Positions 1 to 64,000 of a stretch of 64,000 nucleotides of DNA are shown here, piece after piece. The first letter of the stretch is position 1. Each line of letters opens with the position of its first letter. The notes below the pieces were generated by a model. It did not search any database. It was given only the letters and a program-made list of their open reading frames with translations, and was not told the DNA's origin. Made by a program: the position numbers and the translations under genes. Source of the DNA: an uncultured Acidimicrobiales bacterium (lineage in GTDB: Bacteria > Actinomycetota > Acidimicrobiia > Acidimicrobiales > Aldehydirespiratoraceae); contig CAJQPN010000024.1 in the NCBI GenBank assembly GCA_905480195.1, positions 1-64,000 on the forward strand, in the 5' to 3' direction.

Positions 1-1
1 T

Positions 2-412
<411 letters not shown>

Positions 413-415
413 TCG

Positions 416-1609
416 CTACGGCTGAAGATCCCAGAGGGGATAGCTCGACATGATCTCGATCCCCCCCGAGGTCACCCGCACCAGTTGCTCGAGCCTCACC
501 CCCTGGGATCCTCGGTCGGATCCGACGAAGCTCTCCACCGCCAGGACGACGCCGTCTTCCAGTTGGCCGTCGTAACCTGACCACTCCCAGTCCTGGGGGT
601 ACGGGATCTTCGGGTATTCGGCGGTCATGCCGACCCCATGGAAGGCAGAGGTGGACCGGTTCGCGATGAACTCGTCGGGATGCCGAAACACCGAATGCGC
701 GAGTTCCGCGAATGAGGCACCCACATGCAGAAGGGCCGTGTTGTGCTCGATCTCGTGGAGCGCTCGCCGGTAGAGGTCTTGCTGGCTCGGCGTCGGCTCG
801 GCCTCACATACCCAGGTGCGACCGATGTCGGCGCAGTAGCCGTACGGTCCGACCATGTTGGTGTCGAACGCGACAAGATCACCCGCTTCGATCCTTCGAT
901 GGCTGGCCTCTTGGTACCAGGGGTTCGTGCGGGGACCGGAACAAAGCACCCGTCCGTCGATCGAGTCACCGTCGTGGGAAATGTTGGCCTGGTGCAGAAC
1001 CGCAAGCAGTTGGTTCTCGGTGATGCCGGGGTGAAGAGCTGCCTCCATGAGCGTCATGCCGTACTCGGCCACAGCAATCGCGTAGTCGAGCGCGATCAGC
1101 TCCAGGTCCGACTTGCGACTGCGGGCGAGTTCGACCGTCGGTTCAGCATCGAAAACGTTGAGGCCGATATCGGCGAATGCTCGGTGACCGGTCGGCGTGG
1201 TCCGCTCCACCCCGACAGACGCTCGCGAGTCGTAGCCGAGCTCTTCGAGTGCGAGTTCGATGTCGGCAGCAAACCGACCGGCAGCCACGGAGAGCTCGAG
1301 TCCAGCATCAAAGCTGGTGATCGCGTGCGTACGACGAAAGACCTCGATCAGCGGCAGATCCCCGATGGGCGGTCCGTGCATGATGATCGGGCCGACGATC
1401 GGCACGATGGCGTACGCGGACGGAATCCGGCTCTGCACCGACGAGCGAGCCCGATAGCCGGTCGCGTACCGGAGGCTCACCGGGTTGGTCAGAACGACAA
1501 CGTCGAGGCCATCCACGAGCATCGTGCCTCGGAGGTTCTCCAGTCGCTCGGAGGCGAGGAGATTCTCGTCGATCTCCGGCGACGGGAGCAGCTCGATCAG
1601 GCGAGTCAT
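416..1609 (-). CDS. M24 family metallopeptidase (Xaa-Pro dipeptidase-like)
   Basis: MTRLIELLPSPEIDENLLASERLENLRGTMLVDGLDVVVLTNPVSLRYATGYRA...GDLVAFDTNMVGPYGYCADIGRTW...FHGVGM; creatinase/aminopeptidase-P fold motifs. Confidence 0.85.
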   Translation of the reverse strand: MTRLIELLPSPEIDENLLASERLENLRGTMLVDGLDVVVLTNPVSLRYATGYRARSSVQSRIPSAYAIVPIVGPIIMHGPPIGDLPLIEVFRRTHAITSFDAGLELSVAAGRFAADIELALEELGYDSRASVGVERTTPTGHRAFADIGLNVFDAEPTVELARSRKSDLELIALDYAIAVAEYGMTLMEAALHPGITENQLLAVLHQANISHDGDSIDGRVLCSGPRTNPWYQEASHRRIEAGDLVAFDTNMVGPYGYCADIGRTWVCEAEPTPSQQDLYRRALHEIEHNTALLHVGASFAELAHSVFRHPDEFIANRSTSAFHGVGMTAEYPKIPYPQDWEWSGYDGQLEDGVVLAVESFVGSDRGSQGVRLEQLVRVTSGGIEIMSSYPLWDLQP

Positions 1610-1729
1610 GGCCCGGATCCTACGCCGCACTGTGTGGTCGGGAGCTTGTCGGCTATGACCGGCTCCGTTGCCCCACGCGATGGTCGTGAACTGCGCCGAT
1701 CCTTTGACTCCTCGGGATGTGCCGTGGTC

Positions 1730-2197
1730 TCAGATGCCGTGGGCGCGGAGTTGGTAGTGGTTGGTGCTGATGGCGACGACGTTGCCGTCGCTGTCTAGGA
1801 GTTCCAACTCGAGGTCGTAGTCGGCCTTGCCGTGTTCGTCGGCCGCAGCGGCGACCGCTGCTGCCTGCTCCTCGGTCATCGATGCCTCGACGCTGATGTC
1901 GGTGGCGGCGAAGCGGCGGAACTGGATCTCGACCCCCTTCACGATCGGGTAGTAGCGCGACACATCGAAGGTGGTCGAGAACAAGGTGCCGCCCGGGAAC
2001 TCGGCCAGCGCGAACAGCGCACCGGCGTACATCGTGCCGATGTGGTTTTGATTGCCAGCGAACGGCATGACGAGCTTCACTCGGCCGCGCTCAGCCTCGA
2101 CAACACGGACGCCGGTTTGTTCGGCCATCGGTACCGACGCTCGGGTCGATTCGGTGAGCCGTTCGACATCCCAGATCGTGCCGTCACCCATGGTCAT
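1730..2197 (-). CDS. Hotdog-fold thioesterase / DUF4442-like protein
   Basis: 155-aa ORF with NQNHIGTMYAGALFALAE hotdog motif. Confidence 0.75.
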   Translation of the reverse strand: MTMGDGTIWDVERLTESTRASVPMAEQTGVRVVEAERGRVKLVMPFAGNQNHIGTMYAGALFALAEFPGGTLFSTTFDVSRYYPIVKGVEIQFRRFAATDISVEASMTEEQAAAVAAAADEHGKADYDLELELLDSDGNVVAISTNHYQLRAHGI

Positions 2198-2948
2198 CTC
2201 CTCTCTCGAGCGATGCGCTGTGCGGTTCGGTCACCGTCACCATCACCTGATCGAGCGGCTTTCGCGCAAAATCAGGGACCTTGACCCCCGGCAACGGGTA
2301 GCCGATCGGGAACATCACGAAGGGCCGCTCGTTGTCGGGTCGGCCAAGCACTCGGGTGAGGAATACCATCGGGGACGGGGTGTGGGTGAGTGTCGCCAAC
2401 CCCATGTTGTGGAGCGCAGCAATGAACATTCCGGCGGCGATGCCGACGCTCTCTTTCACGTAGTAGTTCTTCCGTGTCTCGCCATCAGGGCGCCGCTCGA
2501 ACCGTTCTTCGAAGAGCACGACGATCCAGGGTGCGATCTGAAGGAACTCCTTGTGATGGTCGGTGCCGATTGGGGCCAGCGCCTCCTGCCACTCGTCGTT
2601 CATCCGGCTCTCGAGGTAGTTGACGCGTTCTTCTTCTTCTGCTGCAGCCCGGATCGCAGCCTTGACCGCCGCCGACTCCGTCGCCACGAACCGCCAGGGC
2701 TGCCGATGCGCACCCGACGGCGCGGTGGCTGCGGTGCGGATCGCCGACTCGATGAGCTCGCGGGGTACTGGCCGGTCCGAGAACAGACGAGGGCTGCGCC
2801 GTCGGCTCATCAATGCCTCGAACGCCGCTGCGCGCTCGGACATCTCGCCGGGCGGATACTCCACGAAGTCGAGTTCTCGGAACGGATGCCGGGCTTCCAG
2901 CTCGGCGGGCGGGTAGGGATGCTCGTAGATGGGCTCGGTATGAGGCAC
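2184..2948 (-). CDS. Nitroreductase family protein
   Basis: RRSPRLFSDRPVPRELIESAIRTAATAPSGAHRQPWRFV... and GLATLTHTPSPM..LGRPDNERPFVMFPIGYP. Confidence 0.88.
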   Translation of the reverse strand: MPHTEPIYEHPYPPAELEARHPFRELDFVEYPPGEMSERAAAFEALMSRRRSPRLFSDRPVPRELIESAIRTAATAPSGAHRQPWRFVATESAAVKAAIRAAAEEEERVNYLESRMNDEWQEALAPIGTDHHKEFLQIAPWIVVLFEERFERRPDGETRKNYYVKESVGIAAGMFIAALHNMGLATLTHTPSPMVFLTRVLGRPDNERPFVMFPIGYPLPGVKVPDFARKPLDQVMVTVTEPHSASLERGDDHG

Positions 2949-2973
2949 CCCTGCATCGTGCCAGACTGAGCGG

Positions 2974-3543
2974 GTGAACCTGTCGGAGACCCAAGAGCAG
3001 ATCCTCGACGCGGCGATGGAGGTGATCGTCCGGGATGGCCTCGACTCGACGAGTATGCGCGCTGTCGCTGAGGAGGCCGACGTTTCGCTGGGGCTGCTCA
3101 GCTACCATTTCGACGGCAAGGAAAACCTCGTCGTTGCGGCGTTCCAGCGTGCTGCCGATCAGTTGATCGAGCACACAAGCAGCCGTATCACTGAGGCAGG
3201 CTCCGACCCACGGAGCCGGATCCGCGCTGCGCTTCACAGCTGGTTCGACCCGGAGTTCTCCGACCTCGAGCACCTTGAGATCTGGGCTGCGATCTGGGCG
3301 GTCGGCCGCACCAACGACGACGTCGCTGCAGCCGAACGAGACCTCTACGAACGAAACGCCGACCTCCTCCGAGACGCGATCGCCGATGCGGATCCGTCGC
3401 TTTCGCCCGATGTGGTCAGCCGCCGAGTCACTGACGTCATCGCGCTGCAGAACGGCCTCTGGATCAACTGGAACCGGTGGGCTGACCGCGAAGCTCTCGA
3501 GCGCGGGCTGGGCCGCTGCGAGGCCATCGCGTTGGAGGACTAG
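2974..3543 (+). CDS. TetR/AcrR family regulator (BetI-like)
   Basis: N-terminal HTH ILDAAMEVIVRDGLDSTSMRAVAEEADVSLGLLSYHFDGKENLVVAAF; GTG start. Confidence 0.88.
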   Translation: MNLSETQEQILDAAMEVIVRDGLDSTSMRAVAEEADVSLGLLSYHFDGKENLVVAAFQRAADQLIEHTSSRITEAGSDPRSRIRAALHSWFDPEFSDLEHLEIWAAIWAVGRTNDDVAAAERDLYERNADLLRDAIADADPSLSPDVVSRRVTDVIALQNGLWINWNRWADREALERGLGRCEAIALED

Positions 3544-3545
3544 GG

Positions 3546-4301
3546 GTGAGCGACCGCCTCGCTGGCCTCACCACGATCGTCACCGGCGCCTCAAGCGGTA
3601 TCGGCGAGGGGGTGGCCGCCCGATTTGTGGCGGAGGGCGCCACGGTCTTCGCGGCGGCAAGGTCCGAGGTTGCGATCGACGGTGCCACGTGGGTGCCGAC
3701 CGACGTCACCGACCCGGCAGCGGTTGAGGTGCTGATCGCCACCGCAGTCTCCCGCTCCGGTCGACTTGATGCGATCGTCAACAATGCGGGCGTGCAGGTT
3801 GAGAAGCCAATCGAAGACACGACCGACGCCGAGTTCGACCTCGTCATGGCGGTCAACGTTCGGGGCGTCTTCAACTGTTGTAGGGCTGCGGTTCGTCAGA
3901 TGGCTGCGCAGACCGATGGCGGCTCGATCATCAACATCGGTTCGGTCGCAGGCAACATCGCCGATCACAACATGGCCGTCTACAACGCATCGAAGGGCGC
4001 AGTACACGCTCTCACCCGTGCCATCGCAACCGACAACGGCCGCCAAGGCATCCGCTGCAATGCAATCAGCCCCGGTTGGATCCTGACCGCCCTCGCCGAC
4101 GCCGCCTTCGATCTGGCCGACGACCCGGCTACAGCACGCGCAGAGGCCACCGCCAAGCACCCGGTGGGGCGGATGGGCACGCCCGACGACGTCGCCGGTC
4201 TGGCGGTCTACCTCGCCTCACCCGACGCTGCATTCGTCTCTGGTTCGTGCTTCACGATCGACGGTGGGCTGACAGCGCAGTCACCGATCAGCCCCGGCTG
4301 A
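3546..4301 (+). CDS. SDR family oxidoreductase
   Basis: TIVTGASSGIGEGVAARF, NNAG, YNASKGAVHALTRAIA, ...GSCFTIDGGLTAQ. Confidence 0.92.
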   Translation: MSDRLAGLTTIVTGASSGIGEGVAARFVAEGATVFAAARSEVAIDGATWVPTDVTDPAAVEVLIATAVSRSGRLDAIVNNAGVQVEKPIEDTTDAEFDLVMAVNVRGVFNCCRAAVRQMAAQTDGGSIINIGSVAGNIADHNMAVYNASKGAVHALTRAIATDNGRQGIRCNAISPGWILTALADAAFDLADDPATARAEATAKHPVGRMGTPDDVAGLAVYLASPDAAFVSGSCFTIDGGLTAQSPISPG

Positions 4302-4308
4302 TCGTCCT

Positions 4309-4686
4309 TCACCCAAGGCCGAGATCGTCGTAGACGTCGGGGTTGTCGAGTGGAAAATTCAACCACTCGACCATCTGCCGCACCTGTTCGTATGCGGCGA
4401 GGCGGGCCTCATCGGTGCCGTCGGCCTCCGCCGTTGCGAACGGCTCGTGCAGCCGTCGTGTCATGCGCGGCCCGAGCTCGAGCAGAGCACTGCTCCCCTC
4501 AGACGACCATCGACACAGTACGTAGTGCACGATGGCCCCCACCGGCACACCGCAGCTGGTGCTCAGGTTCGTGATCGTGGTCAGCGGGTCGAGATGGGCA
4601 TGCGCCGCAATATCTGCTTTCAGATTCGCATCCTTGTCGTCATCTGGCCAAGGCCCCGTCCAGCCCGTCAACTCGAGGGTCGTCAT
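4309..4686 (-). CDS. DUF6027-like small protein
   Basis: 125 aa MTTLELTGWTGPWPDDDKDANLKADIAAHAHLDPLTTITNLSTSCGVPVGAIVHYVLCRW...; start chosen at ATG 4686 rather than the track's 4986 because the upstream part overlaps the methyltransferase gene. Confidence 0.65.
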   Translation of the reverse strand: MTTLELTGWTGPWPDDDKDANLKADIAAHAHLDPLTTITNLSTSCGVPVGAIVHYVLCRWSSEGSSALLELGPRMTRRLHEPFATAEADGTDEARLAAYEQVRQMVEWLNFPLDNPDVYDDLGLG

Positions 4687-4711
4687 CCCCGGATGATGCC
4701 AGACTTGTGTC

Positions 4712-5521
4712 GTGTCGCCCGATCCGTACCTACACGGCCATTCCGACGCAGTGATGAAATCGCATGCATGGCGAACGATCGACAACTCTGCGCCACATCT
4801 CATCCCGCATCTCGCTCCCGGGCGGCGGCTGCTCGACATCGGTTGCGGACCCGGCACGATCACCGTCGACTTCGCAACTCGGCTCGCACCCGGCGAAGTG
4901 GTCGGATTCGACATCGCGCCTGCCGTGATCGACCGAGCCATGGCACTGCTCGACGAATCAGACGCGCCAGCCAACTGTCGATTCATGGTCGACGACGTCT
5001 ACACCATGTCGTTCTCCAACGATTCGTTCGACATCATCCACGCTCATCAGGTCCTGCAACACCTGACCGATCCCGTCGCAGCGCTGCGCGAAATGAACCG
5101 AGTGTTGAAGCCGGGGGGGATTTTGGCGGTGCGTGACGCCGACTATGGCGGGATGACTTGGTCACCGGCGACTCAAGCGATCGAGCGATGGATGACGATC
5201 TACAAGCAAATCGCGGCCGAGCAGGGGTCGACCCCCGATGCCGGCCGCCACCTCCTCGGGTGGGTGCAGGAAGCCGGCTTCACCGACATCGAGGTCAGCG
5301 TCGACGTGTGGTCCTTCGCAGATCCTGTGAGTCGGCACTGGTGGGGCGACCTGTGGGCCGATCGCGTCGAGCACTCGTCGTACACGATCCACGCCACGGA
5401 GCTCGGCTTCGCGTCACTCGACGAGCTCGCCGAGATCGCTCGAGGGTGGCGCGCCTGGAGCGAAGAGCCAGCCGGATTCTTCGCCTGCCCCAATAGCCAG
5501 GTCATCGCTTCCACCACCTGA
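4712..5521 (+). CDS. Class I SAM-dependent methyltransferase
   Basis: LLDIGCGPGTITVDFATRL, SFDIIHAHQVLQHLTDP, REMNRVLKPGGILAVRD. Confidence 0.92.
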   Translation: MSPDPYLHGHSDAVMKSHAWRTIDNSAPHLIPHLAPGRRLLDIGCGPGTITVDFATRLAPGEVVGFDIAPAVIDRAMALLDESDAPANCRFMVDDVYTMSFSNDSFDIIHAHQVLQHLTDPVAALREMNRVLKPGGILAVRDADYGGMTWSPATQAIERWMTIYKQIAAEQGSTPDAGRHLLGWVQEAGFTDIEVSVDVWSFADPVSRHWWGDLWADRVEHSSYTIHATELGFASLDELAEIARGWRAWSEEPAGFFACPNSQVIASTT

Positions 5522-5600
5522 AGGCCCAGTGGCCTGACACCCCGTCAGATTCTCTGCTTGAATCTTTCCCACCAGCACCTGCTGACCCATGGAGGGACTC

Positions 5601-7052
5601 ATGAAGACGATGCAGTCATCGAGGCTGTTCCGCCTGCTCGCGTTGTTGTTCGCCTGCTCGCTGATCGCTGCGGCCTGTGTGAGTAGCGAAGAAGACGAAG
5701 GCGCCGACGACGTCACCCAGACGACTGACGACTCCGGAGACGACGCAGCGGCCGACGACGAGCCCGCCGACGACGAGCCCGCCGACGACGACGGCGATGT
5801 TGCCGACGAGCCGGCCGAGCCCGAGGTCATCGAACCCTTCGACAGCTACCCACCCGGTGTGACCGCTGAACGGATCCTGCTCGGCATGTCGATGCTCAAC
5901 TTTGAGCAGCTCACGAGCATGGGCTTGAGCCCGGCTGGCTGGGGCGACCAGCAAGGGATCTTCGAGGCGCTGATCGACGACCTCAACGACCGCGGCGGCA
6001 TCAACGGCCGCATGGTCGAAGGGGTGTACGAGTTCTACTCGGCGATCGATGCCGCCGACGCCGAACGTGTCTGCTTGATCCACACCCAAGACAATCAGGT
6101 GTTTGCCAACCTTGGTGGCTTCGTCGGTCCGGCCGGCACCGCCGACATCTGCGTCACCGGGACCAACGACACGATCATGATCGGTGGCGAAATCGCCGGA
6201 GATGAGCTCGAGAAGTCAGTGGCCCCCTGGTTCCATGCCGGCCCGACAGCCGAATACCAGACCATCAACCTCCTCAACCTCTTGGTACAGACCGGTCGTG
6301 CCGACGGTGCGAAGGTCTTCACGATGGGTGGCGCTGCGGCGGCGTCCGAAGAGGCATTCTCGATCGAGCAACTCGAAGCGGCGGGCATCGAAGTCGTCGG
6401 ATCGGCGATCATCGAAACGCTCGACGGCGACACGATCGCTCAGGACCAGGAGCTCGCCGTGGCCTTCGAGCGGTTCAAGGCGTCTGGTGCCAACACCTTG
6501 TTCGTGTTCGGCACGCCTTCTGCGGAGATTCGCGGTGCAGCCGCTGCTGGCCTCACCGGCCAGATCGGCATTTGGAGCAACGACTCTGGCGGACTTGCCA
6601 ACCTCGGCGCCACCATCACCGACAAGTCGATCGCCAATGGCGCCCTCGTCAGTACCGGCCCGACCGACACCGAGATCTGGGAGAGCGAGTCGTTCCAGAC
6701 GCAGTGTGTCGCCCCGGTCGTCGAACGGCTCCCTGACCACGACCTTCGCGATCCGTTGAGCTACGCCCCCGACGAGGACAACTGGTTCAACCCGCTTCGT
6801 CGCTATTGCATTGCGCTCTCGATTTTCGAGCAAATCGCCACCGCAGCTGGTGTCGATCTGACGCCCGAGACCTTCGAGGCTGCGGCATACAGCGGCGCCT
6901 TTGACGACTTCGAGTTGCCCGGTGTCGGTCCGGCCTCGATCTCGCGAGAGAAGCGCGGGGCACAGGACGGTGTGCGTCTCTCGGCCTACGACTCCACGCT
7001 GGGTGATGGCGGCATCGGTCCGGTCACTGAGCTCCTCGACGCCTACCAGTAG
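5601..7052 (+). CDS. ABC transporter substrate-binding lipoprotein (branched-chain amino acid type)
   Basis: Signal peptide and lipobox LLALLFACSLIAAAC; Asp-rich linker; periplasmic-binding fold; GAGGG RBS before ATG 5601. Confidence 0.8.
   Translation: MKTMQSSRLFRLLALLFACSLIAAACVSSEEDEGADDVTQTTDDSGDDAAADDEPADDEPADDDGDVADEPAEPEVIEPFDSYPPGVTAERILLGMSMLNFEQLTSMGLSPAGWGDQQGIFEALIDDLNDRGGINGRMVEGVYEFYSAIDAADAERVCLIHTQDNQVFANLGGFVGPAGTADICVTGTNDTIMIGGEIAGDELEKSVAPWFHAGPTAEYQTINLLNLLVQTGRADGAKVFTMGGAAAASEEAFSIEQLEAAGIEVVGSAIIETLDGDTIAQDQELAVAFERFKASGANTLFVFGTPSAEIRGAAAAGLTGQIGIWSNDSGGLANLGATITDKSIANGALVSTGPTDTEIWESESFQTQCVAPVVERLPDHDLRDPLSYAPDEDNWFNPLRRYCIALSIFEQIATAAGVDLTPETFEAAAYSGAFDDFELPGVGPASISREKRGAQDGVRLSAYDSTLGDGGIGPVTELLDAYQ
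5751..5792 (+). repeat. 15-bp tandem repeat GCCGACGACGAGCCC (about 2.8 copies) encoding ADDEP
   Basis: Direct reading. Confidence 0.85.
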
Positions 7053-7113
7053 GTCACTTCTTTTTGGGTCGGACCCGCCTGGAAATCTGCGGGTTCGTCG
7101 ACAACATCTGCAC

Positions 7114-7149
7114 TGGTCGGGCCGCCCACGACGGGCGGCCCGACTGCTT
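7114..7149 (+). terminator. Strong intrinsic-type hairpin after the ABC substrate-binding gene
   Basis: GTCGGGCCGCCC-acgac-GGGCGGCCCGAC: perfect 12-bp stem (7116-7144), followed by TGCTTTCTG. Confidence 0.7.
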
Positions 7150-7166
7150 TCTGCAACACTCTCGGA

Positions 7167-8921
7167 ATGGCCATTCACCAAGACTTCGATCTCGTCTACG
7201 ACCTCGTGGTCGCGGGCGGCACGGCCGGTGGGTTGAGTGTCGCGATCTCAAGCCAGCGGTCGGGTGTGCAATCCGTTCGCCTGATCTCGCGCAGCAACCA
7301 GGTGACGTTCCCGGAGCTCGTCCGCGACAACCAGCTCGACATCGGATACGGCGAACTGGTCGAGGCGGTCGATGCCATCGAGGGAACCGACGAGTTGCTC
7401 GTCGTCACCAACCGCCACCGCTACCGGGTTCGGGCGGTTTTACTGGCACATCGCCCTGCCTTGCACGACTACACGCCGCCGATTCCGGTCCCCGACCTGC
7501 CGACGATCACGGTCGACGCCGGACCCGACGACCCCGATGGGCGCGACGTCTTGGTCGTGGGCTACACCGATCACGCCGTCGAGTTGGCTGCAACAATCGC
7601 TGCGGCTGGTGGGAATGTGGTGCTCGCCGCCGGCGGTATGGATCCCGACCTCCTGTCCCCCGCCGCCGACAACGCGCTTCGGCGTATGGAGCGTGAACGT
7701 CGGATCACGGTCCTTTACCGGTCGGTCCCCGACGAGATCGACGTCGTCGACGGCCACCCGATGGCCTATTTCAACGACCGGCGGACGCCGGACCTCCAGT
7801 TCGATCACGTCGTTTTCGCATCCCATCGACGCACCCTTGAACCCGAGGAGCGCGGCGTGAGCGATGCGGCGCTTGCAACCGGCAAGGTTTGGCTTCTCGG
7901 CGAACCCGACGGTAATTCGATCGCAACGGTTTCGCCCGGCCATCGGGTCGGGCTCGACATGGCGGCCGCGTTCCCCGAACTCGATCCCGAACGAATCCAG
8001 CCAAGCAAGACGCGACGTCATCGCCACGGGGGGGCGGTCGAGGAGCTACGCAAGGAGCATTACAACGCCACGATCACCCACTTCGAGCCGACCCACTCCG
8101 ACCTGTGGGTGCTGCGGGTCAAGCCCGACCACGGGGGCACCGATTACACGCCGGGTCAGTACGCCACGCTCGGCTTGGGCTTTTGGGAAGAGCGGATCGA
8201 TGACGCAATCGACCCCAACCTCGAGAACCGCTGGTTCAAGTTGATCCGCCGTTCGTATTCCATCAGCTCACGTATCCTCGACGACCACGGCTACCTCGTC
8301 GATGAAAGCGGTCTCGACGAGCTCGAGTTCTACATCGTTCTCGTGCCACCGACTGACGACAACACCCCCGAGCTCACCCCTCGTCTTGCGCTCAAGCGGC
8401 CCGGCGATCGGATCTATCTCGGCCCGAAAGTGGCGGGCCGTTACACCCTCGATGCCGTGACAAACCCGGCCGGTACAGTCATGTTCTTTTCGACCGGAAC
8501 CGGCGAGGCGCCCCACAACGCCATGGCGACGGAGCTATTACGAAAGGGGCACCACGGCCCGATCGTGTGTGCCGTTTCGGTGCGCAACTCGGTCGACCTC
8601 GGTTATCTGGAAACGCACCGAGAGCTTGAGCGGCGGCATCAGAACTACCACTACCTGCCGATGCCGACCCGCGAGCCCGACATCGCCAAGCGCTACATCC
8701 AAGATCTCGTGCGCGACGGCGACTTCGCCGCAATGGGGGTGTCGCTCGACCCGGCCACCACCCACGTCTACATGTGTGGCAACCCGGCGATGATCGGAAT
8801 CCCCGATGAGGACGGAGTCTTCCCGGCGATTACCGGTGTGGTCGAGTTGCTCGTCGAGCGGGGCTTCACGATCGACAAGCGCGGCCAGCCCGGCAACATC
8901 CACTACGAGGAGTACTGGTAG
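7167..8921 (+). CDS. Two-domain FAD/NAD(P) protein: N-terminal pyridine-nucleotide-disulfide-reductase-like domain plus C-terminal ferredoxin-NADP+ reductase domain
   Basis: N-term YDLVVAGGTAGGLSVAISSQRSGVQSVRLISR; C-term DYTPGQYATLGLG..RRSYSISS...MFFSTGTGEAPHNAM...HVYMCGNPAMIG. Confidence 0.82.
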   Translation: MAIHQDFDLVYDLVVAGGTAGGLSVAISSQRSGVQSVRLISRSNQVTFPELVRDNQLDIGYGELVEAVDAIEGTDELLVVTNRHRYRVRAVLLAHRPALHDYTPPIPVPDLPTITVDAGPDDPDGRDVLVVGYTDHAVELAATIAAAGGNVVLAAGGMDPDLLSPAADNALRRMERERRITVLYRSVPDEIDVVDGHPMAYFNDRRTPDLQFDHVVFASHRRTLEPEERGVSDAALATGKVWLLGEPDGNSIATVSPGHRVGLDMAAAFPELDPERIQPSKTRRHRHGGAVEELRKEHYNATITHFEPTHSDLWVLRVKPDHGGTDYTPGQYATLGLGFWEERIDDAIDPNLENRWFKLIRRSYSISSRILDDHGYLVDESGLDELEFYIVLVPPTDDNTPELTPRLALKRPGDRIYLGPKVAGRYTLDAVTNPAGTVMFFSTGTGEAPHNAMATELLRKGHHGPIVCAVSVRNSVDLGYLETHRELERRHQNYHYLPMPTREPDIAKRYIQDLVRDGDFAAMGVSLDPATTHVYMCGNPAMIGIPDEDGVFPAITGVVELLVERGFTIDKRGQPGNIHYEEYW

Positions 8922-9035
8922 TTGCCTGCTCGAGACGTGCACCTCGGCAAACTTGCGTACCAGGTCACTCGTAGTACCGAAAAACGCTTGTGACAGGTTC
9001 AACTCGCTCGCCACGCTGACTTCAGTCACTGGCGT

Positions 9036-9057
9036 CCCTAACGAACGTTCGGTAGGG
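9036..9057. promoter_or_regulatory. Imperfect 22-bp palindrome, probable operator of the adjacent TetR gene
   Basis: CCCTAACGAACGTTCGGTAGGG (20/22 symmetric), 7 nt before the ATG at 9065. Confidence 0.6.
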
Positions 9058-9064
9058 TTGCCCC

Positions 9065-9667
9065 ATGCCGGTTCTCGCGGACCCATCAATCGACCAACAC
9101 GGAGCCCGACAGCGGATCCTCGACTCGACCGCCGAGTTGATCATCGAACACGGTGTCGCCGGGGTCGCCCAGCGCCAGATCGCCGGGCGGGTCGGCATCC
9201 GGGCCGCCTCGCTCTACCACCACTTCGCAAGCAAGAACGAGATCGTCGAAGCCGTCTTCCGTCGCGGAATCGATGTCATGGAGCACGCCTGGGACGAGGC
9301 CGCCGAACGCACCCGGGGAGCCGACCCTCGGACGCGACTCGCCGCCCACATCCGCGCCCACCTCTCAGCCCTGTTCGATCACGGTCCCTACACCGCAGCG
9401 CACGTCACCGCCTTTCGGACTGCACCGGCGACCGTTCGTGACGCGGTGGTGCCGATGCGCGATGCCTACGAAGCGCGGTGGGCAGCGTTTCTCGGGGAAC
9501 TGGCCACAGACGGCGAGTTGGCCGACGGCACCCCTGTCGGGCTCAGCCGCCTCGCGCTGTTCGGCGCAATGAACACCACGGTCGAATGGTTCGATGCCGA
9601 CCGTGGCAATCTCGACGAACTCGCCGACACGATCACCCACCAGTTCTGGAACGGGGTCGCCGCATGA
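9065..9667 (+). CDS. TetR/AcrR family regulator
   Basis: RQRILDSTAELIIEHGVAGVAQRQIAGRVGIRAASLYHHFASKNEIVEAVF. Confidence 0.9.
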   Translation: MPVLADPSIDQHGARQRILDSTAELIIEHGVAGVAQRQIAGRVGIRAASLYHHFASKNEIVEAVFRRGIDVMEHAWDEAAERTRGADPRTRLAAHIRAHLSALFDHGPYTAAHVTAFRTAPATVRDAVVPMRDAYEARWAAFLGELATDGELADGTPVGLSRLALFGAMNTTVEWFDADRGNLDELADTITHQFWNGVAA

Positions 9668-11286
9668 GACAGATCGAATCCCGGATCGACATTGGTGGAG
9701 ACGCATTCGCCTCCAACCAAGCGACATACGAACAACTCGTCGTCACCTTGCGCGATCGCCAACAGATCGCGATCGACGGTGGGCCCGGCCGCAGCCGTTC
9801 GATCGAGCGGCACCTGTCCCGGGGCAAAGTCATGGTCCGCGATCGCATCGACATGGTGACCGACCGCAACTCGGCGTTCCTCGAGTTCTCGACGCTCTCT
9901 GGCTACGGCCAGTACGGCGACGAGGTACCGGGCGGCGGGATCGTCACCGGGATCGGCCTCGTCCACGGTGTCCCGTGGGTGTTCATCGCCAACGACGCAA
10001 CGGTGAAAGGCGGCTCACTCGTCCCAATTGCGATCAAGAAGCACGTCCGGGCGCAGGAGATCGCCGAGGAAAACGGCCTCGGCGTGATCTACCTCGTCGA
10101 CTCGGGTGGCGCATTCCTCCCCCTGCAGGACGAGATCTTTCCCGACAAGGACCACTTCGGTGGCAGTTTCTACCGCCAGGCCCGGCTATCGGCGATGGGC
10201 CTCCCGCAACTCTCGGTCGTCCTCGGGGGCTGCACGGCAGGCGGCGCGTACGTGCCGGCCCTCAGCGACGAAGTGATCATGGTCGAAGGCATCGGCCGCA
10301 TCTATCTCGGCGGCCCCCCGATCGTGAAGGCCGCGCTCGGCGAGATCATCGAACCCGACGACCTCGGTGGCGCCGAACTCCACACCCGGCTCTCAGGTGT
10401 AAGCGACTACATGGCCGAGACCGAACAGGAGGCCTACGGCAAGCTGCGCGAGATCTGTGCCACCACCAACCAGCGACGGGTCGATGCCCGGCAACCGTGG
10501 ATGGACTGGACCGAAGCCGAGCCACCTGCCTATGCGGCGAGCGAGCTCTACGGCATCGTGTCGTCCGACGATCGCATCCCCTTCGACGCAACCGAGATCA
10601 TCGCCCGCATCGTCGACGGGTCGAACATGTCCGAGTTCAAGCCCGAGTGGGGTCAGTCGATCGTCACCGGCTTCGCTCGCATCTGGGGCCACCTCGTCGG
10701 CATCATTGCGAACAACGGCATCATCTTCAGCGAATCGGCCCTCAAGGCAACCCACTTCATCGAGCTGTGCGAGCAACGCCGAATCCCGCTCCTGTTCCTT
10801 CAAAACACCTCCGGATACATGGTCGGCCGCGACTCCGAAGTCGGAGGCATCGCCAAAAACGGGGCGAAGATGGTTGCAGCAGTCGCAAACGCCAGCGTGC
10901 CGAAGTACACCGTGCTCATCGGCGGCTCGTACGGCGCCGGCAACTACGGCATGTGTGGTCGCGGCTTCAACCCCCGCCTGCTCTTCGCGTGGCCGAACTC
11001 GCGTATCGCCACCATGGCGGCTGACACCGCCGAGACGGTGCTCGTCGACATCCGACTCGCCGGAATGAAGGGCACCGAAACGACCAACGAAGAGATCGCT
11101 GCGCTCCGAGCCGAGGTCCGCGGGCAGTACGAGGAGCAGTCCGACCCCTACTACGCCACCTCGCGGCTATGGGACGACGGCCTGATCGATCCGGTCGACA
11201 CCCGCGACGCGTTGGGGCTGTGCCTGGCCCTCGCCGCCCGCCAAGACGAACCCGAACCGGGACCGGGCCTGGTCTACCGGATGTGA
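9664..11286 (+). CDS. Acyl-CoA carboxylase, carboxyltransferase subunit
   Basis: ATGA overlap with the TetR stop; GYGQYGDEVPGGGIVTGIGLVHGVPWVFIANDATVKGG, GSYGAGNYGMCGRGFNPRLLFAWPNSRIATM. Confidence 0.93.
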   Translation: MRQIESRIDIGGDAFASNQATYEQLVVTLRDRQQIAIDGGPGRSRSIERHLSRGKVMVRDRIDMVTDRNSAFLEFSTLSGYGQYGDEVPGGGIVTGIGLVHGVPWVFIANDATVKGGSLVPIAIKKHVRAQEIAEENGLGVIYLVDSGGAFLPLQDEIFPDKDHFGGSFYRQARLSAMGLPQLSVVLGGCTAGGAYVPALSDEVIMVEGIGRIYLGGPPIVKAALGEIIEPDDLGGAELHTRLSGVSDYMAETEQEAYGKLREICATTNQRRVDARQPWMDWTEAEPPAYAASELYGIVSSDDRIPFDATEIIARIVDGSNMSEFKPEWGQSIVTGFARIWGHLVGIIANNGIIFSESALKATHFIELCEQRRIPLLFLQNTSGYMVGRDSEVGGIAKNGAKMVAAVANASVPKYTVLIGGSYGAGNYGMCGRGFNPRLLFAWPNSRIATMAADTAETVLVDIRLAGMKGTETTNEEIAALRAEVRGQYEEQSDPYYATSRLWDDGLIDPVDTRDALGLCLALAARQDEPEPGPGLVYRM

Positions 11287-11298
11287 GGTGAGGCACTG

Positions 11299-13122
11299 AT
11301 GCGCATTCTCATCGCCAACCGGGGCGAGATCGCCCGCCGTGTCATCCGAACCGCCAAACGGCTCGGCCACGAGACCGTTGCGGTGTACGCCGAACCCGAC
11401 ATCGGCACCCCGTTCACCAACGAAGCCGACCGAGCCGAGCCGATCGGGCCGGCCGCCCTGGCCGAGTCGTACCTGTCGGCCGAGCGGCTACTCACCGTCG
11501 CGGCGAAGACCGGCGCCGACGCCGTACACCCCGGCTATGGCTTCCTCTCCGAGAACGCCGACTTCGCCCAAGCGGTCATCGACGCCGGGCTGACCTGGAT
11601 CGGGCCGAAACCCGAGGCGATCGCCACCATGGGATCAAAGATCGAGGCACGGAGACTTGCTGCCGAAGCGCGCGTGCCGATCATTCCCGGCTACTCCGAC
11701 TCCCAAGACCCTGACGATCTCGAAGCCGCTGCCGAACGGATCGGTTACCCGGTCTTGGTGAAGGCAGCAGCCGGCGGTGGCGGCAAGGGCATCCGTATCG
11801 CGCAGACGCCGGCGCACTTTTCGAACGCGCTGACCGAGGCGATCACCGAGGCCGAGCGTTCCTTTGGCGACGGGCGAGTGATCGTCGAGCGCTACATCAC
11901 CCGGCCGCGCCACGTTGAGGTGCAGGTCGTCGGAGACAAGCACGGCACCGTGATCGAACTCGGTACCCGAGAGTGCTCGGTCCAACGGCGCTACCAGAAG
12001 CTTCTCGAAGAGGCGCCGGCCCCGAATCTGCCGGAATCGACGGAGACCGGCCTGCGGGAAGCAGCCGTGCGGCTCGCAGAATCGATCGGATACGACTCCA
12101 CCGGCACCGTCGAGTTCGTGGTCGACGACGAGACCGGCGACTACTTCTTCCTCGAGATGAATACCCGTCTACAGGTCGAGCACCCCGTGACCGAGGAGAT
12201 CACCGGACTTGATCTGGTTGAACTCCAACTCCGGGCCGCAACATCACTGCCGCTGGGAGTGGGCGACGTCACCTTCCACGGCCATGCGATCGAGGCTCGA
12301 ATCAACGCCGAAGACGCAGCTGCCGGTTTCGTTCCGCAAACCGGCACGGTCACCGTCCTGTCGCTGCCGACGAACGCCCGATGGGATGCAGCAATCGAGA
12401 TCGGCACATCGATCACACCGCACTACGACCCGATGATCGCCAAGCTCATCGTTCACGGTGCCAGCCGAGACGCTGCCATCTCGAACCTCGGCACCGCGCT
12501 CGAGAACCTTCTGGTCGGTGGCATCGTGACGAACGGAGGCTTCCACCGCTGGCTGATCGATCGTCGCGAGTTCCGAGAAGGTCGCATCACCACACGATTC
12601 GTCGACGAGGTCGACCTCCCCGACGACTATGGCACCGAGGAAGCTGCCGCCATCGCCGCGTTCTCCCCTGCCGGAAGCGGACCGTGGAGCAGCAGCGACC
12701 GGCGCTTCACCCCGCATCGCAGCGATCGCGTCGCGTCGGTTCGGTCGCTGAACGGCGATATCCATGACGTCGTTCCCGCGCCCGGCCCCTCCGTCGACGG
12801 GGTGGTCAACGTGCGAGGCCAGTCGCACACCTTTGAACGTCTTTCACGCTCGACCCGTTGGGCACCCACGTCCAGCGGCGCCCACGGGTCAGCCAACGCC
12901 GTCGTCGCACCGTTCCCTGCCGTGGTAGCCGAGGTCCACGCCCAACCGGGCCAGACCGTCGACGGCTCTGACCCACTGGTCGTGATCGAAGCGATGAAGA
13001 TGCTCCACACACTCACCGGGGGCGGACCGGGCGTGATCGCCGAGGTGCGCATCGCAGCAGGTGATCAGGTCGAAACCAACCAGGTTCTCGTGACTTTCGA
13101 GGAGGAAGACACCGATGCGTAA
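11299..13122 (+). CDS. Acyl-CoA carboxylase biotin carboxylase/BCCP subunit
   Basis: MRILIANRGEIARRVIRTAKRLGHETVAVY, VKAAAGGGGKGIRI, FLEMNTRLQVEHPVTE, biotinylation motif VIEAMKMLHT. Confidence 0.96.
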   Translation: MRILIANRGEIARRVIRTAKRLGHETVAVYAEPDIGTPFTNEADRAEPIGPAALAESYLSAERLLTVAAKTGADAVHPGYGFLSENADFAQAVIDAGLTWIGPKPEAIATMGSKIEARRLAAEARVPIIPGYSDSQDPDDLEAAAERIGYPVLVKAAAGGGGKGIRIAQTPAHFSNALTEAITEAERSFGDGRVIVERYITRPRHVEVQVVGDKHGTVIELGTRECSVQRRYQKLLEEAPAPNLPESTETGLREAAVRLAESIGYDSTGTVEFVVDDETGDYFFLEMNTRLQVEHPVTEEITGLDLVELQLRAATSLPLGVGDVTFHGHAIEARINAEDAAAGFVPQTGTVTVLSLPTNARWDAAIEIGTSITPHYDPMIAKLIVHGASRDAAISNLGTALENLLVGGIVTNGGFHRWLIDRREFREGRITTRFVDEVDLPDDYGTEEAAAIAAFSPAGSGPWSSSDRRFTPHRSDRVASVRSLNGDIHDVVPAPGPSVDGVVNVRGQSHTFERLSRSTRWAPTSSGAHGSANAVVAPFPAVVAEVHAQPGQTVDGSDPLVVIEAMKMLHTLTGGGPGVIAEVRIAAGDQVETNQVLVTFEEEDTDA

Positions 13123-14260
13123 CGCATACATGACCGACGAACTCGAGGCGATCTACGACCAGACTGTCGAGTTCGTGACCAACGAGGTTCTGCCCCATGG
13201 TGCCGGATGGGAAGAGGCCGGCAAGGTCCCGCGCGACGTCCTGCACCGGATGGGAGCACTCGGCATGTTCGGCTTGCGCGTGCCGGAAGAACATGGCGGG
13301 CTCGGGTTGGGGATGCTCGCCTCCGCGACGTTTTCCGAAGCACTGGGTGCCTCAACCTTCGCCGGATTCGACGTGACCGTACTGGTCCACACCGACATGG
13401 CCGGCCCCCATCTCCTCAATTCTGGCAGTCCCGAGCAGCACGCCGAGTGGGTCCCGAAGATGTTGTCAGGCGAGGCGATCCTCTCGATCGGGGTGTCGGA
13501 ACCCGATGCCGGCTCCGATGTCGCCGGCATCCGCTCGTCGGCTGTGAAAGACGGTGATGGTTGGCGGATCAATGGCCGCAAGATGTTCATCACCAATGCG
13601 GTCTACGGCGATCTGACGATCGTCGCAGCCCGCACCGACCCCGACAACAAGTACGGCATCACGATGTTCCTCGTGCCGGCCGGCACTGAGGGGTTTGAGG
13701 TGGCCACCAAGCTCAACAAGCATGGCTGGCTGTGCTCCGACACCGCAGAACTCGTGCTCGACGACGTGTGGGTCCCCGACGACCACGTGCTCGGCACGGT
13801 GCACCGCGGCTTCTACGAGACGATGAAGAACTTTCAGAACGAGCGCATGGTGCTCGTCGGGATGGGCCTCGGCGCGGCACAGGCCGCGATCGACATGACC
13901 AACGCCTACACCCAGGAACGCCAAGCGTTCGGCGGACATCTTTTTGATCTCGGAGCGATCCGTCAACGCATGGCGATGAACCAGGCGAAGATTGACGCCG
14001 TTCGGGCCTCGATGTACCACGCAGCCTGGATGCACGACGCCGGCCAGGACAATGTCAAGGCAATGTCGGGAGTAAAGGCGTGGGGCTGCGAGGTCGTCAA
14101 CCAGGTGATGTACGACTGCGTGCAGTTCCACGGCGGTATGGGCTACATGCGCGAATCGGCCATTGAACGGATGTACCGCGATGCCCGCATCCTGCCGATC
14201 GGTGGCGGCGCAACCGAGGTCATGCTCGAAGAGGTCGCGAAGCGCTCCTACGTCCAGTAG
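13115..14260 (+). CDS. Acyl-CoA dehydrogenase
   Basis: MGALGMFGLRVPEEHGGLGLG, LSIGVSEPDAGSDVAGI, QFHGGMGYMRESAIERMYRDARILPIGGGATEVM. Confidence 0.94.
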   Translation: MRNAYMTDELEAIYDQTVEFVTNEVLPHGAGWEEAGKVPRDVLHRMGALGMFGLRVPEEHGGLGLGMLASATFSEALGASTFAGFDVTVLVHTDMAGPHLLNSGSPEQHAEWVPKMLSGEAILSIGVSEPDAGSDVAGIRSSAVKDGDGWRINGRKMFITNAVYGDLTIVAARTDPDNKYGITMFLVPAGTEGFEVATKLNKHGWLCSDTAELVLDDVWVPDDHVLGTVHRGFYETMKNFQNERMVLVGMGLGAAQAAIDMTNAYTQERQAFGGHLFDLGAIRQRMAMNQAKIDAVRASMYHAAWMHDAGQDNVKAMSGVKAWGCEVVNQVMYDCVQFHGGMGYMRESAIERMYRDARILPIGGGATEVMLEEVAKRSYVQ

Positions 14261-14296
14261 GCAGCGCCCGCGCTCCAGGTGGCCTCGCGCACCGCG

Positions 14297-15589
14297 CTAC
14301 AACCGCTGGGCAAGGAGCTCAGCGACCGATGACGCCTGCTCCAGACCGGCCGCAGCCGACCCGGCGTAGGAACGAAACTTCGCCATGACCTCGTCGTCGG
14401 TGAGGGGCGTGTGCGGATCGCCCGGGGCCTCGGTGTCGACCGACTCGACCCGACGGCCATCGGCCAGTGTCAATGTCACCCGGGCGAAGCGCCGAGCCGG
14501 GAAGGCCGCATTGTGATCGGCATCCTCGACGAGCCGGATCTTTGCTGAGAGTTGATTGATCGCTTCATCATCGAGTCCCCCCGTCACCATGGCGGGGGTG
14601 ATCTCGCCGTACACGATCGTCGCTGCGACGGGAAACGGCAGCGAGTACTGCGCCTGCTCCGTGGTGGAGGGATGACGCACGGCCAGGCGGGCGCCTTCGT
14701 GAAACGTCGCCACCTCGACATCGACCACATCGGCTGCTCGTAGCCCATGGGCGGTCATCAGGTGCTGTGCAGCAGCGACTGCCGGCTGCGCCCACCGACA
14801 AACTGGGAACTGTTTGAGGTACTGATCACCAATCAGCCAGGCAGAGCCGAGATCAGACCAGAACTCGGCAACCTCGGGTGAGTCGATCGTGATCGCAGGA
14901 GCGCCCGTGAAGCCATCGGCAGCAAGATACGTCGCCGAGACGCCGGCCATTGCGCCCCAGCCCGACCCATCCTTGAGCATGCTGGGGTGGTCGATCACTC
15001 GCATCATCTGTGACCGGGGCCCGTGATACTCGGCGATACCGACCGCCTCTGCGCTCGTCGCTGCATCGAGGCCGAGCGTTCGACTGCCGATGAGCGCAAC
15101 ACCGACCGCGATCCACGCGCCCGACGTGTGATAGTCGGGCACCGTTGCGTGAAGGGCGATGCCAGCCCGAGTCCCGACCTCGTACCCCACGATCAGGGCG
15201 GCCATGAACTCGTCCCAGTCGTCGATCTGCTCGGCGGCGTGAAAGGCAAGCAACGCCGGCAGCAGGCCGCACCCGGTGTGACCCTTGGTGAGCCGATGAC
15301 CATCGTGAGCGTCGATTGAGTCGATGGTCATACCACCAGCGAGCGCAGCGCCGGCCGGCGATACCGGCCGACCGTCGAACAGCATCGGCGCCGAACTCGC
15401 GCCCAGACCGGCGCCGAAGTGGGCGGCTGCGTGGTTGCGGATGATCCGGCTCAGCTCGGTTTTCGATCCGGCTGCGGCTACACCGAGTAGATCGAGCAGG
15501 AACCGTCGCCCCAACTGCACCGCATCGTCGGGAATGTCCGCGAGCCGGGTCTCGTTCGCAAAGGCGAGCACTCGCGAGAGCTCAGCCAC
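14297..15589 (-). CDS. MmgE/PrpD family protein
   Basis: FLLDLLGVAAAGSKTEL, SIDAHDGHRLTKGHTGCGLLPALLAF, QYLKQFPVCRWAQPAVAA; GTG start at 15589 proposed (8-nt overlap with the DUF3291 stop); track start is 15625. Confidence 0.88.
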   Translation of the reverse strand: MAELSRVLAFANETRLADIPDDAVQLGRRFLLDLLGVAAAGSKTELSRIIRNHAAAHFGAGLGASSAPMLFDGRPVSPAGAALAGGMTIDSIDAHDGHRLTKGHTGCGLLPALLAFHAAEQIDDWDEFMAALIVGYEVGTRAGIALHATVPDYHTSGAWIAVGVALIGSRTLGLDAATSAEAVGIAEYHGPRSQMMRVIDHPSMLKDGSGWGAMAGVSATYLAADGFTGAPAITIDSPEVAEFWSDLGSAWLIGDQYLKQFPVCRWAQPAVAAAQHLMTAHGLRAADVVDVEVATFHEGARLAVRHPSTTEQAQYSLPFPVAATIVYGEITPAMVTGGLDDEAINQLSAKIRLVEDADHNAAFPARRFARVTLTLADGRRVESVDTEAPGDPHTPLTDDEVMAKFRSYAGSAAAGLEQASSVAELLAQRL

Positions 15590-16031
15590 GGGGCGGTTCG
15601 TGGGCGTCTCGGAACGAGAACGCATACGGCGACGAGCCGTGCTCGCGAAGATGCTCGAGCCGTTCGATCGCTTCCACCGGCGTTGGTCGGCGACCCTTCG
15701 CCACCCACCACATCACCGTCGTCGCCTCGATATCGATGTCGAACCACTCGGTGCGGCGCCGAAGGAACTCGACGTGCTCAGACTTGTAGGCGAAGTTCCA
15801 GAGCGACTCGATGTCACTCCACACCGTGAGGTTGAGGAGCAGGTTCGGATCGTCGAGCACCTGCGTCTCGATCGCGGCGCCGGAGCCGTCGGTGAATCGC
15901 CACACAGAACCAGGGGACCCGTCACCGAGCGCATTGATGCGGTCGAGGTGATCCATGAACCCGGAGAAGCGCGGGTCGTCGTCTTCGAATTTCTTGCGGG
16001 CGATGTTGAGCTGCGCGAGCTCGTAGCTCAT
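15582..16031 (-). CDS. DUF3291 domain-containing protein
   Basis: MSYELAQLNIARKKFEDDDPRFSGFMDHLDRINALGDGSPGSVWRF...LLNLTVWSDIESLWNFAYKSEHVEFLRRRTEWF. Confidence 0.88.
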   Translation of the reverse strand: MSYELAQLNIARKKFEDDDPRFSGFMDHLDRINALGDGSPGSVWRFTDGSGAAIETQVLDDPNLLLNLTVWSDIESLWNFAYKSEHVEFLRRRTEWFDIDIEATTVMWWVAKGRRPTPVEAIERLEHLREHGSSPYAFSFRDAHEPPRG

Positions 16032-16804
16032 TCGCGAGGGCCGAACTCCGGCCGACGCTTCTCCACGAACGACGCGATGCCTTCCTGGCCGTCACGCGAC
16101 GCTACCCCGGCAGCCATCACACCCGTGGCGTACTCGTAGGCGTCGGCCGTAGCCATGTCGTATTGGGCGTAGAAGGCCCACTTCCCCTCCATCTTGGAGG
16201 TGGCGGAACCGCGAATCGCTCGGCGCATCAGCTCGTCGGTTGCGTCGATCAGCTCGGCATCGGGCACGACCCGGTTGACCAAACCCCAGTCGGCTGCGGT
16301 GTGCGAGTCGATCGGGTCGCCGGTGATCGCCATCTCGAGACCGCGCTTGCGACCGACCGCCCGTGCGATACCCACCATCGGCGTGTGGCAGAACAGGCCA
16401 CCCTTGCCGCCTGGCGCCTGGAAAGCCGACGATTCGGCCGCGACTGCCATGTCGCACATCGACACGAGCTGGCAGCCAGCAGCGGTGGCGAGGGCGTGCA
16501 CCCGGGCAATGACCACCTGCGGCAGCCGCTGGATAAGCAACATCATCTCGGTGCACAACTCGAGAAGTTCGCGAGCTTCGGCCTCGGTGGCGCCGAGCAT
16601 GTCGCCGAAGTTGTGGCCGGCGGAGAACACCGGTCCCTCAGCGGCGAGGATCACGCCAAGCGCATCGGACTCGGCAGTGTGTCGAAACGCTTCCCGCAGT
16701 TCGAGCATCGTGTCTCGGGCGAGGACGTTTCGCTTGTCGGCGTTGGTAAGCGTGATGGTGACGACCGTGTCATCGCGTTCGACCCGGATTCGCTCGTACG
16801 TCAT
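16028..16804 (-). CDS. Enoyl-CoA hydratase/isomerase family protein
   Basis: MTYERIRVERDDTVVTITLTNADKRNVL, EGPVFSAGHNFGDML, QLVSMCDMAVAAESSAFQAPG. Confidence 0.92.
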   Translation of the reverse strand: MTYERIRVERDDTVVTITLTNADKRNVLARDTMLELREAFRHTAESDALGVILAAEGPVFSAGHNFGDMLGATEAEARELLELCTEMMLLIQRLPQVVIARVHALATAAGCQLVSMCDMAVAAESSAFQAPGGKGGLFCHTPMVGIARAVGRKRGLEMAITGDPIDSHTAADWGLVNRVVPDAELIDATDELMRRAIRGSATSKMEGKWAFYAQYDMATADAYEYATGVMAAGVASRDGQEGIASFVEKRRPEFGPRE

Positions 16805-17511
16805 GCCCTCAACGATATCGCGGCCTCGACGAGCCAACCGAAGATCGGATCGGTTGCCCGCTCCGTCATCATCTCGGGGTGCCACTGCACCGCGACGATC
16901 GGAAGCGACTCGTGCTCAAGGCCCTCGACCCCACCGTCGTCACCGCGTGCCGACACGATGTAGCCGGGAGCAACATCGTCGACAGCCTGGTGATGCAGCG
17001 AGTTGACCTCCCGACGCATGCCGTACAGACCACCCAGTACCGAGCCCTCGGTGAACTCCACCGGGTGGACGGCGGCGTGGGGTGGCACGTCATATCGGGC
17101 GTGGGGTGGCACGTCCTGGTGAAGGGTGCCGCCTCCGTGGACATTCACGATCTGCAAACCTCTGCAGATGCCAAGCACGGGCAGGGAGCCGTCGATCGCA
17201 TGTCCCATGAGGGCGAGCTCGAGATCGTCACGTTCGGCTTCGGGCGGAAACAGATCGGTTTCCGCCACACGCCCGTAGCGCTCGGGCCCCACATCGGTCC
17301 CTCCGGTCAGGACCAGGCCCTCGAGGCGGTCGATGTACTCCGACGGGTCGATGTCGACCGGAAGCAGGATCGGCAAACCTCCGGCCTCCCGCACCGCCCG
17401 GCCGTAGTCACTCATGTAGATGTCGATGTCGATCCCGTGGAGATTCTCGGACGTCCCCGCGATCTGATGTCCCTTCTTGCGGCGCCCGACGAGACCGATC
17501 AGTGGCTTCAT
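16801..17511 (-). CDS. Class I glutamine amidotransferase-like (peptidase C26, gamma-glutamyl-gamma-aminobutyrate hydrolase type)
   Basis: MKPLIGLVGRR, LVLTGGTDVGPERYG, LGICRGLQIVNVHGGGTLHQD, NSLHHQAVD, VAVQWHPEMM. Confidence 0.9.
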   Translation of the reverse strand: MKPLIGLVGRRKKGHQIAGTSENLHGIDIDIYMSDYGRAVREAGGLPILLPVDIDPSEYIDRLEGLVLTGGTDVGPERYGRVAETDLFPPEAERDDLELALMGHAIDGSLPVLGICRGLQIVNVHGGGTLHQDVPPHARYDVPPHAAVHPVEFTEGSVLGGLYGMRREVNSLHHQAVDDVAPGYIVSARGDDGGVEGLEHESLPIVAVQWHPEMMTERATDPIFGWLVEAAISLRA

Positions 17512-17538
17512 CGGGCAGACGTTAGCTGCGCCCAAGAC

Positions 17539-17554
17539 CGTTCGGCACCGAACG
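17539..17554. promoter_or_regulatory. Perfect 16-bp inverted repeat CGTTCGG-CA-CCGAACG in the divergent C26/GS promoter
   Basis: Direct reading; lies between divergent starts 17511(-) and 17591(+). Confidence 0.55.
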
Positions 17555-17590
17555 AGTAGGGTCTGCGACGCAATCCCAGAAGGAGGCTTG

Positions 17591-18904
17591 ATGACTGCCT
17601 ACGACCGCTATCGCGTGCTGTGGCCCGACCACCTCGGCCTCGCTCGCGGTAAGTACCTCCCGGCGCGCATCGCCGAGAGGGGTACCGGCCACTGCGCCAG
17701 TGCGTTCGCTCTCGGCTACGACCGCTCGCTCGTCCCTGCCCCCGGCTCGTACCTGCTCGAAGGGCTGAAGGACGTTTGGGCAACAATGGACCCCGACACG
17801 GTCAGACCGAGCTGGGAAGATGACCGCACAGGCGTCGCGGTGGCCCATCTCGACTTCGAGGGCTCGCCGTACACCTTCGCCCCCCGGCACGCTCTGCAAA
17901 AGGCGATCGCCGACTGGGCCGACCTCGGCTACACGGTCAAGGTGGGCATCGAGCTCGAGGCGTACGTCATCGAATCCGACGGGGACGGCGGTTGGAAGCG
18001 TTGGGAAACGCCACGCTCGATGGTCTACGGCACCGGACTGGGTTCTGATCCCGACGGCGTGATCGACGACATCATGTGGACCGCAGAGCGATGCGGCTTC
18101 AAGACCGAGTCCATCAACGCGGAGTTCGACGAAGCGCAGTTCGAACTCACACTCGAGTACGACGACGCGCTTCGGGCCGTCGACGACATCTTTCTCTTCC
18201 GAGTCCTGGCCCGCGAGGTCGCACTCGCCCACGGCCTCGACCTCACGTTCCTCGGCAAACCCTTCGCCGGCGTCTCGGGATCGGGCGTCCACGTCAACTT
18301 CTCACTGCTCGACGCCGACGGCAACAACGCCCTGATCGACGCCTCGTCCGAAGACGGCCTGTCGGCACTCGCAAAGGCTTGTCTCGCCGGACTCGTCGAA
18401 CACCACAAGGGCATGACCGCCCTCTGCGTGCCGACCATCACCGGGTATCGCCGCCTGCAGCCTGGAGAGCTCTGCGGCTACTGGGCGAACTGGGGGTTCG
18501 AGCACCGCTGCGCCGGTAATCGCATCCCCGAGATCGGCGGACCCGGCACCCGCATCGAGAGTCGCCTGGCCGACGGCTCAGCCAACGTCCACCTTGCCGT
18601 CGCTGCCGTTCTCCAAGGCGCCCGTCTCGGCATCGTGAACTCACTTTCGTGTCCAGACCCGCTGGTTGAGGACGGCTTTGAGGAGGTGAACACCGACGTC
18701 CACTCCGCAGAGAACCTGAAGGACGCACTCGCCGATCTCGCCGCCGACACGGCACTGCAAGAAGCGGTCGGCCAAGACATCTGCGACAACTTCGTCTTCA
18801 TCAAAGAAGCGGAGTGGGAACGATTCATCGATGCTGTGGGGACCTACGAGGGCGGCGACCAGGCCACGGACTGGGAACTCTCCGAGTACCTCATGTATCA
18901 CTGA
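17591..18904 (+). CDS. Glutamine synthetase family protein (gamma-glutamylpolyamine synthetase-like)
   Basis: RBS AGGAGG then ATG 17591; SGSGVHVNFSLLD, RLQPGELCGYWANWGFEHRCAGNRIPEIGGPGTRIESRLADGSANVHLAVAAVL. Confidence 0.88.
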   Translation: MTAYDRYRVLWPDHLGLARGKYLPARIAERGTGHCASAFALGYDRSLVPAPGSYLLEGLKDVWATMDPDTVRPSWEDDRTGVAVAHLDFEGSPYTFAPRHALQKAIADWADLGYTVKVGIELEAYVIESDGDGGWKRWETPRSMVYGTGLGSDPDGVIDDIMWTAERCGFKTESINAEFDEAQFELTLEYDDALRAVDDIFLFRVLAREVALAHGLDLTFLGKPFAGVSGSGVHVNFSLLDADGNNALIDASSEDGLSALAKACLAGLVEHHKGMTALCVPTITGYRRLQPGELCGYWANWGFEHRCAGNRIPEIGGPGTRIESRLADGSANVHLAVAAVLQGARLGIVNSLSCPDPLVEDGFEEVNTDVHSAENLKDALADLAADTALQEAVGQDICDNFVFIKEAEWERFIDAVGTYEGGDQATDWELSEYLMYH

Positions 18905-18945
18905 CGCATCCCTGCGAACGGCGCCCATTGATCCCGGAAGGCACC

Positions 18946-20100
18946 ATGCGACGTCTCGGCGACGACATCACGCTGGCCGACCTCGAGTTCGACCCCGATC
19001 CAATCATGGCGAGGCTTCGCGCCGAAGAACCGGTCTGCTGGGTGCCCGCGCTCGAGATGTGGCTCGTCGCCCGCTGGGACGACGTCGCCTTCATGGAGGC
19101 GAACCCCGAACTCTTCTCCGCAGCAACCGAGCCGTCGCTGCTCGCTCGGGCCCTCGGACCCAACATGCTCACCTGTGATCCCCCCGGACACACGCGGCTG
19201 CAACAGATCATGCAGCCACCATTTCAGCCCGGCGGGCGCAGCGGGCCGTTCGTTTCCAACGAGTTGGCCCGAATCGCCGACGAGCTCCTCGACCGCGTCG
19301 ACCCGACCGGATTCGACCTCATGGCCGACTACGCCCAGTTGCTATCGGCAGGCGCGCTGGCGACGGTGCTCGGGCTGGACCACCACGGCTACGAGCAGAT
19401 GTGGACGTGGTGTCGGGGCCTCTGTGCCGACATCGCCAATTTCGGAAACGACCCCGAGCTCACCAAGACCGGCGAGATCGCGAAGGCGTCTCTCGGCGAG
19501 GCGATCGCCCAACGCATTGCCCACGCCGGGGCCGACGATGCGGCAATCTCTTCCTTCGTGCGGGGCGGCGCAACGCCTGACGAGATTGTCAACAACGTTC
19601 GATTGATGATCTCCGGCGGCATCAATGAACCCCGCGACGGCATCGGCCTCGTGGTTCACGTCCTGTTGACCCGTCCCGACCTTCGCGCCGAGATCGACGC
19701 ATCCCCAGCCAAGCTCCGACGTCTCATCGAAGAGGTCTTTCGCGTCTACACGCCCGTCGGCACCGTTACCCGGCAAGCAACCCAAGACCTCGAGCTCGCC
19801 GGGGTCTCGATCCGGCGAGGCGATCTCGTCAGTGGGGTGCTGCGGTCAATCAACCTCGACGAGACGCACTGGAGCGATCCAACCGAAATCGACCTCGACC
19901 GCCGCGAAGGCAGCCATGCCGCATTCGCGCTCGGCGCGCATCGCTGCCTCGGCGAGTGGCTCGGCCGCCAAGAAGTCCGGGTCGGCGTGGAGCGGGTGCT
20001 GGAGCGCTTTCCCGCTCTCCGGATGGCCGACGGCGCCGAGGTCGAGATCCGCGGCTTTGAGTTCCGCGGCCCGCACGCCATTCACGTCACTTCTCAGTGA
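18946..20100 (+). CDS. Cytochrome P450
   Basis: [19 protein letters not shown] (ExxR region), [31 protein letters not shown] (heme-Cys). Confidence 0.93.
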
Positions 20101-21001
20101 CACCCTCAACCACACCCAACCAGTCGGCGATCGCCCGGCCGATCTCGTCGGGGCTGTCTTCTTGCAAGAAGTGGTTGCCGGCGACGGTCACCTCGGTCTG
20201 ATTCGGCCAACTCCGACAGAAATCGAGTTGCGGGCCCTTGAGAATCGCACCGGGTTCAGCATTGATGAGGAGCTTCGGAAGCTCGCTCTCGCTCAGCCAG
20301 TCGGCGTAGTCCTGCACAATTTCGACGACATCGGCGGGTTCGCCGCTGATCGGGATCTCTCGCGGCCAAGTGAGGGTCGGACGACGGTGTTCCTTCTCGA
20401 CGAAAGGACGGCGGTATTCATTCATCTCTTCGTCTCGGAGATCGCGAATGATCGAGCCCGGCAGCACCGCCTCAATGAAAAGATTTTTCTCGATAACCAT
20501 GTCCTCACCTGTCTCGGCGCGAAAGCCTTGAAATATCCGGGTGGCGGCATCGGGCCACTCGTCCCACGTGACGGGGCGAACAATGGCCTCCATGTAGCAG
20601 ATGCCCTTCACGCGGTCGCGTTGCCGGTTCGCCCAGTCGAAACCAAGCGCCGACCCCCAGTCGTGGATGACCAGCGTGACGGCGTTACCGATGTCGAGTT
20701 CGGCGAGAAGGCCGTCGAGATAGTCGCGATGCTCGACGAACCGGTACGAACCAGGCCCGGTGTCGTCGAGCTTGTCGCTGTCACCATGACCGATTAGGTC
20801 GGGCACGATCACACGGCCGAGATGTTCAACGTGCGAAACGACATTTCGCCACAGGTACGACGAGGTCGGGTTGCCGTGGAGAAAGACGATTGCATCGCCG
20901 CTGCCGCGCTCGTGATAGGCCATCTGCTTCCCGTTGACGGTGGCGAAGGACTTGGAGAGAGGCGTGCTGTCGAGGTTGCTCATCGACACAGCGTCGCACA
21001 A
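20087..21001 (-). CDS. Haloalkane dehalogenase (alpha/beta hydrolase)
   Basis: [51 protein letters not shown] (Asp nucleophile), [13 protein letters not shown]. Confidence 0.92.
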
Positions 21002-21026
21002 CAGCGCAACCTGCTAGAACCCAGCC

Positions 21027-21809
21027 ATGCGATCGATGCGACAGCGGTGGGCCGACGGCGACAACCTCATCGGCGGGTGGCTTTCCATTCCCGCCACCCT
21101 CTCAGCCGAAGTGATGGCTCGGGCCGGCTTCGACTACGTGTGCGTCGACACCCAGCACGGCGCAGTCGAGTACCAGGTCACCGTCGAGCTCATCCGCGCC
21201 ATCGAACACGCCGGCTCGACGCCGATCGTGCGAGTGCCGTGGAACGAGCCCGGCATCATCGGCAAGATGCTCGATGCCGGCGCAGAGGGCGTCATCGTTC
21301 CGATGGTCAACACCGTCGAAGAGGCTGAGGCTGCAGTCAGTGCCTGTCGTTATGCCCCCCAGGGTGGATCGCGGTCGTTCGGCCCGACGGTCGGTCGAAT
21401 CCGCCGCGACGACTACGTCGAGTGGGCAGCCGAGAACATTGCAGTCATCCCGATGATCGAGACCAAACAAGCGGTCGACAACCTGCCCGACATCCTCCAG
21501 GTGCCCGGGATCGACGCGGTGTACGTCGGGCCTGCGGACCTCTCGCTCACGCTCGGTTTGCCGCCCGCCAACAACGACGGTGACGCTGCGTTCGACGAGG
21601 CCTATGCCACGATCATTGCCGAGTGCCAAAAGGTGGGCGTGATGCCCGGCTGCCACGCAACTGGGTCGCTCGTGCAGAAGCGTTTCAGCCAGGGCATGCG
21701 CATGGTCACCGCCATCGCCGATCAACTGGCGCTGGCGGCAGGAGCGAAGGCCGATCTCGCCCGGGCGCGTGGGGAGCAAGCCGACGCCGAAAGCAGCTCG
21801 CTCTATTGA
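21027..21809 (+). CDS. HpcH/HpaI aldolase/citrate lyase family protein
   Basis: GGWLSIPATLSAEVMARAGFDYVCVDTQHGAVEYQ, GAEGVIVPMVNTVEEAEAAVSACRYAPQGGSRSFGP. Confidence 0.92.
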   Translation: MRSMRQRWADGDNLIGGWLSIPATLSAEVMARAGFDYVCVDTQHGAVEYQVTVELIRAIEHAGSTPIVRVPWNEPGIIGKMLDAGAEGVIVPMVNTVEEAEAAVSACRYAPQGGSRSFGPTVGRIRRDDYVEWAAENIAVIPMIETKQAVDNLPDILQVPGIDAVYVGPADLSLTLGLPPANNDGDAAFDEAYATIIAECQKVGVMPGCHATGSLVQKRFSQGMRMVTAIADQLALAAGAKADLARARGEQADAESSSLY

Positions 21810-21816
21810 TCGATGC

Positions 21817-23286
21817 TCACACGGTGGTTCCGTCGAGGATCATCACCGTCTTGAGGTCAGCGTGGAAGTCGAGCGAATGTTCACCGCCCTCGCGACCGAT
21901 GCCTGAGATCCCACACCCACCGAACGGCGCCGTCAGGTCACGGACCAGGAACGTGTTGACCCAGGTGAGACCCGACCGGATGGCTCGGCCGAGGCGCTCT
22001 GCCCGTTCGCGCGACCCGGTGTAGACGATCGAACTCAAGCCGTAAGCCGTCGAGTTCGCCAGCTGTACAGCCTCGGCTTCATCGGTGAACGTCTGGAAGG
22101 TGAGTACCGGACCGAAGATCTCCGACTGGACAACCTCACTGTCGTTTGATGCAGGCTCGATGAGCGTCGGTTCGTAGTGCAGCGAACCAGCGACCTTGTT
22201 GCCGCCACGAAGGACCCGATCGCCGTTCGCCCGGGCTCGTTCGACGAAGCCGTGCACCCGATCGCGGTGATCGGGGTGCGCCATCGGGGCGATGTCGGTG
22301 TCGGGTTCTCGTGAGTCACCGAGAATCAGAGCATCGGCGTAGGCGTGAAATCGCTCAAGGAACTCCGTGCGGATCGACTCCTCGACGAGGAGCCGCGTTC
22401 CGGCGAGGCACACCTGACCGGAGTCGTCGAACTGCCACGCCGCCTTCTTCGCCGCTGCGTCGAGATCGGCATCGGCGAAGACGAGGAACGGACCCTTCCC
22501 GCCGAGCTCAGCGGTGAAGGGGACGATGTTGTCGGCTGCAGCCTTGCCGATACGGCGAGCAGTCGACGGTGAACCGGTGAAGGTGATGCGTCGAACCCGA
22601 GGATCGGCCACGAGCGCGGCACCGACCTCTTCGCCGATGCCCTGGACGAGGTTGTACGCGCCGGGTGGGAAGCCTGCCTGGTTGGCGAGCTCGGCGAGAA
22701 GGGCCGCTGAGAGCGGTGACCATTCGGCCGGCTTGTGGATCACCGAGTTCCCCGCTGCGAGGGCGGGAGCCAGTTTCCATGTCGACAACATGAACGGTGC
22801 GTTCCACGGTGTGATCACCACGGCCGGACCTGCGGGCAAGCGGACCACCCGGTTGTCCATGTCTTTGGCGTCCCAGTGCCGCTCTTCGTGCTCAACTATC
22901 AGGTCGGCGTACAGCCGGAAGTTGGCCGCACCGCGCGCGACGAGGCGAAGCTTCATCGACGCTTCGAGGAACCCCATGTCGAGACACTCGACGTGGGCGA
23001 TCTCTTCGGTGTGCTCCTCGATGAGGTCAGCAAGCACGTGCATGACGGCGGCCCGCTCGGCGACGGTGAAGCGACTCCACGCAACGAAACCTTCGACAGC
23101 CGCCGCAACCGCCGCATCGGCAGTCGCTGTGTCGCCCCGAGCCACATCTGCAAGATGCATCCGGTGCCAATCAAGCGGGGAACGGCTCTCAAACGTCGAG
23201 GACGAGGCGACCCAGGCACCCCCGATCAGATGACCGGTCGGGACTGCGACGCCACCGACATCTGCGAGGAAAGCGCGCTCGGCCAT
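21817..23286 (-). CDS. Aldehyde dehydrogenase family protein
   Basis: VITPWNAPFMLSTWKLAPALAAGNSVIHKPAEWSPLSA, ITFTGSPSTARRIG, AELGGKGPFLVFADADLD, DSGQVCLAGTRLLV. Confidence 0.94.
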   Translation of the reverse strand: MAERAFLADVGGVAVPTGHLIGGAWVASSSTFESRSPLDWHRMHLADVARGDTATADAAVAAAVEGFVAWSRFTVAERAAVMHVLADLIEEHTEEIAHVECLDMGFLEASMKLRLVARGAANFRLYADLIVEHEERHWDAKDMDNRVVRLPAGPAVVITPWNAPFMLSTWKLAPALAAGNSVIHKPAEWSPLSAALLAELANQAGFPPGAYNLVQGIGEEVGAALVADPRVRRITFTGSPSTARRIGKAAADNIVPFTAELGGKGPFLVFADADLDAAAKKAAWQFDDSGQVCLAGTRLLVEESIRTEFLERFHAYADALILGDSREPDTDIAPMAHPDHRDRVHGFVERARANGDRVLRGGNKVAGSLHYEPTLIEPASNDSEVVQSEIFGPVLTFQTFTDEAEAVQLANSTAYGLSSIVYTGSRERAERLGRAIRSGLTWVNTFLVRDLTAPFGGCGISGIGREGGEHSLDFHADLKTVMILDGTTV

Positions 23287-23313
23287 GGCGTGACGCTAGC
23301 CGACCCTGTAATT

Positions 23314-23348
23314 GTTAGACCCCTAACGAATTCTGTTCGATCCCGAAC
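23314..23348. promoter_or_regulatory. Two short inverted repeats in the ALDH/MarR divergent promoter
   Basis: GTTAG-accc-CTAAC (23314-23327) and GTTCG-atcc-CGAAC (23335-23348). Confidence 0.45.
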
Positions 23349-23376
23349 GAACGCACCGGGCCGCTATGGTCGGCCC

Positions 23377-23883
23377 GTGACCGAGCCGACCGTTGGCGCC
23401 GAGATCCTCGACGCCGAGCAGCAGATCCAGGCGGTACTCGGGGACCGGCCGCTCGACTTCATCTCGATGCAGGCCATTTCGAACATCTATCGGGCTGCTG
23501 CCTCGATTCGTCGACGAGCGGAACGAACCATTCTCGCCGAGCATGGCCTCTCCTGGGGCGGATTCACCTGCCTGTGGGTGCTGTGGGTCTGGGGCGAGAT
23601 GGAGACAGCGAAACTCGCAGCCGAATGCGACTTGGCGAAAGGTACGCTCACCGGTCTTCTGACCACGCTGGAGAAGCAACGTCTCGTCGAACGAGAGCGA
23701 CTCGAATCCGACCGCCGCCGCGTGGTGGTTCATCTCACCGAAGATGGCCGCGCCACGATCGAGACGGTGTTCCCGATCTTCAACGCATTCGAAGGAGAGG
23801 TGTCAGCTGGCCTCTCCGAACCCCAAAAGCAGGACTTGGCCAACCACCTGCGACGGGTGATCACCAACGCCACCGGCCACTGA
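23377..23883 (+). CDS. MarR family regulator
   Basis: GTG start 23377; LSWGGFTCLWVLWVWGEMETAKLAAECDLAKGTLTGLLTTLEKQRLVERERLESDRRRVVVHLTEDG. Confidence 0.9.
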   Translation: MTEPTVGAEILDAEQQIQAVLGDRPLDFISMQAISNIYRAAASIRRRAERTILAEHGLSWGGFTCLWVLWVWGEMETAKLAAECDLAKGTLTGLLTTLEKQRLVERERLESDRRRVVVHLTEDGRATIETVFPIFNAFEGEVSAGLSEPQKQDLANHLRRVITNATGH

Positions 23884-23912
23884 GTCGGCCGAAGGCAACG
23901 ATCAGAGCGGCG

Positions 23913-24185
23913 TCAGATCGTTACGTCGACGATGAGATCGAGGTCGGTGAAGGCAACCTCGCCCACCACTGCGCCGAAGTCGGCCGCCGCCGACTGGGTG
24001 ACCTCGAGCTCATTGTTCAACTCGGCTTCCTCGACCGAGTCGAAGAAGATCAACTGGTGCACGACCCCGGGCCGGTTCCGGTCGGCGCAGATCATTGCTC
24101 TCCGGGCATAGGTCTCGCCTCGCGCCGCTTCGGCGTACTCGTTCAGCAAGCGAACTGCTTCTTGAGGGTCCAGTTCGAATTCCAT
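23913..24185 (-). CDS. Small hypothetical protein (possible ABM/NIPSNAP-like ferredoxin-fold)
   Basis: 90 aa MEFELDPQEAVRLLNEYAEAARGETYARRAMICADRNRPGVVHQLIFFDSVEEAELNNELEVTQS... Confidence 0.65.
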   Translation of the reverse strand: MEFELDPQEAVRLLNEYAEAARGETYARRAMICADRNRPGVVHQLIFFDSVEEAELNNELEVTQSAAADFGAVVGEVAFTDLDLIVDVTI

Positions 24186-24294
24186 GATCTGCACAAACAC
24201 GATGAGACTCCAATTTTTTGGGCGGTGAGGCTTCGGTAGCCGCAGAAATCGAAGGTAGCCGAACCGGGGGCTTCGGCACACCTTCAGCCGGGCG

Positions 24295-25443
24295 TCAGTC
24301 GGCTCGCCGACGAAGCTCGTCGAGCAACCCGAGATCGTGCTGCCCGACAGCAGGTACCACCGGATGTGCGTCGGGCGTGTCGTCGATGTTGAACGGGGGC
24401 CGATACGTCTCGGCCCGACCGGTCGGTAGTTCGGTGGTGATGAAACGATCACGGGCTCGAAGCTGCTCGTGTTCCCAGACAGCGAGCGGGTCGTTGACTC
24501 GACCGACAGCGATCCGAGCGATTCGCAGACGGCCGAGCATCTCCTCGGCCGGTACCGACGCAAGACCAGCGCGGAGTAGCGGTTCGAACGCTTCGAGATT
24601 GCTGACACGCGCCTCGTTGGTCGAGAACCGCTCATCAGTCACGAGGTCGGGCATGCCGAACACCTCGCACGCAAGCGCCTCCCATTCGGTCCGGTTCTGA
24701 ACGGCCAACACGATCTCGCTGCCGTCGGCCAGTGGATAGATGCCGTAGGGCGAGATCGTGGCGTGGCGGTGGCCGGCCCGGACCGGCCGAGCATCACGTC
24801 CGACAGCACCGTATGTGGGCGCTGCGGTCCATTCGGCGAGGCACTCGAGCATCGACAATTCGATGGTGGCCCCTTCCCCCGTCTGCGCGCGGCGATACAG
24901 CGCTGCGAGGATCGACGACAGCGCGTACATGGCGCTGGCGATGTCGGCGGCGGAGAAGCCGACCTTGCTCGGCGCCTCCTCCGAGCCGGTGAGCGAGATA
25001 GCTCCGGCCTCCGCCTGAATCGCGAGGTCGTACGCCTTGTCGTCGGTGCGGGGGCCGCCAAGTCCGTAACCGCTGATGCCACAGGCGACGATCGCCTGAT
25101 GTCGATCTCGTACTTGATGGGCGAGCAGACCGGCCCGTTCAGCAGCACCAGGTGCAAGGTTCTGGATAAACACGTCGGCCCCTGCAAGCAGCGACTCGAG
25201 CGTGGCCCGATCACCGGTGTCCTTCAGGTCGAGCTCAAGGCTGTCCTTGCCTCGATTCCCCCACACGAAGAACGCGGAGCTGCCGTCGACGGTCGTGTCA
25301 TAGTCACGAGCGAAGTCACCCGAGCCAGGCCGTTCGATCTTGAGGACCCGAGCCCCGAGGTCGACGAGCTGCCGGGTACAGAACGGAGCAGCGATCGCCT
25401 GTTCCACAGCGAGCACGATGATCCCGTCGAGGGGCGCGGCCAT
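24295..25443 (-). CDS. CaiB/BaiF family CoA transferase
   Basis: PLDGIIVLAVEQAIAAPFCTRQLVDLGARVLKIERPGSGDFARDYD, NRGKDSLELDLK. Confidence 0.93.
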   Translation of the reverse strand: MAAPLDGIIVLAVEQAIAAPFCTRQLVDLGARVLKIERPGSGDFARDYDTTVDGSSAFFVWGNRGKDSLELDLKDTGDRATLESLLAGADVFIQNLAPGAAERAGLLAHQVRDRHQAIVACGISGYGLGGPRTDDKAYDLAIQAEAGAISLTGSEEAPSKVGFSAADIASAMYALSSILAALYRRAQTGEGATIELSMLECLAEWTAAPTYGAVGRDARPVRAGHRHATISPYGIYPLADGSEIVLAVQNRTEWEALACEVFGMPDLVTDERFSTNEARVSNLEAFEPLLRAGLASVPAEEMLGRLRIARIAVGRVNDPLAVWEHEQLRARDRFITTELPTGRAETYRPPFNIDDTPDAHPVVPAVGQHDLGLLDELRRRAD

Positions 25444-26648
25444 CAGCTGTCCTCGGGCAAAAACCCGCCACGTGTCTGTGGCAGCTTCATGTTGAGGATT
25501 CGGCCGGCCACGACCGTGCGGAGGATCTGTGCCGTTCCGCCGCCGATCGTGAACATCCGGACGTCGCGATACATCCGCTCGAGCGGGTTGCGTCGCGAGT
25601 AACCGGCAGCGCCATGCACCTGCAAGGCGTCACTCACGACCTGAATGGCAGTCTCCGACGTGAAGATCTTCGCCTGGGCGGCGAGGGTCGGATCAGGGAA
25701 GGCAGACCCGTCCGGGCCTCGCGACGCGGCAGCTCGATAGGTGAGACTCCTGGCGGCTTCGAGTTTCACGCTCATGTCGGCGAGCATCCACTGCAGACCC
25801 TGGAACTCCGCGATCGGTCGGTCGAACTGCTCACGTTCCTTCGAGAATGCGAGTGCCTCTTCGTACGCACCCTGGGCGATGCCCAGTGCCACCGTCCCGG
25901 CACCGACGCGCTGCGCGTTGTACGCGTTCATCAGGTCGGCGAAACCACGGCGAAGCCCAGATGGAGGCATCACGACCATGTCGGGGCCGACGTACATGTC
26001 TTCGAAGATGACTTCCATCTCCGGGATCGCCCGAAGACCCATCGTCGGTTCGCGGCGCCCGAAGCAAAGGCCCTCGGTTTCGTCACGGATTGCGAGGAAA
26101 CCACCGATGCCTTCCTCGGCTCCGTCCTCATCGAAGACGCGGGCGAAGATCAAATGCAGACGGCTGACCGATCCGCCGGTGATCCAGTGCTTTGTGCCGT
26201 TGAGTACGAACCCGTCGCCCTTTCGATCGGCACGCGTCGTCATCATCGACGCAGCGGAGCCGGCCCCCGGTTCGGTGATGCAGATTGCAGGCTTGTCTCC
26301 GGCGAGCACGAGTTCGGCAGCGAGTCGCTTCTGTTCATGGGTGCCGTAGGTCATCACCGCAGAAATGGCTCCCATGTTCGCTTCGACCGCGATGCGGCCG
26401 GTGACACCGCAGACCTTCGCCATCTCCTCGACCACCAGGACGGCGTCATGGATCGACCGCCCGGCCCCGCCGTATTCGCTGGGGATACACATGCCGGTGA
26501 AGCCGGCCTGCTGCAATGCATCGACGTTGTGCCACGGATACTGTTCGGACTCATCGACTTCGGCGGCACGCGGCCCGATGACGACCTGGGCCAGCGACCG
26601 GGCCTCGGCCTGGATATCGAGTTGTTCGTCGGTCAGTTGCCAGGTCAT
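25443..26648 (-). CDS. Acyl-CoA dehydrogenase
   Basis: Start ATG 26648 (MTWQLTDEQLDIQAEARSLAQ); CITEPGAGSAASMMTTRADRKGDGFVLNGTKHWITGG; ATGA overlap with the CoA transferase. Confidence 0.93.
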   Translation of the reverse strand: MTWQLTDEQLDIQAEARSLAQVVIGPRAAEVDESEQYPWHNVDALQQAGFTGMCIPSEYGGAGRSIHDAVLVVEEMAKVCGVTGRIAVEANMGAISAVMTYGTHEQKRLAAELVLAGDKPAICITEPGAGSAASMMTTRADRKGDGFVLNGTKHWITGGSVSRLHLIFARVFDEDGAEEGIGGFLAIRDETEGLCFGRREPTMGLRAIPEMEVIFEDMYVGPDMVVMPPSGLRRGFADLMNAYNAQRVGAGTVALGIAQGAYEEALAFSKEREQFDRPIAEFQGLQWMLADMSVKLEAARSLTYRAAASRGPDGSAFPDPTLAAQAKIFTSETAIQVVSDALQVHGAAGYSRRNPLERMYRDVRMFTIGGGTAQILRTVVAGRILNMKLPQTRGGFLPEDS

Positions 26649-26655
26649 GTCGTTC

Positions 26656-27843
26656 TCAGTAGCTCTTGGGCAGGCCGAGGCACTTCTGGGCAACGAAGGC
26701 CAGGACAAGATTGTTGTTGATCGGGGCAACTTGGTAGAGGCGGGTTTCACGAAACTTGCGCTCGATGTCGTACTCCTCAGCGAATCCGAAGCCGCCGAAC
26801 GTCTGCACAGCGGCGTTTCCAGCTTCCCACGACGCCTCCGACGCCAGCATCTTCGCCATGTTGGCCTCCGCACCGCACGACTCGCCTCGGTCGAACAGGT
26901 TGGCGGCCTGCCAGCGCATGAGATCAGCGGCTCGGAGGTTGGCGTACGCCTTCGCAAGGGGGAATTGCACCCCTTGGTTCATGCCGATCGGTCGGCCGAA
27001 CACATGCCGCTCATTGGCATAGTCGCTGGCCCGGTCGAGAAAGAACCGGCCGTCGCCGATGCACTCGGCGGCGATCAGGATCCGCTCGGCGTTCATGCCG
27101 TCGAGGATCTGCCGGAACCCCATGCCTTCGGTGCCGATGAGCGCTTCGGCGGGGATCTCGACATTGTCGAAGAACACCTCGTTGGTGTTGTGATTCATCA
27201 TCGTTGCGATCGGGTTGATGGTCAGACCGGGGATGAGTTCACCCGACTCGTTTCGCATCTCGACGATGAAGACGGACAACCCTTCGACCCGGTTGGTCAC
27301 CTCGTCGGCGGGGGTCGTGCGAGCGAGCAAGATCATGAGGTCGGATTGACGAGCTCGGCTGGTCCAGATCTTTTGCCCGTTGATGCGCCACACATCGCCA
27401 TCGCGAACTGCTCGGGTCGAGATGGCCGTGGTCTCGGAGCCGGCGGTGGGCTCGGTCACGCCGAATGCCTGAAGTCGCTTTCGGCCGTCAGCGATCTGGG
27501 GGAGATAGTGCTGCTTCTGTTCGCGAGAACCATGGCGGAGCAGCGTGCCCATCACGTACATCTGTGCGTGGCAGGCCGACGGATTGCCTCCACTCGCCGA
27601 GATCTCCTCGAGGATCACCGATGCGCCAGCGAGGCTTAGCCCCCCGCCTCCGTACTCCTCGGGGATCAGGGAGCCAAGCCAGCCCTGATCGGTGAGCTCC
27701 GTTACGAACTCGGTCGGATAGTTGTCCGGCTCGAGACCGCGCCAGTACTCGTTACCGTACTTGTCGCAGAGTCGGCGAACTTCAGTCCGAATGTCGTCAA
27801 AGTCCTGGGGCTTGGAATCAGAGGTGTAGGACACGTCCTGCAT
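26656..27843 (-). CDS. Acyl-CoA dehydrogenase
   Basis: GWLGSLIPEEYGGGGLSLAGASVILEEISASGG, AFGVTEPTAGSETTAISTRA, QTFGGFGFAEEYDIERKFRETRLYQVAPINNNL. Confidence 0.93.
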   Translation of the reverse strand: MQDVSYTSDSKPQDFDDIRTEVRRLCDKYGNEYWRGLEPDNYPTEFVTELTDQGWLGSLIPEEYGGGGLSLAGASVILEEISASGGNPSACHAQMYVMGTLLRHGSREQKQHYLPQIADGRKRLQAFGVTEPTAGSETTAISTRAVRDGDVWRINGQKIWTSRARQSDLMILLARTTPADEVTNRVEGLSVFIVEMRNESGELIPGLTINPIATMMNHNTNEVFFDNVEIPAEALIGTEGMGFRQILDGMNAERILIAAECIGDGRFFLDRASDYANERHVFGRPIGMNQGVQFPLAKAYANLRAADLMRWQAANLFDRGESCGAEANMAKMLASEASWEAGNAAVQTFGGFGFAEEYDIERKFRETRLYQVAPINNNLVLAFVAQKCLGLPKSY

Positions 27844-27948
27844 GTTCCCAGACCCTTGATGGTGGCGTCACCCTCGCCGTGCACATCTTCCCGAGGGATC
27901 ACCCAGCAGGTGCCTACTCGGGCGCGCCGACCTCGCCGACCCGGTTGA

Positions 27949-27966
27949 TCGTTTGGGCCCGAACGA
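27949..27966. promoter_or_regulatory. Imperfect palindrome TCGTTTGGGCCCGAACGA (16/18)
   Basis: 15 nt before ATG 27981; matches the core of the perfect palindrome at 28833-28852. Confidence 0.6.
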
Positions 27967-27980
27967 ATTACGGTGCCGCC

Positions 27981-28793
27981 ATGGCCGAACTCAAGGGCTT
28001 CACGTATCCCCGCACGCCCACCGGAGCAGGCACCGTTCTCCCCGACCCGCCCTGGCACTACTCCGGCGACATGCTGACGGTCGAATTCCGCACCGATGAA
28101 GCCAACGTCGCCGAGCTCCTCCCCGACGGCTTCGACCTCGCCGACGACGACCCCGGCGCATGTGCGCTGATCTGGGCTTGGTGGCAAAGCTGCTCGGATT
28201 CGTTCGAGGAACTCCTCGACCCGGCCCGGGCTCAGTACAACGAGACGTTCCTCGTGGTGCGCTGCAAGCATGACGGCATCACCTACAGCCGGGCCGCCTA
28301 CATCTGGGTCGACAAGGACTTCGCCATGTCGCGCGGGCACGTACAGGGCTACCCGAAGAAACTCGGCGAGATGTGGATGACGAAGCCGGTGACGTACGGC
28401 AAGGCGGGGCCCCGCCTGGAGCCGGGCGGGCGATTCGGCGCCACACTGTCGACGTTCGGTCGCCGACTCGCCAACGCAACCTTCACAATCACCGGAACGG
28501 CCGATTCGCCCGGTTTCGTGAACGGTCACCCGATGCTGCACAGCCGCCAGATGCCGGCGATCGAGATGGACGGCCGTGACTCCCTCGACGAGCTCGTGAC
28601 CATGAGCGGGTACGACGCAGAAACCGGCCCTGTCTTCGGAGGTGACGCCACGCTGGAACTCCTCGACTCGCCCACCGAGGAACTCACCCGTCTCGCGCCC
28701 TTTGAGATCATCGGCGGCTATTTCCGCCAGGTCGGCCAGTCGATGCACGCCGGAACGACAATCGTCGCCCACCCGAACCCGTTGGCGACGTGA
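27981..28793 (+). CDS. Acetoacetate decarboxylase family protein
   Basis: DEANVAELLPDGFDLADDDPGACALIWAWWQSCSDS, CKHDGITYSRAAYIWVDKDFAMSRGHVQGYPKKLGEMWMTK. Confidence 0.88.
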   Translation: MAELKGFTYPRTPTGAGTVLPDPPWHYSGDMLTVEFRTDEANVAELLPDGFDLADDDPGACALIWAWWQSCSDSFEELLDPARAQYNETFLVVRCKHDGITYSRAAYIWVDKDFAMSRGHVQGYPKKLGEMWMTKPVTYGKAGPRLEPGGRFGATLSTFGRRLANATFTITGTADSPGFVNGHPMLHSRQMPAIEMDGRDSLDELVTMSGYDAETGPVFGGDATLELLDSPTEELTRLAPFEIIGGYFRQVGQSMHAGTTIVAHPNPLAT

Positions 28794-28830
28794 GGTCCTC
28801 GGACGCAACGACCATTCACCCGGCCTGGCT

Positions 28831-28854
28831 TAATCGTTTGGTACCAAACGATTA
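28831..28854. promoter_or_regulatory. Perfect 24-bp palindrome TAATCGTTTGGTACCAAACGATTA
   Basis: Identical to its reverse complement; ends 11 nt before ATG 28866 of the P450. Confidence 0.8.
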
Positions 28855-28865
28855 GAGTGGCAGAC

Positions 28866-30143
28866 ATGGCAGAGAGCGCCACGTTCGTCGACGACTACCT
28901 CGCCGACCTCGGCCCCGACGACGCCGATATCACGTCGCACGACACCTACACCAACGGGGTCCCGCACGCGACCTTCGCCCGGCTCCGTAGGGACGACCCC
29001 GTCCACTGGACCCCCGAGGCCGACGGGTCAGGATTCTGGTCGGTCACCAAATACGACCACGCACTGCACGTCAGTCGCGACGTCGAAACCTTTACCTCTG
29101 CGCAAGGTATCCGCCTCGAAGAGATGGACGCCGAAGAGAACGCAGCGCGAAAGACGATGATGGAAATGGATCCACCGGAGCACACCCGCTACCGACGGCT
29201 CGTCAACAAGGGTTTCACCCGCCGGACGGTCGAGTCCTTCGAGCAGCCGATCCGGTCCCTTGCCGCCGAGGTCATCGAGCGCGCCTTACAAAACGACGAG
29301 TTCGACTTCGTCCACGACATCGCCGAAGAGCTCCCAATGCGCATGCTCGGCAAGCTGCTCGGCACCTCCGACGAGCACGGCCGCAAGCTCGTCACCTGGG
29401 GCGACGCCCTGCTCGGCAATACCGATCCCGATTTCACCGACTACCCGGTCGACCTCGTCGACACCGATGAGTTCCGCATGGTCCCGTTCCGCTCCCCCGC
29501 AGCGATCGAGATCTTCCAGTTCGCCCAGGAGCAGGCCGAGAAACGTCGCGGCTGCCCGCACGACGACATCATCGGCCAACTGCTCGAGCCCGCCATCGAC
29601 GGCGTGCCCCTCACCGATCACGAGTTCAACAACTTCTTCACCCTGCTCGTGGCCGCTGGCAACGACACCACGCGCTACACGATGACGCACGGAGTCTGGA
29701 CGATGATGAACCACCCGCAGCTCTGGCGAGGCCTGCGGGGTCGACCGGACCTGATGGTGAACGCGGTCGAAGAAGTACTTCGGACAAGCGCAGTGACCAT
29801 GCACTTCCGCCGCACGGCCACCGTCGACACCGAACTCGGCGGCAAAAAAATCAGGGCCGGTGACAAGGTGGCCATGTGGTTCAACTCCGCCAATCACGAC
29901 GAAGACAGCTTCGCCAACCCCTTCCGCTTCGACATGGCCCGACCAAGAAACGATCACATGGCGTTCGGGCGCAACGGACCCCACCTCTGTCTCGGCGCAT
30001 GGTTGGCCCGCATGGAGGTTCGCCTGGTCTTCGAGGAACTGATGAAGCGGGTCGATCGACTCGAGCCAGCCGGCGACATCGCCCACCTGCGCTCGAACTT
30101 CATCGCCGGCATCAAACGGATGCCGGTCCGCGTGATCGCATAG
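28866..30143 (+). CDS. Cytochrome P450
   Basis: AAGNDTTRYTMTHGV, VEEVLRTSAVTMHFRRTA, MAFGRNGPHLCLGAWLARMEVRLVFEEL; GTG at 28857 is an alternative start. Confidence 0.94.
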   Translation: MAESATFVDDYLADLGPDDADITSHDTYTNGVPHATFARLRRDDPVHWTPEADGSGFWSVTKYDHALHVSRDVETFTSAQGIRLEEMDAEENAARKTMMEMDPPEHTRYRRLVNKGFTRRTVESFEQPIRSLAAEVIERALQNDEFDFVHDIAEELPMRMLGKLLGTSDEHGRKLVTWGDALLGNTDPDFTDYPVDLVDTDEFRMVPFRSPAAIEIFQFAQEQAEKRRGCPHDDIIGQLLEPAIDGVPLTDHEFNNFFTLLVAAGNDTTRYTMTHGVWTMMNHPQLWRGLRGRPDLMVNAVEEVLRTSAVTMHFRRTATVDTELGGKKIRAGDKVAMWFNSANHDEDSFANPFRFDMARPRNDHMAFGRNGPHLCLGAWLARMEVRLVFEELMKRVDRLEPAGDIAHLRSNFIAGIKRMPVRVIA

Positions 30144-30187
30144 GCCAGCGCCGGATCACACCAACAGCAGAGATTCAGGAGCAGACC

Positions 30188-31048
30188 ATGGGAGCAATTA
30201 TCGGAGCCGGGCTCGTGTCGCACGTTCCCACCCTCGTTTTGCCCGAAGCCATCCGGCGCGAGATGAACCACGGCAACGACACGACGCTGCACGCCGGACT
30301 TCATCAGCTCCGTGCCGAAAAGCTCGAGCCCCTCGGGGCGGACACGATCGTCGTGATCGACACCCACTGGTTCACGACCATCGAACACATCGTCGACGCA
30401 CGCGACCATCGCGCCGGCCGATTCACCTCCGATGAGCTCCCCCGCGGGATGCGCCAAGTTCCCTACGACATGCCCGGCGACCGAGAGCTCGCCGAGGCGT
30501 GGGCAGCGCAGTCCGAGAGCCGTAACGACACCTGGATCACGGCGATTGACGACGAGTACCTGCCCGTCCACTACCCCACCGTCAACCTGCTGGAATTCCT
30601 GCAGGGTGACGAACGGTGGGTGTCGACCGGCATCTGCCAGACCGCCGAGGCTGATGATTTCCTGCTCTTCGGCCAGCTGCTCGCCGACGCCGTGGCGACC
30701 CTTGACCGACGCGTCGTCATCCTGGCCAGTGGCGGGCTGAGCCACCGGTTCTGGCCGCTGCGGGAATTTCGCGACCACGAAGCTGCCGATCCCGACCAGC
30801 ACATTCGAACCCCCGAAGCGGCCACCGCCGATCGCCAGGTGCTCGAGTGGCTCACTCGCGGCGACCACGCCGCCGTGCTCGACTTTCTCCCCAAGTTCCG
30901 ACAGTTCGCGCCCGAGGGATTCTTCGGGCACTACCTCACGATGCTCGGAGCACTCGGCGGTGCGGCCTGCACGGCTACCGGTGAACAGTTCGGCGCCTAC
31001 GAGGCCGTCGCCGGGACCGGCCAGGCCCACGTATGGTTCGATCTGTGA
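30188..31048 (+). CDS. Class III extradiol ring-cleavage dioxygenase (HpaD/HpcB, 3,4-dihydroxyphenylacetate 2,3-dioxygenase-like)
   Basis: GLVSHVPTLVLPE..NHGNDTTLHAGLHQLRAEKLEPLGADTIVVIDTHWFTTIEHIVDARDHRAGRFTSDELPRGMRQVPYD; LASGGLSHRF. Confidence 0.85.
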   Translation: MGAIIGAGLVSHVPTLVLPEAIRREMNHGNDTTLHAGLHQLRAEKLEPLGADTIVVIDTHWFTTIEHIVDARDHRAGRFTSDELPRGMRQVPYDMPGDRELAEAWAAQSESRNDTWITAIDDEYLPVHYPTVNLLEFLQGDERWVSTGICQTAEADDFLLFGQLLADAVATLDRRVVILASGGLSHRFWPLREFRDHEAADPDQHIRTPEAATADRQVLEWLTRGDHAAVLDFLPKFRQFAPEGFFGHYLTMLGALGGAACTATGEQFGAYEAVAGTGQAHVWFDL

Positions 31049-31770
31049 GTCAGCCCGTTCGCAGAGCCCTCGTCATCGCCCACGAGCCCGATGGCCCGTC
31101 GGGGCAGGTGGGTATCCGTCTCGCCGAACGCGGATACCACCTCCACACCCACGTGGTAACCGACGACTACGACCGGCCCCAAGCGTTCATCCCTTGGCCT
31201 GCATTCGAGGACTTCGACCTGATCGTCGTGATGGGTTCCATCCGATCACTTACCGACAAGGACCAGATCAGTTCCTGGATTCATAACGAGATCGCCGACA
31301 TTCGCGCGGCGATCGAGCGCAACCAGCCCGTGCTGGGCGTCTGTTTTGGGGGCCAGCTGATCGCCGACGCAATGGGCGGCTCGGTCGAAGTCTCGCCCAC
31401 CATCGAGGTCGGCTGGTACGACGTCGAACCACTCGACGGCGCTCCTGACGTCATCGGCGACGGGCCGTGGTTCGAGTGGCACCATGATCGCTTCCACCCA
31501 CCACCCAGTGCTGAGGTCCTCGGCCGCAACGAGTCCTCGACACAACTGATCCGCATCGGTCGAAGCGTGGGCACCCAGTTTCACCCCGAAGTCGACGTCC
31601 CCCACGTCGAGGGCTTTCTCCGCGATAGCCCGCCGACATACCTCGACGAGGTCGGCATCATCGCCGACGACATGATCGCCGAGATGCGCAAGAGGCAGGC
31701 CGCCAATTCGCGCCGCTGTCACGACCTCGTCGACTGGTACCTCGACGAGGTCGCCTTCCCGGCCGACTAG
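31045..31770 (+). CDS. Class I glutamine amidotransferase (GMP synthase-like GATase)
   Basis: GTGA overlap with the dioxygenase stop; GVCFGGQLIADAMGGSVE, GTQFHPEVD. Confidence 0.87.
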   Translation: MSQPVRRALVIAHEPDGPSGQVGIRLAERGYHLHTHVVTDDYDRPQAFIPWPAFEDFDLIVVMGSIRSLTDKDQISSWIHNEIADIRAAIERNQPVLGVCFGGQLIADAMGGSVEVSPTIEVGWYDVEPLDGAPDVIGDGPWFEWHHDRFHPPPSAEVLGRNESSTQLIRIGRSVGTQFHPEVDVPHVEGFLRDSPPTYLDEVGIIADDMIAEMRKRQAANSRRCHDLVDWYLDEVAFPAD

Positions 31771-31773
31771 CGC

Positions 31774-33252
31774 TCAGCCCAGCCGGCTCTGCGGGGCCCA
31801 GGTGGCGTGAGTGCCGCTGGAGATGCGCTCGGGCAGCTTGACCCGACAGATCGGACCGGCGGTCGGATCGCTGGCATCGAAGATCTCGCAGTGCGACTCG
31901 TCGTTGACGATGTCGGACGAGAACGTCAACAGGTAGGCATCATCCTCGGCATTTGAACCGAGCTTCGGCGCAACGACCGTTTCAGAGACGAACGTGCCCG
32001 CAGGGGCCGCCCAGAGTTCCTCGACCCCCGACTCGAGGTCTTGCTTCACCAGACCGTCGAAGGCGAAAAGGCCGTGCGAGCAGCGTGCGCTGTAGCTGTA
32101 GCGGTACGGGCGACCCAGATGCTGCCCGTTGATCATCGGGAACTCGAGGCACCGATCGCTGAGCGACTCCTCCTTCGTCTCACCAGTGACCAGGTTGAAC
32201 CGCCAGCGGTGATGGCGAGCCTGCAACACGTTCATGTCCAGCGTCTCGAACCCCTTGTGATGCGGGTTGACCGCTGCACTGCGGTCGACACCGCGGGCAG
32301 TCGGGTTGTGCTGGAAGAAGCCGTCGAGCACGACCTCGTCACCGTCTTCGTGCGCATTCGTCCAATGCAACACGAACGTCGGATCAGCCTCGAACCACCG
32401 GATGTCGTCGGTGGTGCCGTGCCGGGGCACGATCGCGAACCGACTCGGAAGATCGCGCCGGAACACGTTGGAGTAGTAGCCGTTTGCCAACGCCTCCGGG
32501 TCCCAAAACAGCGGAAGATCGTTCAGGATCGAATAGTTCTCGGTGAACATCATGTCGTGGGGAAGACGAGGCCCCGGCAACGGGACGTCGATATAGGTGG
32601 CGACATGGCCATCGGAGTCGATCACCCCGTAGTGCATGTAGGGCGCCTCGACGCTGTAGTTGAAGAACAACAGCTCTCCGGTGTGCTCGTCGACTCGCTT
32701 GTGGGCCGACACCCCCTCGGCCGGGAACCAGTCGTCCCAGCGGGTGGTGCCCTTCGTCTCGAGCGTGTGCGGGTCGAGACGATAGAGCTGACCGCACTGG
32801 TAGAAGCTCGCCAACGCTTCACCCCGGTGAACGATCACGTCGGTCGAGGCGTTGTCCTTCATCATCGACCGCGCTCCCCAGCCATGATCAGCGACCGCGT
32901 TCGACGGATGTTCGGTGATGCCCGCCCACAGCGAGCGGCCGGCTTCCTGCTCGGCAAGGAACCCTTCGGTGCGGACGAAGCGGTTCGAGTACCGGGCCTC
33001 GCCCCCGCCGAACGAGATCGAATGCAGCATCGCATCGCCGTCGAACGGGTGGTACCGCCTGATCGGTTCGAAGACAGCTGTTTCAGTGTTGCGAAGGTAC
33101 GTCCCGGCCAGATCGTCAGGGATCTCCCCCTCGACGTCGAGGTCCCAGGCGTCGTACTCGCGGTACTGCGGACGCCACACACCCGTGCGATACGGATGAT
33201 CGTCGTCGAGTGGAAGCCCACCATGCACCTCGTTGACCAACTGGACCTGCAT
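31774..33252 (-). CDS. Carotenoid oxygenase family protein (RPE65/CCD)
   Basis: LAGTYLRNTETAVFEPIRRYHPFDGDAMLHSISFGGGEARYSNRFVRTEGFLAE..., LPHDMMFTENYSILNDLPLFWD. Confidence 0.92.
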   Translation of the reverse strand: MQVQLVNEVHGGLPLDDDHPYRTGVWRPQYREYDAWDLDVEGEIPDDLAGTYLRNTETAVFEPIRRYHPFDGDAMLHSISFGGGEARYSNRFVRTEGFLAEQEAGRSLWAGITEHPSNAVADHGWGARSMMKDNASTDVIVHRGEALASFYQCGQLYRLDPHTLETKGTTRWDDWFPAEGVSAHKRVDEHTGELLFFNYSVEAPYMHYGVIDSDGHVATYIDVPLPGPRLPHDMMFTENYSILNDLPLFWDPEALANGYYSNVFRRDLPSRFAIVPRHGTTDDIRWFEADPTFVLHWTNAHEDGDEVVLDGFFQHNPTARGVDRSAAVNPHHKGFETLDMNVLQARHHRWRFNLVTGETKEESLSDRCLEFPMINGQHLGRPYRYSYSARCSHGLFAFDGLVKQDLESGVEELWAAPAGTFVSETVVAPKLGSNAEDDAYLLTFSSDIVNDESHCEIFDASDPTAGPICRVKLPERISSGTHATWAPQSRLG

Positions 33253-33308
33253 GACCCCTAGGTTTGCGCATAGGGACGAGCAGCGCCATCTCTGGCAGGC
33301 TGGCGTTC

Positions 33309-34886
33309 ATGACCGAGCCGACATCGATCGACGATCTCGTCCGCTGCGCCGTCGCCGCCCGACCCGACGAGGCGGCGTTGGCCGACGCACCGAATCGCGT
33401 GTCGGTCGACGGTGGCGAACCGGTCCGATTGACCTGGTCGGAACTTGACGCCCGAGTCGACGGGACAGCAGCCGCCCTCGCTGAGCTCGGGGTCGGTCCT
33501 GGCGTGCCGGTCGGGATCCAGCTTGCGAACGTCGTCGAGCTCCCGATCACGATTCTCGCCTGCTTCAGGCTTGGTGCCGTGGCCGTTCCGTTCCCGATTC
33601 AGCACCGCGCCCACGAACTCCGCCACGGAGTCGAGACCGCCGGATTCGACGTCTTCGTCACGACCAACCGACCCGACCGACCCGACCAGGTCGACTCCGC
33701 CACGGCGACGCTCGGCGAGTACGCAATGATGGCAATCTCGTCGCCGTCGACGAAGCCCGGACCACCCATCAGGTCTGCTTCGGTCGACGCCGAGACTCGC
33801 GCCACAATCTGCTGGACTTCGGGCACCACCGGTACGCCCAAAGGGGTCCCGCGGACGCATGGCCAGTGGATGGCATCGTCGAGTTTTCAGGTTAACGAAC
33901 TACGGATCTCTGCAACCGACCGCATCCTGTGTCCGTTCCCAGTCGTGAACATGGCAGGGATCGGCGGGATGCTCGTGCCATGGGCCGAGGTCGGTGCATT
34001 CCTGGCCCTGCATCAGCCTCTGGACCTCCAGGTTTTCCTCGGGCAGCTCGTGAGTGAGCGAATCTCCTACACGGTCGTGCCGCCCGCTGCGCTGAACATG
34101 CTGTTGGGCAACACCGAACTGCTCGACTCGCTCGACCTGTCGAACATCCGCACCATCTCCTCTGGCTCAGCACCCCTCGATCCGTGGATGGTCCAAGGAT
34201 GGCAGGACCGCGGCATCGAGATCGCCAACGTGTTCGGGTCGAACGAAGGCGCCGCGTTGCTGTCAACGATGGAGGCCGTACCCGATCCGACCGAGCGGGC
34301 CCGCTACTTTCCGGTCCCCGACCGGCCCGGTGTCGAGATCAAACTGGTCGACCTCGAGGACGAGACAACGATCACCGGAGCGGGAACCATCGGCGAGTTG
34401 CGCTTCCGAGGCATCACCGTCTTTGACGGCTATGTCGGGAGCGATGGGGCCGAATTCGACGCCGACGGCTGGTACCGCACCGGCGACCTCTTCGAGTACG
34501 TCACCGGCGACGACCCGCCTCGGTTGCTGAAGTTCGTCGACCGGGCCAAGGACATCATCATCCGTGGCGGCATGAACATCAGCGCGGCCGAGGTCGAGGC
34601 GTTGGTCGCCGACCACCCTGCCATCGTCGAATGCGCCGCCGTCGGCTTCCCTCACCCTGATCTGGGCGAGAAGGTGGGCGTGTTCGCCGTAGCGGGCCCC
34701 GACGGCGAACCTCCATCGCTTGACGAACTCATCGCCCACCTGCGCGAATATGAGATCGCCAGCTACAAGCTGCCCGAACGACTCGAATACCTCGACGCGC
34801 TTCCCCGCAACCCCGTGGGCAAGGTCGTCAAACCTGAACTCCGACAGATCTGGCGGCAGCCAGCGACAACAGAGAGCGAACAGTGA
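33309..34886 (+). CDS. AMP-dependent acyl-CoA synthetase/ligase
   Basis: ICWTSGTTGTPKGVPRTH, FDADGWYRTGDLFEY, KFVDRAKDIIIRGGMNISAAEVE, LPRNPVGKVVKPELR. Confidence 0.95.
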   Translation: MTEPTSIDDLVRCAVAARPDEAALADAPNRVSVDGGEPVRLTWSELDARVDGTAAALAELGVGPGVPVGIQLANVVELPITILACFRLGAVAVPFPIQHRAHELRHGVETAGFDVFVTTNRPDRPDQVDSATATLGEYAMMAISSPSTKPGPPIRSASVDAETRATICWTSGTTGTPKGVPRTHGQWMASSSFQVNELRISATDRILCPFPVVNMAGIGGMLVPWAEVGAFLALHQPLDLQVFLGQLVSERISYTVVPPAALNMLLGNTELLDSLDLSNIRTISSGSAPLDPWMVQGWQDRGIEIANVFGSNEGAALLSTMEAVPDPTERARYFPVPDRPGVEIKLVDLEDETTITGAGTIGELRFRGITVFDGYVGSDGAEFDADGWYRTGDLFEYVTGDDPPRLLKFVDRAKDIIIRGGMNISAAEVEALVADHPAIVECAAVGFPHPDLGEKVGVFAVAGPDGEPPSLDELIAHLREYEIASYKLPERLEYLDALPRNPVGKVVKPELRQIWRQPATTESEQ

Positions 34887-36094
34887 CTGCAATTCTCGGC
34901 GGCCATCAAACCGACTTCGCCCGCAACATTGCGAAGCAGGACCAGGACGTGAGCGACCTCACGAAGGAAGCGATCGAAGCGGTTCTCGCCGATGCCGGCA
35001 TCGATGCCACCGACATCGAATCGATCCATGTCGGCAATGCGTTCGGCCAGCTCTACAACGGGCAGGGCCATCTCGGAGCGATGCCGGCCACGGTGATCCC
35101 CGAGCTGTGGGGCGTGCCGGCGATGCGACACGAGGCAGCCTGCGCTTCTTCGTCGATGGCCACGCTTGCTGCAATGGCCGAGATCGAGGCCGGCCGCTAC
35201 GACTGTGTGCTCGTGCTTGGCGTCGAGCAGGAGAAGAACATGCCGGGCGCCCAAGCCGCGGCCGTGCAGACCGCAGCTGCATGGGTCGGCCACGAGACCG
35301 AGGGGGTCGAGTTCTTCTGGCCCTACGCCTTCAACCGCGTCGCCAACGAATACGACCGGCGCTATGGGATCAACGACGAGCATCTGCGGGCGATCGGCGA
35401 ACTCAACCTCCGCAACGCCCAAGACAACCCAAACGCGCAGACCCGGATGTGGAACCTCACCCCCGAGTCCTTCAGCGACGACGACCACGCCAACCCGGTT
35501 GTGGAAGGTCGGCTCCGGCGCAACGACGTCACCCAGATCACCGACGGCGCAGCCGGTGTGGTCTTGGTGAGCGACCGCTGGCTCGAGTCAAGGCGTCACA
35601 AGCCAAAGGCTCGCATCGTGGGTTGGGGCCACACCACCGTCGGCTTACCGATCGACCAAAAGTTCGAGCGGAGCTCCGACAGCGAGTACGTCATGCCCCA
35701 CGTGAGGCGGGCGATCACTGATGCATTCGGACGTGCCGGTATCAGCGGCACCGACGACCTCGACGCAATCGAGACCCACGACTGCATGACGCCGTCGGAG
35801 TACCTCGCGATCGATCATTTCGGCATCACCGCAGCCGGCGAATCGTTCAAGGCAGTCGAAGAAGGCTGGCTCGAACGAGACGGCAAGATGCCCGTGAACG
35901 CCAGCGGTGGCCTCATCGGCGGCGGTCACCCCGTCGGCGCCACCGGCGCCCGCATGTTGGTCGACTCGATGAAGCAGGTCACCGGCACGGCAGGCGGGTA
36001 CCAGGTCGACGGAGCGAAGCGGGTCGCCACACTCAACATCGGCGGCTCCACCGCTACCACCGCCTCATTCATCGTCGAGGGCTCCGCCGAGTGA
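34883..36094 (+). CDS. Thiolase family / lipid-transfer-like acetyl-CoA acetyltransferase
   Basis: RHEAACASSSMATLAAMAEIEAGRYDCVLVLGVEQEK, ETHDCMTPSEYLAIDHFG, VNASGGLIGGGHPVGATGARM. Confidence 0.92.
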   Translation: MTAILGGHQTDFARNIAKQDQDVSDLTKEAIEAVLADAGIDATDIESIHVGNAFGQLYNGQGHLGAMPATVIPELWGVPAMRHEAACASSSMATLAAMAEIEAGRYDCVLVLGVEQEKNMPGAQAAAVQTAAAWVGHETEGVEFFWPYAFNRVANEYDRRYGINDEHLRAIGELNLRNAQDNPNAQTRMWNLTPESFSDDDHANPVVEGRLRRNDVTQITDGAAGVVLVSDRWLESRRHKPKARIVGWGHTTVGLPIDQKFERSSDSEYVMPHVRRAITDAFGRAGISGTDDLDAIETHDCMTPSEYLAIDHFGITAAGESFKAVEEGWLERDGKMPVNASGGLIGGGHPVGATGARMLVDSMKQVTGTAGGYQVDGAKRVATLNIGGSTATTASFIVEGSAE

Positions 36095-36966
36095 CCACGC
36101 CCGACTTCGACAACATCGTCTTCGAGATCGAGGACGGCGTCGCCACAGTCACCCTAAACCGGCCCGACAAGCTCAACGCCATGAACGAGTCGATGCGCCG
36201 TGAGCTGATGGCCGCGCTCGACCACACCGATGCCAACGACGATGTTCGGGCCGTGATCTGGACTGGGGCAGGTCGCGGCTACTGCGCAGGCGCCGATCTC
36301 TCGGGCGGCAGCGCCACGTTCGACTATTCGGCCAACGTCGGCGACGGTTCGGCCAAGCCGAAGGTTCAACGCGACGGTGGAGGCCAGCTCACGCTGCGTA
36401 TCTACGAGTCGGTCAAACCGATCATCGGCGCAATCAACGGTGCCGCCGTCGGTGTTGGGGTCACCATGACGCTGCCAATGGACGTCCGGCTTGCCTCGAC
36501 CGAGGCGAAGTTCGGGTTCGTGTTCGCTCGTCGCGGCATCGTGCCCGAGGCGTGCTCGAGCTGGTTCCTCCCGCGCGTCGTCGGAATCAGCCGCGCGCTC
36601 GAATGGACCTACAGCGGTCGGGTGTTCTCGGCTGCCGAGGCCCTCGACGCCGGCCTGGTGCGCAGCCTCCACGCTCCTGACGAACTCCTCCCCGCCGCCC
36701 GCGAACTCGCCCGGACGTTTACCGAGGAAACCTCACCGTTGTCGGTGTCGACCACCCGCCAAATGCTGTGGCGGATGCTCGGGGCCGACCACCCGATGGA
36801 GGCCCACAAGGTCGACAGCCGGATGGTGCAGGAACTCGGTGCCGGACCCGATGCCGCAGAAGGTGTCGCCAGCTTTCTCGAGAAACGTCCCGCCCACTTC
36901 GAGGGCAAGCCGAGCAGTCAGCTGCCTCCGAGCATGCCATGGTGGGACGAGCGGCCGTTCGAGTGA
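36091..36966 (+). CDS. Enoyl-CoA hydratase/isomerase family protein
   Basis: GVATVTLNRPDKLNAMNESMRRELMAALDH, GRGYCAGADLSGG, GIVPEACSSWFLPRVVG. Confidence 0.94.
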   Translation: MTTPDFDNIVFEIEDGVATVTLNRPDKLNAMNESMRRELMAALDHTDANDDVRAVIWTGAGRGYCAGADLSGGSATFDYSANVGDGSAKPKVQRDGGGQLTLRIYESVKPIIGAINGAAVGVGVTMTLPMDVRLASTEAKFGFVFARRGIVPEACSSWFLPRVVGISRALEWTYSGRVFSAAEALDAGLVRSLHAPDELLPAARELARTFTEETSPLSVSTTRQMLWRMLGADHPMEAHKVDSRMVQELGAGPDAAEGVASFLEKRPAHFEGKPSSQLPPSMPWWDERPFE

Positions 36967-36983
36967 TCTTCCCCAGCCGCCGA

Positions 36984-36996
36984 CTTACACTGTAAG
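36984..36996. promoter_or_regulatory. Perfect 13-bp inverted repeat CTTACA-C-TGTAAG upstream of the desaturase
   Basis: Direct reading; 8 nt before ATG 37005. Confidence 0.6.
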
Positions 36997-37004
36997 CTGG
37001 CAGC

Positions 37005-37937
37005 ATGTCCAACACTTCCGACCAGTTGCGGATCGAACGTCGCGACGAGCGACGAAAGGTTGCGCCGTACCGCGGCGGTATTGCGGTGCGACTCATCGTC
37101 ACCTGGCTGTCTTTCAGCGCAGTCTGGATCGCACTCGTGGTCGCAACGATCTCCGGTCCTGTTCCCCTGTGGCTCGGCGCACTTGCGAGTTTCGTGATCG
37201 CGACAACCTTCTACATGCCGTTGCACGAGGCCGCCCACGGCAATGTTTGGGGTGACGTCTCGACGGCTCGCTGGGGCGAGGAAATCGTCGGCATGACGTC
37301 GTCGTTCTGGGTCGGTTTCTCCTATCGAGGGCACCGGATCTCCCACATGAAGCACCACGCCTTCACCAACGACCCAGCGAAAGACCCCGACTTCTTCGTC
37401 CACGGCACCAAACGCGAACTGCTCCCGAAGCTCTACGCCGGGACCCTGATCAACACGTTTCTCCCGCTGTTCGCCTTCGTTCCACCGGCACGGATCCTGC
37501 TCCCGAAGGTGATCAAGGTCCAAGGTGCTCGCCTCAAACGCAGCCGGGAGGAGGATCGCTACACGTTTCGATTCTGGCTGATGCGCACCATTGCGCTGAT
37601 CGCCACATTCGCCATGGGCTTCGGCTGGGAAGCCCTCTGGCTGTGGTTCGTTCCGAGCACCTTCGTGATCTGGTGGTTGGCGTTCATCTTCGCCTGGTAC
37701 CCGCATCACCCTGCCGACGGCAAGATCGGCCGCTACGTCGACACTCGCGTTGCGACGTTCCCCGGATCAACGCTCATCACCCGCGGTCACGACCATCACG
37801 CGCTCCACCATCTGTTCCCCCGTGTGGTGCACTACAAGCTGCCGAAACTGTGGCGGGAGATCGGGCCGGAGTTGACCGAAAAGGGTGTCCGCACCGAAGG
37901 AACGGCACTCGGTACCACCGGCCCAGTGGTCTGGTAG
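37005..37937 (+). CDS. Fatty acid desaturase / carotene-hydroxylase-like membrane di-iron protein
   Basis: Histidine boxes PLHEAAHGN, GHRISHMKHHAF, HDHHALHHLFP plus hydrophobic segments. Confidence 0.9.
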   Translation: MSNTSDQLRIERRDERRKVAPYRGGIAVRLIVTWLSFSAVWIALVVATISGPVPLWLGALASFVIATTFYMPLHEAAHGNVWGDVSTARWGEEIVGMTSSFWVGFSYRGHRISHMKHHAFTNDPAKDPDFFVHGTKRELLPKLYAGTLINTFLPLFAFVPPARILLPKVIKVQGARLKRSREEDRYTFRFWLMRTIALIATFAMGFGWEALWLWFVPSTFVIWWLAFIFAWYPHHPADGKIGRYVDTRVATFPGSTLITRGHDHHALHHLFPRVVHYKLPKLWREIGPELTEKGVRTEGTALGTTGPVVW

Positions 37938-37940
37938 CGC

Positions 37941-39434
37941 TCAATCCTCGAGATGAAGCGCAGCACCGCGTGCCGCGCCTTGGCGAACATTGATGATCTC
38001 AACGGACACGGCGTTGACGGTGGTGCTGATCTCCTCGACGAGGCGGCGAAGCGCTGCAGCCGCTGAGTAATCCATGCGGCCGACACCACCCAGATCGAGG
38101 ACCACGGTCGCGATGTCGGGGTGCTCAGCGATCTCAAGGCGAATGAGCCGCTCGATATTCGGGATCGTGGCGAACCACAGCACCCCCTCGGGTGCGACGG
38201 TGAGAACATCACCGTTGCGCGAGCTCGGCGTGGTGACCTGAAGCTCGCGGTAGAGGTGGCTACCAAGAGCGAGCGCAACGCCGACGAGAATCCCGCGCTC
38301 CACCCGAGGAGCAGAGACCAGCGTGGCAACCAGTGTGCCGATGCCCACTGCGGCCTGCAGGAGATTGCGTCGGACCAGCCGCACCAGTTCGCCCACTGCG
38401 ACGAGCTTGACAACCGCACCGAGGACGATCGCTCCGAGGATCGCGCTGGGAAGATCCTCCAGCAGAGGGGTGAGTGGCAGTGCGAGCAGCACGAACGTCC
38501 CGGTGATCGCGCCTGCCCAGGCGCTGTTTGCTCCGGCCAGGCGGTTGAGCGAGCTTCGACTGAACGAACCGCCGACCGGGAATGCGCCCGAGAAAGCGGA
38601 CGCAAGGTTCGCGACACCTTGTGAAACCATCTCGCGGTTGGCATCCCACGGCTCGCGTTCTTCAGCCGCAAACGTTCGGGCGATCGATGACGGCTCAGCG
38701 AAGCCCACGAGTGCAATGACAAGCGCCGGGAGTGTGAGGTCGCCGATCTGGTCCCACGGAAAGTCGAACGTCAGCGACACGAAACCGCCATCGAGCTCGC
38801 CGACCACGCTCCCGGAGTAGTCGGTCACCGCCGAAACGATCACGCCAGCGATGACGGCAACCAGGACCCCCGGGAAGAGCTTGTGGAGTCGGCGGCCCCC
38901 GAACATGCATCCAAGTGTCAACAGGGAGAAGCCGATCGCCCCGGTCTGCCATTCGTCGGGGGAGGTGATGGCCTGCCATGCGTCGGCCAACACGCCGTCA
39001 CCATCGGTCGCAACGTCGAAGATCTTCGGCAGCTGGCTCGACAAGATCAGGATCGCCGCACCGGTCGTGAACCCGGTGAGCACGGGCTCTGACAGCAGGT
39101 ACGCCACCCCACCCATGCGCAGCAACCCGAGGGCCACACGGAACACCCCAACGAGGAGCGCCAACAACGCCGCCAACTCGATGTACTGGCCGGACTGGGG
39201 CGTTGCCAGCGGTTCGAGGGCTCCGAACGCCAGCAGCGCGGTCAAGGCAACCGGTCCGGTTTGCAGGTAGCGCGACGAGACAAAAAACGCGGCGAGAATC
39301 GGAGGCAGAGCCGACGCGAACAAGCCGTACTGCGGGGGCATGCCAGCGATCTCGGCATAGGCGAGCGATTGAGGTAGGGCGACCAAGGCGACCGAGATAC
39401 CGGCAACGAGATCACCTGAAGTCGGCTTCGGCAT
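37941..39434 (-). CDS. SulP family anion permease with C-terminal STAS domain
   Basis: GDLVAGISVALVALPQSLAYAEIAGMPPQYGLFASALPPILAAFF, FPVGGSFSRSSLNRLAGANSAWAG, STAS VVLDLGGVGRMDYSAAAALRRLV. Confidence 0.94.
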   Translation of the reverse strand: MPKPTSGDLVAGISVALVALPQSLAYAEIAGMPPQYGLFASALPPILAAFFVSSRYLQTGPVALTALLAFGALEPLATPQSGQYIELAALLALLVGVFRVALGLLRMGGVAYLLSEPVLTGFTTGAAILILSSQLPKIFDVATDGDGVLADAWQAITSPDEWQTGAIGFSLLTLGCMFGGRRLHKLFPGVLVAVIAGVIVSAVTDYSGSVVGELDGGFVSLTFDFPWDQIGDLTLPALVIALVGFAEPSSIARTFAAEEREPWDANREMVSQGVANLASAFSGAFPVGGSFSRSSLNRLAGANSAWAGAITGTFVLLALPLTPLLEDLPSAILGAIVLGAVVKLVAVGELVRLVRRNLLQAAVGIGTLVATLVSAPRVERGILVGVALALGSHLYRELQVTTPSSRNGDVLTVAPEGVLWFATIPNIERLIRLEIAEHPDIATVVLDLGGVGRMDYSAAAALRRLVEEISTTVNAVSVEIINVRQGAARGAALHLED

Positions 39435-39542
39435 CGTCGTCAGACCCTTCATCGTGGGTCAGGCTAGGCGGCCTATTGCAGCCACGCCGATGTTCGGCTC
39501 GATCCAGGCCACGATTTCTTCGGCCGAAACCACCTCACCCCC

Positions 39543-39788
39543 TCAGACGGGTGGCTCGATCCACTCGTCGGTGCGGGTATCGCGCCACACGGTGACCCAG
39601 CGGCGACATCCAAACGCGTGGAACCAGGCCTCGCGAACGGCTCCCTGTGGGTTGGTGTGCATGTAGCCACGATCGATGTCGCGCCCGTCGGGGTCGGTGA
39701 TCGTGTCGGGCACGACAGGAATCTCGCCGTGGACCCACTCCTCGATCGAACGCGGGCCGCAGTGCGGGCAGAGGACGCGCATGCTCAT
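39543..39788 (-). CDS. soxD: Sarcosine oxidase subunit delta family protein
   Basis: MSMRVLCPHCGPRSIEEWVHGEIPV...GYMHTNPQGAVREAWFHAFGCRRWVTVWRDTRTDEW. Confidence 0.9.
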   Translation of the reverse strand: MSMRVLCPHCGPRSIEEWVHGEIPVVPDTITDPDGRDIDRGYMHTNPQGAVREAWFHAFGCRRWVTVWRDTRTDEWIEPPV

Positions 39789-40996
39789 CAGTGCGTCCCC
39801 GACGATCCGCGATCGGCCAGCGTGCGGTCGCGTTCGAACCGGTCGAGCGAGAACGGCGCCATCAATTCGGGCACCACACCGGTGGCGATGCGTTGAGCCA
39901 TGAATTCGCCACCAGCGGGAATCGCCTTGAACCCCCACGTGCCCCAGCCGGTGGTGATCAGGAATCCGTCGACACCGGTGTCGCCCATGATCGGTGAGTA
40001 GTCCGGTGACATGTCGCAGCTCCCGGTCCATTGACGAAGCACCCGCAGGTCGCGCATGAAGGGCAGGACGGTGATGGCGCGATGCGACAACGACGCCAAC
40101 AAATCATGGGTGGAGCCTCGGGAATAGCTCGGCTGCCGGTCGATCTCGGCACCGAGCAGCATCTGACCGCGAGCAGTCTGGGAAACGTAGAAGCCGAGAT
40201 CACCGGAGGCGACGATCGGGTCGAATCGATGCTGGTAGCGGTTTGTGACGAACGCCTGGAGCGGATGGGTCTTGATCGGCAGCCGCACGCCCGCCATGTC
40301 GGCGAGCATCGTGACATTGCCACCGACTGCAGAGACGACGATGCCAGCCGCAATCCGCCCCGCCGACGTCTCTACACCGACGATGCGTCGCCCATCGTGA
40401 ACGAGTCCTACTACCGCCGTTCGCGGCGCAACGTGCACCCCACGACGCATCGCTCCTTCGGCAAGTGCCCACACCACACGATCGTGGCGAGCAGTGGCAC
40501 CCTGGTGGAACGACGCGCCCATGACCTCTGGAAAACCGCCGCCGCAGGCCAGATCGATTTCGGGACACGCCGCTGCAATCTCGTCGGGTTCGAGGTACGT
40601 GGTCTCGGCGCCAAATGCCTGGTTCACCGCAGCACGCGCCCGTTCCCGACGAACGCCTGCCTCGGAATGCGCCATCCAGAGCAGTCCCTTGCGGTCGTGC
40701 ATCATCGCCCGACCCGTTTCTTCTTCGAGGCGTCGATAGCGCTCGAGCGAGTGCTGGTAGAACCGAACCGCCTCCGGGATGCCGTAGTTGGCGCGAATGA
40801 CGGTCGTGTTGCGCCCGCTGTTGCCACCGCCGATGTAGCCGGCTTCAACAACGAGCACGCTGGTGATGTCGTGACGAGTTGCCAGGTGATACGCGATCGA
40901 AAGCCCGTGCCCTCCGCCCCCGACGATGATGACGTCATAGCTGGCCTCCGGCTCGCTCCACCGGAGCGTGATCTCGGCCTCGGGATGCTCGTTCAC
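39788..40996 (-). CDS. soxB: Sarcosine oxidase subunit beta family FAD-dependent oxidoreductase
   Basis: SYDVIIVGGGGHGLSIAYHLATRHDITSVLVVEAGYIGGGNSGRNTTVIRANYG; GTG start 40996. Confidence 0.92.
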   Translation of the reverse strand: MNEHPEAEITLRWSEPEASYDVIIVGGGGHGLSIAYHLATRHDITSVLVVEAGYIGGGNSGRNTTVIRANYGIPEAVRFYQHSLERYRRLEEETGRAMMHDRKGLLWMAHSEAGVRRERARAAVNQAFGAETTYLEPDEIAAACPEIDLACGGGFPEVMGASFHQGATARHDRVVWALAEGAMRRGVHVAPRTAVVGLVHDGRRIVGVETSAGRIAAGIVVSAVGGNVTMLADMAGVRLPIKTHPLQAFVTNRYQHRFDPIVASGDLGFYVSQTARGQMLLGAEIDRQPSYSRGSTHDLLASLSHRAITVLPFMRDLRVLRQWTGSCDMSPDYSPIMGDTGVDGFLITTGWGTWGFKAIPAGGEFMAQRIATGVVPELMAPFSLDRFERDRTLADRGSSGTH

Positions 40997-41391
40997 GTCA
41001 GCACGCTCCCGAGTCGATCCTCGAAGTCGTCGGCCAACACTGCCTGAACGACAATGCACCACCGTTCGGGTCCAACGACCACTTTCGCCGGGATACCGGC
41101 GATGGCGCCCTGACCGAACCCGAGGCTAGGGGGTGGCCATGTCGCTGCCCCCTCGAAGAGCCGAGCGCCGTCTTCGGGCGAGAGAACGAAACGCACCCAG
41201 CCGGTGTCGGGGAACACGATCGCATGTGGCTCGGGAGCCGCCGCATCGAGCATGTCGAGCAGCAACACTTCATCGGGGGCGAGTCGCATCTCGGTGGCGT
41301 CAGCGGGCCATTCCGCAGTGTCGAGCGCATTGGGGTCTGCGGCGATCCGCACTGCGGCGACGAGTTCGCGGGCGACGACGAACTCAGCCAC
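40993..41391 (-). CDS. soxG: Sarcosine oxidase subunit gamma-like protein
   Basis: VAEFVVARELVAAVRIAADPNALDTAEWPADATEMRLAPDEVLLLD..., position between soxA and soxB; GTG start overlapping soxA by 8 nt. Confidence 0.72.
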   Translation of the reverse strand: MAEFVVARELVAAVRIAADPNALDTAEWPADATEMRLAPDEVLLLDMLDAAAPEPHAIVFPDTGWVRFVLSPEDGARLFEGAATWPPPSLGFGQGAIAGIPAKVVVGPERWCIVVQAVLADDFEDRLGSVLT

Positions 41392-43522
41392 GAGCCCGCA
41401 CCCCCTTTGGGTCGTAGAACGGCAACTCGACTCGTCGGACAACCGTGCCCTCGACGAGAACTTCGTCGGGAACCGCTCCGTCGACGGCGCGGATCCACGC
41501 AAGCATCACCGACCGATCGAGCGTCGCTGACCAGGCGGCGGAGGTGACATAGCCGGCGTACGTTCCGTCCGAGTTCCAGGCCACTGCACCTTCGAACGGC
41601 GGCGGCCCGTCGCCCTCGAGCCCCACCAACTGCTTGTCGAGTGCAAGCCGGTTGGTCCGTTCGATGGCGTGTCGACCGATGAAGTCACCGCTGTCGAGGT
41701 CAACCATCCAGTCGTGGCGCAGACGCCGCGGCGTCGAGTCGTAGTCGGAATCCTGGCCGACGATGATGTGGCCCTTCTCGAGTCGCAGCCTCGACAGGGC
41801 ATCGAGCCCGTGCGGCGTCACGCCGAGATCGGCACCAGCATCGAGCAGAGCCTGCCAGAGTTCGCCGGAACGGGCGCACGGATGATGCAATTCGAAGCTG
41901 ACCTCGCCGGTGAAGCTCAGTCGAACGACCCGACACGCCACATCGGCGACATCGGCGTGGATGTGGTGCAGCATCGGCAGTGGTTCTTCGAATCCCAGTC
42001 GGGCAAGGAGTTCGCTCGCTCGTGGGCCGGTCACGTTGATTGCGCCCATCGCCATCGTCACATTCATCCACCGAACATCGAGGTCCGCGGTCCAATCACG
42101 GACCCACATCTCGGCGAAGCTGGCGCCCCCTGAGGTCAAGGTCATGAAGAAGCGCTCACCCTCGCCTTCGCGCAGGATCATGCCGTCGTCGAGGACATAG
42201 CCGCGTTCGTCGAGCATCAAGATGTAACGGCTCCGGCCCGGACCGATCGTCGAAACGTCGGTGGGAACGAGCCGTTGCAAGGCGGCCTCGGCATCGGGGC
42301 CAGACACGATGAACTTGCCAAGCGTGCCAACGTCCCCGATCGACACGGCGTTGCGGACCGCGTCGTACTCGGCATCGACGTCGGAGTAGATCCAGGGCCG
42401 CCACCAGCCACCGAGCCGGTCCATCGTGGCACCCGCAGCCTCATGAACCGCATGCAGCGAGGTGCGGGGGACGGCGGGGTGGTGTCGACCGGCGGCGATC
42501 TCCGACAGTGTCGCCTGCCGAGCGACGGGACGAGCGGTGAACCGGGCTTCGAGCGTGCCGGTTCGATCAGCGATGAAGCTCTGAAGGTAGGGCGAGCAGA
42601 CTGCGCCCTGGCACACACCGGTGCCGGCCAGGCTGGCGCGCTTGAGTAGCTCCATGCTGGTGAACCCGCGTTCCCAGGCATCGGCGAGCCCGGCCATCGT
42701 CGTCTGATTGCACGGACAGACCATTCCTTCGGCGGGGCACAGCGGTGGTGTGGCGACCACGGCAGCACCGCCGACAACGTCGACGGCCAGTCCCGCGCCC
42801 ATCCGCGCGAGAACGTCGTTGGGTGTTGTCCCGATGTCGACGATCACCGCATCGCACTCGATCCGCTCGTCGCCGACCACGACCGCACTCACCCGGCCCC
42901 CACCCTCGAAACGCTGCGGGGGGTCGACGACCGTCACGGTTCGACCGAGATCGACGCCCGCGGCCATCAGCCGTTCGGCAAGCTTCGGTGTGTACAACCC
43001 CATGAGGTCGTTCCCGGGGCAGACGGGCAGGAGCGGCAGTACGCCGGTCGCCACCACCACCCGCTCGACGTGATGGTGGACCATGCCCACATCGGTCCGG
43101 ACGACGACCATCGGACCCGGATAAATCCCGATCACCTCACCTCCGTCGTCAGCGTCGACGATCGGCGCACCGATCGAAGCCGCAGCGGCACGGCCAGACT
43201 CGCCACCACCCACCACCAACACGTCGTGGTGGACATTTCGAACCACGACCGGACGCACGGAAGGGGCAACACTTGGCAACACCGGCGCATCGCCGATCGG
43301 CTGTGCTCGCACGAGCATCCCGTCTCGTGCGATCGTCTGACACGTGTGGACGTAGGCGACACCGTCGACCTCAGCCACACAATGCGGCGAATGGCCCTCG
43401 GCACACAGCGTTCCACCGCCGGTCGGGTGCAGCCCGGCCCGGAGGAGCGCAGTGAGAAGGTGCTCACCGGCGGCGAACGGCACGGCCTCGCCATCGAACG
43501 TGAACTCTCCCGAACCGATCAC
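41384..43522 (-). CDS. soxA: Sarcosine oxidase alpha subunit-like protein, compact (712 aa), with BFD-like [2Fe-2S] Cys motif and C-terminal GcvT domain
   Basis: VLVVGGGESGRAAAASIG, MVCPCNQTTMAG...TGVCQGAVC, C-terminal GcvT-like SFELHHPCARSGELWQALLDAGADLGVTPHGLDALSRLRLEKGHIIVGQDSDYDSTP. Confidence 0.85.
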   Translation of the reverse strand: MIGSGEFTFDGEAVPFAAGEHLLTALLRAGLHPTGGGTLCAEGHSPHCVAEVDGVAYVHTCQTIARDGMLVRAQPIGDAPVLPSVAPSVRPVVVRNVHHDVLVVGGGESGRAAAASIGAPIVDADDGGEVIGIYPGPMVVVRTDVGMVHHHVERVVVATGVLPLLPVCPGNDLMGLYTPKLAERLMAAGVDLGRTVTVVDPPQRFEGGGRVSAVVVGDERIECDAVIVDIGTTPNDVLARMGAGLAVDVVGGAAVVATPPLCPAEGMVCPCNQTTMAGLADAWERGFTSMELLKRASLAGTGVCQGAVCSPYLQSFIADRTGTLEARFTARPVARQATLSEIAAGRHHPAVPRTSLHAVHEAAGATMDRLGGWWRPWIYSDVDAEYDAVRNAVSIGDVGTLGKFIVSGPDAEAALQRLVPTDVSTIGPGRSRYILMLDERGYVLDDGMILREGEGERFFMTLTSGGASFAEMWVRDWTADLDVRWMNVTMAMGAINVTGPRASELLARLGFEEPLPMLHHIHADVADVACRVVRLSFTGEVSFELHHPCARSGELWQALLDAGADLGVTPHGLDALSRLRLEKGHIIVGQDSDYDSTPRRLRHDWMVDLDSGDFIGRHAIERTNRLALDKQLVGLEGDGPPPFEGAVAWNSDGTYAGYVTSAAWSATLDRSVMLAWIRAVDGAVPDEVLVEGTVVRRVELPFYDPKGVRARG

Positions 43523-43560
43523 GCCGCAAGCCTAGAAAGAAGCATCGGGCGACCGTACGG

Positions 43561-43701
43561 TCAGCCGTCACGACGGCACGCCTCGGCAGGCTGCGGGTCC
43601 TCGGGTCGATCGACCTGCCGGCCACGGTCATCATCGGCGCCAAGGACGCAAAACCGGCACCGTTCCACTCCCAGCAGCTGCACGAAACGATCGCCGGCTG
43701 A
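43561..43701 (+). pseudogene. Remnant of an alpha/beta hydrolase C-terminal region
   Basis: Frame reads SAVTTARLGRLRVLGSIDLPATVIIGAKDAKPAPFHSQQLHETIAG*, the strand6-Asp-loop-helix part of an alpha/beta hydrolase; no start codon or catalytic N-terminal half upstream. Confidence 0.45.
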
Positions 43702-43703
43702 TT

Positions 43704-44861
43704 TCAGAACTCTTCGCGGATCCAGAACGTGAGTGCAGCACCGATGAGCATGCACGTTCCGACGAGGAGCCACATCGCGCCAAAGCCGTGCTCGTCGATC
43801 ATCCAACCCGTCGTGAGCGGTCCGGCGAACACACCGAGGTAGATCCCCATCTGCGTCACCCCGCTCGCTGAACCGGCAGCGTCACCGTTGGCCCGCATGA
43901 TGCCGAAGTTGGTGAACACCGGCCAAGCCCAGCCCGCACCGAAGGCGAGGAACGTCGACGCGATATGGAGTCCGGCCGAACCGTAGGCGAGGCCCAACGT
44001 CCCGATCGACCCGAGGGCAGCGAGACCGGCTGCCATTGAGTACGGACGCGTGTTCATCGCGTCGGTCCGCACACCCCAGAACAGTCGCCAACCGATCCCG
44101 AACGCAGCGCCGAGGCTGAGCATCCAGCCTGCGAAACCCTCGCTCAGACCTGCGTCGACGCCAGACGCCACCGTCCACGACGTGAGCCCGCCGGCTGCGA
44201 ACGCAAGGAAGGAGCCACCAACGAGTGACCACCCGAGCGCACGCCTCGACGATGCAGGTCGGGCGGATCGCAACGTCTCGATGCTGCCGAGATCAACAAA
44301 CAACTGCACCAGCACGAGGGCGACCAAGGCGAGCATGACGCCGAGAACGAAGGTCGACCGCCAACCAAGGGTGAGGGCCAACACGGGGACGGCGGCACCG
44401 CTGACCATCGCAGCCGACGGCATCCCCGACTGCTTGAGCGCGATCGCCAGGCCGAGCCGCGGCAGTCGAGCGGTGGTGAGTGCGAGGTTCACCGCGGTCT
44501 GGTTGAGTGCGTTCACCGCACCGCAGACCGCCAGCAACAAGACCATCGTCAAGAACGACTGCGCGGCGGCAGCGATCAGGCTCTGGCTGACGATCGTCAG
44601 CAACAGACAACCAGTGAGTTGGCGCCGCGGCCCGATTCGCTGTACCAACCGTCCTCCAAAAATCGATGTGGCAGTTGCTGCGAGGAAGTACGTGCTCATT
44701 GCCCAGCCGTAGTGGCCCGCCGTCACGCCGAAGTCATCGCTGACTTGGACCGACACCGCCCCGACGAGGAAACCGGGGTACACGCACGCAACCGTGGCGA
44801 CGACCATTGTTGCGACGAGACGACGGTCGGTCGACGTCTGGGCGCGGGCCGAGGCGGTCAC
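43704..44861 (-). CDS. MFS transporter
   Basis: Multiple hydrophobic segments; VTAGHYGWAMSTYFLAATATSIFGGRLVQRIGPRRQL. Confidence 0.9.
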   Translation of the reverse strand: MTASARAQTSTDRRLVATMVVATVACVYPGFLVGAVSVQVSDDFGVTAGHYGWAMSTYFLAATATSIFGGRLVQRIGPRRQLTGCLLLTIVSQSLIAAAAQSFLTMVLLLAVCGAVNALNQTAVNLALTTARLPRLGLAIALKQSGMPSAAMVSGAAVPVLALTLGWRSTFVLGVMLALVALVLVQLFVDLGSIETLRSARPASSRRALGWSLVGGSFLAFAAGGLTSWTVASGVDAGLSEGFAGWMLSLGAAFGIGWRLFWGVRTDAMNTRPYSMAAGLAALGSIGTLGLAYGSAGLHIASTFLAFGAGWAWPVFTNFGIMRANGDAAGSASGVTQMGIYLGVFAGPLTTGWMIDEHGFGAMWLLVGTCMLIGAALTFWIREEF

Positions 44862-45820
44862 GAGTCACCGAGATCGAGCCGCGCTTCGATCTCGCCATCG
44901 ATGACCCTGCCCGTGGGGACGAAGCCGTAGCCGAGGTACATCGGCTCGGGGGAACCAACACCGGGCACGTACGAGACGTCGAGTTCGCGATGCCCCCACT
45001 CACGAACGGCCCCGACCACAAGGTCGAGTACCCGGCGTCCGATCCCACGACGCTGATGATGTCGATCGATCATAAGTCGCCACAGATACGGCCGGGAGCC
45101 GCTCTCTGCTGCGGTGTCGAGCATCACGAATCCAACGGGCTCGCCATCGGCCATGACCGCCCGGAGCCAGGGGGTCACCGGCTTACCGCCGTAGGGCTCG
45201 GGCAGGTAGGCCTCGGCGAGCGAGACGGCGTTCGGGCTCACCATGCGTTCCTGGCTCTTGTGGGTCGAGAGGGCAATGATCGGACGGACCTTGTCCCAAG
45301 TCATCTCCTCCAGGATCACGCGTTCGGGTGGCCCGGTCGGACGCGCACGCCATGCGTCGTAGTCGGTGCGGGTGATGCCGTACACCCAGTCGTCGGTGTT
45401 CTCGTTGCCGGCCCACCCCGACAGGCGCGTATGGCCCTCGTGCACAAAGCCGAGCCGTTCGACGACGCGAGCCGAACGATGGTTTTCGGGGTGCAGGATT
45501 GCGCTGATTCGGGTGCGGTTCGAGTCCGAGAACAGCCAGTCGACGAGGCCACCGGTCGCCTCGTGGGCGTACCCGTTGCCCCAATGCTCCCGGGCCAGGG
45601 CGTAACCGATCTCGGCCGCCCGACCTTCGCACTGGAGCGTAAACGAAACCTCGCCGATGATCTGCCCGCCGTCAAGGGTCTCGACGGTGAGCACCCACCA
45701 GTCTTCATCGATCGGTTCGGGGATCGCAGCGAGATCGGACGCCAAGGGCCGACGCAGGCGCAGACGCTCGGTCACGATCGAGTCGAACACGCCTGCGACC
45801 CTACGTCGCAGGTCAGTCAT
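44858..45820 (-). CDS. Tandem (double) GNAT N-acetyltransferase
   Basis: GNAT 1: EIGYALAREHWGNGYAHEATGGLVDWLF...HPENHRSARVVERLGFVHEG; GNAT 2: YLWRLMIDRHHQRRGIGRRVLDLVVGAVREWGHRELDVSYVPG...PMYLGYGFVPTG; start ATG 45820. Confidence 0.87.
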   Translation of the reverse strand: MTDLRRRVAGVFDSIVTERLRLRRPLASDLAAIPEPIDEDWWVLTVETLDGGQIIGEVSFTLQCEGRAAEIGYALAREHWGNGYAHEATGGLVDWLFSDSNRTRISAILHPENHRSARVVERLGFVHEGHTRLSGWAGNENTDDWVYGITRTDYDAWRARPTGPPERVILEEMTWDKVRPIIALSTHKSQERMVSPNAVSLAEAYLPEPYGGKPVTPWLRAVMADGEPVGFVMLDTAAESGSRPYLWRLMIDRHHQRRGIGRRVLDLVVGAVREWGHRELDVSYVPGVGSPEPMYLGYGFVPTGRVIDGEIEARLDLGDS

Positions 45821-45974
45821 CGAGATGGTGTTCGCCGAACGGAACGTCGTCGCCGGTGTACTCCAGCGACGCGGGTTCGCGTACGTCGAGCGCACTCCCT
45901 TCGGTCGTCACCACCGAGATCAGGTCGGGGTTCCGCGAGCAAAACGGTGACGTGCACGAGTCGGTATCGATCAC
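45813..45974 (-). CDS. Candidate 53-aa small protein translationally coupled to the double-GNAT gene (not in the ORF track)
   Basis: GTG 45974 to TGA 45813: VIDTDSCTSPFCSRNPDLISVVTTEGSALDVREPASLEYTGDDVPFGEHHLDD*; ATGACTGA overlap with the GNAT start. Confidence 0.5.
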   Translation of the reverse strand: MIDTDSCTSPFCSRNPDLISVVTTEGSALDVREPASLEYTGDDVPFGEHHLDD

Positions 45975-46198
45975 CGAGGGCTCGATACGACATCGTCAAC
46001 TCCGACCACCACCGACAGCCTGATCTTGACCCTCGCCGTACCGCCTCGCTCTCTGACTCGACCTCTGGGTGGCTGGTCGTGCGGTCGGGGCCGAACAATC
46101 GGCCGAAGTGTGCGGTTCTGGAAAATCCCACTCAACGAATGTCCGAACGGATTGCCGTTCTTGGAGGTCGACGGGAGCGACGTGAGAGACTGACCGGC

Positions 46199-46939
46199 AT
46201 GAACAGCATGACCGTTGCGCGAAGCCTCCGGGGATCGATCGGCATCTTGGCCATGGCCTGGTTGCTGGACGAATCCACCACCGCCAAGGCCGCAGCCCTC
46301 GGACTCGACGCCCCCGGCCGTGGCGCCTACGCCGTTGGCCGACTCGGCGTCCTCGGCGACTGCCCACCCGATGCCGTGGTGAGCGCCGCCTACTTTTGGG
46401 AGCCCCACCTGATGCGGACGATGGTGGCCGACGGGCGCGCCGTAAAGACGCCAGCCGAAGGCGCGGCGATCTACACCCGCATCTGTCAGGAATGGGGCGC
46501 CGAGCGCCTCGCAGGCCTCGACGGTGTCGAGCGGCTCGGCGAGATCCTCACAACGGTCGTCGATTCGGCATCGCCGCTCGGTGCACCGATGTTCGTCGGC
46601 TGGCGCGACATGCCCCGCCCCGCCGAACCGGGCCCGGCGCATACGTTCCAGCTCGCACAGGTGATGCGTGAGCTGCGGTTCAGTCGGCACTGCATTGCGA
46701 TCCAAGCTGCGGGCCTCGGCCCACTCGAAGCCATCCTGTCGGGGCCTGCCGGCGACTGGAACGCCAAAATGTTCGGCTGGCCCGAGCCGTACCCCGATAC
46801 GAGCAGCCTGGCCGAGGTTCGCGAGGAAGCCGAGGCCCTCACCGATCGGCTTCACGCCGCCGACCTCGATGTTTTGACCGACGACGAACGCGCCGATCTG
46901 CGCGAGCTCGCGAAGGCGGCCCGTGCCCATCACGGCTGA
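46199..46939 (+). CDS. SCO6745-like family protein (helical, function unknown)
   Basis: 246 aa; AYAVGRLGVLGDCPPDAVVSAAYFWEPHLMRTMVADGRA...GWRDMPRPAEPGPAHTFQLAQVMRELRFSRHCIAIQAAGLGPLEAILSGP. Confidence 0.8.
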   Translation: MNSMTVARSLRGSIGILAMAWLLDESTTAKAAALGLDAPGRGAYAVGRLGVLGDCPPDAVVSAAYFWEPHLMRTMVADGRAVKTPAEGAAIYTRICQEWGAERLAGLDGVERLGEILTTVVDSASPLGAPMFVGWRDMPRPAEPGPAHTFQLAQVMRELRFSRHCIAIQAAGLGPLEAILSGPAGDWNAKMFGWPEPYPDTSSLAEVREEAEALTDRLHAADLDVLTDDERADLRELAKAARAHHG

Positions 46940-46951
46940 CCGGGAAGAACC

Positions 46952-48103
46952 ATGACAGACACACCCTTCGACGTCGCCGAGATCGACCGGCTGCTTACGA
47001 CGACTCGCACCGTGCGCAAGCGTCTCGACTTCGACCGCGACGTTTGCGACCAGATCATCTTCGATTGCATCGACATCGCCGAGCAGGCACCGAGCGGCGG
47101 TAACGACGCGAGTCGCCGCTGGATCGTCATCCGCGACGAAGCGACGAAGCAGAAGTGCGGCGAGATCTACCGACGAAACGGCGACTTCATGATCAACGTC
47201 GCGGACCGCCTCGAAGGCAGCGGGCACGGCAAGGAACACGTCTTCAGCTCGTCGGCGTATCTGGTCGAGAACTTCGCCAAGGCGCCCGCCCTGGTCATCG
47301 CCGCGATTTGGGGAGAGCACGATAACTCCGGTCGGCCGGGTTTGTTCGACTCCGTCATTCAGTCGGCGTGGAGCTTCAACCTCGCACTTCGCGCCCGTGG
47401 CCTCGGTTCGGCGTGGACCACGCTCCTCAACGCAAGCGTCGACGAGCTGGCCGAGCTCCTCGGTATTCCGCCCGGGGTCACCACGATCGTCACCTTCCCG
47501 GTCGCGTACACGAAGGGCACCGACTTCAAGCCGGTCGCCCGCCGCCCCGCCGAGCAGATCACGTACTTCGACCGCTGGGGCTACACCCGGGCCCGAGCGA
47601 GCGAGGATGGTGGCGCCCACTTCGAGGACGGCCCCGGCGTGGTCGCCGAGGTCGACATCGAGGCTCCCCCGAAGGCGGTCTGGCCGATCGTGTCCGACAT
47701 CAGGTTCCCGGCAGGCGCCAACACCGAACTGCAGGGCGCCGAGTGGAAGTCCGACGAGCGCGGGGTCGGTGCGGTCTTCGTCGGCCACAACAAACTCGGT
47801 GACAACGAGTGGAGTGTCGACAACCACATCACTGCTTTCGAGGAGGGCCGGGTCTTCGAATGGTCGACCGTCGACCCCACAAACCCAGGAGCTCGCTGGC
47901 GGTTCGAAATCATGGATCAAGGCGTCGGCAGTCGGCTCCGGTTCTCGGTGGAGATCGGTACCGCGAACAACCTCACCTATCCGATGGCGATGGCATCCGA
48001 CGACCCGGTCGCCGTCCTGAACGGCCGCCGCAAAGGGATCAAGGCCAACATGCAGAAGACCCTCGACGCCATGAAAGCGGCCGTGGAGGGTGCTCGGGCG
48101 TGA
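46952..48103 (+). CDS. Nitroreductase-SRPBCC fusion protein
   Basis: N-term RTVRKRLDFDRDVCDQIIFDCIDIAEQAPSGGNDASRRWIVI...GLGSAWTTLL..ELLGIPPGVTTIVTFPVAY; C-term VVAEVDIEAPPKAVWPIVSDIRFPAGANTELQGAEWKSDERGVGAVFVGHN (SRPBCC). Confidence 0.85.
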   Translation: MTDTPFDVAEIDRLLTTTRTVRKRLDFDRDVCDQIIFDCIDIAEQAPSGGNDASRRWIVIRDEATKQKCGEIYRRNGDFMINVADRLEGSGHGKEHVFSSSAYLVENFAKAPALVIAAIWGEHDNSGRPGLFDSVIQSAWSFNLALRARGLGSAWTTLLNASVDELAELLGIPPGVTTIVTFPVAYTKGTDFKPVARRPAEQITYFDRWGYTRARASEDGGAHFEDGPGVVAEVDIEAPPKAVWPIVSDIRFPAGANTELQGAEWKSDERGVGAVFVGHNKLGDNEWSVDNHITAFEEGRVFEWSTVDPTNPGARWRFEIMDQGVGSRLRFSVEIGTANNLTYPMAMASDDPVAVLNGRRKGIKANMQKTLDAMKAAVEGARA

Positions 48104-48140
48104 CCCAAACCGAGCCGTTCACCAACACAGCGACCGCACA

Positions 48141-48689
48141 ATGCCCATGAATCGGCCCACGCTCGGCGAGCCCGCTCCCGAGATCAACCTGCGAGATGCC
48201 ACCGGAGATCCGTGGTGTTCCGCCGATCACCGAGGCCGAACACTCCTGCTCATCTTTCACCGTCACATCCATTGACTGCCGTGCGCAGCGCACGCCGCCG
48301 CCGTGCGCGACCGGCTCGACGAGTTCGCTCCGAACACCGACGTGGTCGTGGTGACCTTCACCGATTCCGAACGGCTCGAGGGCTACCTCGGCCGCAACGA
48401 TCTGCCGTTTCCGGTCGTGATCGACCCGGACCGCACCGCGTATCGAGCATTCGGTCTCGGCCGAGCGTCGATCGCCCGGGCGTGGGGTGTCCGTCCGGCG
48501 TTGGCCTATCTTCGGCTCTTCGCCCGGGGCCGGTGGCGTGACCTCCGCCGACCCACCGAAGACACCCTGCAGTTGGGCGGCGACTTCGTGATCAGCCCCG
48601 ATGGCGCACTCGTCTACGGCTTCTGGTCCAGCGGCCCCGACGATCGCCCTCGAATCGAAGAACTGATCGCTGCGAGCGAACAAGGCTGA
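48141..48689 (+). CDS. Candidate selenocysteine-containing AhpC/TSA-like redoxin (in-frame TGA at 48273-48275 in a UxxC motif)
   Basis: One continuous frame: MPMNRPTLGEPAPEINLRDATGDPWCSADHRGRTLLLIFHRHIH-U-LPCAAHAAAVRDRLDEFAPNTDVVVVTFTDSERLEGYLGRNDLPFPVVIDPDRTAYRAFGLGRASIARAWGVRPALAYLRLFARGRWRDLRRPTEDTLQLGGDFVISPDGALVYGFWSSGPDDRPRIEELIAASEQG*. Confidence 0.75.
48288..48308 (+). promoter_or_regulatory. Candidate bacterial SECIS hairpin
   Basis: GCGCACG-CCGCCGC-CGTGCGC: perfect 7-bp stem, 7-nt loop; loop starts 19 nt after the TGA. Confidence 0.5.
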
Positions 48690-48702
48690 CTACGGTCGGG
48701 GC

Positions 48703-49350
48703 ATGGCGTCCTTCGAACACACGATCACCGAGGCAGCCCACCTGCGCAACCACTACCGCGATCCCAGCCAGCTGGTGCAGAACAAGTCGACCGACCACCT
48801 CGATGTCGGATGCTGTGAGTTCATCGGCCGCAGCACCTTCGTCCTCATCGGCACGAGTAGCGCAGCCGGCGACGAGGACGTGTCGCCCAAGGGTGGCCAC
48901 CCAGGGTTCGTGAAGGTTCTCGACGATCAGCGACTCGTCATACCTGACCTCAACGGGAACAACCGGCTCGACTCGTTGCAGAACATCGTCGAGAACGGCC
49001 GTGTGGGTCTGCTCTTTCTGGTTCCAGGCTTGGGCGAGATGCTCCGGGTGAACGGCTCTGCATGCGTGACCGTCGACCCCGAGATCCTCGACAGCTTCAC
49101 CGCCGAGTACCGGCGGCCGACCAGCGCGATCGGAGTCACAGTCAACGAGGCCTACATCCATTGCGCCAAGGCGATCCGACGCGGCGTGCTGTGGAACCCC
49201 GACGAGTGGCCGACCGAGGCCAGCCGTCCCCAAGTGGGCGAGATCCTCATCGAGCACGCCGGGATAGGCGGGCACATCACTGCCAACGAGATGTCTGCCG
49301 GCCTCGAGGAGTCATACCGCAACGATCTCGACGCTGATCGACCGACCTGA
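48703..49350 (+). CDS. Pyridoxamine 5'-phosphate oxidase family protein (MSMEG_1061-like flavin/heme-binding split barrel)
   Basis: STFVLIGTSSAAGDEDVSPKGGHPGFVKVLDDQRLVIPDLNGNNRLDSLQNIVENGRVGLLFLVPGLGEMLRVNGSA. Confidence 0.88.
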   Translation: MASFEHTITEAAHLRNHYRDPSQLVQNKSTDHLDVGCCEFIGRSTFVLIGTSSAAGDEDVSPKGGHPGFVKVLDDQRLVIPDLNGNNRLDSLQNIVENGRVGLLFLVPGLGEMLRVNGSACVTVDPEILDSFTAEYRRPTSAIGVTVNEAYIHCAKAIRRGVLWNPDEWPTEASRPQVGEILIEHAGIGGHITANEMSAGLEESYRNDLDADRPT

Positions 49351-49351
49351 G

Positions 49352-50956
49352 CTAGAGCTCGGTCCACTCCCCCGCTACCCACTGCTCGCGCAGCTTGAAC
49401 TTCTGGATCTTTCCCGAACCGGTCAACGGGAACTCGTCGACCGCAAACCACTGCTTCGGCGTTTTGTGAGGGGCAAGATTGTCTCGCATAAAGGCGAAGA
49501 GTTCGTTCTTGTCCACGGCGTGACCCGGCGCAGCGCGAACAAATGCAGCGACAGTCTCGCCCCATTTCTCGTCGGGAAGGCCGACGACCGCCACCTCCCC
49601 CACGGCTTCGTGGGAGAACAACAGCTCCTCGAGTTCTTTCGGATAGATGTTCTCGCCACCGCGGATGATCATGTCCTTGAGACGGCCCTCGATGGTGCAG
49701 TACCCGCGTTCGTCCATGGCTGCGAGATCTCCGGTGTGGAGCCAGCCGTCGTGATCGATCGTCTCGGCTGTCCGCTCGGGCATCAGGTAGTAGCCGTGCA
49801 TGACCTGATAGCCGCGGGTCACCAACTCTCCGGTCTCACCGACGGGCAGGGTCTCGCCCGTTTCAGGATCGACGATGCGGATCTCCATACACGGCATCGG
49901 CGCCCCGATCGTGAGAGCCTTGTCCTCGATCGTGTCGTCGGGTCGGGTCATGTTGAGCACCGGCGAGCACTCGGTCTGGCCGTAGACGATCGTAAACGGC
50001 GCGCCGAGCTCCTTCTCGAGCGTGCGGACCAACTGCTCGGGAACGAGTGAGCCCCCCGAACAGATCGCCATCAGCGTCGACAGGTCCGTCTGAGCAAAGT
50101 TCGGATGCTCCATCAGGGCGATGAGCATCGTGGGCACGCCCATCATCCCCTGCGCGCCATAGGTCTCGGTCAGCTCGAGCACAAGCCCGGGTTCGAACGC
50201 GGGTACGAGCACCTGAGTGCAAGCCATCGAGACCGATCCGAGCACCGACATCGCGCTCCCGGCGGTATGGAACAACGGCATTTGCGTGACGATGACGCTC
50301 CCCTCTTCCATGCCGAGACGGTCGAAGTAGTGGTTTGCGTTGGTGACAAGACCTCGATGGTGGAGGGCCGCGCCTTTGGGGAAGCCGGTGGTCCCGGACG
50401 TGTACTGGATCATGACCTGATCGCCAGGGGCGACTGCAGGCAACGTGATCGATGGATCGCCCGATGCGAGGAAGTCGTCCCACTGACTGAATCTGATGAT
50501 CTCCTCGAGGTCGGGGCAGTCTGCGCGAACCTGCTCGGCGATGGAGAGCATCGGGTTGCCACGGTGGTCGTCGACCACGAAAAGACCCTTCGAGTTCGAC
50601 TGGCTGACGACGTACTGCAGCTCGTTGGCCTGATATGCCGGGTTGACGGTCACGACGGTCATACCCGCCAATGCACAGCCCAACTCGACGAGCACCCACT
50701 CGGGGATGTTGTGCGCCCAGACCGCCACGTGATCGCCAGGCGAGAATCGAGCAAGCAATGCCTGCGCAGTTCGTTCCGCATCGGCGAGCAGCTCGGCATA
50801 CGTCCATTCGCGGCGACTGCTGGGATCATCGACGCCCTCGATCAACGCAACCCGATCGCCGGCGCGTGCGGCGGCGGCCCGAAGCAGATCGCCGATGGTG
50901 GTGTCGAGAACGCCGGGCTCCTCAACGCCGAAGGCATGTGATTCCGTCAGTGTCAT
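49352..50956 (-). CDS. AMP-binding acyl-CoA synthetase
   Basis: IQYTSGTTGFPKGAALHHRGLVTNANHYF, DHDGWLHTGDLAAMDERGYCTIEGRLKDMIIRGGENIYPKELEELLF, PLTGSGKIQKFKLR. Confidence 0.95.
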   Translation of the reverse strand: MTLTESHAFGVEEPGVLDTTIGDLLRAAAARAGDRVALIEGVDDPSSRREWTYAELLADAERTAQALLARFSPGDHVAVWAHNIPEWVLVELGCALAGMTVVTVNPAYQANELQYVVSQSNSKGLFVVDDHRGNPMLSIAEQVRADCPDLEEIIRFSQWDDFLASGDPSITLPAVAPGDQVMIQYTSGTTGFPKGAALHHRGLVTNANHYFDRLGMEEGSVIVTQMPLFHTAGSAMSVLGSVSMACTQVLVPAFEPGLVLELTETYGAQGMMGVPTMLIALMEHPNFAQTDLSTLMAICSGGSLVPEQLVRTLEKELGAPFTIVYGQTECSPVLNMTRPDDTIEDKALTIGAPMPCMEIRIVDPETGETLPVGETGELVTRGYQVMHGYYLMPERTAETIDHDGWLHTGDLAAMDERGYCTIEGRLKDMIIRGGENIYPKELEELLFSHEAVGEVAVVGLPDEKWGETVAAFVRAAPGHAVDKNELFAFMRDNLAPHKTPKQWFAVDEFPLTGSGKIQKFKLREQWVAGEWTEL

Positions 50957-51021
50957 GCCTGCAAGCTTCTGCGGAACCCGACCGACGGTCAAGCAGGGTC
51001 GGAAGTGAGAGACTCGTTCGC

Positions 51022-51978
51022 ATGTCTCGGTACGACGACCTCATCGCTGATGCGCAACGCGACTACCCAATCTTGATCGACGGTGGCACCGGTTCGGAGT
51101 GTCTCCGGCGCGGTGTTCCCAGCTCCGAGAAGGGCTGGAGCGGCGCCGCCGCCCTCACCCACCCTGCGATCGTCGCAGCGATCCACACCGACTATCTCGA
51201 ACTCGGAGCGCGCGTCATCGTCGCCAACACCTTCGCCACCGGGGCCAACATCATGCGCGACATCGGCGCGCCCGAGCGTTTCGAAGAGGTAAACCGTCGC
51301 GCCCTTGAGATCGCGACCGACGTGCGCGACGCGGCTGGCGCTTCCGCAGCGCACGTGGTCGTCGCTGCGGGGATCAGCAACTGGAGCTTCTCGGGCAACC
51401 GGCCAGACCTGAGCACCCTGCGCGATGACACGGCGACGCAGGCTGCGATCATGCGAAACGCCGGCGCAGAGTTGTTGATCCTCGAGATGATGGTCGACAT
51501 CCCCCGAATGACAGCCACCCTCGAGGGCGCGTCCACGGCAGAACTCCCGATCTGGGTCGGCTTCTCACTCGGACCCGAGGAAGGTTGCGAAGCCGACGAG
51601 ATCGGTGATCCGATCAAACTTCGTGAAGGCGGACGACTCTGCGACGCCGTCGCCGTCGCCGCCGAGCGCCCGGCAGTCGATGCCATGGTCATCATGCACT
51701 CCGACGTACGGGTCGCCGAGCGCGGGGTGCAGGCACTCCGACGGGCGTGGCCGGGGCCGATCGGGGTGTGGGCTCATGCCTCGGCCCAGATCGACGGCCG
51801 GATCGTGCATGACGGAATCATCACGCCCCAGGACTACGCGTCGTATGTGCCGGCCTGGCTGACAGCAGGCGCCACGATGATCGGTGGTTGCTGTGGGATC
51901 GGCCCCTCCCACATCGCCGAGGTCGCGCCACTCGTGAACAGTGCCGGCGATGGGCGCGAGACTGCTGAGCATGGCTGA
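51022..51978 (+). CDS. Homocysteine S-methyltransferase family protein
   Basis: PILIDGGTGSECLRRGVP, ARVIVANTFATGANIM, IGGCCGIGPSHIAEV (Zn-binding GGCC). Confidence 0.92.
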   Translation: MSRYDDLIADAQRDYPILIDGGTGSECLRRGVPSSEKGWSGAAALTHPAIVAAIHTDYLELGARVIVANTFATGANIMRDIGAPERFEEVNRRALEIATDVRDAAGASAAHVVVAAGISNWSFSGNRPDLSTLRDDTATQAAIMRNAGAELLILEMMVDIPRMTATLEGASTAELPIWVGFSLGPEEGCEADEIGDPIKLREGGRLCDAVAVAAERPAVDAMVIMHSDVRVAERGVQALRRAWPGPIGVWAHASAQIDGRIVHDGIITPQDYASYVPAWLTAGATMIGGCCGIGPSHIAEVAPLVNSAGDGRETAEHG

Positions 51979-52843
51979 CCCCGTCCTCTACGAAGAACGT
52001 GACGACATCGCGATCATCACCCTCAACCGGCCCGAGAAGAAGAACACGCTCACCGATGCACTCGTGCAAGGGGTCGCCGACGGTATCGACACAGCCACGA
52101 AATCTTCCGAAGTGGCCGCCGTCGTCTTGCGGGGGGCCGACGGCACACTTACCGCCGGGTACGACCTCACCCCCGACTCTGATGCGATCGAATCGGGATG
52201 GTCCACGCCGTACGGCGCAAAAGGCCCGCGTCCTCGCGCCGGCGCATGGGACCCGGTCAGGGACTACCAGTTCATGGGCAACAACGTTCGACGGTTCATG
52301 AAGATCTGGGAGTGCCCCAAGCCGGTGATCGGCCAGATCGAAGGATGGGCGATCGGGGGCGCCACCGACATGATCCTGTGTGCCGACCTGCTCTACATGG
52401 CGAGCGACGCCCACATCGGGTATGCCCCAAGCCGCATCTACGGCACACCCACCACGATGATGTGGGTGTATCGGCTCGGGCTCGAGCATGCGAAGCAATA
52501 CCTGCTGACCGGTCGCGCCATCGACGCGGCCGAAGCCCACCGCATCGGGCTCGTCTCCCACGTCGTGGATCCCACCGACATCGCCGAACTCGTCGAGGCC
52601 GAAGCGCGCCGCTTCGCCAACATCCCTGCGAACCAGCTTGCGCTCAACAAGCTCCTCATCAATCAGGCCTTCGAAAACATGGGGCTTCGCACCAGCCAGA
52701 TGTTGGGCACGTTTTTCGACGGCATGACGCGTCACACCGAGGAGGCGTACCAGTGGGTCGAGGGGTTTTCGGAGAAAGGTTTTCGCGAAGTCGTGCGCGA
52801 ACGCGACGACCCGTGGGAGGACTACGGCAGCGCACCTCGCTGA
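51971..52843 (+). CDS. Enoyl-CoA hydratase/isomerase family protein
   Basis: DDIAIITLNRPEKKNTLTDALVQGVADGID, PVIGQIEGWAIGGATDMILCADLLYMASDAHIGYAPSRIYG; ATGGCTGA overlap with the upstream gene. Confidence 0.93.
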   Translation: MADPVLYEERDDIAIITLNRPEKKNTLTDALVQGVADGIDTATKSSEVAAVVLRGADGTLTAGYDLTPDSDAIESGWSTPYGAKGPRPRAGAWDPVRDYQFMGNNVRRFMKIWECPKPVIGQIEGWAIGGATDMILCADLLYMASDAHIGYAPSRIYGTPTTMMWVYRLGLEHAKQYLLTGRAIDAAEAHRIGLVSHVVDPTDIAELVEAEARRFANIPANQLALNKLLINQAFENMGLRTSQMLGTFFDGMTRHTEEAYQWVEGFSEKGFREVVRERDDPWEDYGSAPR

Positions 52844-52846
52844 GGT

Positions 52847-55144
52847 CTACTCGTTGCTCCACTGGGGCCGTGGGGTCCACACCTGCGATGCGGGATCGGT
52901 CCTGAGCTCCACCACCCGAATGTCACCGGTGAACGCGAACGCTCCCTCATAGTGCTCGTACGCCACCGGTGTACCCCAGCCCCGACCGATGCAGAAGCCT
53001 TCCTGCACCATCGAGTAGCCCATCGGCGCGATCCGGAACCGCTCCGACGAGTCGGCCACCACGCCATCGACCAAAAGCGCCGCCGTTCCCCAGCCCTGTT
53101 CGGTGGGGTGGTATTCGACCCGCACCTCGCACTCGCGCCCAACCGGCAGTGCCGGACCAACCAGTTCGTGCATCTCCATCTTCAAAACGTTGTGGACATA
53201 GTGCGGTCGCCCGCCCTGCACAAAGAGGGACCATCCGGCGAGTTCACCGCCCTGGCACGCGAGGAGGCCATCATCGGCGTCGGTGGGCCGGGTGATGAAC
53301 GCCGAGAGGGAGTGCTCACAGTTCAGGATGCGTGGGAGCGACGGGTTCGGGATCGGCCGCGTGCCCGGGAAATAGCGATAGACATCACGGTCCTGCGATG
53401 CCGAGGGCCGCTGTGGGTCGATGAATCGCTCACGGCCGCGGTCGTCGAGCGGGAGGACGTTGTGGGCCTCGGCTTCCCGCCACCAGAGGTCGATCAGTTC
53501 AGCGAGCTTTTCGGGCTGCTCGGAGGCGAGGTCGTGCGCCTGGCTGTAGTCCTCAACCTGGTGGTACAGCTCCCACGGATCGTCGTTCCAGTCGGTGCCA
53601 GGCGCGTGCCACGTCACCGCCATCCAGCCGTCGTGGTAGATCGCCCGGCTGCCGAGCATCTCGTAGTATTGGGTTTCCTTGACCTCTGGTGCTGCCGGAT
53701 CGGTGATGGTCGCCGCGAAGCTCACCCCTTCGAGCGGCTGCTGTTCGACACCGTTGACCCAGCTCGGAGTCGGCAGACCCGCAACCTCGAGCAAGGTCGG
53801 GTAGATGTCGGTCACATGGTGGTACTGGGTCCTGATCGCGCCTGGATCGTCGATCTGCGACGGCCAGTGCACAATCATCGGGTCGGTGTTGCCCCCTCGG
53901 TGGGTGTCGCGCTTCCATCGCTTGAACGGGGTGTTTCCTGCCATCGACCAGCCCATCGGGTAGTGCGGGTCGGTATGAGGTCCACCGAGTTCCTCGACCT
54001 GTTCCATCATCTCGGCGACGGACATGTTCATGAGGTTGCGGAACCGCTCAGTGTTCGTCGTGCCCCGGTGACCACCCTCCGCCGACGCTCCATTGTCGGA
54101 GAAGAACAGCACCAAGGTGTCGTCGAGTACCTCGAGGTCACGCAACGCATCGATCAACCGTCCGATCTGGGCGTCGGTGTGGTCGACGAACCCGCAGTAG
54201 GTCTCTTGGAGGCGGGCAAAGAGGTACTTCGAGTCGTCGTCGAGTTCGTCCCAACGCGCGATCCCCGGGTTGCGATCAGGAAGACCGCAATCAGCAGGGA
54301 TGATCCCGAGCGCCTTCTGCCGTTCGAAGATGCGGTCGCGCTCCACATCCCATCCATGGTCGAAGCGCCCTCGGTAGGGCTCGATGTACTCCTCCGGTGC
54401 GTGAAACGGGCAGTGCGACGCTCCGAAGGGCACGTAGGCGAAAAAAGGCCTTCCGCTCGCCACCTGTTGCTGGTCCTGGATCATCGCGATGAGGTTGTCG
54501 ACCAGGTCTTCGCTGACGTGGTAGGCGCCGCCGTTGCGGCCCTCACTCGGGGTCGGCACGCGATGATTGTCGACCGTGACCATCGGGTGCCACTGATCGA
54601 CCTCACCCGGCAAGAACCCATAGAAGCGTTCGAAGCCCTGGCCGAGGGGCCAACGATCGAACGGCCCTGCCGCGGTGGCCTCCGAGGTCGGGGTGAGGTG
54701 CCACTTCCCGGCGCAGTAGGTCGAGTAGCCGGTCTGACGGAGGACCTCGGCGATCGATGCAGCCGACTTGGGCAAGAACGAGTTCGAGCCGGGGAAGCCG
54801 GTTGCCATCTCGGCAATCGTGGCGAAACCGACCGAGTGGTGGTTTCGGCCGGTCAACAATGCTGCTCTGGTCGGTGAGCAGAGCGCCGTGGTGTGAAAGT
54901 TCGTGTACCGGAGCCCTTTGTCAGCCAGCGCCCCGATGTTTGGCGCCTCGATCGGCCCGCCGTAGCACGACAACTGCCCGAAGCCGAGGTCGTCCATGAG
55001 GATCACAACGATGTTGGGTGCATTCTCGGGCGGGCGAACGGGCGGAGGCCAGTCGGGCGTCGACTCGGCGTAGGTGGCCTTGATCTCCCCACCGAACGAA
55101 GGCGGCTGTGGCGGAAGGATGTCGGTCGGGTGCATGTCGGCCAT
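52847..55144 (-). CDS. Arylsulfatase (type I, FGly-dependent)
   Basis: NIVVILMDDLGFGQLSCYGGPIEAPNIGALADKGLRYTNFHTTALCSPTRAALLTGRNHHSVG (CxPxR signature); start ATG 55144. Confidence 0.95.
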   Translation of the reverse strand: MADMHPTDILPPQPPSFGGEIKATYAESTPDWPPPVRPPENAPNIVVILMDDLGFGQLSCYGGPIEAPNIGALADKGLRYTNFHTTALCSPTRAALLTGRNHHSVGFATIAEMATGFPGSNSFLPKSAASIAEVLRQTGYSTYCAGKWHLTPTSEATAAGPFDRWPLGQGFERFYGFLPGEVDQWHPMVTVDNHRVPTPSEGRNGGAYHVSEDLVDNLIAMIQDQQQVASGRPFFAYVPFGASHCPFHAPEEYIEPYRGRFDHGWDVERDRIFERQKALGIIPADCGLPDRNPGIARWDELDDDSKYLFARLQETYCGFVDHTDAQIGRLIDALRDLEVLDDTLVLFFSDNGASAEGGHRGTTNTERFRNLMNMSVAEMMEQVEELGGPHTDPHYPMGWSMAGNTPFKRWKRDTHRGGNTDPMIVHWPSQIDDPGAIRTQYHHVTDIYPTLLEVAGLPTPSWVNGVEQQPLEGVSFAATITDPAAPEVKETQYYEMLGSRAIYHDGWMAVTWHAPGTDWNDDPWELYHQVEDYSQAHDLASEQPEKLAELIDLWWREAEAHNVLPLDDRGRERFIDPQRPSASQDRDVYRYFPGTRPIPNPSLPRILNCEHSLSAFITRPTDADDGLLACQGGELAGWSLFVQGGRPHYVHNVLKMEMHELVGPALPVGRECEVRVEYHPTEQGWGTAALLVDGVVADSSERFRIAPMGYSMVQEGFCIGRGWGTPVAYEHYEGAFAFTGDIRVVELRTDPASQVWTPRPQWSNE

Positions 55145-55223
55145 CGGCGAAGTCTGACCGGTGCGAAAAGGTTGCGCCAGACACCACGGGGACGCTGCCG
55201 ACCCCGAGGTGCCGACCTCGCGG

Positions 55224-56396
55224 TCAGTCCGCTCGCAACGCTGCGGCGGCTGTTCCTGCGCGCCGGCCGGTGCTGAGGCAGGCCTGGATGAGGTAGCCAC
55301 CGGTCGGAGCGTCCCATGCCGACATTTCGCCGACGACCCAGGTGCCGGGCCGGCGGCGCAACATGCCGGTCTCATCGATCTCAGCTGCAGCGACACCCCC
55401 TGCCGAACTGATCGCTCGATCGATCGAGGCGATGCCACGCACCGGCAGCGGTACCGCCTTGGCGAGTGCTGCGAGGGTGTCGACGCTGGTTGGGAGCCGG
55501 TTGTCCGTTGCTTCTCGCATGATCGCAACCGCTACCGGTTGCAGACCGGCGCGGCGCAACCACGTGCTGAGTGAGTCCTTCGAGCGGCGTCGGCCGGCAA
55601 GTCGATGCGCCAGGTCGGCCTCAGGAAGGTCGGGTTGCAGATCGATCTCGAGCGACGGCCGTGCCCGGGCGAGGGCCGCACGAATGCGCGGTCCCAACGC
55701 GTAGATCGGGCCGCCCTCAAGCCCCGCTGCCGTTATGGTCGGTTCGCCCCGCACGGTCTCCCCGTCGATCGACACCGCCACGTTCTTCAACGGTGTGCCC
55801 TCGAATCGGTCGAGCAGCGGTGCCGACCACTCGACCTCGACGCCTGCGTTCGATGCGACGAGCGGATCGACGGCGAAACCGGCAGCGCGGAAGACTGCGA
55901 CCCAAGAGCCATCCCCACCCACCTGGGGCCACGATGCGCCGCCCAACGCAAGCACGGTGTGCTCGCTCGTGTCGTCGAAACCGCTCCACGGTGTGGCGGG
56001 CTCAAAGGCCACGCCCAGATCTGCGAGACGGACCAACCACGCCCGCACCAGCGCAGTCGCTCGCATCGCAGCAGGAAACACCCGGCCACTCGAACCGACA
56101 AAGGTGTCGGCTCCGAGTTCGTCGGCCCATGCCCGCACGGCGCTCGGTGGAAAGGCCCGGATTGCCGGTTCGACAAGTTCACGGCCGGTGCTGTAGCGCC
56201 CCAGGAAGGTTTCGAGCGGCTCGTCGTGCGTGAGATTTAGGCCGGAACGACCAGCCAGCAACAGCGTTCGCCCGAACGAACGCCGCTGATCGCGCACCGT
56301 CACCCTCGCCCCAGCAGCGGCTGCAGCCTCGGCGGCCATCAACCCGGCTGGTCCGGCGCCGACCACGACGACGTGCGGCTGGCTGCTCGCTTCCAC
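55224..56396 (-). CDS. HI0933/BaiN-like flavoprotein (TIGR03862-type)
   Basis: VVVVGAGPAGLMAAEAAAAAGARVTVRDQRRSFGRTLLLAGRSGLNLTHDEP...VVGEMSAWDAPTGGYLIQACLSTGRRAG. Confidence 0.9.
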   Translation of the reverse strand: MEASSQPHVVVVGAGPAGLMAAEAAAAAGARVTVRDQRRSFGRTLLLAGRSGLNLTHDEPLETFLGRYSTGRELVEPAIRAFPPSAVRAWADELGADTFVGSSGRVFPAAMRATALVRAWLVRLADLGVAFEPATPWSGFDDTSEHTVLALGGASWPQVGGDGSWVAVFRAAGFAVDPLVASNAGVEVEWSAPLLDRFEGTPLKNVAVSIDGETVRGEPTITAAGLEGGPIYALGPRIRAALARARPSLEIDLQPDLPEADLAHRLAGRRRSKDSLSTWLRRAGLQPVAVAIMREATDNRLPTSVDTLAALAKAVPLPVRGIASIDRAISSAGGVAAAEIDETGMLRRRPGTWVVGEMSAWDAPTGGYLIQACLSTGRRAGTAAAALRAD

Positions 56397-56472
56397 GCCG
56401 GCACCCTAGGCCCCCGAGCGTGGCCGGCAGTGATCTCGGCCCCGGCGAGGTTGGCCGCTACGGTGGTCGGCC

Positions 56473-57657
56473 GTGAAGCTTTTCGACACGGCCCGCAATG
56501 AGGTCGTCCTGTTCGAGCCGGGCCCCGAGGTCCGGATGTATGTCTGTGGCATCACGCCCTACGACTCGACCCACCTCGGTCACGCGAACACATACCTCAC
56601 CTATGACCTCCTGATCCGCCGGCTCGAAGATCTTGGCCACGAAGTGAAACTCGTCCGAAACATCACCGATGTCGACGATTCGATCCTGCCGAAAGCTCGA
56701 GAACTGGGTGTCGACTTCCTCGAACTCGCTGCAGCCGAGACCGCCCGCTTCCACCGCGACATGCTGGCCCTCAACACCCGGCCTGTGTTCGCGGAACCCC
56801 ACGCGACCAGATGGGTCGCCGACATGGTCGACCTCATCGAGGTGCTCGCACAAAAGGGTCACACCTACGCGGTCGACGGAACCGTCTTCTTCGACGTGTC
56901 GACGTTTCCGAGCTTTGGTGCTCTCTCCGGCTACAGCGACGAGCACATGATCGAATTCTCCGCCGAGCGGGGCGGGAATCCCGACGACCCGCGGTTGCGC
57001 AACCCCCTCGACTTCATCCTCTGGCAGCCGTCGCTGGACGACGAACCGGCTTGGCCATCGCCGTGGGGCGACGGTCGCCCTGGCTGGCACATCGAGTGTT
57101 CGGCGATGTCGATGGGCATCCTTGGCCCCACCCTCGACCTGCACGGCGGTGGTTCCGATCTGATCTTTCCTCACCACGAGTGCAGTCGAGCCCAGAGCGA
57201 GGCAGCCAACGGCGTCACCTTCGCCAAGCACTGGATGCACACCGGCATGGTCGCTTATCAGGGAACCAAAATGTCGAAGTCGCTCGGCAACCTCGTGTTC
57301 GTCAGCGAACTCTCGAAGATCCACGACCCTCGGGCCATCCGGCTCGCACTCATGCGCCACCATTACCGCAGCGACTGGGAGTGGTTCGACGATGACATCG
57401 AGATCGGTACCCGACTACTCGATCGGATGCACCGTGCCGCCCATACGGCACATGGCCCCGACCCTTCGGGCTACGCCGAACGCGTCCGCGCAGCACTCGA
57501 CGACGATCTCGACGCACCGACCGCGCTCGGCGCGCTGACCGAGTTGGCCAACGCAATTCTCAAGGGCGGGGACGACCCTGCTGCCCCTACAGTTTTGGGT
57601 GAACTCGGTGCGCTTGTCGGCGTCGACCTCGACACCGCCCCGGCACCACTCAGCTGA
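56473..57657 (+). CDS. mshC: MshC-like cysteine:GlcN-Ins ligase (mycothiol biosynthesis), CysRS paralogue
   Basis: MYVCGITPYDSTHLGHANTYLTYDLLIRRLEDLGH, KMSKSLGNLVFVSEL..DPRAIRLALMRHHYRSDWEW; 394 aa, shorter at the C-terminus than CysS. Confidence 0.87.
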   Translation: MKLFDTARNEVVLFEPGPEVRMYVCGITPYDSTHLGHANTYLTYDLLIRRLEDLGHEVKLVRNITDVDDSILPKARELGVDFLELAAAETARFHRDMLALNTRPVFAEPHATRWVADMVDLIEVLAQKGHTYAVDGTVFFDVSTFPSFGALSGYSDEHMIEFSAERGGNPDDPRLRNPLDFILWQPSLDDEPAWPSPWGDGRPGWHIECSAMSMGILGPTLDLHGGGSDLIFPHHECSRAQSEAANGVTFAKHWMHTGMVAYQGTKMSKSLGNLVFVSELSKIHDPRAIRLALMRHHYRSDWEWFDDDIEIGTRLLDRMHRAAHTAHGPDPSGYAERVRAALDDDLDAPTALGALTELANAILKGGDDPAAPTVLGELGALVGVDLDTAPAPLS

Positions 57658-57682
57658 AACCCAACCCAGAGAGAGTTCGACC

Positions 57683-59065
57683 GTGATCCGCCTCTACGAC
57701 ACGCTCACCGGTGAGGTCCGTCCGCTCGCGCAGCGCGACGAAGGCAAGGTCTCGCTGTACGCGTGTGGGCCCACCGTCTATGACCACCCACACCTCGGGC
57801 ACGCCCGTCAGGCCATGACGTATGACTTCATGCGTCGGTACTTCGAATGGCGGGGCTTCGAGGTTCACCACGTCGCCAACGTCACCGACATCGACGACAA
57901 CATCATCAATCGCGCCAGCCGGGAAGGATCCACCGAACCCGAGGTTGCCGCCGAATGGAAAGCGGTCTACGACGAGGCGATCTTCGAAAGACTCAACGTC
58001 TTGCGCCCGCACGACCGCCCGCACGCCACCGAGTTCGTCGACGAGATGGTCGAGTTCATCGCGACCCTTGTCGACAACGGCACCGCATACGCGAACGAGT
58101 CCGGCGTGTACCTGCGAGTGCATCTCGTTGCGGGATACGGAGATCTGGTCCACCGCTCACTCGACGACCTCCGCGAGGGCGCCGGCGCCCGCGTCAACGT
58201 CGACGACAACAAAGAAGACCCGCTCGACTTCGCCCTGTGGAAGGCGGCAAAGCCGGGGGAGCCGGTGTGGGCTTCGCCGTGGGGCGACGGGCGTCCCGGT
58301 TGGCACATCGAATGCGTCGCAATGAGTCTCGGCATCCTCGGTGACGGATTCGACCTTCACGGCGGCGGAACCGACCTCGCCTTCCCGCACCACACAAACG
58401 AGCGCGCCGAGGCAATCGCTGCAGGCCGCGATTTCGCCCAACATTGGGCCCACAATGCGATGCTCAACATCGGTGGCGAGAAGATGTCCAAGTCGCTCGG
58501 CAACTACACCACGATCGGCGCGCTGCTCGACGAACACCCCGACAATGCGAGGGCCCTCCGGCTCGCCCTTCTGCAAACTCACTACCGCAAGGTGATGGAA
58601 CTCAACACCGGTGTGATGGAGCAGGCCCGCGAGGGTGTCAAACGCCTCGACGCGATGGCGCGCAAGGCAACGTCGGCTGGCGTGGCGCTCGATGGCGCAG
58701 GGCGCGACACCAATGCCATCGCTGCGTTCACGGCGGCGATGGACGACGACCTCGGGACGCCAGAGGGAGTCGCCACCATGTTCGAGACGATCCGCCGGGC
58801 CAACGCCGCCCTCGACGCCGACGATGACGACGCCGCCGCTCTCGCCGCGACCGCGGTCGAGCTCGCCGCAGCGATGGGTCTTGAGGTGCAGGGAGTCGAG
58901 CCAGCCGGTGACGACGACGCCCACATCGACGGACTCGTCGCAGCCCGAACCCAGGCTCGAGCCGACAAGGACTTCGCTGAAGCCGACCGAATCCGAGACG
59001 AGCTCACGAAGATGGGAATCGCCGTTGAGGACACACCGAACGGACCGATCTGGCATCGTTCGTAG
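57683..59065 (+). CDS. cysS: Cysteinyl-tRNA synthetase
   Basis: VSLYACGPTVYDHPHLGHARQAMTYDFMRRYFEWRGFEVHHVANVTDIDDNIINRA, GDGRPGWHIECVAMS, EKMSKSLGNYTTI, C-terminal DALR-type region; GTG start. Confidence 0.94.
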   Translation: MIRLYDTLTGEVRPLAQRDEGKVSLYACGPTVYDHPHLGHARQAMTYDFMRRYFEWRGFEVHHVANVTDIDDNIINRASREGSTEPEVAAEWKAVYDEAIFERLNVLRPHDRPHATEFVDEMVEFIATLVDNGTAYANESGVYLRVHLVAGYGDLVHRSLDDLREGAGARVNVDDNKEDPLDFALWKAAKPGEPVWASPWGDGRPGWHIECVAMSLGILGDGFDLHGGGTDLAFPHHTNERAEAIAAGRDFAQHWAHNAMLNIGGEKMSKSLGNYTTIGALLDEHPDNARALRLALLQTHYRKVMELNTGVMEQAREGVKRLDAMARKATSAGVALDGAGRDTNAIAAFTAAMDDDLGTPEGVATMFETIRRANAALDADDDDAAALAATAVELAAAMGLEVQGVEPAGDDDAHIDGLVAARTQARADKDFAEADRIRDELTKMGIAVEDTPNGPIWHRS

Positions 59066-60151
59066 GTGACGATCCTCGAACCCGTCCCCCTCGAACCGCT
59101 CCCAGCCCTGCCTGCTCAGCCGGCAGGAGTGCCATGGCCGACGAAGGACTGGCCCACCGGCTCACTCCCCGGGCATGTTGATCCTGCGGAGCTGGAGACG
59201 CTCATCGAATCCGCTTTCGGACCCGAACCCGACCCCGGCTTTGGTGAATCGCACGCACTCGTCATCGTCCATGAAGGCCGTATCGTCGCCGAGCGATACG
59301 GCGCGAATACCGGTCCCGACACTCCGCTGTTGTCGTGGTCGATGGCCAAGAGCGTCACCCATTCCCTCGTCGGCATTCTCGTGAAGGATGGACGACTCGA
59401 TCCTGGGGCGGTTGCACCAATCGATGCATGGCGAGATGCCCACGATCCGCGGAGCCGCATCACCCTTCAGCATCTGCTGCGGATGACAGACGGACTCGAA
59501 TTCAATGAGGACTACTCGCTTCCGTCTGGTGACGCCGACTCGGGTGAAGCTCGGTGGAGCCACTGCATCGACATGCTGTTCGGCAGTGGCCAGGACGACG
59601 TCGCCGGCTATGCGATCGAGCGTCCCGCTCGCCACGAGCCCGGCGTAGTCTTCAACTACTCGTCGGGCACGTCGAACATTGTTTCGCGAATCATCGGCGA
59701 CGAACTCGGCGGCGGCTCCGAGACGCTCCGGTCGTTCGTGAACGATCGGCTCTTCCAACCAATCGGTGTTCGAACCGCCGACCTCACCTTCGATGCAGCC
59801 GGCAACTTCGTCGGCTCGTCCTATCTCCACATGACCGCCCGCGACTGGGCCCGCTTCGGCCTGCTCAACCTTCGTGGGGGTGAATGGGACGGCGAGCAGA
59901 TCGTGCCGCGTTCGTGGGTAGAAGACTGCCGCCGTGCCTGGGCCGTCGACGAGGACGGAAGCCATTACGGCACCCACTGGTGGGTCGGTGACGACGGCCG
60001 GGGTTCGTTCTGGTGCAGCGGATTCGAGATCCAACGGGTCATCTGCGTCCCCCGCACCGATCTCGTTGTCGTACGGCTTGGCCGGACCCCGCAAGAGAAC
60101 TACGACACCCCAAAAGTCTGGCTCGAAACGATCATTGCCCTCTTCGACTGA
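59066..60151 (+). CDS. Serine hydrolase (beta-lactamase class C family)
   Basis: LLSWSMAKSVTHSLVGILVKDGRL (SxxK), FNYSSGTSNIVSRII (YxS). Confidence 0.9.
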   Translation: MTILEPVPLEPLPALPAQPAGVPWPTKDWPTGSLPGHVDPAELETLIESAFGPEPDPGFGESHALVIVHEGRIVAERYGANTGPDTPLLSWSMAKSVTHSLVGILVKDGRLDPGAVAPIDAWRDAHDPRSRITLQHLLRMTDGLEFNEDYSLPSGDADSGEARWSHCIDMLFGSGQDDVAGYAIERPARHEPGVVFNYSSGTSNIVSRIIGDELGGGSETLRSFVNDRLFQPIGVRTADLTFDAAGNFVGSSYLHMTARDWARFGLLNLRGGEWDGEQIVPRSWVEDCRRAWAVDEDGSHYGTHWWVGDDGRGSFWCSGFEIQRVICVPRTDLVVVRLGRTPQENYDTPKVWLETIIALFD

Positions 60152-60158
60152 CCGTGCG

Positions 60159-61763
60159 CTATTGCTCGGCGCGATCTCCGATCGCGAAGAGGAAACCGGC
60201 ACGGGTGCCGACGATGATCTTCCCGTTCCACAACGCCGGGGTCGACTCGATGCAACCCCCGAGGTCGATCTCCCAGAGCTTCGGCGGTTCGACCGTCGTA
60301 TCGGAGACATCGAACGCATGCAAGGTGCCACCGCAATCACCCTGGATCCACACATCGTCGACGATGACTGGCGATGCCCACGTAGGCCCGACGAGATCGA
60401 TTCGCCACCGCTCCTCGCCGGTGAACCGATCGAGGCCGAGGACATCGCCACTGTCGGTCGGCACGATCAACAGGTCGGCATAAAGACCCGGAGTTGCCCA
60501 GACGCCCGAATCGAGCCTCGGTCGCTGATCGACCCCCCACACGAGCGCCTCATCAGGTGGCTCCGTTGGGTCGAGCTTGATGATCTGGCCGACATCGCGG
60601 CTGCGCTCAGTCCCGCGCTCGTACTCGATGCCGGCGTAAAGCATCCCCTCATCGTCGATCACTAGCGTGGCGTCGGTGTCGTCGCCTGCCCAGTACCGGA
60701 ACACCTGCCTGACATCGAGGCCATGCTCGAGACCGGCGAGATCCCAGCCCTGGATCAGCCCGCCGCTGTTTGCGAAGTACACGACGTTGCCCGACATGGC
60801 AACCGAACTCTCGATCGAAACATTGTTCCCGACCGCTCGAATCAGTTCGTCGTCCCAGCCCGGACGGTTGAACACAAGCTCGGGGTCGACCGTGACGGCA
60901 CCGTTCTGGTCGTAGCCCCGGTTGAGCCTGACGACGTGGAACTGGGAGTTCTCACCGCCGATCAACAGGTGATCACGCAAGACCAGTCCTGCGCCGTCCC
61001 AGTCGTTGTTCCACTTCGTGGGCGTTACGTCGTAGGCGTTGAGCGCCCATAGCTCACGTGGCTCAGCACCGTCGAAGGCGATGATCCGATAGTTGTTGTC
61101 ACGGCTTCCGGTGTAGAGCAACGGGTAGCCGTCGGGATCGATGGTGACCGATCCCTTGATGATGTCGCCCGTGGGGAACGAGGGCAGTTTCGCCTTGCCG
61201 GTCTCGAAGTCGAGAAAGTGCACGTTGCGGTCGTACGCACCGAACGCAACCCAGGTTTCGCCGTTGCGTTCGAAGACAGCCGGCTGGCCCGTCCACCCCG
61301 ACCCGCACCAGGTGGTGGCCTCGCCACCGACCGAGGACGTCGAACACATCGCCTGGCTGGGGTACGACCAAACCACCTTGGGTTCGCTCGGCACCGGGCC
61401 TCGCCCGTAGTACGTGCGGGTCGGGTTACCACGAAAGGTCAACAACCCGTCGACGGTGTCGCCGTAGGGCTCACCGACCGAGGCCGGATCAACCCAACCG
61501 AGGTAGGGCCGCTCCGGAGTCGTGGTCGACGTGCCGGTCTTGGCCGGCATCGTGGTAGTCGGCATTGGGTTCGTCGGCATTGGGTTCGTCGGCATTGCGG
61601 TAGTCGACGAAGCCATGGGCGCTGCCGCCTGCTCGAACCCCGCGGGCTCGCCCGCAGGGTTCGGCCACACGACCAATACTGCGAGCAACGCCAACGTGAG
61701 CAACAGTCCCGCGATGGCAAAGCGAGCGTTTCGCGCCGACCAGTACGAATCGCCGGGGATCAC
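60159..61763 (-). CDS. PQQ-binding-like beta-propeller repeat protein with N-terminal TM anchor
   Basis: FAIAGLLLTLALLAVLVVW; beta-propeller blades such as SGVWATPGLYADLLIVPTDSGDVLGLDRFTGEERWRIDL, STPALWNGKIIVGTRAGFLFAIG. Confidence 0.85.
   Translation of the reverse strand: MIPGDSYWSARNARFAIAGLLLTLALLAVLVVWPNPAGEPAGFEQAAAPMASSTTAMPTNPMPTNPMPTTTMPAKTGTSTTTPERPYLGWVDPASVGEPYGDTVDGLLTFRGNPTRTYYGRGPVPSEPKVVWSYPSQAMCSTSSVGGEATTWCGSGWTGQPAVFERNGETWVAFGAYDRNVHFLDFETGKAKLPSFPTGDIIKGSVTIDPDGYPLLYTGSRDNNYRIIAFDGAEPRELWALNAYDVTPTKWNNDWDGAGLVLRDHLLIGGENSQFHVVRLNRGYDQNGAVTVDPELVFNRPGWDDELIRAVGNNVSIESSVAMSGNVVYFANSGGLIQGWDLAGLEHGLDVRQVFRYWAGDDTDATLVIDDEGMLYAGIEYERGTERSRDVGQIIKLDPTEPPDEALVWGVDQRPRLDSGVWATPGLYADLLIVPTDSGDVLGLDRFTGEERWRIDLVGPTWASPVIVDDVWIQGDCGGTLHAFDVSDTTVEPPKLWEIDLGGCIESTPALWNGKIIVGTRAGFLFAIGDRAEQ
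61546..61605 (-). repeat. About four 15-bp tandem units (GGCATTGGGTTCGTC consensus on + strand) encoding PMPTN/T-type repeats
   Basis: Direct reading. Confidence 0.8.
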
Positions 61764-62590
61764 ACGGCGAGGCGAAGCTGACCAGCCGTAGGCTCGGAGT
61801 CGTGGAGACCAGACAGACCCCCACCAACGGTCGCCTTTTCTGGCGAGGCCTCAGCCGAGCGTGTGCCGTGTGCGGCCAACGCAGACTCACGCGTCGACTG
61901 ATCGCCCTGAGCGACGCGTGTCCGCGCTGTGGCTTCCGCTTCGAGCGCCAACCAGGTCACTTCTTGGGCGCGGTCATCATGAGCACGATCGTCACCTTCG
62001 GCCTGATCCTCATCACCATCCTCGCTGGCGTGTGGGTGCTGTGGCCCGACGTCGATGCGCTGCGACTGTCGATCGTTCCTCTGGCCATCGCCGTGATCGT
62101 TCCCCCGGCGCTTCACCCCACCTGCAAGACCCTGTGGGTCGCCATTGACCTCATGATGCGCCCGCTCGATCCCGGCGAAGCTGTCGGGGATCTCATCTCC
62201 GAGGAAGGCGCGGCGAAGAAGCGGTGAACGCACCGATGCCACAGCATCAGGGACTTCACGACCGCGCAACGGGCCCCATTGCATCTGACCCGAACCTGCG
62301 ACTTCGCTCCGCGCGTGGTCTGGGTTGGTCGACGAGCCGGGGGCTCCATGGGTGCGGGGACGCGCCAGCGCAGTGGCGCCCGACTCCGCCGCCGTCGTAC
62401 CTCTCCGATCGATGATCGTCCAACCCTTGGGGACCGAGGCCCGCTCGAGATGCACGCAACAGAGCGCAGTTCCGAAGCGATCACCGGTGGGATCACCCAA
62501 CGAGAGCAGCTCGACTCGGTGCTCGCTGTAGTGGGACAGCAAGATTCCCGCTTGCTCTCGACCGCATGTCGGACGCTGACACGACCCCAT
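61760..62590 (-). CDS. DUF3499-like zinc-motif protein; 3' boundary uncertain (frame runs antisense through the DUF983 gene)
   Basis: MGSCQRPTCGREQAGILLSHYSEHRVELLSLGDPTGDRFGTALCCVHLERASVPKGWTIIDRR... resembles the DUF3499 pattern C-x4-C...H-x-ER-(x)3-PxGW; conserved part is only about 62400-62590. Confidence 0.6.
   Translation of the reverse strand: MGSCQRPTCGREQAGILLSHYSEHRVELLSLGDPTGDRFGTALCCVHLERASVPKGWTIIDRRGTTAAESGATALARPRTHGAPGSSTNPDHARSEVAGSGQMQWGPLRGREVPDAVASVRSPLLRRAFLGDEIPDSFAGIERAHHEVNGDPQGLAGGVKRRGNDHGDGQRNDRQSQRIDVGPQHPHASEDGDEDQAEGDDRAHDDRAQEVTWLALEAEATARTRVAQGDQSTRESALAAHGTRSAEASPEKATVGGGLSGLHDSEPTAGQLRLAV
61802..62227 (+). CDS. DUF983 domain-containing membrane protein
   Basis: GTG start; RACAVCGQRRLTRRLIALSDACPRCGFRFERQPGHFLGAVIMSTIVTFGLI (paired CxxC plus TMs). 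Confidence 0.9.
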   Translation: METRQTPTNGRLFWRGLSRACAVCGQRRLTRRLIALSDACPRCGFRFERQPGHFLGAVIMSTIVTFGLILITILAGVWVLWPDVDALRLSIVPLAIAVIVPPALHPTCKTLWVAIDLMMRPLDPGEAVGDLISEEGAAKKR

Positions 62591-62693
62591 AGTACGGAAC
62601 GTACCGAAAGGGTCTGACAGCCTCTGGGATCCCCGCTACATCTGTGGATAACCGCCGCAGAACCCAGGGAACAGCCCGAGTTACGCTCGACGC

Positions 62694-63374
62694 ATGATCA
62701 TCGGGTTCGACGCCGACGATACGCTGTGGCACAACGAGGACGGCTTTCAGGCCAGCCAACGCGAATTCGAGTCGCTGCTTGCGGAGTGGGCCAACGCTCC
62801 CGAGATCGAAGATCAGCTGTTCGAGATCGAGATGCGAAACATGCCCCGCTATGGCTACGGCGTGAAGGCGCACACCCTGTCGATGATCGAGACAGCCATC
62901 TCCGTGTCCGAGGGGCAGGCCAGCGCGGCGCTCATGGCCGAGATCCTCGACCTTGGGCACGCGCTCCTCGACCGGCCCGTCGAACTGCTCGACGGCGTCG
63001 TCGAAGTGCTCGACGAGCTCGCCGACCTCACCCTGATGCTCATCACCAAAGGCGATCTCTACCACCAGTTATCACGCATCGACTCGAGCGGCCTGAAGGA
63101 CCGGTTCTGGCAGACCGAGATCGTCGCCCACAAGGACGTGCCCACGTACAAGCGAGTCCTCGGTCTTCACGGCATCGAGCCGGAACACTTCGTGATGGTC
63201 GGCAACTCGTTGCCCTCCGACGTTCTTCCGGTGATCGAACTCGGCGGCCGCGGCGTTCACGTGCCGTACCACGTCACCTGGAGCCACGAACAACACGAAG
63301 GGCATCACGAAGCGCCGGTGATCCAATCGCTGACCGATCTCCCTTCGCTCCTGTCAGACTGGGAGATCCACTGA
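62694..63374 (+). CDS. HAD family hydrolase
   Basis: MIIGFDADDTLWHNEDGF, LMLITKGDLYHQLSRIDSSGL, HFVMVGNSLPSDVLPVIELGGRGVHVPYH. Confidence 0.92.
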   Translation: MIIGFDADDTLWHNEDGFQASQREFESLLAEWANAPEIEDQLFEIEMRNMPRYGYGVKAHTLSMIETAISVSEGQASAALMAEILDLGHALLDRPVELLDGVVEVLDELADLTLMLITKGDLYHQLSRIDSSGLKDRFWQTEIVAHKDVPTYKRVLGLHGIEPEHFVMVGNSLPSDVLPVIELGGRGVHVPYHVTWSHEQHEGHHEAPVIQSLTDLPSLLSDWEIH

Positions 63375-63377
63375 CGA

Positions 63378-64000
63378 TCAGCGTGTTGCGATGATCTGCA
63401 TCGGAGCCAAGATGCCGCTGCGCAGCGCCGCACCCAAGTTGGCGAGCATGGTCGAAACGTCGGGACCCATAACGGTGGCGAGTGACACAGGCGTTGGGCC
63501 CTGTTCGCTGGCGGCTGCCGTTGCTTGCAATGCCATCTGGGTCCGATCAACCGGTTCGCTGACCACGAAGCCGCCTGCCTCGAGGGCCGCGATGTAGGCG
63601 GCGGGGGTTTCGACATGAGCTTGGCTGGCTTCGCTCGCGAACGGCTGGGGCAGGTCGAATTCACCATCGCCCACTCGCATGATGTCGTAGATCGCGAAGC
63701 GGCTACCTGGCGCAAGGAGACCACCGACGGCGGCGAAGAGCGCTCGCTTGTCGGGAACATTCATCCCGACGTGTATCAATACAGCCGCAGTGACGGTGCG
63801 ATCGACAGTCAATGCTGTGGCGTCACCTACCACGAACCTCGTTCGATCCGCGAGTCCAACTGCCGCCGACAGCGCGCCTGCAGCGTCGACGAACGACGGA
63901 GTGAGATCGACCCCGGTGACCCGGCAACCAGCAAGCGACGCGAAGCGGCGTGCCGGTCCCCCGATTCCGCAGCCGATATCGAGGAGATGGTCATCGGCAC
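63378..64000 (-). CDS. Class I SAM-dependent methyltransferase (5' end outside the window)
   Basis: Reverse frame open to the edge: ADDHLLDIGCGIGGPARRFASLAGCRVTGVDLTPSFVDAAGALSAAVGLADRTRFVVGDATAL...; AAVGGLLAPGSRFAIYDIMR. Confidence 0.9.
   Translation of the reverse strand, partial: ADDHLLDIGCGIGGPARRFASLAGCRVTGVDLTPSFVDAAGALSAAVGLADRTRFVVGDATALTVDRTVTAAVLIHVGMNVPDKRALFAAVGGLLAPGSRFAIYDIMRVGDGEFDLPQPFASEASQAHVETPAAYIAALEAGGFVVSEPVDRTQMALQATAAASEQGPTPVSLATVMGPDVSTMLANLGAALRSGILAPMQIIATR

Follow-up and report, generated by a model that had tools for sequence, protein, structure and literature searches.

A SelL-related redoxin gene with a conserved in-frame UGA, a predicted selenoprotein of an actinobacterial lineage

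Introduction

Does the TGA at positions 48273-48275 end a gene, or is it read as selenocysteine (Sec)? In the 64,000-nucleotide stretch of DNA analyzed here, termed the window, the ORF list enters 48090-48275 and 48303-48689 separately, as mechanical ORF calling breaks the redoxin gene at this codon. Both ORFs lie in the same frame, with the TGA as its sole interruption, exactly where the initial annotation had placed it when it proposed a UxxC selenoprotein of the AhpC/TSA type. In Prx-like folds, a UGA in place of a redox Cys is a textbook case. We analyzed the reading frame, the relatives, the Sec machinery of the genome and the RNA hairpin downstream of the codon.

Results

Gene structure, family and fold

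The gene and its two redox codons, set within the motif HRHIH-U-LPC, are delineated as follows:

48147..48689, forward strand: predicted selenoprotein gene encoding a SelL-related redoxin, 180 codons with UGA as Sec
48273..48275, forward strand: in-frame TGA, predicted Sec43, first position of UxxC (aligned codons; C/U-invariant alignment column)
48282..48284, forward strand: TGC codon for Cys46, the putative resolving residue of UxxC (aligned codons and alignment)

The natural stop of the gene is also a TGA (48687-48689). An alternative start at ATG 48141 is possible, but ATG 48147 appears the more likely one, because the closest relative retrieved (L007) keeps only the ATG equivalent to 48147. 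Counted from this start, Sec would occupy position 43 and Cys46 would be the second redox residue; the codon number of 45 given initially holds for the start at 48141.

The fused product of 180 amino acids matched Pfam AhpC-TSA with 6.8e-16 over residues 7-155, spanning the TGA, and the family NF040769, "SelL-related redox protein", with 133.2 bits against a curated cut-off of 120 (residues 9-176, profile positions 2-172 of 173). It shares with NF040769 a full-length match, the redox U/CxxU/C site and the QLGGDFVI block common to the relatives found here, whereas the window copy is of the UxxC and not the UxxU form. The fused product is a single AhpC/TSA-type redoxin of the thioredoxin-fold superfamily, in line with the initial proposal.

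The AlphaFold model adopted a thioredoxin fold with a confident pLDDT of 89, with Bcp/PrxQ, ResA and AhpE as the best structural neighbors (TM-scores, taken by query length, reached 0.75), in agreement with the sequence profiles. A sequence search found no solved structure of the SelL-related family itself. The predicted model places Sec43 immediately before helix 44-55, as in these neighbors, which have a similar fold and carry the catalytic residue at a helix start, yet their identity to the window protein is only about 15-21%. In contrast to them, the window protein lacks PxxxTxxC, carries RH before Sec, and contains a helical insert and the QLGGDFVI block after it. Residues U43, C46, R39 and H40 were invariant in an alignment of 33 sequences.

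These features bear on the chemistry of the protein. A true peroxidase of the Prx-like type, with Sec as the peroxidatic residue, would fit the AhpC-TSA match and the presence of the peroxiredoxins Bcp/PrxQ and AhpE among the best structural matches, but the peroxiredoxin signature PxxxT/SxxC is absent, with a Leu36/Ile-type residue at -7 and the invariant His40 at -3, and the UxxC spacing recalls the CxxC motif of TlpA/ResA. We consider a peroxidase role rather unlikely. Because PxxxTxxC is absent, the protein is most likely not a canonical peroxiredoxin but a putative Sec-containing thiol:disulfide oxidoreductase (Sec43/Cys46). The Prx wording of the initial annotation is loose for a protein of the UxxC thiol:disulfide-type branch.

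Conservation of the TGA among relatives

A search of contigs from one genome per species yielded 44 relatives with 30-86% identity, 43 of which cover the site. One of the six search patterns spanned the site and carried Cys there, whereas the other five lay away from it, so that the retrieval should not favor TGA. All 43 covering relatives had TGA at the site, and they comprised Actinomycetota, Chloroflexi, Planctomycetota and Deltaproteobacteria/Myxococcales. From a survey of the class (296 genomes), we inspected thirty loci, including three duplicates of sequences in the set; they gave 26 TGA and 4 Cys codons. Pooled with the window, the 74 sequences thus carried TGA or a Cys codon without exception (70 TGA, 3 TGC, 1 TGT), and the residue aligned in the non-TGA relatives was Cys, never Trp. 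This places the TGA at the first redox Cys of the motif, as initially claimed. Within the same taxonomic family, each of the 18 strong matches, window included, contained exactly one in-frame stop, always TGA. A genome of the same genus (85% identity) and L007 (86%) both retained the TGA with no other lesion.

The homologous frame runs on past the TGA in 44 loci at 30-86% identity. Compared with L007, Ka/Ks was about 0.20 for the part upstream of the TGA and 0.13 for the downstream part, in which 37 of the 53 differences fell on third positions. Purifying selection acts on both flanks of the TGA, and the downstream frame is conserved as the initial annotation had supposed.

A pseudogene, in which the TGA is a nonsense mutation of a former CxxC redoxin, would account for the two ORFs seen by gene finders. 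It is refuted by the conservation of the TGA across genera and phyla, the identical codon being present in 70/74 sequences, and it is at odds with the selection on both flanks and the lack of any other lesion. An error of sequencing or assembly in a TGC or TGT codon might be suspected in a draft, MAG-like assembly, but the TGA occurs at the same codon in independent assemblies of other projects, which refutes this explanation as well.

Variation within the family was seen at several loci. The cultured relative Ilumatobacter nonamiensis has a copy of the UxxC form (L027). Two in-frame TGA codons, giving a SelL-like UxxU motif, were present in L030, L033, L034, L036, L045 and L046 from Chloroflexi/Dehalococcoidia and Myxococcales. 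Three further loci (L085, L087 and L088, in genomes G255, G277 and G270, respectively) have the same TGA in a ULFP or ULFY motif that lacks the second-position Cys, and from their sequences they appear as a Sec-only branch of the SelL-related family. On each of two contigs (G210:C84 and G070:C153), two TGA-bearing members lie a few kilobases apart as local paralogues. A weaker family match (62 bits; G186:C14:42437-42958) has a single TAG instead of TGA and may be a broken gene.

Selenocysteine machinery of the genome

The window's own assembly, a draft, MAG-like one of 2.78 Mb and 87% completeness, was searched family by family. It contains a tRNA-Sec on contig C47 (64 bits by Rfam; called tRNA-SeC with anticodon tca (UCA) by ARAGORN), adjacent selA and selB genes on contig C60 (SelA 375 bits, SelB 281 bits) and selD (SelD 368 bits), all on contigs other than that of the window. 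Together with the conserved TGA and the family match, this machinery supports the initial reading of a UxxC selenoprotein. We sought every finding that the initial annotation had named as a refutation and encountered none of them.

Decoding of the UGA as another residue, be it Trp, by near-cognate suppression or by a change of the code, or a regulated termination at this codon, is highly improbable: TGA serves as a normal stop, including at the end of the redoxin gene itself, Cys and never Trp is aligned in the non-TGA relatives, and a tRNA-Sec with the anticodon UCA is present.

Two other genes of the genome carry an in-frame TGA. In selD it occupies the classic Sec position in the motif GAGUGCK (L060 1471-1721; G000:C3, about 80.8 kb), and in the gene for the formate dehydrogenase alpha subunit (FdhA) it lies within NRTUHAPSVVG (L093 1700-1959; G000:C15, about 46.9 kb). 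SelD and FdhA are thus predicted to be two further standard selenoproteins. A scan of the window for more genes with an in-frame TGA, with candidates ranked by GC3, revealed no convincing redox motif.

Across the class, selA was present in 51 of the 55 genomes with a TGA-bearing member (about 60 bits or more), against a background of 213/296, with a Fisher p of 5e-5 that is indicative only, as the genomes share ancestry. For two of the four exceptions without selA (G196 and G188), a SelB C-terminal fragment was found in a very short, truncated frame, probably located at a contig edge or break. Among the five strongest stop-free matches, four genomes (G203, G111, G194 and G177) had no selA among the matches listed, and G032 has selA. 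Within the taxonomic family, all 17 TGA carriers besides the window matched selA, though in one case only partially.

A candidate bSECIS hairpin

Published rules for the bSECIS demand a loop of 3-9 nt, a stem of 4-16 bp, a G within the first two loop positions, a spacing of 16-37 nt and an energy no higher than -7.5 kcal/mol (PMC13188914). Two registers were delineated downstream of the UGA:

48288..48308, forward strand: candidate bSECIS hairpin, stem 48288-48293/48303-48308 (6 bp), loop 48294-48302 (9 nt)
48294..48315, forward strand: alternative bSECIS register, stem 48294-48301/48307-48314, loop CGUGC 48302-48306

The first register is near-perfect in the window and falls within the published rules, its loop beginning with G, its position 18 nt past the UGA and its energy being -8.6 kcal/mol. 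The second, mutually exclusive register is used by many close relatives; it is imperfect in the window (-8.0 kcal/mol) and forms perfect stems of 7-8 bp in L008, L010, L011, L015 and L063.

The minimum free energy fold of the window over 43-61 nt after the UGA had no extra stability compared with dinucleotide shuffles (z between about +1 and +1.7), nor any excess over synonymous shuffles (z 0.13). Taken alone, the window hairpin is weak evidence, the DNA being GC-rich, so we compared the whole family with synonymous-codon shuffles in which all encoded proteins stay unchanged. The pair-score z reached 6.4 for the 48294-48315 register, 5.9 over 28 close sequences for the 48288-48308 register and 7.7 for the register of the distant relatives. 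Other registers were mostly near a z of zero with a few at about 4, and sliding of the 3' partner destroyed the score. Likewise, the bSECIS rules were passed by 54% of the close relatives versus 19% of their synonymous shuffles, and by 77% versus 10% for the distant ones. Unrestricted folding of the close relatives gave no significant difference from synonymous shuffles (mean z -0.35). The hairpin signal therefore stems from the family and not from the window's single sequence, and it emerges only when the stem register is fixed or the bSECIS rules are applied. The stem registers were picked after inspection of the sequences, with several being tried, which calls for some caution; the large z-values and the independent rule-based test survive this post-hoc choice.

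Gene neighborhood

Directly adjoining upstream (window 46952-48103) lies a gene for a fusion of a nitroreductase domain and a polyketide cyclase/START-like domain, and a PNPOx-like gene follows downstream. Their linkage to the selenoprotein gene is confined to the genus or its closest relatives. We rejected the neighborhood as a functional clue, since the nitroreductase/polyketide-cyclase and PNPOx genes are separate from the selenoprotein gene outside the genus.

Discussion

We put the probability at roughly 95% that 48147-48689 encodes a SelL-related selenoprotein, whose UGA would be translated as Sec by means of SelB, tRNA-Sec and the downstream hairpin, with Sec43 carrying out redox chemistry. 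SelB and tRNA-Sec would decode the UGA at 48273-48275 in vivo, with the hairpin within the coding sequence just downstream directing the insertion. Located at the helix start of the thioredoxin-fold domain, Sec43 would act as the nucleophile attacking a disulfide, or with lower probability a peroxide, and the resulting transient Sec43-Cys46 selenenylsulfide would then be reduced by a cellular thiol system. Most family members of this actinobacterial class use Sec and few use Cys, and some (ULFP/ULFY) have no resolving Cys; the family may therefore run a reaction specific to selenium, in which Cys would replace Sec only poorly, although we regard this as doubtful compared with generic disulfide exchange.

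Animal selenoprotein L (SelL), reported by Shchedrina et al. in 2007, a study cited in PMC2874816, is said to contain a UxxU motif with a diselenide, and in animals the SECIS is located in the 3'UTR. By this description, the window protein resembles SelL in being Prx-like with two redox residues two apart, and its bacterial relatives include the UxxU form; its own second position is Cys (TGC), which sets it apart from SelL proper with its UxxU diselenide.

The selenoprotein interpretation of the initial annotation stands, whereas its novelty has to be tempered. The Prx-like thiol:disulfide oxidoreductase family, with UxxC and UxxU forms, has already been described as a selenoprotein (PMC13188914, PMC9312934), Prx-like UxxC families appeared in a survey of marine metagenomes (PMC2398784), and a "ULPU-containing selenoprotein" was found in 26 organisms in a comparative study (PMC5029168). 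The window protein has in common with the oxidoreductase family and the ULPU-containing selenoprotein the AhpC-TSA domain, the ULPC/ULPU motif and the nature of a bacterial selenoprotein, the equivalence of its clade to these published names resting on motif and domain. Given these published families and the UxxU relatives, the gene belongs to a known kind, to which it adds another member. A text search of the literature found no selenoprotein paper for this actinobacterial lineage.

The interest of the gene lies in the annotation, the lineage and the hairpin statistics. A split gene call is corrected, and the family-wide conservation of a hairpin 3' of the UGA, with codon-controlled statistics, would be useful for training selenoprotein finders. 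For the actinobacterial lineage, the locus documents a complete Sec system as predicted from the genome, comprising the redoxin, a Sec-containing SelD, a Sec-containing FdhA and the full sel machinery.
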